Source of the DNA: Desulfuromonas sp. SDB
GTDB lineage: Bacteria > SDB-A
Direction: 5' to 3'
Assembly (NCBI GenBank): GCA_001412365.1
Contig: LKUE01000212.1
Location: 1 to 22,534, forward strand
Length of the DNA stretch: 22,534 nt
The notes beneath the pieces were generated by a model. That model had not been told where the DNA came from and did no database searches. It saw only the letters and a list, made by a program, of their open reading frames with translations. The position numbers were made by a program, and so were the translations under genes. Positions within the stretch are counted from its first letter, which is position 1; every line of letters starts with the position of its first letter. Below, one piece after another: positions 1 to 22,534 of this stretch.

Positions 1-155
1 CAGACTTCATAGGTAACCGGGCTTCCAGTACAGTTGACCTCCTAGCCACGATGGTTATCAATGACCTGGTTAAGGTTTTATCCTGGTATGATAATGAAAT
101 GGGATATTCCAATACAGTGGTGGAATTGATAAAGATGATGATCAAAGGCGGATAA
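1..155 (+). CDS. gap: Glyceraldehyde-3-phosphate dehydrogenase, C-terminal fragment (gene starts before the window)
   Basis: Only the last 50 codons are present, read in the frame starting at base 3 and ending with TAA at 153-155. The peptide contains the C-terminal signature WYDNEMGYS found in phosphorylating GAPDHs, preceded by a segment (TMVINDLVKVLSW) typical of the last strand and helix. The enzyme oxidises glyceraldehyde-3-phosphate to 1,3-bisphosphoglycerate with NAD(P) and phosphate in the cytoplasm. Its product is the substrate of the phosphoglycerate kinase encoded 50 bases downstream, so gap-pgk-tpiA form a classical lower-glycolysis cluster. The catalytic Cys and the Rossmann domain lie outside the window, so cofactor preference cannot be judged. 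Confidence 0.95.
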   Translation, partial: DFIGNRASSTVDLLATMVINDLVKVLSWYDNEMGYSNTVVELIKMMIKGG

Positions 156-205
156 TGATCTGATTGTTTGGAATTAACCAATAAACTTGTAGACAGAGAG
201 TTGAT

Positions 206-1420
206 ATGGAAGATTTTCTGACCATTGAGGATATTGATGTAACCGGAAAAACAGTATTGCTTAGAGGTGATTTCAATGTTCCTCTGGATAAACAAAGTGG
301 TCAAATTACTGACCAAAGAAGGTTGGAAGCAGCCTTACCCACTATTGAGTATCTATTATTGAAAAATGCCAAAGTTATTGCCTGTAGCCATATGGGTAGA
401 CCGAAGGGAGAAAAAGTTCCGGCATTGTCCTTGAAAATTGTAGCAGATAAATTTTCTCAGTTAGTAGATAATCCAGTGAAGTTTGTTGATGACTGCATCG
501 GGGAAAAGGTGGATAAGGCGAAAAGTGAATTGAATCCCGGAGAAATGCTGATCTTGGAAAATCTTCGTTTTTACCCCCAGGAGAAAGCCAATGATGTTAA
601 CTTCTCCCAACAACTGGCTCGAGGCATTGATATTTATGTCAATGATGCTTTCGGCACTGCCCATAGAGCGCATGCTTCTACGGTAGGAGTGGCTAATATT
701 TTTAAGGAAAAGGGTTTATCCCTGGCTGGTTTTCTGATGATCAAAGAAATTAAGTATTTATCTGCAGCAATTAAACATTACACCCGTCCGGTAATAGCTA
801 TTCTGGGTGGATCTAAAATTAAAGGGAAGATAGAGTTAATTGAAAATTTCAGCAGTTTTGTTGATTCTCTGCTGATAGGGGGAGGAATGGTGTATACCTT
901 TCTTAAAGCACAAGGTTATAATATAGGAAAATCAATTTTAGATGAAGATTCAATACCGGTAGCCAGAAATATACTGTCCCACATAGGAAGAGAGGCGAAA
1001 GTTAATTTTATTATCCCTGCAGACAGTATTACTGCCGAACAGATAAAAGAACATGCTGATTGTCAGGTTTATCAGAATGATGAAATCCCTGATCAAGCCA
1101 TTGGCGTAGACATCGGACCATTAACTGTAAAAATTTTCAAACAAGCTATTGAGAATGCTAAGACCATAATTTGGAACGGTCCCATGGGAATATTTGAAAT
1201 AGATTGTTTTGCTGAAGGTACCCGGCAGGTAGCCCAGGCAGTTGCCCGGGCAACTGATCAAGGGGCACTTAGTGTTTTAGGAGGAGGGGATACTGCAGCA
1301 GCAGTTGCAAAATTTGACATGGAAGATAACTTTTCTCACATATCCACAGGAGGGGGAGCATCTCTGGAATATATGTCCGGGAGAAGCTTACCTGCTTTAC
1401 AAGCATTAAACTCGAGGTAG
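206..1420 (+). CDS. pgk: Phosphoglycerate kinase
   Basis: A 404-residue protein of normal bacterial PGK length. It transfers the acyl phosphate of 1,3-bisphosphoglycerate to ADP, giving ATP and 3-phosphoglycerate. Visible family motifs are RGDFNVPLD near residue 20, HMGRPKG near 62, NDAFGTAHRAHAST near 146, a GGSKIKGKI segment corresponding to the usual GGAKVxDK nucleotide-domain motif, NGPMGIFE, GGGDTAAAV and STGGGASLEY near the C-terminus. The ATG at 206 is preceded by a purine-rich AGAGAG about 5 bases upstream, and the N-terminus aligns with the conserved family start. It lies 50 bases after gap and 4 bases before tpiA, so co-transcription and translational coupling with tpiA are likely. 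The change of Ala to Ser and the inserted KG in the GGSK motif are mild divergences. Confidence 0.97.
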   Translation: MEDFLTIEDIDVTGKTVLLRGDFNVPLDKQSGQITDQRRLEAALPTIEYLLLKNAKVIACSHMGRPKGEKVPALSLKIVADKFSQLVDNPVKFVDDCIGEKVDKAKSELNPGEMLILENLRFYPQEKANDVNFSQQLARGIDIYVNDAFGTAHRAHASTVGVANIFKEKGLSLAGFLMIKEIKYLSAAIKHYTRPVIAILGGSKIKGKIELIENFSSFVDSLLIGGGMVYTFLKAQGYNIGKSILDEDSIPVARNILSHIGREAKVNFIIPADSITAEQIKEHADCQVYQNDEIPDQAIGVDIGPLTVKIFKQAIENAKTIIWNGPMGIFEIDCFAEGTRQVAQAVARATDQGALSVLGGGDTAAAVAKFDMEDNFSHISTGGGASLEYMSGRSLPALQALNSR

Positions 1421-1424
1421 TTCT

Positions 1425-2183
1425 ATGAATAAATGGATTTGCGGTAACTGGAAAATGAATGGAACCCTGGCTGAATCAATATCCTGGGCTAAACAGGCAG
1501 AGTACACCGCTGAGCAGAATCGGGAAGTTATGGTTGGAATCGCTCCCAGTTTATTCAGCATAAACGCCATAATCAGTGAAGTAAAGCCCCAAAGCTTATT
1601 AGTGGGAGCTCAAAACTGTCATTGGTCTGAATCCGGTGCTTTTACCGGTGAAACTTCCCCTGCCAGTTTACAGCAAATAGGATGCCATTTTGTAATATTA
1701 GGTCACTCTGAGCGCAGACATATATTTGGGGAAACTGACCAGTTAATTTCCCGCAGAATTAAAGGAGCTCTTGAACATAATTTAAATGTAATTTTGTGTG
1801 TGGGGGAAACTTTAAATCAAAGAGAGCAAAATAAAACAATAGAAATAATTAAAAATCAGCTTGCAAATAGCTTAAAAGATATTAAAATAGATGACTTTAA
1901 CAACATCACAATTGCTTATGAACCAGTGTGGGCTATTGGTACAGGTAGAGTTGCATCACCTGACCAAGCCCAGGAAGTTCATAGCTACATCAGGGAATAC
2001 TTAGGCAGTATTTCCCCTCAGTTAAAAGAAAAGGTTAGGATTTTATACGGAGGCAGTGTCAAACCTGAAAATTGGAGTGATCTTAACCAAATGAATGATA
2101 TAGACGGAGCATTAGTAGGAGGAGCAAGTTTGATTCCGGATAAATTCAGATCAATTGTTGAAATTAGTAACAAAGGAGAATAA
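1425..2183 (+). CDS. tpiA: Triosephosphate isomerase
   Basis: A 252-residue TIM barrel that interconverts dihydroxyacetone phosphate and glyceraldehyde-3-phosphate. All catalytic landmarks are present: N and K in GNWKMNGT at the N-terminus, the electrophilic His in GHSERR near residue 96, the catalytic Glu in AYEPVWAIGTG with the mobile loop just after it, and phosphate-binding GGSVKPEN and GGASL near the C-terminus. The start ATG follows an SD GAGGT at 1414-1418 that overlaps the pgk stop codon, so translation is probably coupled to pgk. secG begins 2 bases after its stop. There are no anomalies. Confidence 0.98.
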   Translation: MNKWICGNWKMNGTLAESISWAKQAEYTAEQNREVMVGIAPSLFSINAIISEVKPQSLLVGAQNCHWSESGAFTGETSPASLQQIGCHFVILGHSERRHIFGETDQLISRRIKGALEHNLNVILCVGETLNQREQNKTIEIIKNQLANSLKDIKIDDFNNITIAYEPVWAIGTGRVASPDQAQEVHSYIREYLGSISPQLKEKVRILYGGSVKPENWSDLNQMNDIDGALVGGASLIPDKFRSIVEISNKGE

Positions 2184-2185
2184 TC

Positions 2186-2731
2186 TTGTTTGCGGTGATT
2201 TTAGCTATACATATTATTATTGCAGTTTTACTCATTATAATGGTTTTAGTTCAGCAATCCCAGGGAGGAGGCTTATCCGGAGTGTTTGGAGGGATGGGAA
2301 GCAATATGTTCGGAGGAAGCGGAGGAGCTTCTTTCATGATTAAAACTACTTCAGTATTAGCCGGATTATTTGGGTTAACCACGATATTGTTAGTATTAGT
2401 GGGAGGAAGGAGAATTCCTGGCTCAGCAGAGAATATCCAGCAGTATCAAAGCACCGGTTCGGGAGATATTGAGCTGCAGCCCTATGTTAGTGAAATGAAT
2501 GTTACCGATACCGCTTTTAGCGATTCCCTTGAACAAGATTCACTTTCCCAGTTGTTAACCGGTATTGGCGAAGATAGTGCAAGCCAGGATATTCCCGGTG
2601 ATTCTCTGATGGAGGAACCTGCAGATTCATCAATGATGATGCTGCCGGAAAGCATTAATGTTGATTCCTCTACCCCGGAGCAGATTATGGACACAGCTAC
2701 TTTGTTGTTAACCCCGGATTCAATACCTTAA
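2186..2731 (+). CDS. secG: Protein translocase subunit SecG with a long acidic C-terminal tail
   Basis: A 181-residue protein. The first ~76 residues look like SecG, a small SecYEG subunit of the inner membrane: transmembrane helix at about 3-22, the conserved VLVQQSQGGGLSG motif, a Gly/Met-rich loop (FGGMGSNMFGGSGGASF), and a second helix at about 55-73 ending in GGRR. The start is TTG at 2186 with a strong SD (AAAGGAGA) ending about 6 bases upstream and directly after tpiA. The tpiA-secG order is common in bacteria. Residues 77-181 are rich in Ser, Asp, Glu, Pro and Met and contain no Lys, Arg or His. With the usual SecG topology (both ends outside the cytoplasm) this tail would be periplasmic. 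That extension is far beyond the usual length, and its role is unknown. Confidence 0.93.
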   Translation: MFAVILAIHIIIAVLLIIMVLVQQSQGGGLSGVFGGMGSNMFGGSGGASFMIKTTSVLAGLFGLTTILLVLVGGRRIPGSAENIQQYQSTGSGDIELQPYVSEMNVTDTAFSDSLEQDSLSQLLTGIGEDSASQDIPGDSLMEEPADSSMMMLPESINVDSSTPEQIMDTATLLLTPDSIP

Positions 2732-2743
2732 AGGAGAATATTT

Positions 2744-3070
2744 ATGAATTCTGAAAATAAGTATGCTATTGTTGAATTGAAATCAGGTGTTCAGGAAAAA
2801 GTCACCGAAGGAAGTGTAGTAAAGGTCCCCGGATTTTTGGGGGAACCAGGAGAAAAAATTAGTTTTGATAAAGTGATGTTTTTCCGAGACGGCAAGAAAG
2901 TTCAGTTTGGCGAACCCTTGATCAGTGAACTGGCGGTTACCGGAGAAATTTTAGGACATAACACCGGTCCAAAAATCAGGGTATTTAAAATGAAAAGTAA
3001 GAAAAATTACCGCCGCACTATCGGTTCCCGAGAAAAATTCACTGAAGTGAAAATTTTAAAAATTGGTTAA
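2744..3070 (+). CDS. rplU: 50S ribosomal protein L21
   Basis: A 108-residue protein. Features of bL21 are an N-terminal [14 protein letters not shown] strand, a central FGEPLI turn, and a basic C-terminal region ([15 protein letters not shown] followed by FTEVKIL). It binds 23S rRNA in the large subunit. The usual GHRQ motif near the C-terminus reads GSRE here, and the normally conserved GGKQY at the N-terminus reads KSGVQ, so the protein is a divergent member. The SD AAGGAG (2731-2736) starts on the last base of the secG stop codon. rpmA follows 11 bases later, the conserved rplU-rpmA order. No room exists for a separate L21 leader element, since the gap from secG is only 12 bases. Confidence 0.95.
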
Positions 3071-3081
3071 GGAGATATACA

Positions 3082-3339
3082 ATGGCACATAAAAAAGGAG
3101 TTGGTTCATCTCGAAACGGAAGGGATTCCAATCCCAAATTCCTTGGAGTTAAACGCTATGCCGGACAAGTAGTCAATGCCGGATCAATCTTGGTCAGGCA
3201 AAGGGGAACTCCCATCCACCCCGGAGTCAATGTGGGAATGGGCAGAGATCATACTTTGTTTTCGTTAATAAAGGGTATAGTCAGTTTTAATCAGAGAAAG
3301 AACAAAAAATTTGTTTCAGTATTGCCGGTAGAAAATTAA
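3082..3339 (+). CDS. rpmA: 50S ribosomal protein L27
   Basis: An 85-residue bL27. It begins [19 protein letters not shown], the conserved N-terminal arm that reaches the peptidyl transferase centre, followed by [20 protein letters not shown] and [15 protein letters not shown]. The N-terminus starts right at MAHKKG and so lacks the cleavable extension seen in Firmicutes L27. The SD AAGGAG ends about 7 bases before the ATG. It forms a pair with rplU and is followed 19 bases later by a tRNA-Gly gene that is probably on the same transcript. Where this organism places obg, which often follows rpmA, is not visible here. Confidence 0.98.
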
Positions 3340-3358
3340 TTGATTTTAATAAAGCAAT

Positions 3359-3431
3359 GCGGGTATAACTCAGCTGGTAGAGTGTCAGCTTCCCAAGCTG
3401 AAAGTCGCGGGTTCGACCCCCGTTACCCGCT
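3359..3431 (+). tRNA. tRNA-Gly (anticodon CCC)
   Basis: A 73-base cloverleaf. The seven-base acceptor stem (GCGGGTA with TACCCGC) is perfectly paired, with a D-arm containing AGCTGGTAGAG. The anticodon stem TCAGC/GCTGA encloses the loop TTCCCAA, giving anticodon CCC, which reads GGG glycine codons. The T-arm is GCGGG-TTCGACC-CCCGT (its last pair is G-T) and the discriminator base is T at 3431. The 3' CCA is not encoded and must be added by nucleotidyltransferase. The gene lies 19 bases after rpmA. Its last two bases (3430-3431) are also part of the stop codon of the convergent TPR gene, so mature 3' end formation and antisense transcription overlap here. Confidence 0.97.
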
Positions 3432-4392
3432 AAATATTTTTCCTTAAAAATTCCTGGGCCTGTACTTTAAATTCCCTGGTATAACTGTCTGTAGGTAGAG
3501 AGAGAATCTGATTGCACAATTGTTTTGCAGTTTCCACGTCCCCGGTTTCCCGGTAAGCTTCAGCCATTTCCATGTAAACGTAAGCTAAATTCCCCGGAGG
3601 GACAATTGGTCCTGATTTTATCAACTGTACCAGGATTTCACCGGTATTGATAACTTGAGGAAAATCTCCGGTAGCCACATAATTTTTTAATAACGCCCAG
3701 TGAAAAGTTCTACTGCGGGGGAATTGCTGAACCAATTGAAGGGCGTAATCAATAGATTTATCTTTATCCCCTTTCTCCAATAGAAGCAGAGCTAATAAAT
3801 TTTTAGCGGCGATGTTCAGGTAGTTACCGTTCTCAGCACAATCCTGGATGTCTGCAATGCCTTCATCAATGAGGCTATTGTTCATAAACAGCGAACTTTC
3901 CAAAGTGCCCTTTAAAAATTTGTAAGCTCCTATCCCCAGTTTGGCATCATAAAGGGTATTATCTGATTGAATAGCTTGTCCTAATTCATAATAAGCAGGT
4001 GTAGACAGCCTTAACGCTCCCAGATAATTGCCCTGGTAGGCATGGTTGAGGGCTTGGGAAAAAAGCATTGCTCCTTTATAGAAATGTCCTGAGGCGGGAT
4101 ACCTGACCATCAGGTTTTCTGAAAGTTCAATGGTTATTTCGGAGTATTTATTGAAATCCTCCTGATAGCGGGTGGTTAACAAATCGTTATTGTACAGGTC
4201 ACATAAATAGGCAAGAAAGAAATAACCGGAGGGATGCTGGGGATTAGAATCCACCGCTTGATTAAAATAATAAAATGCACTGTCATATTTTTCCTGATAG
4301 GCGAAATTTAAACCCTGTTGTATATGTATCTCTGAATTAGGGGGAACTAAAACCGTGGACACAATTAAATTAAGTAAGATTATATAAGTCAT
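3430..4392 (-). CDS. Exported TPR-repeat protein of unknown function
   Basis: A 320-residue protein. The first ~17 residues (TYIILLNLIVSTVLV) form a short hydrophobic stretch that looks like a signal peptide or signal anchor without a lipobox Cys. The rest is alpha-helical with tetratricopeptide-like repeats, for example the helix pair GLNFAYQEKYDSAFYYFNQA at about 27-46 followed by NPQHPSGYFFLA, and C-terminal YVYMEMAEAYRETGDVETAK near residue 280. Such proteins usually scaffold protein contacts; no enzymatic motif is seen. The start ATG overlaps the coaE stop (ATGA) and has an AAAGGA SD, so it is coupled to coaE. The stop codon TAG at 3432-3430 overlaps the last bases of tRNA-Gly. The specific function is not recognised. 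Confidence 0.8.
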   Translation of the reverse strand: MTYIILLNLIVSTVLVPPNSEIHIQQGLNFAYQEKYDSAFYYFNQAVDSNPQHPSGYFFLAYLCDLYNNDLLTTRYQEDFNKYSEITIELSENLMVRYPASGHFYKGAMLFSQALNHAYQGNYLGALRLSTPAYYELGQAIQSDNTLYDAKLGIGAYKFLKGTLESSLFMNNSLIDEGIADIQDCAENGNYLNIAAKNLLALLLLEKGDKDKSIDYALQLVQQFPRSRTFHWALLKNYVATGDFPQVINTGEILVQLIKSGPIVPPGNLAYVYMEMAEAYRETGDVETAKQLCNQILSLPTDSYTREFKVQAQEFLRKNI

Positions 4393-4976
4393 ATAAGATT
4401 CCTTTCCATTAACAAAGCTTCAATTTTTTTTCTTAACTTATTCTGGTCACTGTAACTATTGTCTAAGGTTAAGGCGGGGTAGTTATCAAATATTTCATCT
4501 TGAATTTTATTCATTTGATTAATTATATCTGAACTCCATCCTTTACTCAATAGCCGCTTTTTCCTCAAATTATCTGGAGAAACCATCCGGATAATTAAAT
4601 CAAATTGTGGTTCCAGGTTCCACAGAGGGAGAACTGCCGCTTCCAGAATTAATCGTGGATATTTCTTCATTTCTTCTAAAATTATCTTCTTCATATAAGG
4701 ATGCATTATAGAATTAAGCAATTCTCTTTTTTCCTGTTTATAGAATATCAAGTTCGCCAAAGCTTTTCGGTCAATATGGTTGGGGTCAGCCAAATCATCT
4801 TGAAAAGCGGAGATTATCTTTGATTTAGCTGGATTTTGTTCAAGCAGTTTATGAGCAATTTTATCCGCCTCAATCAGTTTAAAACCGTACTCAGCAATTA
4901 TCCTGGATGCGGTGGATTTTCCGGTTCCTGCTTTTCCAGTTACTGCGATTTTATAATTTTTTGGACTTGTTCCCAT
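4389..4976 (-). CDS. coaE: Dephospho-CoA kinase
   Basis: A 195-residue P-loop kinase that phosphorylates the 3'-hydroxyl of dephospho-CoA, the last step of CoA synthesis. The Walker A motif is GKAGTGKST at residues 14-22 (the family usually has GGIGSGKS). EADKIAHKLLE near 35 matches the conserved DADxIAHxL substrate motif, DRKALANLIF near 70 and MHPYMKKII near 91 match the next family blocks, and ILEAAVLPLW replaces the usual LDIPLLFE. The lid region WSSDIINQMNKIQDE lacks the Arg usually found two residues before the conserved Gln. It overlaps ispG upstream by 37 bases and has a weak purine-rich SD, with no in-frame downstream start that would preserve the P-loop. It is a divergent but probably functional CoaE. 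Confidence 0.88.
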   Translation of the reverse strand: MGTSPKNYKIAVTGKAGTGKSTASRIIAEYGFKLIEADKIAHKLLEQNPAKSKIISAFQDDLADPNHIDRKALANLIFYKQEKRELLNSIMHPYMKKIILEEMKKYPRLILEAAVLPLWNLEPQFDLIIRMVSPDNLRKKRLLSKGWSSDIINQMNKIQDEIFDNYPALTLDNSYSDQNKLRKKIEALLMERNLI

Positions 4977-6013
4977 AATCTTTCTTCCGCCTGGTCTGGA
5001 TTAATTTGATCAATAACTTTGCCTTTTTCAAAAAGTAAAACTTTATGTTTACTTCCCGCAATTCCAACATCCGCTTCTTTTGCCTCACCAGGACCGTTGA
5101 CGATACATCCCATCACTGCAATAGTAAGGTTTACATTTTGTTCCAGCATTTTTCGTTCAATACGTGCGGCAATATTAGGAACATCGTATTCGCAGCGGGA
5201 ACAGGTGGGGCAAGCAATTAACCTGCCTGGAGGATTGGGATTGATTTCCAAAGAATGCAGTATTTTCTGAGCTACGTAAATCTCATTAACTGGATCACCG
5301 CTCAGGGAAACCCTTATGGTGTCACCAATGCCTTCATACAGTAAAATACCCAGGCCTACTGAAGAAAAAATTGATCCGGACTGAACTGTTCCCGATTCTG
5401 TAATACCCAGATGAATTGGCTGATGATAGTGGTGAGAGTACTTTCGGTTAGCCTCAATAGTATTTAGTACGGATGAAGATTTTATGGAAACTACAAAGTC
5501 ATGAAAATCTTTTTCCAAAAAATAATCAGACCATTTAGCCGCGCTGAGAAATAGTGCCTGAGCAGGATGTTGATGATAAAGAGTTTGAAGTTCTGATTCC
5601 AGAGAACCGGAGTTAATGCCAATTCTCATAGGAATGGGATTATCTTTCAGTGCATTTAGAATTTCATTTATTTTATAAGTTGAACCAAGATTGCCGGGAT
5701 TTATTCTGATTTTATGAACTTTTTGCTCAATAGCTTTAATTGCCAGTAAATGATTGAAGTGAATATCTGCAATAATGGGGAGGGAAGACTGCTGTACCAG
5801 GGATGCAAGATTAGCTGCGGAAAGATCATCTGGCACCGCCACCCTCACTAGCTGGCACCCCCGCCGGGCTAAGGCATTGATCTGAGCAATGGTTTTGTAC
5901 AGATCAGAAGTTAAAGTATTGGTCATAGACTGAATAACTACCGGATTGTAATTCCCGATTTTTACATTTCCCACTTCTACCAATCTGGTTTTATTTCTGG
6001 TCAGTTTTTTCAT
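4940..6013 (-). CDS. ispG: 4-hydroxy-3-methylbut-2-en-1-yl diphosphate synthase (GcpE)
   Basis: A 357-residue iron-sulfur enzyme of the MEP isoprenoid pathway, converting MEcPP to HMBPP. The N-terminal TIM barrel begins with VGNVKIGNYNPVVIQSMTNT and contains RVAVPDD, ADIHFNHLLA and RINPGNLG. The C-terminal domain holds the [4Fe-4S] ligands: CPTCSRC near residue 268 and MGCIVNGPGEA near 306, with the conserved Glu in NGPGE. The length fits the short bacterial form without the plant or chlamydial insert. The start ATG has no clear SD, but a -10/-35 pair sits just upstream. It heads the ispG-coaE-TPR group and overlaps coaE by 37 bases. Its presence says isoprenoids are made by the MEP route. 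Confidence 0.97.
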   Translation of the reverse strand: MKKLTRNKTRLVEVGNVKIGNYNPVVIQSMTNTLTSDLYKTIAQINALARRGCQLVRVAVPDDLSAANLASLVQQSSLPIIADIHFNHLLAIKAIEQKVHKIRINPGNLGSTYKINEILNALKDNPIPMRIGINSGSLESELQTLYHQHPAQALFLSAAKWSDYFLEKDFHDFVVSIKSSSVLNTIEANRKYSHHYHQPIHLGITESGTVQSGSIFSSVGLGILLYEGIGDTIRVSLSGDPVNEIYVAQKILHSLEINPNPPGRLIACPTCSRCEYDVPNIAARIERKMLEQNVNLTIAVMGCIVNGPGEAKEADVGIAGSKHKVLLFEKGKVIDQINPDQAEERLWEQVQKIIKSQ

Positions 6014-6043
6014 AATAGTTGTAAATTTGTAAATTACTTTCAG

Positions 6044-6072
6044 ATTATATATGATTTGACGTATTTTTTAAA
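6044..6072 (-). promoter_or_regulatory. Predicted sigma-70 type promoter for ispG-coaE-TPR
   Basis: On the minus strand there is a perfect TATAAT (plus-strand ATTATA at 6044-6049) and a TTTAAA at 6067-6072 (4 of 6 matches to TTGACA), separated by 17 bases. The predicted transcript start would lie about 24 bases before the ispG ATG, leaving a short leader without an SD. The region is AT-rich, so chance matches are possible. Confidence 0.5.
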
Positions 6073-6083
6073 CATCTTATAGT
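6056..6083 (+). promoter_or_regulatory. Predicted promoter for ybbR-tsaD (distal)
   Basis: TTGACG at 6056-6061 and TATAGT at 6078-6083 are separated by 16 bases; each box matches 5 of 6 consensus positions. It overlaps the predicted divergent ispG promoter, so the two polymerases would compete. It would give a leader of about 135 bases before the ybbR ATG. Confidence 0.4.
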
Positions 6084-6134
6084 TTTATTGGTTAATAAAT
6101 GAATGTCAATATTAGAAAACTCCCCTATTACCAG

Positions 6135-6164
6135 TTGACTTTTTATTAGATATACTGATATTAA
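6135..6164 (+). promoter_or_regulatory. Predicted promoter for ybbR-tsaD (proximal)
   Basis: TTGACT at 6135-6140 (5 of 6) is followed after 18 bases by TATTAA at 6159-6164 (4 of 6). A TATACT at 6151-6156 looks better as a -10 box but is only 10 bases from this -35 box. Either could be used, giving a leader of about 55-65 bases. Confidence is limited by the AT-rich background. Confidence 0.35.
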
Positions 6165-6225
6165 GTAAACAAAATATTTATTTTAATATATTATCACTAA
6201 AATTAATCAAGGATGTTAGATACGG

Positions 6226-7179
6226 ATGAATCCATTTGTTAAGTATTATGTAAAAGTGCTAAATTATATGAGGTTAAGACATAATTTTACCTTAAAAATA
6301 TTGGCTCTGCTGGCTGCAATATTATTATGGGTTTATGTAGTACTGCAGAGTCCGGTAAAAAAATCTATTTATGTACCTATAGTAATTAACAAACCTGATT
6401 CATTGATCTACGATATAGACCCTCCTGATTCAGTGAGATTTGACTTTACCGGAAGTGCCCGTAATTTCTTTTTATTTGACCGGTTTGGCGATCCTACAAT
6501 AATACTTGATTTGAAGAATTTGAATATTGGTGAAAACATTGTTGAAATAAATCCCGATCAAATTATCTATTCAGACTGGATCGGAGTAAAACCGGAAGGA
6601 GAAACTTATATCAGATTGTCTTTTCAGAAAGTGGATAGCATTTACCTTCCAATTTCCTCGGAGGAGGTAATAACTCTTCCTCCCGGATGGGTAATAACGG
6701 ATCAAAAAATAACCCCTGAAATGGTATGGATAGTGGGAGGAAGCCAGGATTTAGAGGATTTATCCAAGGTGGGGATATCTTTGAACAAATGCAGTGTTGA
6801 TGAATTTAACTATAGTTATATCTGCTCCACTACGGTTGAAATACCTGAATATCCTACCCATCCTTACACCAATGATTCTGTAGTTGAAGTAAATGTTTCT
6901 ATGGACTCAATGATTTTTTATCAACTTAAACTTCCGGTAATAATTGACCAGAACCAACAATTTCAAGCCATGCCCGATTCGGTCAGGTTTTATGCCATTG
7001 TCCCCTCCCGTAATTTTCAGGATTTAGTGGATACAGATATTAGACTAAGCGTGGATGTACGAAGATCTGATATTCACTCTTCACCTTTGATTCTTGACTG
7101 GAATGGTGAGGAATTAGCTGAAACCAGCTGGTTGGAGATAAACAAAGTAAAACTAATTCCGGTAGAAGAGGTGGAATAA
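6226..7179 (+). CDS. YbbR-domain membrane-anchored protein (CdaR-like)
   Basis: A 317-residue protein. A basic N-terminus (MRLRHNFTLK) precedes one transmembrane helix at about residues 22-42 (LKILALLAAILLWVYVVLQS), followed by an extracytoplasmic region of beta-rich YbbR-type repeats. The segments SPVKKSIYVPIVINKP, PPDSVRFDFTGSARN and LPPGWVITDQKITPEMVWIVGGSQDL are typical of the family. In Firmicutes YbbR/CdaR binds and modulates the diadenylate cyclase CdaA, and the two genes are usually adjacent. Here no cdaA lies next to it; the next gene is tsaD, in the same reading frame directly after the TAA. The start ATG at 6226 has an AAGGA about 12 bases upstream. The family assignment is good, but a direct role in c-di-AMP signalling is inference. 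Confidence 0.82.
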   Translation: MNPFVKYYVKVLNYMRLRHNFTLKILALLAAILLWVYVVLQSPVKKSIYVPIVINKPDSLIYDIDPPDSVRFDFTGSARNFFLFDRFGDPTIILDLKNLNIGENIVEINPDQIIYSDWIGVKPEGETYIRLSFQKVDSIYLPISSEEVITLPPGWVITDQKITPEMVWIVGGSQDLEDLSKVGISLNKCSVDEFNYSYICSTTVEIPEYPTHPYTNDSVVEVNVSMDSMIFYQLKLPVIIDQNQQFQAMPDSVRFYAIVPSRNFQDLVDTDIRLSVDVRRSDIHSSPLILDWNGEELAETSWLEINKVKLIPVEEVE

Positions 7180-8181
7180 ATTTATACCCTGGGCATTGAA
7201 ACCTCCTGCGATGACACTGCAGTAGCTCTTTTACTGGATGAAAAAGTTATTTTTCACCAAAAAAAAGTTCAACTAATACATACTAATTTTGGAGGAGTTG
7301 TCCCTGAACTGGCCAGCCGTGAACATCTAGCTTATGTACAGAAGTTGATTGATCAGTTAATTAATGATTCAGGGATATCTGTTGAAACTATTAATTTAAT
7401 AAGCGCCACTAGAGGCCCGGGTTTAATTGGATCGCTGTTGGTAGGATATACTTATGCAAAAACCCTCGCCTACCAGTTAAAAATTCCATTAATGGGAATT
7501 AACCACCTGGAAGGGCATATTTATGCGGGGATTATGAATAATACTGATTTGCAGTTTCCCTTTCTAGCCCTTATTATTTCCGGAGGTAATACTTTATTGT
7601 TGGAAGTTCGGGATCACGGATGCTACAAGTATTTAGGACAAACCAGAGACGATGCAGCAGGAGAAGCGATTGATAAGGTGGGAACAATGTTAAACTTAAG
7701 TTATCCCGCCGGACCATCCATGGAAAAACTTGCCAGGGAAGGAAATCCAGGTATGTTTAAATTTCCGGTGCCCAATCCTCCCCAATTTGATTTTAGCTAC
7801 TCCGGACTGAAAACAGCAGTGCTGTACAAGCTTAGAGAGATGAATGAAAAACAGATAATTAAGAGCAGAGCTGATATCGCCGCTACTTTTTTAGATAGCT
7901 TGATAAGATCTCTGATTTTGAAATTAGATAAAGCCTGTAAACAATATAATTATACCTCCATATTAATTACAGGGGGAGTGGCAGTAAATTCTATTTTGCA
8001 AAACAAAATCCGCAAAAAATTTACTGCCCGGGGAGTAAAAGTGTTTTTCCCGGAACCCCAATGGTGCGGTGATAATGCAGCAATGATTGCATATTTGGGA
8101 AGATTAAAATACCTCCGGGGTGAATCTCCGGATAAACTAGATCAATCTGCTGATGCTCAATTGAAACTGGATTACTGCTGA
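7180..8181 (+). CDS. tsaD: tRNA N6-adenosine threonylcarbamoyltransferase TsaD, apparent AUU start
   Basis: The gene product transfers threonylcarbamoyl to A37 of ANN-decoding tRNAs, with TsaB/TsaE. From base 7180 the reading frame gives YTLGIETSCDDTAVALL, the conserved TsaD N-terminus. It continues with GVVPELASREH, GPGLIGSLLVGYTYAK, metal ligands in HLEGHIYAG, SGGNT, DDAAGEAIDKVG, FSYSGLKTA, ITGGVAVNS and WCGDNAAMIA. The length from 7180 is 333 residues, normal for the family. The first ATG (7345) would delete the ATPase motif, so the start must be earlier. The only codons available after the ybbR TAA are ATT at 7180 or CTG at 7189. An SD GAGGTGG at 7168-7174 lies 5 bases before ATT, so an AUU start coupled to ybbR is the best reading. 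It converges with deoC and overlaps it by 10 bases. Confidence 0.9.
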   Translation: MYTLGIETSCDDTAVALLLDEKVIFHQKKVQLIHTNFGGVVPELASREHLAYVQKLIDQLINDSGISVETINLISATRGPGLIGSLLVGYTYAKTLAYQLKIPLMGINHLEGHIYAGIMNNTDLQFPFLALIISGGNTLLLEVRDHGCYKYLGQTRDDAAGEAIDKVGTMLNLSYPAGPSMEKLAREGNPGMFKFPVPNPPQFDFSYSGLKTAVLYKLREMNEKQIIKSRADIAATFLDSLIRSLILKLDKACKQYNYTSILITGGVAVNSILQNKIRKKFTARGVKVFFPEPQWCGDNAAMIAYLGRLKYLRGESPDKLDQSADAQLKLDYC

Positions 8182-8948
8182 GATTGATTGGATTCAATTA
8201 ATTTCAATGACGATGAGGTGCCCAGCCTGTCTGCTCCTGCCCTGATAAGCTGCAGGGCAAATTCACCGGTTTTTATTCCCCCGGATGCTTTAATTCCCGG
8301 CTTGTTTTGGTGCTGTTGGCAGTAGTGATTGATCAATGATCTTAATATCCTGACATTTTCAACAGTGGCTCCTGTTCCCAAGAATCCGGTTGATGTTTTT
8401 AAATAATCTGCCCCTGCCAGCAAAGCGATGAATCCACCCTGAATAATTTCTTCAGGTTTCAACAAGGCGGTTTCTAAAATAACTTTGAGGACAGTTTGAG
8501 GATATAAAACGCTTTTTACCGCAGCAATATCCTGGTAAACGTAATTAAAATCTGATTCTTTCAGCTTTCCGATATTTATAACCATATCAATCTCATCGGC
8601 TCCATCGTCTTGGGCATAAGCTGATTCCGTTGCCTTCACCAGTTTTGTAGAACTTCCCAAGGGAAAGGCAATGGTAGTTATAATTTTTACAGATGAGCCG
8701 TTAACAATGTCCCTGAGTAATTTAATCCTGCAGGGAGGAATGCAAACTCCATAGAAGTTATAGTCTAATGCTTGTTTGGCTAAAGTTACGAAATCAAAAT
8801 TTTGTGCCTGGGGTTTGAGTAAAGTGTGCTCGATATGGCGGTTCAATTTAAAATCCCCGGGTAAATCCAGGGAGGGTAGCTTTTTAGAGTTAGCAATGAT
8901 CTTGTTTACAATATCTGGAGATAGTTCAATATTGACATTTAAACTCAT
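8172..8948 (-). CDS. deoC: Deoxyribose-phosphate aldolase
   Basis: A 258-residue class I aldolase that cleaves 2-deoxyribose-5-phosphate to glyceraldehyde-3-phosphate and acetaldehyde in deoxynucleoside salvage. The core begins RHIEHTLLKP near residue 37 and includes YGVCIPPCRIKL, AFPLGSS, DGADEIDMVINIGKLK, the Schiff-base region DYLKTSTGF (Lys near 184) and KASGGIKTGEFALQLIRAGADRLGTSS at the C-terminus. An extra ~35 residues precede the usual start. The ATG at 8948 has a good SD (AGGAG with 6-base spacing), so the extension is likely translated. It is a single gene on the minus strand, convergent with tsaD and divergent from comM. Its glyceraldehyde-3-phosphate product feeds the glycolysis encoded at the left edge. 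Confidence 0.95.
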   Translation of the reverse strand: MSLNVNIELSPDIVNKIIANSKKLPSLDLPGDFKLNRHIEHTLLKPQAQNFDFVTLAKQALDYNFYGVCIPPCRIKLLRDIVNGSSVKIITTIAFPLGSSTKLVKATESAYAQDDGADEIDMVINIGKLKESDFNYVYQDIAAVKSVLYPQTVLKVILETALLKPEEIIQGGFIALLAGADYLKTSTGFLGTGATVENVRILRSLINHYCQQHQNKPGIKASGGIKTGEFALQLIRAGADRLGTSSSLKLIESNQSQQ

Positions 8949-9035
8949 AATTTACTCCTGTTAAAATTTAATATCATGGAATAATATAAGATTAAATGAT
9001 TTTTTTAAATAATTAAGTTAGTATATAAGTTGTCT

Positions 9036-10568
9036 ATGTATGCTGAAGTCTATAGCGGAGTGTTAGCGGGTTTAAAAGCTATTCCCTCCCAGATTGAAGT
9101 GAATCTGATTAAAGCAATACCCTCCTTCTCCATAGTCGGCTTGCCTGATTCAGCAGTTAAAGAAAGTAAAGAACGGGTACAAGCAGCAGTAAGAAATTCA
9201 GGTTATCAATTTCCGCCAAAGAAAATTACAGTAAATTTAGCTCCCGCTGATTTGAAAAAACAAGGAACCTATTTTGACCTGCCCATTGCTACAGCAATTG
9301 TACTAGCTTATCAATCTAAAATTAAAACTTGCCCCAATGTAGCCATGATCGGTGAATTATCTTTAGATGGGCAGTGCAGGTCAGTACTGGGAATTCTGCC
9401 GCTGATAATTGGTTTAAAAGAAAAAGGATTTAACAAATTTGTAATTCCCTTTCCCAATGCAGAAGAAGCAAGTTTAGTTGAAGGAGTAGATATCTATCCG
9501 GTGGAAAATTTAAGTCAGGTTTTATATTTAATTGAAAATAAATTCAATGCTCCCAAATATCAATATGCTTTGATTAAACCGCAGAATGAGGAAGAGGATT
9601 TATTTTATGATTTCTCTGAAGTGAGGGGGCAGCATTTTGCCAGAAGAGCAATGGAAATATCTGCGGCGGGGGGACACAACTTGCTGTTTATGGGACCTCC
9701 GGGGATTGGCAAGAGTATGTTGGCGAAAAGATTTCCAACTATTTTACCGGAACTAACTAATGAAGAAGCAATGGAGACAACGGTTATTTACTCTGTCTCG
9801 GGATTACTTCCCCGGGGCAAGCCCTTGATCAGAAAGAGACCATTTCGTTCTCCCCACCACAGCATTTCTGATATTGCCATGGTAGGGGGAGGGTCTGATC
9901 CAAAGCCAGGGGAGGTCAGTTTAGCTCATAATGGGGTGATGTTTTTAGATGAACTTCCTGAATTTTCCCGAAAAACCCTGGAATCTCTAAGGCAGCCGCT
10001 GGAAGATAAAAAAGTCTGTATTTCCCGGGTTAAAACCAGTATTTGTTATCCTGCAAATTTTACCCTTCTTGCTGCAATGAATCCCTGCCCCTGCGGCTTT
10101 AGAGGGGATCGGAACCATATCTGCGACTGCAGTGAAGGGGAAGTTAAGAGATATTTAAAAAAAATATCTGGTCCTTTGTTAGATAGAATTGACATCCAGG
10201 TAGAACTTCCCGCTTTATCATTTGAGGAAATTGTTGGTTTAAGACCGGGAGAAGCTTCTAAATGTATAAAAAGGAGAGTTAGTGAAGCTCAGAAATTTCA
10301 GATTGAAAGATACCGTGATCAAAAGGGGGTTTACCGAAATTCTGATTTACAAGGTCAGATGGTTCACAAGTTTGTCCAGTTAGATTCATCGGCGGAAGAA
10401 TTTTTAAATAATGCTATTAAAAGACTTACTATAACTGGGCGGGGTTATGAAAAAATTGTAAAGATAGCAAGAACTGTTGCAGATCTGGATAGTTGTTATA
10501 TAATTAAAAGTAGTCATATTGCAGAAGCAATTTCATATAGATTTCTGGACAGAAATTCAATGATATGA
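9036..10568 (+). CDS. comM: ComM/YifB-family AAA+ ATPase (magnesium chelatase-like)
   Basis: A 510-residue protein. The N-terminal ChlI-like domain has MYAEVYSGVLAGLKA at the start and VGLPDSAVKESKERV. The central AAA+ module has Walker A GPPGIGKSM near residue 220, Walker B VMFLDELPEF near 302 and a Cys-rich NPCPCGFRGD...CDC segment near 347-368. A C-terminal Mg-chelatase-type domain follows. ComM homologues are branch-migration helicases aiding integration of DNA in transformation, and they also occur in species not known to be competent. A TTG at 9030 is in frame, but the ATG at 9036 matches the family start (usually M-x-A-x-V-Y-S), so I chose 9036. No SD is evident, and a TATAAG about 7 bases upstream of the ATG suggests a leaderless or very short-leader mRNA. 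Confidence 0.93.
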   Translation: MYAEVYSGVLAGLKAIPSQIEVNLIKAIPSFSIVGLPDSAVKESKERVQAAVRNSGYQFPPKKITVNLAPADLKKQGTYFDLPIATAIVLAYQSKIKTCPNVAMIGELSLDGQCRSVLGILPLIIGLKEKGFNKFVIPFPNAEEASLVEGVDIYPVENLSQVLYLIENKFNAPKYQYALIKPQNEEEDLFYDFSEVRGQHFARRAMEISAAGGHNLLFMGPPGIGKSMLAKRFPTILPELTNEEAMETTVIYSVSGLLPRGKPLIRKRPFRSPHHSISDIAMVGGGSDPKPGEVSLAHNGVMFLDELPEFSRKTLESLRQPLEDKKVCISRVKTSICYPANFTLLAAMNPCPCGFRGDRNHICDCSEGEVKRYLKKISGPLLDRIDIQVELPALSFEEIVGLRPGEASKCIKRRVSEAQKFQIERYRDQKGVYRNSDLQGQMVHKFVQLDSSAEEFLNNAIKRLTITGRGYEKIVKIARTVADLDSCYIIKSSHIAEAISYRFLDRNSMI

Positions 10569-10604
10569 TAATAACTACATATAAAGTAAAATAAAGGGGT
10601 AATC

Positions 10605-11483
10605 ATGATTATTGAGTGTCCTCGATGTAAGACTAGATATAAAGTTGATGAACAAAAAGTTCCGGCAGGCGGAGCCCCCATTGAATGTATTGAATGCGGT
10701 AATATATTCACCATATTCAGAGAGCCCTTGGCTATTAAGATAACTAAGATTGGCAAACAGGAATCGGAAAGTGAATTTCAAAACTTGGGAAAGGAATCTG
10801 CACCACAAAAACCAGAACCCCAACCTGATAAATTTGATACATTTAGTGATTTTGATACATCTGTTATCGGTAAAGAAAAAGAGAGCTATAACCAGGAAAA
10901 AACAAAGAAGGAAAGTGATTTTGAACAAGAAATTTTTTCCAGCTTCAACACATCAACTGATAAAACAACTAAATCAACCAGCGAAGATTTAAATTCCATA
11001 GATGACTTTAGCTTGCCGGGTTTTGAAACTTCAACTGCAGAATCTAAAAAAAGCCAGGATCAGGATTTAAATGAATCTTTATTTGAAAAGAAAAAAGCAC
11101 CTGAACAAAATCCATTTGAAGATATTACCAGTTCCGGGAAAAACTCAAAGCAGCCGGAATATAAGTCAGATGACAATATATTTGAAAAAAAAGAAGATTC
11201 TCGCTCTTTGGAAGATTTCTTCAATATTCCCAAAACTCCCGAAGATAAGGTAAGGGATTTGGCAAATCGGGTAGTTAAAGAACTGAAAATGTATTATCCT
11301 AAAGAAGCAGAAGAAGCAGTTAAAGCAGGTAAAGTTCCTGCTACCTTGTTAAATGAAATTAAAAAAGCATTACAATTTTATCGGTCGGAAGCTATAAAAG
11401 AAGTTGAGTGGGAAAAAGCAATGGTTTATTTCCGGGATGCGATTAATCAGATAATTGGAAATGGCCGAACTTTATTTAGATAA
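10605..11483 (+). CDS. MJ0042-type zinc-ribbon protein with acidic repeat linker
   Basis: A 292-residue, probably cytoplasmic protein. Residues 1-35 form a zinc-ribbon of the MJ0042/CPxC kind: C5-P-R-C8 and C28-I-E-C31 around a YKVDEQKVPAGG loop. Residues ~45-205 are a low-complexity, charged, Asn/Ser/Thr-rich linker carrying recurring short phenylalanine motifs (FDTFSDFDTS, SSFNTST, FETSTAES and two FEKK copies). Residues ~215-292 form a predicted helical domain beginning VRDLANRVVKELKMYYP and ending NGRTLFR, the only well-structured part besides the ribbon. The SD AAGGGG precedes the ATG. It is the first of five tightly spaced genes of poorly known function. MJ0042 ribbons are common in deltaproteobacterial and FCB regulators and adaptors. 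The exact role is unrecognised. Confidence 0.8.
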   Translation: MIIECPRCKTRYKVDEQKVPAGGAPIECIECGNIFTIFREPLAIKITKIGKQESESEFQNLGKESAPQKPEPQPDKFDTFSDFDTSVIGKEKESYNQEKTKKESDFEQEIFSSFNTSTDKTTKSTSEDLNSIDDFSLPGFETSTAESKKSQDQDLNESLFEKKKAPEQNPFEDITSSGKNSKQPEYKSDDNIFEKKEDSRSLEDFFNIPKTPEDKVRDLANRVVKELKMYYPKEAEEAVKAGKVPATLLNEIKKALQFYRSEAIKEVEWEKAMVYFRDAINQIIGNGRTLFR

Positions 11484-11506
11484 TTATTGTAAAGGAGGAA
11501 ATAACA

Positions 11507-12100
11507 GTGAAAAAAATCCGGTTGATGTTGCTATTTATAATTATAGTAATTTTAGTAGCTACTTGCGGTTCAACTTCAGATAACAATCAAAATGAAAGTG
11601 AAAACAACACTGAAACCAGTACATCCGGTTCATATTACATTATAAAATCCTTTTCCAATTCAGGGATGAGCAAAGGAGATATTTTTACTGATTTAGTTTG
11701 GAATGATGCAGACCAGAATGAAGTTTCTTTAATAGGTTTAGGAGCCAACTGTTATGTAATTGACATTTGGGCTACCTGGTGTGGGCCCTGCCGGCAGGAA
11801 ATTCCACATCTCAATGATCTTCAAGACGAATTTGAGGAGCAAGGTTTAGTGGTGGTGGGAATAAGCATTGATGACAATCCTGCAGCCCTGCCTCCATTTA
11901 TTGAAAGTATGAATATTAATTATATGATTCTACAAACCTCAGATAATGAGTTGATAAATATGATTCTTTCTCCGGGGGGAGGAGCAATTCCCCAAACCTA
12001 TATCCTGGACAAGCAGGGCAAGATAATTGAGCATTACGTCGGATATGCGCCATCTATCGGTGAACAAATCCATAATCAAGTGAGTGATTTATTAAAATAA
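11507..12100 (+). CDS. TlpA/ResA-like thioredoxin-fold lipoprotein
   Basis: A 197-residue protein. A lipoprotein signal peptide (basic MKKIR, hydrophobic LMLLFIIIVIL, lipobox VATC with Cys20) is followed by an Asn/Ser/Glu-rich spacer to about residue 45. The thioredoxin domain has the active site W91-C-G-P-C95, the following RQEIPHLNDL helix, VVVGISIDDN, and the cis-Pro loop GAIPQTYILD near 162. Such proteins reduce disulfides on periplasmic targets, for example apocytochrome c, or act in envelope redox maintenance. The start is GTG at 11507 with a strong SD AAAGGAGG. A Thr at -1 of the lipobox is unusual but tolerated. No cytochrome maturation genes are nearby, so the substrate is unknown; the Cys-rich start of the next gene product might be one. 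Confidence 0.9.
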   Translation: MKKIRLMLLFIIIVILVATCGSTSDNNQNESENNTETSTSGSYYIIKSFSNSGMSKGDIFTDLVWNDADQNEVSLIGLGANCYVIDIWATWCGPCRQEIPHLNDLQDEFEEQGLVVVGISIDDNPAALPPFIESMNINYMILQTSDNELINMILSPGGGAIPQTYILDKQGKIIEHYVGYAPSIGEQIHNQVSDLLK

Positions 12101-12105
12101 AAGAC

Positions 12106-12501
12106 ATAAAATTTTTATGGTTATGGATACTGCTCAGTAGTTTCATGTGCTCATGTGGGCAACAGGAGATACAGGAAAGTTTGGAAGAAGTAATGGGAGA
12201 AACTGCTATTGAAACTGTAGATTTGGCTAAGGAAAGAATGGTAAAAAACAACATGAGACTACTGCAGCTGAGTATAGAAGAATTTGCCTTAGAACAGCAG
12301 GGGGGGGGGACTTATCCTAGTTCAATTTCTGAAATTGATTTACCTAATGCCTCCAATCCTTACAGTAATTCTAAGCCTGCATTTGTTGATGGAAGCCCCA
12401 CTGAGCAGGGTCAGGTAGGTTATATTGGTGATGGGAATTCCTATCAGATTTTAGGATATGGGAGTAATTCCTTATTAGATTTTAAACTCAGTAAACCTTA
12501 A
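12106..12501 (+). CDS. Small lipoprotein with pseudopilin-like domain, apparent AUA start
   Basis: From ATG 12145 the product (118 aa) starts inside a signal sequence. The frame is open upstream of that ATG, and reading from ATA at 12106 gives KFLWLWILLSSFMCSCGQQ, a complete lipoprotein signal peptide (lipobox MCSC, Cys17) and a 131-residue precursor. No ATG, GTG or TTG exists in that stretch, so an AUA start (or CTG at 12130) is implied; no clear SD is seen, but the tlpA stop is only 5 bases upstream. The mature part, with NNMRLLQLSIEEFALEQ, GGTYPSS, a short NPYS and GQVGYIGDGNSYQILGYGS, resembles the globular half of type II secretion/type IV pseudopilins, without their prepilin N-terminus. 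A run of 10 G lies inside. The family assignment is tentative. Confidence 0.65.
   Translation: MKFLWLWILLSSFMCSCGQQEIQESLEEVMGETAIETVDLAKERMVKNNMRLLQLSIEEFALEQQGGGTYPSSISEIDLPNASNPYSNSKPAFVDGSPTEQGQVGYIGDGNSYQILGYGSNSLLDFKLSKP
12300..12309 (+). repeat. G10 homopolymer inside the small lipoprotein gene
   Basis: Ten consecutive G residues encode most of QQGGG. With ten Gs the frame is open. Losing one G leads to a stop after about 35 altered codons, and gaining one G gives a stop after three codons (TAG). The tract is exceptional in this AT-rich window and has the form of a slipped-strand contingency tract. Confidence 0.95.
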
Positions 12502-12502
12502 T

Positions 12503-13231
12503 ATGATGATCAGACCCTTGATTAATATTGACCGGAAATCATCGGCATATATATCAGATTACCTGGCTAAGTGCAGTGATCTATTAACTGAATACTTTTT
12601 TAAGTCCAATCCATCGGTTGTATTGTGGTCTTTACAGGGATTGGAAAACAGAATAATTGCGGCGGTAGATGATCTTAGGAAGATAATCTACATACAAGCG
12701 GATAATCCGAAAATAATTGACCTGTTTATGCAGAATTTTGCAAAAGTCAATCCTTTGAATTCTTACCGCATTGATATTCCTGAAAATCTGATTTCCTATT
12801 TAAATTATCATAATATCCCTAAAGATTTTATAGAAGTTTACTCTATATTGCAATATACAGAGGATCTAGCTCCTGGCACTGGACGTCCAGTGGGAACAAC
12901 AAAAATTATCCGAAACAGTAAAGGCATACCCATGGAGGCAATAATTTGCCAAAACAATCAAACTTTGGCCTGTTCTTCAGTGTTTTGGTTATCCGATAAC
13001 GCTGCTGAAATATCCATTGAATGTTTAAACTGCCAGCAAGGGGCTGATTTTTTGATTAATGTTTTATCTGCCCATTCATATGAATTAAACAAAATCGGAA
13101 TTATTCCCATTTACTTAGTGTCTGAAACAAATTTTCATTCGAGGAGACTTGCAGAAAAAGTAGGATTTGTGGATACAGGGAAAAGATTAATTGAAATTAA
13201 TGGCTTTTCTAACTGGAGAACAATATGTTAG
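12503..13231 (+). CDS. GNAT-like acetyltransferase family protein
   Basis: A 242-residue protein, not secreted. The C-terminal ~110 residues resemble a GNAT fold: a strand with QTLACSSVFWLSDNAAEISIECL, then IGIIPIYLVSETNFHSRRLAEKVGFVDTGKRL, matching the GNAT motif in which Asn and Ser precede a helix ending in LAEKxGF. The usual acetyl-CoA pyrophosphate loop (Q/RxxGxG/A) is not clear, so activity is uncertain. The N-terminal half (SNPSVVLWSLQGLENRIIAAVDD, then KIIYIQADNPKIIDLFMQNF) could be a degenerate second GNAT-like unit. It starts with ATG-ATG at 12503/12506, one base after the lipoprotein stop, and overlaps the next gene by 7 bases, so it is within a coupled operon. Its substrate is unknown. 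Confidence 0.7.
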   Translation: MMIRPLINIDRKSSAYISDYLAKCSDLLTEYFFKSNPSVVLWSLQGLENRIIAAVDDLRKIIYIQADNPKIIDLFMQNFAKVNPLNSYRIDIPENLISYLNYHNIPKDFIEVYSILQYTEDLAPGTGRPVGTTKIIRNSKGIPMEAIICQNNQTLACSSVFWLSDNAAEISIECLNCQQGADFLINVLSAHSYELNKIGIIPIYLVSETNFHSRRLAEKVGFVDTGKRLIEINGFSNWRTIC

Positions 13232-14706
13232 GTGATCAGATAAAAAATAAACTAAAAGAAGTGCAGAAACTTCGTAAGCTGGGGAAATTCGATGAGGCAT
13301 TGGCGGAAATCAATAAAATAGACATCAGCGGTGAAAATATTGAAAAAGGGGTAGCTGCATATGTTCTTTACCAAAAAGGCTTAATTTTAAGTTCACTAGG
13401 AGATACTCAGAATGCCCATCAGACTTTTCAAAAAGCGCTGGATGTATCTCAGTCTTCCACCCAGAGGATGATTATTAAATCTGGTGACCTTAAAAACCAA
13501 AAAATGATATTAGATGCTTTTTACATACTTCAGGAATTAATTGCCAAGAACAAGAAATCCAGCGGTAAGAATATGGCTGAAGTATTGTCGGAGGAACTTC
13601 TAAAGAATGTGGATTTAAAAATTGCATTGAATTTGCTGGAAAAATTCAAGGGCAGAAATTTTTCAGAGGAATTATTTACTGCTTTTGAGAAACTAGCTAA
13701 AAAGAATCCTCATGACGCTTTTATATGGTCAATTTTAGGTGATTTCTATGTTTATTATGATGATTATAAGAAAGCATTGGAAGCTTATAAAAAGGGTTAT
13801 GACAGTCCCTACAAGAAGTTTGACAGCTGTACAGGGATAATTAACTGCCATATTAATTTTCGAAATATTGACCAGGCTAAACAGTATCTCAGCATTGCCC
13901 GGAAAATTGCATCTGATCAGTCTCAGCAGGAAAAAATAGAGGATTTCAATCAGATTATTCAATCTTTAGAACAAAACCAGGAACTGCAGACGGTGAAAAG
14001 TGGTGATGTAGAAGATGATTTTGAAAAATCTCCACCCCCTCCTGATCTCACCGCTAAAACTGCAGATGCAAAACCAGCTGATAAAGAATTGCGGGAAAAG
14101 CAAACTGTACCGGAGCAAGAGTCATCTGCTGAAAAGCAACAACAGGAACAAGATGAATTTCCTGAATTTATTCATGACAACCGTCTGGAGATGTATAAAA
14201 CTGATACTGTCTCTACTCAACAAAGCACTCCTCCCGCACAATCCGAAGATATGACTGAAAAGCAAGCTGAACAACCACCTCCTCCCCCTGAAACGGAAAC
14301 GGAACAACTAGAACAAGCAGAATTAGATGAAGATCAGACTGCAAATGGCGAGGAAGAGTCAGAAGAAAAAACTGAGAGTCTCACCAAAAGAACATCTCGG
14401 ATAAAGAGGAGACGCAGGTCTGCATCCAAGATTCAGTCAACAGATACGGTACCTCCACCTCCTCCTGAACCGGAGATTGATCAACAGGAATATCCTGAAA
14501 AATATTTTGAAAAGCATGATAATATCGAAGATATAAAGAAAGTTGCCATTTCTGAACAAAAGCAAGTTAAAAAGAAAAAATCGGTCCGGGAGAAAAATTA
14601 TATTAAAACCACCACTATTAGCTGGTTGTTGACTGTAATTATGCTGATCTTTTTTATATCTGGTTTATTTACCAGCCATCTGTTGATCCAGTATCTTTTT
14701 GATTAA
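13225..14706 (+). CDS. Tail-anchored TPR protein with polyproline linkers
   Basis: A 493-residue protein with no N-terminal signal. Residues ~1-250 contain TPR-like helix pairs, for example KLGKFDEALAEINKI near 18, GDTQNAHQTFQKALDVS near 58 and DYYKKALEAYKKGYDSPYK-type repeats near 180-195. Residues ~260-460 are a disordered, Glu/Gln/Pro-rich linker with three proline runs (PPPP at 14032-14043, PPPPP at 14275-14289 and 14452-14466) and a basic patch RIKRRRR near 393. The last ~28 residues are a hydrophobic helix (SWLLTVIMLIFFISGLF...) that would anchor the C-terminus in the inner membrane, leaving the TPR part in the cytoplasm. The proline runs predict EF-P-dependent translation. It overlaps the GNAT gene. 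No family name is recognised. Confidence 0.78.
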   Translation: MLGDQIKNKLKEVQKLRKLGKFDEALAEINKIDISGENIEKGVAAYVLYQKGLILSSLGDTQNAHQTFQKALDVSQSSTQRMIIKSGDLKNQKMILDAFYILQELIAKNKKSSGKNMAEVLSEELLKNVDLKIALNLLEKFKGRNFSEELFTAFEKLAKKNPHDAFIWSILGDFYVYYDDYKKALEAYKKGYDSPYKKFDSCTGIINCHINFRNIDQAKQYLSIARKIASDQSQQEKIEDFNQIIQSLEQNQELQTVKSGDVEDDFEKSPPPPDLTAKTADAKPADKELREKQTVPEQESSAEKQQQEQDEFPEFIHDNRLEMYKTDTVSTQQSTPPAQSEDMTEKQAEQPPPPPETETEQLEQAELDEDQTANGEEESEEKTESLTKRTSRIKRRRRSASKIQSTDTVPPPPPEPEIDQQEYPEKYFEKHDNIEDIKKVAISEQKQVKKKKSVREKNYIKTTTISWLLTVIMLIFFISGLFTSHLLIQYLFD

Positions 14707-14732
14707 TTTAATTCTAAACACAGGGAAAGATT

Positions 14733-15473
14733 ATGGAAAGAAGAATGATATATTTAAATAATTTTGATATTGATCAATACCTTAAAAGTCATGAAGTTAA
14801 AACAGTTCTATTGCCCATAGGGACCATGGAGGCACATGGAATAATTCCCCTGGGCACGGACAGCATAATACCGTCAAAGTTAGCCCTGGATATAGCTGCA
14901 GTAATGGATTTTTTAGTAGCGCCAACCATAAGTTACGGCATCACATCCAGTTTACTCCCCTATTCTGGCTCAAATACAGTAAGTCCGGATACTTTTAAAA
15001 ATTTAATCTGGGACATAGCTAAAGGTTTAGTAAAAGATGGGTTTAATCGTTTGGTAATTATTAACGGTCATGGCGGTAATATAGGAGAAATAAAGGAAAT
15101 AACCAGAAAAATCTATGATAAGCTAAACCTTATCTGCATTACCCTTAATTGGTGGCTGATATGTTCTGAATTAACCGAAGATCATTTTAAACAACGAGGG
15201 GGGCATGGGGGGATTGATGAAACTGCAATGATTCAGGCTATTTGCCCGGAAACAATAAAATGGGATTTATTAGAGGAAAAAGTGGAAGGACGGGTTCACC
15301 TGAACGGAGTAGACTCAGTGCCATTCCCCTCCACTATAATTTATTATAAACCGGATCAAGGAAAGCCAGTTAATGATGAAAGTCATTCCCGGCAGTACTA
15401 TTCAAAAGTTCAACAGAAATTAGTGAAAATATTGCAAGATCTTTTTAGGCAATTTGAACGTTTTAATTTTTAA
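14733..15473 (+). CDS. Creatininase-family metal-dependent amidohydrolase
   Basis: A 246-residue protein of the creatininase superfamily, whose members hydrolyse amides of small molecules (creatinine, FAPy compounds in riboflavin/F420 routes, mycofactocin precursor) using divalent metal ions. Metal-binding positions visible are Glu33 and His35 in GTMEAHG, Asp43 in LGTDS, His in INGHGGN near 113, and Glu in GGIDETAM near 155. The glycine-rich GGHGG just before it is typical. The start ATG at 14733 follows an AGGGAAAG SD; an in-frame ATG (14745) is a second option. It sits 26 bases after the TPR gene and 17 bases before kdsA. The substrate cannot be read from the sequence. Confidence 0.87.
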   Translation: MERRMIYLNNFDIDQYLKSHEVKTVLLPIGTMEAHGIIPLGTDSIIPSKLALDIAAVMDFLVAPTISYGITSSLLPYSGSNTVSPDTFKNLIWDIAKGLVKDGFNRLVIINGHGGNIGEIKEITRKIYDKLNLICITLNWWLICSELTEDHFKQRGGHGGIDETAMIQAICPETIKWDLLEEKVEGRVHLNGVDSVPFPSTIIYYKPDQGKPVNDESHSRQYYSKVQQKLVKILQDLFRQFERFNF

Positions 15474-15490
15474 CTTAAAAGGAAGACAGT

Positions 15491-16312
15491 TTGAACCAGT
15501 GGTGGAATAAAATTAACAGCGGCAATACATTTTTGATTATTGCCGGTCCCTGTGTTTTAGAGGAAGAACCAATAGTTTTTTCTATCGCTGACCAGTTAAA
15601 GCACATTTCTCAACTGCTTGATTTAGATATAGTGTTTAAAGGGTCATTTGACAAGGCTAACCGCACTTCAATAAAATCATACCGGGGACCCGGCTTAGAC
15701 CGAGGATTAGAGCTACTTCGATCAGTAAAGGAGAAGTACAATTTAAAAATTACTACGGATGTACATTTACCATCCCAGGTAGATAAAGTTGCAAAAATTG
15801 TTGATATTATTCAAATTCCGGCTTTTCTCTGTAGACAGACAGACTTGCTCCTGGCTGCAGGTCATTCAGGTAAAATTGTTAATGTCAAAAAGGGTCAGTT
15901 TATCTCTCCTGATGATACCGGTTATATTGTGGAGAAAATCAATTCTACTGGAAATCAAAAAGTATTATTGACCGAAAGAGGATCCTGTTTCGGTTATCAT
16001 AATTTAATTGTTGATTTTACATCCTTGCCTAAAATGAAAAAATATGCTCCGGTGATATTTGATGCCACCCATAGTGTTCAGAAACCCGGGGCTAAAGCCG
16101 GTCAATCGGGAGGGGAAAGGAATATGATTGAATACTTATCCCGGGCAGCAGCGGCAGTAGGAGTTAATGGCTTATTTTTTGAAGTACATCCCCACCCTGA
16201 AAAAGCATTAAGTGATAGGGAAAATAGTTTAAATATTAAAAAATTATTACCCCTGTTAAAAATGTTATTGAGAATTAGGCAGTCGGTAATAAACCAAACT
16301 GGTGAAAAATAG
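15491..16312 (+). CDS. kdsA: 3-deoxy-8-phosphooctulonate synthase (class II, metal-dependent type)
   Basis: A 273-residue TIM-barrel enzyme that condenses PEP with arabinose-5-phosphate to Kdo-8-phosphate, precursor of the lipopolysaccharide inner core; it therefore implies a Gram-negative outer membrane. Motifs are IIAGPCVLEEE (Cys21), FKGSFDKANRTS, KKGQFISP, LTERGSCFGYHNLIVDF, FDATHSVQKPGA and FFEVHPHPEKALSDREN. The Cys in AGPC, with the later His, Glu and Asp, is the ligand set of the metal-dependent class II enzymes, for example of Aquifex; metal-independent class I enzymes carry Asn in place of this Cys. The start is TTG at 15491 with an AAAAGGAAG SD. It ends about 210 bases before gmd and is probably the last gene of the comM-side group. 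Confidence 0.96.
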   Translation: MNQWWNKINSGNTFLIIAGPCVLEEEPIVFSIADQLKHISQLLDLDIVFKGSFDKANRTSIKSYRGPGLDRGLELLRSVKEKYNLKITTDVHLPSQVDKVAKIVDIIQIPAFLCRQTDLLLAAGHSGKIVNVKKGQFISPDDTGYIVEKINSTGNQKVLLTERGSCFGYHNLIVDFTSLPKMKKYAPVIFDATHSVQKPGAKAGQSGGERNMIEYLSRAAAAVGVNGLFFEVHPHPEKALSDRENSLNIKKLLPLLKMLLRIRQSVINQTGEK

Positions 16313-16391
16313 AATATTTTCAATGATGTTGAATAATTTAACTTGTGCGCAGAGTTTAGAAGGTTTACAGAAAAAACAGTAAAAAGGGAAA

Positions 16392-16420
16392 TTGATCTTT
16401 GCTGTTTATGTAATTATAAT
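16392..16420 (+). promoter_or_regulatory. Predicted sigma-70 promoter upstream of gmd
   Basis: TTGATC at 16392-16397 (4 of 6) and a perfect TATAAT at 16415-16420 are separated by exactly 17 bases. The predicted start lies about 95 bases before the gmd ATG. This is the best promoter in the window and lies in the 210-base gap after kdsA. I see no convincing hairpin or operator in the rest of that gap. Confidence 0.6.
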
Positions 16421-16522
16421 TAATCATTCAATTTACACAGAACATATTTAAGGTAATATCATTTTTACATAATTTAACCTGGTGAGTTTTAATAAACGTA
16501 ATTTAAATATTTAGGAGATTAT

Positions 16523-17623
16523 ATGGCTAAGAAAAAAGCTCTTGTTACTGGAGTAACCGGGCAGGATGGTTCTTATTTAGTGGAGTGGCTGTTAAATCAA
16601 GATTATGAAGTGCATGGCATCAAACGCAGGGCTTCCAGTTTTAATACGGAAAGGATTGATCATATCTACATTGATCCCCATAGTGATGAACAAAATTTTT
16701 ATTTGTATTATGGTGATCTTACTGATTCCACCAGTGTGGTTAAATTAGTGAAGCAGATTCAACCTGATGAAATATATAATCTTGGGGCTCAAAGTCATGT
16801 TCGAGTATCTTTTGACACTCCAGAATATACCGCCCAGTGTGATGCTTTGGGAACAATGAGATTACTTGAAGCCATCCGCCTGCTGGACCTTGGTGAAAAG
16901 GTAAAATTTTACCAGGCATCTACCAGTGAATTGTACGGTAAAGTTTCTCAGGTTCCCCAAAATGAAAGAACTCCCTTCTATCCCCGGAGTCCTTATGCAG
17001 TAGCCAAGCTTTATGCCTATTGGATTACGATCAGTTACCGTGAAGCTTACCAGATGTTTGCCTGCAATGGAATATTATTCAACCATGAATCTCCCCGCAG
17101 AGGACCTACTTTTGTTACCAGAAAAATTACCCGGGCGGTGGCTAGAATACATTTAGGGCTGCAACAGAGTTTATTTCTAGGAAATTTAGATGCCCAGAGA
17201 GACTGGGGATACGCTCCTGATTATGTTAAAGCCATGTGGATGATGCTTCAACAGGATGAACCCGATGACTATGTAATTGCCACCAATAAAATATATTCGG
17301 TGAGATATTTCGTGGAAAAAGCTTTTGAACAGGTGGGTGTTAATATTATCTGGAAAGGGAAAGGAATAAACGAGGTTGGAGTTGATGCTGAAAATGGCAG
17401 GAAAATTATTGCGGTTGACCCCAGATATTTCAGACCCGCAGAAGTGGAGCTGCTTCGGGGAGATTACAACAAAGCAAGAGAAAAATTGAATTGGAAACCG
17501 GAAGTGGAGATTGATGAATTAATTAAAATCATGGTCGAATATGACCTGGGAGCAAGTAAAAGAGAAAAACTGCTGAGAGATAATGGCTATTACTCTATTC
17601 ATAATTTAACTTATCAGGATTAA
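16523..17623 (+). CDS. gmd: GDP-mannose 4,6-dehydratase
   Basis: A 366-residue short-chain dehydrogenase-type (extended SDR) enzyme converting GDP-mannose to GDP-4-keto-6-deoxymannose, the precursor of GDP-fucose, GDP-rhamnose or GDP-perosamine. The NADP-binding motif is GVTGQDGS (Gly10, Gly13, Gly16), followed by [15 protein letters not shown]. The catalytic region holds STSELYGKV and YAVAK (Tyr-x-x-x-Lys), then [17 protein letters not shown], all Gmd hallmarks. It starts at ATG 16523 with a good AGGAG SD. No fcl, rmd or per partner lies next to it, so the final sugar is unknown. It lies first in a transcript that continues with non-glycan genes. Confidence 0.96.
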
Positions 17624-17628
17624 GTATA

Positions 17629-18360
17629 TTGGATCAAATACAACATGAATTAGCTGAATTTTTACATTTAATTAAACGGTTGAGAAAGGAATGTCCCTGG
17701 GATCGAACCCAAACTATTGACTCCTTGAAAGATAACCTTTTAGAAGAATCTGAAGAAATTGCAGAAGCTATCCGCAGAAAGGATATCCGGGGTATGGAAG
17801 AAGAGTTGGGAGATTTACTGCTGTTGATAACTATGATTGCAGAAATTGGATCAGAGAAAGACTATTTCAACATTCAATCTATAATTAAAAGAATTAACCG
17901 GAAGGTAGTCTTCCGTCATCCTCATATATTTTCAGATCAAGTTGCCCAAAGTCCGGAGGAGGTTAAGAAAATCTGGCAGAAAATGAAAAAACTTGAAACT
18001 CCATCCGGACATCTTCTGAACAGGGTGGCCCAGCAACAGAAACAAGCTTCTCAATTAGGTTTTGACTGGCCTGATGTTGAAGGAGTATATGACAAGCTTC
18101 AGGAGGAGATCTCCGAGTTGAGACAAACTGAAGAATATGACCGGCAGGTAGATGAATTAGGGGATATATTGTTTGTAGTAGTACATTTGGCAAATCATTT
18201 GAATATTGATCCGGAAATTGCTTTGCAACATACCCTGGAAAAGTTTAAAACTAGATTTAACTACGTTCAGCAGAAAATGAGTAAAAATGATATATCCATG
18301 GAAAAAGGTAATTTAGAGATAATGGAAAAATATTGGAGAGAAAAAGCTGAACAGGAGTAG
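17629..18360 (+). CDS. mazG: Nucleoside triphosphate pyrophosphohydrolase MazG
   Basis: A 243-residue protein with two MazG all-alpha domains. The first holds CPWDRTQTIDSLKDNLLEESEEIAEAI and EELGDLLLLI; the second holds KLQEEISELRQ and DELGDILFVVVHLANHLNIDPEIAL. The EExxE and ExxD residues bind Mg. The family hydrolyses NTPs and dNTPs to NMPs and pyrophosphate, cleaning aberrant nucleotides and lowering (p)ppGpp precursors. The start is TTG at 17629, 5 bases after gmd; an AGG lies about 10 bases upstream, so the initiation site is modest. No mazEF toxin-antitoxin pair is next to it. The next gene starts 2 bases after the stop. Confidence 0.95.
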   Translation: MDQIQHELAEFLHLIKRLRKECPWDRTQTIDSLKDNLLEESEEIAEAIRRKDIRGMEEELGDLLLLITMIAEIGSEKDYFNIQSIIKRINRKVVFRHPHIFSDQVAQSPEEVKKIWQKMKKLETPSGHLLNRVAQQQKQASQLGFDWPDVEGVYDKLQEEISELRQTEEYDRQVDELGDILFVVVHLANHLNIDPEIALQHTLEKFKTRFNYVQQKMSKNDISMEKGNLEIMEKYWREKAEQE

Positions 18361-18362
18361 TG

Positions 18363-18683
18363 ATGAGTTGGTATGCTGAGTTATTTTTTGCCATTATAAC
18401 CAATTTTTTCTTCTATTTTTTTGTATTATTATTTATTGGTTTTATGGTTTTAATTATTGCCCTGGTCCAAAAAAAACCAGTGATTTCAGGAAAACAGGGA
18501 TTATTAAGAGAAATCGCGGTTGCCCAGAAAAACTTTAAAGGGGAGGGTTTGGTTGAAGTGCATGGTGAGTTATGGAAAGCAGTTTGCAAACATCCGGTTA
18601 AAAAAGGTGATTTATTGAAAATTTTAAGCATTAAATCCAGAATGATACTGGTAGTGGAAAAACTAGATGAAAATAAAGCATAA
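18363..18683 (+). CDS. Short NfeD-family membrane protein
   Basis: A 106-residue protein. One long hydrophobic segment (about residues 8-36, [27 protein letters not shown]) is followed by a small beta-barrel: [32 protein letters not shown] and [23 protein letters not shown]. This is the OB-fold of NfeD proteins, lacking the ClpP-like protease domain of the long form. The short forms (NfeD1b/YuaF type) pair with SPFH proteins, and a slipin gene follows 17 bases downstream, supporting the call. An in-frame GTG at 18360 overlaps the mazG stop, but the ATG at 18363 has an AGGAG SD with 5-base spacing, so I chose it. Confidence 0.85.
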
Positions 18684-18700
18684 ATATTGAGGAGGGTATT

Positions 18701-19468
18701 ATGCCAGTAATCGGTTTTATATGTTATGGATTAATCTTTTTGGGCATCGTTTTATTAATTTTATTGGTAAAAGCAGTTCATATCCTGGCTGAATATGAAA
18801 GAGGGGTAATATTCAGGCTGGGCAGGTTTGTGGGAATAAAAGGTCCGGGATTTGTAATAATTATTCCTTTTATTGATAAATTAAGAAAAGTTTCGCTGAG
18901 AACTATTGTTCATGATGTTCCCCCTCAAGATGTGATAACTAAGGATAACGTGTCCATAAAAGTAAATGCAGTTGTTTATTTCAGAGTATTAAATCCAGAT
19001 AAAGCGATCATTGAAGTGCAGGATTTTCGCTATGCCACCTCCCAGGTTGCCCAGACAACCTTACGGTCAGTATTGGGGGAATCAGAGCTGGATGATGTGC
19101 TGGCTCACCGGGAAAAAATCAACACTCAATTGCAGGAATTAATTGACCGGGCTACCGATCCCTGGGGAATAAAAGTGTCCATGGTGGAGATAAAACATGT
19201 TGATCTTCCATCGGTAATGCAGAGGGCAATGGCCAGGCAAGCTGAAGCGGAGAGAGATAAAAGAGCTAAAATCATCCATGCCGAAGGCGAATTTTTGGCT
19301 GCCAAAAAGCTTTCCCAGGCAGCAGATGTTATCTCCCTGAATCCGGTAAGTCTTCAGTTAAGGTATCTGCAAACTTTAAGTGAAATTGCTGCGGAAAGGA
19401 ATTCTACCATACTATTTCCCATTCCCATTGAAATATTAAAAAGTTTTGAAAAATTCCAGAGAGGATAA
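18701..19468 (+). CDS. Slipin (SPFH/stomatin-like membrane protein)
   Basis: A 255-residue protein of the prokaryotic stomatin group. A short N-terminal hydrophobic helix (about 4-27) precedes an SPFH domain: [69 protein letters not shown] and [16 protein letters not shown] coiled coil of Ala, Glu and Lys ([20 protein letters not shown]) follows. These proteins form ring-like membrane scaffolds linked to membrane microdomains. The SD GAGGAGGG at 18689-18696 is the strongest in the window. The nfeD-slipin pair is conserved in many bacteria. No protease gene is adjacent. Confidence 0.93.
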
Positions 19469-19474
19469 TTTAAT

Positions 19475-20929
19475 ATGCTAGAAATTGAAACTGCCCTCAC
19501 CTTTGATGATATTCTATTAGTGCCCCAGGCATCCCGGGTCTTGCCCAAAGATGTGAACATTCAATCTCATTTGACTGATCAAATTAAACTGAATATACCT
19601 ATAATCAGCGCAGCAATGGATACGGTGACCGAATCAAATCTGGCAATTGCCATGGCTAGAGAAGGAGGGTTGGGGGTAATTCATAAAAACATGAGTATTG
19701 AACGGCAGAGTGAAGAAGTTAGAAGAGTTAAACGATCGGAAAGCGGAATGATCAGTTCACCCAAGAAGGTGAGAAAAAATTTAAGCTTGGGTAAAGCTAT
19801 TGAAATCATGAATGAAATGGAAATTTCAGGCCTTTGTGTAGTAGATGAACAGGACCGTTTAATTGGCTTACTCACTCACCGGGACGTGATGTTTGAAACC
19901 GACGGAAATAAAACTGTTGCAGAGGTGATGACTTCTAAAAATTTGATCACTGCTCCCATTGGAACCTCTATTCATCAAGCCATAGAAATATTCAGAGAAA
20001 AGAAAGTGGAAAAACTACCAATAGTGGACCAGCACATGAAAATTGCCGGATTGATGACGGTCAAAGATGTTGAAAAACAAATGTGGTATCCCCATGCCAG
20101 TAAAGATGAAAATGGAAGGTTGAGAGTAGCGGCAGCAGTAGGAGTTAACCGGGGATCAATGGACCGTATAAATGCAGTGATAAAAGCAGGAGTGGATGCA
20201 GTGGTTATTGACACCGCCCATGGTCAAGCGCAACAAGTAATTGATACAGTCAAACAGGTGAGAAAAATGATTGGGCAGGGAGTAATTATTGCCGGTAATA
20301 TTGCTACCGCCAGTGCGGCGGAGGATTTAATTAAGGCGGGAGCTGATGTGCTGAAAGTGGGAATAGGTCCGGGATCAATATGTACCACCAGGGTTATTGC
20401 CGGAGTGGGAGTGCCTCAATTTACCGCTATCCGCAATGTGGTAGAAGTTGCCCGAAAAAATCAGGTTAGCATTATTGCAGATGGGGGGATTAAATATTCA
20501 GGGGATATTGTAAAGGCACTGGCTGCAGGCGCGGATATGGTTATGATAGGAAGTTTGCTGGCGGGGACAGATGAAAGCCCCGGGGAAATTGCATTTCTGG
20601 AAGGAAGAAGATTTAAGGTATACCGGGCAATGGGCTCAATCCAGGCAATGAAGGCAGGAAGTGCAGACCGTTATTTCCAGGAAGGAGCAACCAAACTGGT
20701 CCCGGAAGGAGTGGTCGCCAGAGTCCCTTACCGGGGTACAGTTCATGAAGTAATATTTCAGTTAATTGGAGGATTAAAAGCGGGAATGGGATATTGTGGG
20801 GCTGAAAATTTAGAACAACTTCAAACTAAAGCAAAGTTTGTAAAAATTACTCAAGCCGGGTTAAGAGAAAGCCATCCCCATGATATTATCATCACTGAAG
20901 AGCCACCGAATTATGGAGTGTCAAGATGA
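19475..20929 (+). CDS. guaB: Inosine-5'-monophosphate dehydrogenase
   Basis: A 484-residue enzyme oxidising IMP to XMP with NAD, the committed step of guanine nucleotide synthesis. The N-terminus has [10 protein letters not shown] and [13 protein letters not shown]. Two CBS domains occupy roughly residues 90-205 ([11 protein letters not shown] and [10 protein letters not shown] mark their ends). The catalytic loop is [10 protein letters not shown] with the nucleophilic Cys, followed by [23 protein letters not shown], the flap [10 protein letters not shown] and VPYRGTV. The C-terminus includes [11 protein letters not shown]. The length is normal. The SD is AGAGGAT about 8 bases before the ATG. 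The stop codon overlaps the hslV start (ATGA), so hslV translation is coupled. Confidence 0.97.
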
Positions 20930-21462
20930 ATAAATTTCAAGGAACTACTATCATTGGAATGGTTAAGGATAATCAGGGCGCATTGGGGGGAGATGGTCAG
21001 GTTACTTTTGGCAATACCATTATAAAAGCCACTGCCAATAAACTTAGGGTGATGGGGGAGGGCAGAGTACTGGTAGGATTTGCCGGATCAGTAGGGGATG
21101 CGTTTGCATTATTCGACCGATTTGAGAAATATCTTAAAGAGTATCCTGATCAGCTGGTGAGAGCAGCAGTGGCATTAGCTAAAGAATGGAGGAGTGATAA
21201 AGTGCTGAGAAGATTGGAGGCAATGATTATTGCTTTAGATAAAACTACTGCACTGATAATATCAGGTAGCGGGGATGTAGTATCCCCAGATGACGGGATT
21301 GTCGCTATTGGGTCTGGAGCCCCCTATGCTTTGGCTTCAGCCCGTGCGTTGAACAGTTATACCAGTTTAACCTGTGATCAAATTGTTAAAACATCTTTAG
21401 AAATTGCATCGGAAATCTGCATTTACACTAATTCGGATATTAAAGTGGAGGTTCTTAATTGA
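20926..21462 (+). CDS. hslV: ATP-dependent protease subunit HslV (threonine peptidase)
   Basis: A 178-residue proteasome-like peptidase of the HslVU complex. The mature N-terminus aligns at Thr7 (TTIIGMV, compared with TTIVSV in E. coli), implying a six-residue propeptide MNKFQG removed to expose the catalytic Thr. GGDGQVTFGN is intact, and the active-site Lys33 equivalent is Lys39 (TANKL). The C-terminal ICIYTNSDI is typical. The ATG overlaps the guaB TGA (ATGA) with a GGAG 8 bases upstream. hslU overlaps its stop codon, so the two partners are coupled. Together HslV and HslU degrade regulators and misfolded proteins in the cytoplasm. Confidence 0.96.
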   Translation: MNKFQGTTIIGMVKDNQGALGGDGQVTFGNTIIKATANKLRVMGEGRVLVGFAGSVGDAFALFDRFEKYLKEYPDQLVRAAVALAKEWRSDKVLRRLEAMIIALDKTTALIISGSGDVVSPDDGIVAIGSGAPYALASARALNSYTSLTCDQIVKTSLEIASEICIYTNSDIKVEVLN

Positions 21463-22534
21463 TTTACAATTCAAACCAACTGCAAACAACTGGAGAACAA
21501 TCTCTAACCCCCAAAGCCATAGTTGAAATTTTAGATCAGTATATTATCGGACAGAAGGATGCAAAGAAAGCAGTAGCGGTAGCAGTTCGGAACCGCTGGA
21601 GGCGATTACAAATTCCCAAAAATCTCCGGGAAGATGTAATTCCTGCCAATATTTTGATGATTGGACCTACCGGGGTAGGGAAAACTGAAATTGCCCGGAG
21701 ATTAGCTAAGTTACTTAATGCCCCCTTTGTTAAAGATGAAGCTACCAGGTACACTGAAGTTGGTTATGTCGGAAAAAATGTGACTTCCATGATCAGAGAC
21801 CTTGTTCACACTGCTGCCTCCATGATCAGAACCCAGATTTCAAATAAGGTGGAACCCTTAGCCCGGAAGAAAGCAGAAGATAGAGTGTTGAGTATATTGC
21901 TGCCCAGTTCAAAAGGAGTTCAGGACAGCTCTACCCAAACCAGGGAACATCTCAGGGATATGCTTAGAAAGGGTCTGTTAGATGACCGGGAAATAGACAT
22001 TCCCATGTCATCCAGTCATCACCGCCCCTTTGTGGAGGTATTTTCACCGGCAGGGGTTGAAGAAATGGGATTGAATATCCAGGACATGATAAGTAATATC
22101 TCTCCGCACCGGAAAAAAAGCAAAAAAGTACGGGTGAAAGATGGTCTGGAGTTATTGTTTCAGGAAGAACTAAATGGATTGGTTGATGAACATGATATCC
22201 GAAAGGAAGCCTGTGAATTAGCTGCTAATGAAGGGATAATATTTATTGATGAGATAGATAAAATTGCCAGCCGCAGGGGAACTACTAATACCAAGGGAGG
22301 TCCGGATGTCTCCAGGGAAGGGGTGCAAAGAGATCTTTTGCCAATTATTGAAGGCACTACGGTTCAAACCAGATACGGATCAGTGAATACCGATCACATA
22401 TTATTTATTGCCAGCGGAGCTTTTAATATGAGTAGTCCTTCTGATATGATTCCAGAACTGCAGGGGCGTTTCCCCATTAAAGTTAGATTAGATGATCTTA
22501 CTCAGCAGGATTTTTTGAGAATATTAACTGAACC
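21459..22534 (+). CDS. hslU: ATP-dependent protease ATPase subunit HslU (truncated by the window end)
   Basis: An AAA+ unfoldase that feeds substrates to HslV. The frame from TTG at 21459 gives LTPKAIVEILDQYIIGQKDAKKAVAVAVRNRWRR, Walker A GPTGVGKTE, EATRYTEVGYVGKNV, the intermediate I-domain at about residues 110-240, Walker B FIDEIDKI and the ending ELQGRFPIKVRLDDL before the edge. 358 codons are present of the usual ~440-460, so the C-terminal sensor-2 region and the tail that docks into HslV lie outside. The TTG overlaps the hslV stop (TTGA). No ATG is available before the conserved YIIGQ region, which forces a TTG start. The frame has no stop or shift. Confidence 0.96.
   Translation, partial: MIYNSNQLQTTGEQSLTPKAIVEILDQYIIGQKDAKKAVAVAVRNRWRRLQIPKNLREDVIPANILMIGPTGVGKTEIARRLAKLLNAPFVKDEATRYTEVGYVGKNVTSMIRDLVHTAASMIRTQISNKVEPLARKKAEDRVLSILLPSSKGVQDSSTQTREHLRDMLRKGLLDDREIDIPMSSSHHRPFVEVFSPAGVEEMGLNIQDMISNISPHRKKSKKVRVKDGLELLFQEELNGLVDEHDIRKEACELAANEGIIFIDEIDKIASRRGTTNTKGGPDVSREGVQRDLLPIIEGTTVQTRYGSVNTDHILFIASGAFNMSSPSDMIPELQGRFPIKVRLDDLTQQDFLRILTE

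Follow-up and report, generated by a model that had tools for sequence, protein, structure and literature searches.

The window, that is, the whole stretch of DNA analysed (22,534 nucleotides of a contig of the uncultured bacterium Desulfuromonas sp. SDB), carries a ybbR-like gene and, immediately behind its stop codon, tsaD (Table 1). The junction reads CCG GTA GAA GAG GTG GAA TAA / ATT TAT ACC CTG GGC ATT GAA ACC TCC TGC GAT GAC ACT, with the TAA and the ATT in one frame, and the tsaD frame runs on in phase after the ybbR stop. Translation from position 7180 yields IYTLGIETSCDDT, with 333 residues in all. A first-pass annotation had described ybbR as ending at this TAA with ATT and the conserved TsaD N-terminus next in frame, no ATG, GTG or TTG from the stop to the conserved motif, and GAGGTGG at 7168-7174, five bases (AATAA) ahead of the ATT; sequence, translation and open frame bear out all of this. 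Its placing of the first ATG at 7345 was mistaken, as the codon there is TTG and ATG first occurs in frame at 7492. Neither the open frame before the ATT nor the 55 codons after it hold an ATG, GTG or TTG that could give the conserved TsaD N-terminus, which would be lost with a start at TTG 7345 (55 residues) or at ATG 7492 (104 residues). Predicted RNA structure at the tsaD start is nothing unusual (z-score +1.2).

Table 1 Features of the ybbR-tsaD locus and other genes with candidate non-canonical starts
Feature	Location	Position	Strand	Basis or remark
ybbR-like gene, 317 aa	window	6226..7179	+	ORF; position shared, and C-terminus aligned, with three genomes of the same family
Shine-Dalgarno-like GAGGTG	window	7168..7173	+	6-base match to AAAGGAGGTGATC
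TAA stop of ybbR, with no base between it and the ATT	window	7177..7179	+	sequence
ATT, probable start of tsaD	window	7180..7182	+	aligns with ATG of G002 and G003; canonical start absent in the open frame before and for 55 codons after
tsaD, 333 codons plus TGA	window	7180..8181	+	TIGR03723, PF00814; sole TsaD of the genome
TTG, first canonical in-frame codon and the ORF finder's tsaD start	window	7345..7347	+	ORF list
Lipoprotein-like gene	window	12091-12501	+	only early canonical start, ATG 12145, within signal peptide region
infC (L137)	G000:C13	4584-5180	+	ATT after AAGGAGG
Nicotinamidase/isochorismatase-like gene (L138)	G000:C25	15643-16188	+	42 codons free of canonical starts; ATC preceded by GGAGG
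Second miaA-like gene (L255)	G001:C60	about 12498-13430	-	CTG where G002 and G003 have GTG

Judged by its profile matches, the 333-residue product is TsaD: it scores 374.7 bits against the TsaD equivalog TIGR03723 (cut-off 296.1), with residues 4-310 covering profile positions 2-312 of 314, and 285.9 bits against PF00814. The genome, a fragmented draft of 3.14 Mb in 433 contigs that is 98.7% complete, holds only one TsaD. A weaker and shorter second PF00814 match, on contig C384, may be read as TsaB from its N-terminus and size, and a DNA search of the assembly returned neither a second tsaD copy nor a variant of the ybbR-tsaD junction. The tsaD frame is open throughout and keeps the invariant residues. 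For the upstream product, searches against Pfam and NCBIfam profiles gave no match reaching 1e-3, and the name ybbR is applied on position and resemblance only.

Three genomes of the same family, all of another genus (G001, G002 and G003), were used for comparison. The order ispG, ybbR, tsaD, deoC is complete in two of them and matches in the third over the part of the contig that was read, and ybbR and tsaD are separate genes in all three. In G002 and G003 the codon that aligns exactly with the ATT is ATG, while G001 has an ATG start five codons upstream; the weak tsaD start is thus not conserved. The first-pass annotation had regarded an ATG at this position in related genomes as evidence against AUU initiation. 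Such an ATG is indeed present in two, but as these belong to another genus and their TsaD is 54-56% identical, it does not refute ATT in the SDB bacterium. As to closer named relatives, a first scan of genome contigs found none, and the TsaDs from a second were all distant, with identities no higher than 50%; viral contigs contained six distant TsaDs and plasmids no TsaD match.

Among 128 TsaD open frames scanned, one of them a second copy of this locus, a canonical start before the motif was absent only here, and in two others it lay only farther out. By a strict pattern search, the same tsaD position holds ATG in 85 of 290 genomes and ATT in 3 of 386; the other two ATT matches proved to have ordinary starts, with ATG four codons upstream. 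In an unrelated tsaD (L030, of G036), the nearest canonical start lies 36 codons before the motif, and GGAGG followed by CTG four codons ahead of the motif marks a possible CTG start.

The ATT is a near-cognate codon with a properly spaced Shine-Dalgarno (SD) sequence, eight bases separating the aligned last G of GGAGG from the tsaD start. This was scored against AAAGGAGGTGATC, the organism's own anti-SD being unread and the 16S 3' end absent from the assembly (on contig C65, the contig end cuts the 16S rRNA gene at about 902). Among ORFs of the same genome, a match of at least six bases at start-like spacing precedes 1.5% of 6,026 internal ATT codons vs. 22% of 304 first-ATG starts. YbbR of the relatives ends in IPK or IPM, whereas YbbR here runs on with VEEVE, and these five extra codons carry the tsaD SD.

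We consider it likely (probability about 0.8) that tsaD is translated from AUU 7180, supported by its SD and by termination-reinitiation after ybbR. AUU initiation is the best supported reading because the codon matches exactly the position of the relatives' ATG, the SD is good and infC starts at ATT in the same genome; on the sequence evidence, the AUU start of this essential gene is probably natural. The ATT immediately following the TAA recalls the stop-start adjacency of termination-reinitiation pairs. In the proposed mechanism, 30S subunits recruited by GAGGTG, together with ribosomes finishing ybbR, would place initiator tRNA on the AUU, and TsaD made in this way would begin (M)YTLGIETSCDDT. 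The outcome would be a low TsaD synthesis coupled to that of YbbR, and IF3 would restrain AUU initiation at tsaD, as it does with E. coli infC. Direct t6A feedback through initiator tRNA was set aside, since in bacteria this tRNA is not known to carry t6A.

To look for comparable genes, we sampled 448 ORFs from 542 kb of stretches of the same genome, in which the four top coding scores upstream of the first canonical start belonged to tsaD, infC, the isochorismatase/nicotinamidase-like gene and L167; the last was rejected as a probable gene fragment with no family match. The infC frame is open from a stop with ATTAAGGAGGGAATAATTAAAAAATTC and reaches its first canonical start only after 59 codons; for this reason infC is concluded to start at ATT behind the strong SD AAGGAGG. 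Weak infC starts recurred among the 33 IF3 genes compared. The nicotinamidase-like gene reads GGGAGGACAACT ATC ACT GAA, with the ATC overlapping the TGA of the upstream gene (ATCACTGA), and apparently starts at this ATC; relatives of this gene from other phyla start canonically. The lipoprotein-like gene probably provides a second non-canonical start within the window, at ATA 12097, which overlaps the upstream TAA, or at ATT 12091, because the signal peptides of its G002 and G003 orthologs are complete. In G001, the CTG of the second miaA-like gene overlaps the upstream TGA; the start could instead be an ATT three codons further on. A DEAD-box helicase frame of the SDB genome (L159, contig C45, 2-1369, minus strand) has no canonical start near its N-terminus; one indel in the A/T-rich stretch at its start would restore an ATG, and this explanation and AUU initiation are equally likely. 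Low-GC mixed contigs yielded no non-canonical starts among 84, a difference that is not significant, and the rate controls are weak: E. coli matches resemble shadow ORFs, and the method misses E. coli infC, which has an early GTG.

These genes bear on the chief competing explanation, namely that the ATT is an assembly consensus error or a minority-strain base and that the real codon and gene are ordinary. ATT is one base from ATG, all three relatives start tsaD with ATG and the genome is a 433-contig draft, and the first-pass annotation had asked that an error at base 7182 be excluded. Since infC starts at ATT and the nicotinamidase-like gene apparently at ATC, an error at the tsaD codon becomes less likely, although the chance of one is not removed. 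An independent gene showing the same pattern, with ATC, within a sample of 448 ORFs argues against error, as does our estimate of how many start errors of this kind 448 ORFs should contain: about 0.01 to 0.1, at an assumed error rate of 1e-5 to 1e-4 per base. The assembly yielded no variant copy, and the rest of the tsaD gene body is intact. On balance we regard an error as unlikely.

Other readings of the frame fare worse. CTG 7189 is near-cognate and in frame, but it is 15 bases downstream of GAGGTG, and starting there would cost the protein three N-terminal residues that the relatives keep; readthrough of the TAA into a YbbR-TsaD fusion draws on the shared frame of the two genes, which are however separate in the three relatives; and TTG 7345, the start reported by the ORF finder, has no SD and loses the LGIETSCDDT segment. 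Together these are very improbable. Least credible is a start decaying toward pseudogenisation after a recent loss-of-start mutation: the ATT does appear derived compared with the relatives' ATG, but this is the sole tsaD of a 98.7% complete genome, its frame is open with invariant residues kept, and TsaD is essential in most bacteria.

A family-wide cause was also considered. In IF3 of the SDB bacterium, G001 and G002, the C-terminal domain is longer by a 14-residue insertion, placed immediately behind FLEEG of E. coli IF3 or the equivalent residues. The other 30 aligned IF3s and E. coli IF3 lack it, and IF3 match lengths over 60 genomes agree with this pattern. It is conceivable, but distinctly doubtful, that start-codon selection has been loosened in this family and that the insertion alters start discrimination. 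What points this way is the combination of infC, tsaD (ATT), the nicotinamidase-like gene (ATC), probably the lipoprotein-like gene (ATA or ATT), the miaA-like gene of G001 (CTG) and the IF3 insertion itself, counts so small that they offer only a lead.

Returning to AUU initiation of tsaD, the first-pass proposal was that of AUU initiation or termination-reinitiation, perhaps kept low on purpose. Its first part holds up, as AUU probably helped by reinitiation, given the ATG position, the SD and infC; the purpose stays conjectural, as the nearest relatives compared use ATG and so do not share the weak start. A selected weak start would be indistinguishable from one left by drift or a recent polymorphism, and low TsaD output may be selected or simply tolerated. 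The efficiency of AUU in E. coli is quoted as about 0.3% (PMC10666635), and in S. aureus reporters AUU and AUA starts, which extended SDs accompany, gave about 10% of AUG output (PMC13009471). So poor an efficiency would be surprising for an essential gene and counts against an AUU start. On the other side, re-initiation in E. coli was raised more than threefold by an SD and lowered by excess IF3 (PMC2268962), and AUU, AUA and GUC starts behind strong SDs have precedents (PMC13009471, PMC5472188).

Non-canonical starts are known for few bacterial genes besides infC, and gene finders limited to ATG, GTG and TTG truncate or miss them; conserved N-termini upstream of the first canonical start would provide a simple screen. 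If the AUU start of tsaD is real, it would be expected to keep TsaD scarce and would link t6A synthesis to initiation stringency and to the translation of ybbR. A literature search returned nothing connecting tsaD with an AUU start.

Several known systems resemble tsaD in part. E. coli pcnB, an RNA-metabolism gene other than infC, starts at AUU, and tsaD shares with it an AUU start on a non-infC gene of RNA metabolism. With infC, which starts at AUU, AUC or AUA, it shares an AUH start, a strong SD and a position close behind an upstream gene; however, the infC product feeds back on infC itself, whereas TsaD has no known bacterial role in start selection, and the weak start of infC is widely conserved while that of tsaD is not. 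Weak infC starts are established, with ATT in E. coli and ATC in Streptomyces (PMC5472188). Streptomyces sigR is likewise a gene other than infC whose start is non-canonical and preceded by an extensive SD (AGGAGGTG), but its codon is GUC, conserved in 32 of 34 Streptomyces, its role is proven experimentally and its start is repressed by IF3 (PMC5472188). In S. aureus, cvfC1 (AUU) and ccpN (AUA) resemble tsaD in that a weak start is offset by a strong SD, and in a low output, which is predicted for tsaD; they differ in having ribosome profiling evidence, conservation and an extended SD longer than that of tsaD (PMC13009471). Termination-reinitiation pairs have the stop adjoining the start, as in TAA/ATT here, and an SD that boosts re-initiation, but those studied mostly use canonical starts (PMC10666635, PMC2268962). 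From its sequence, tsaD of the SDB bacterium would join the known class of weak AUU-type starts exemplified by infC, sigR and cvfC1, as a member whose weak start the relatives compared do not share.
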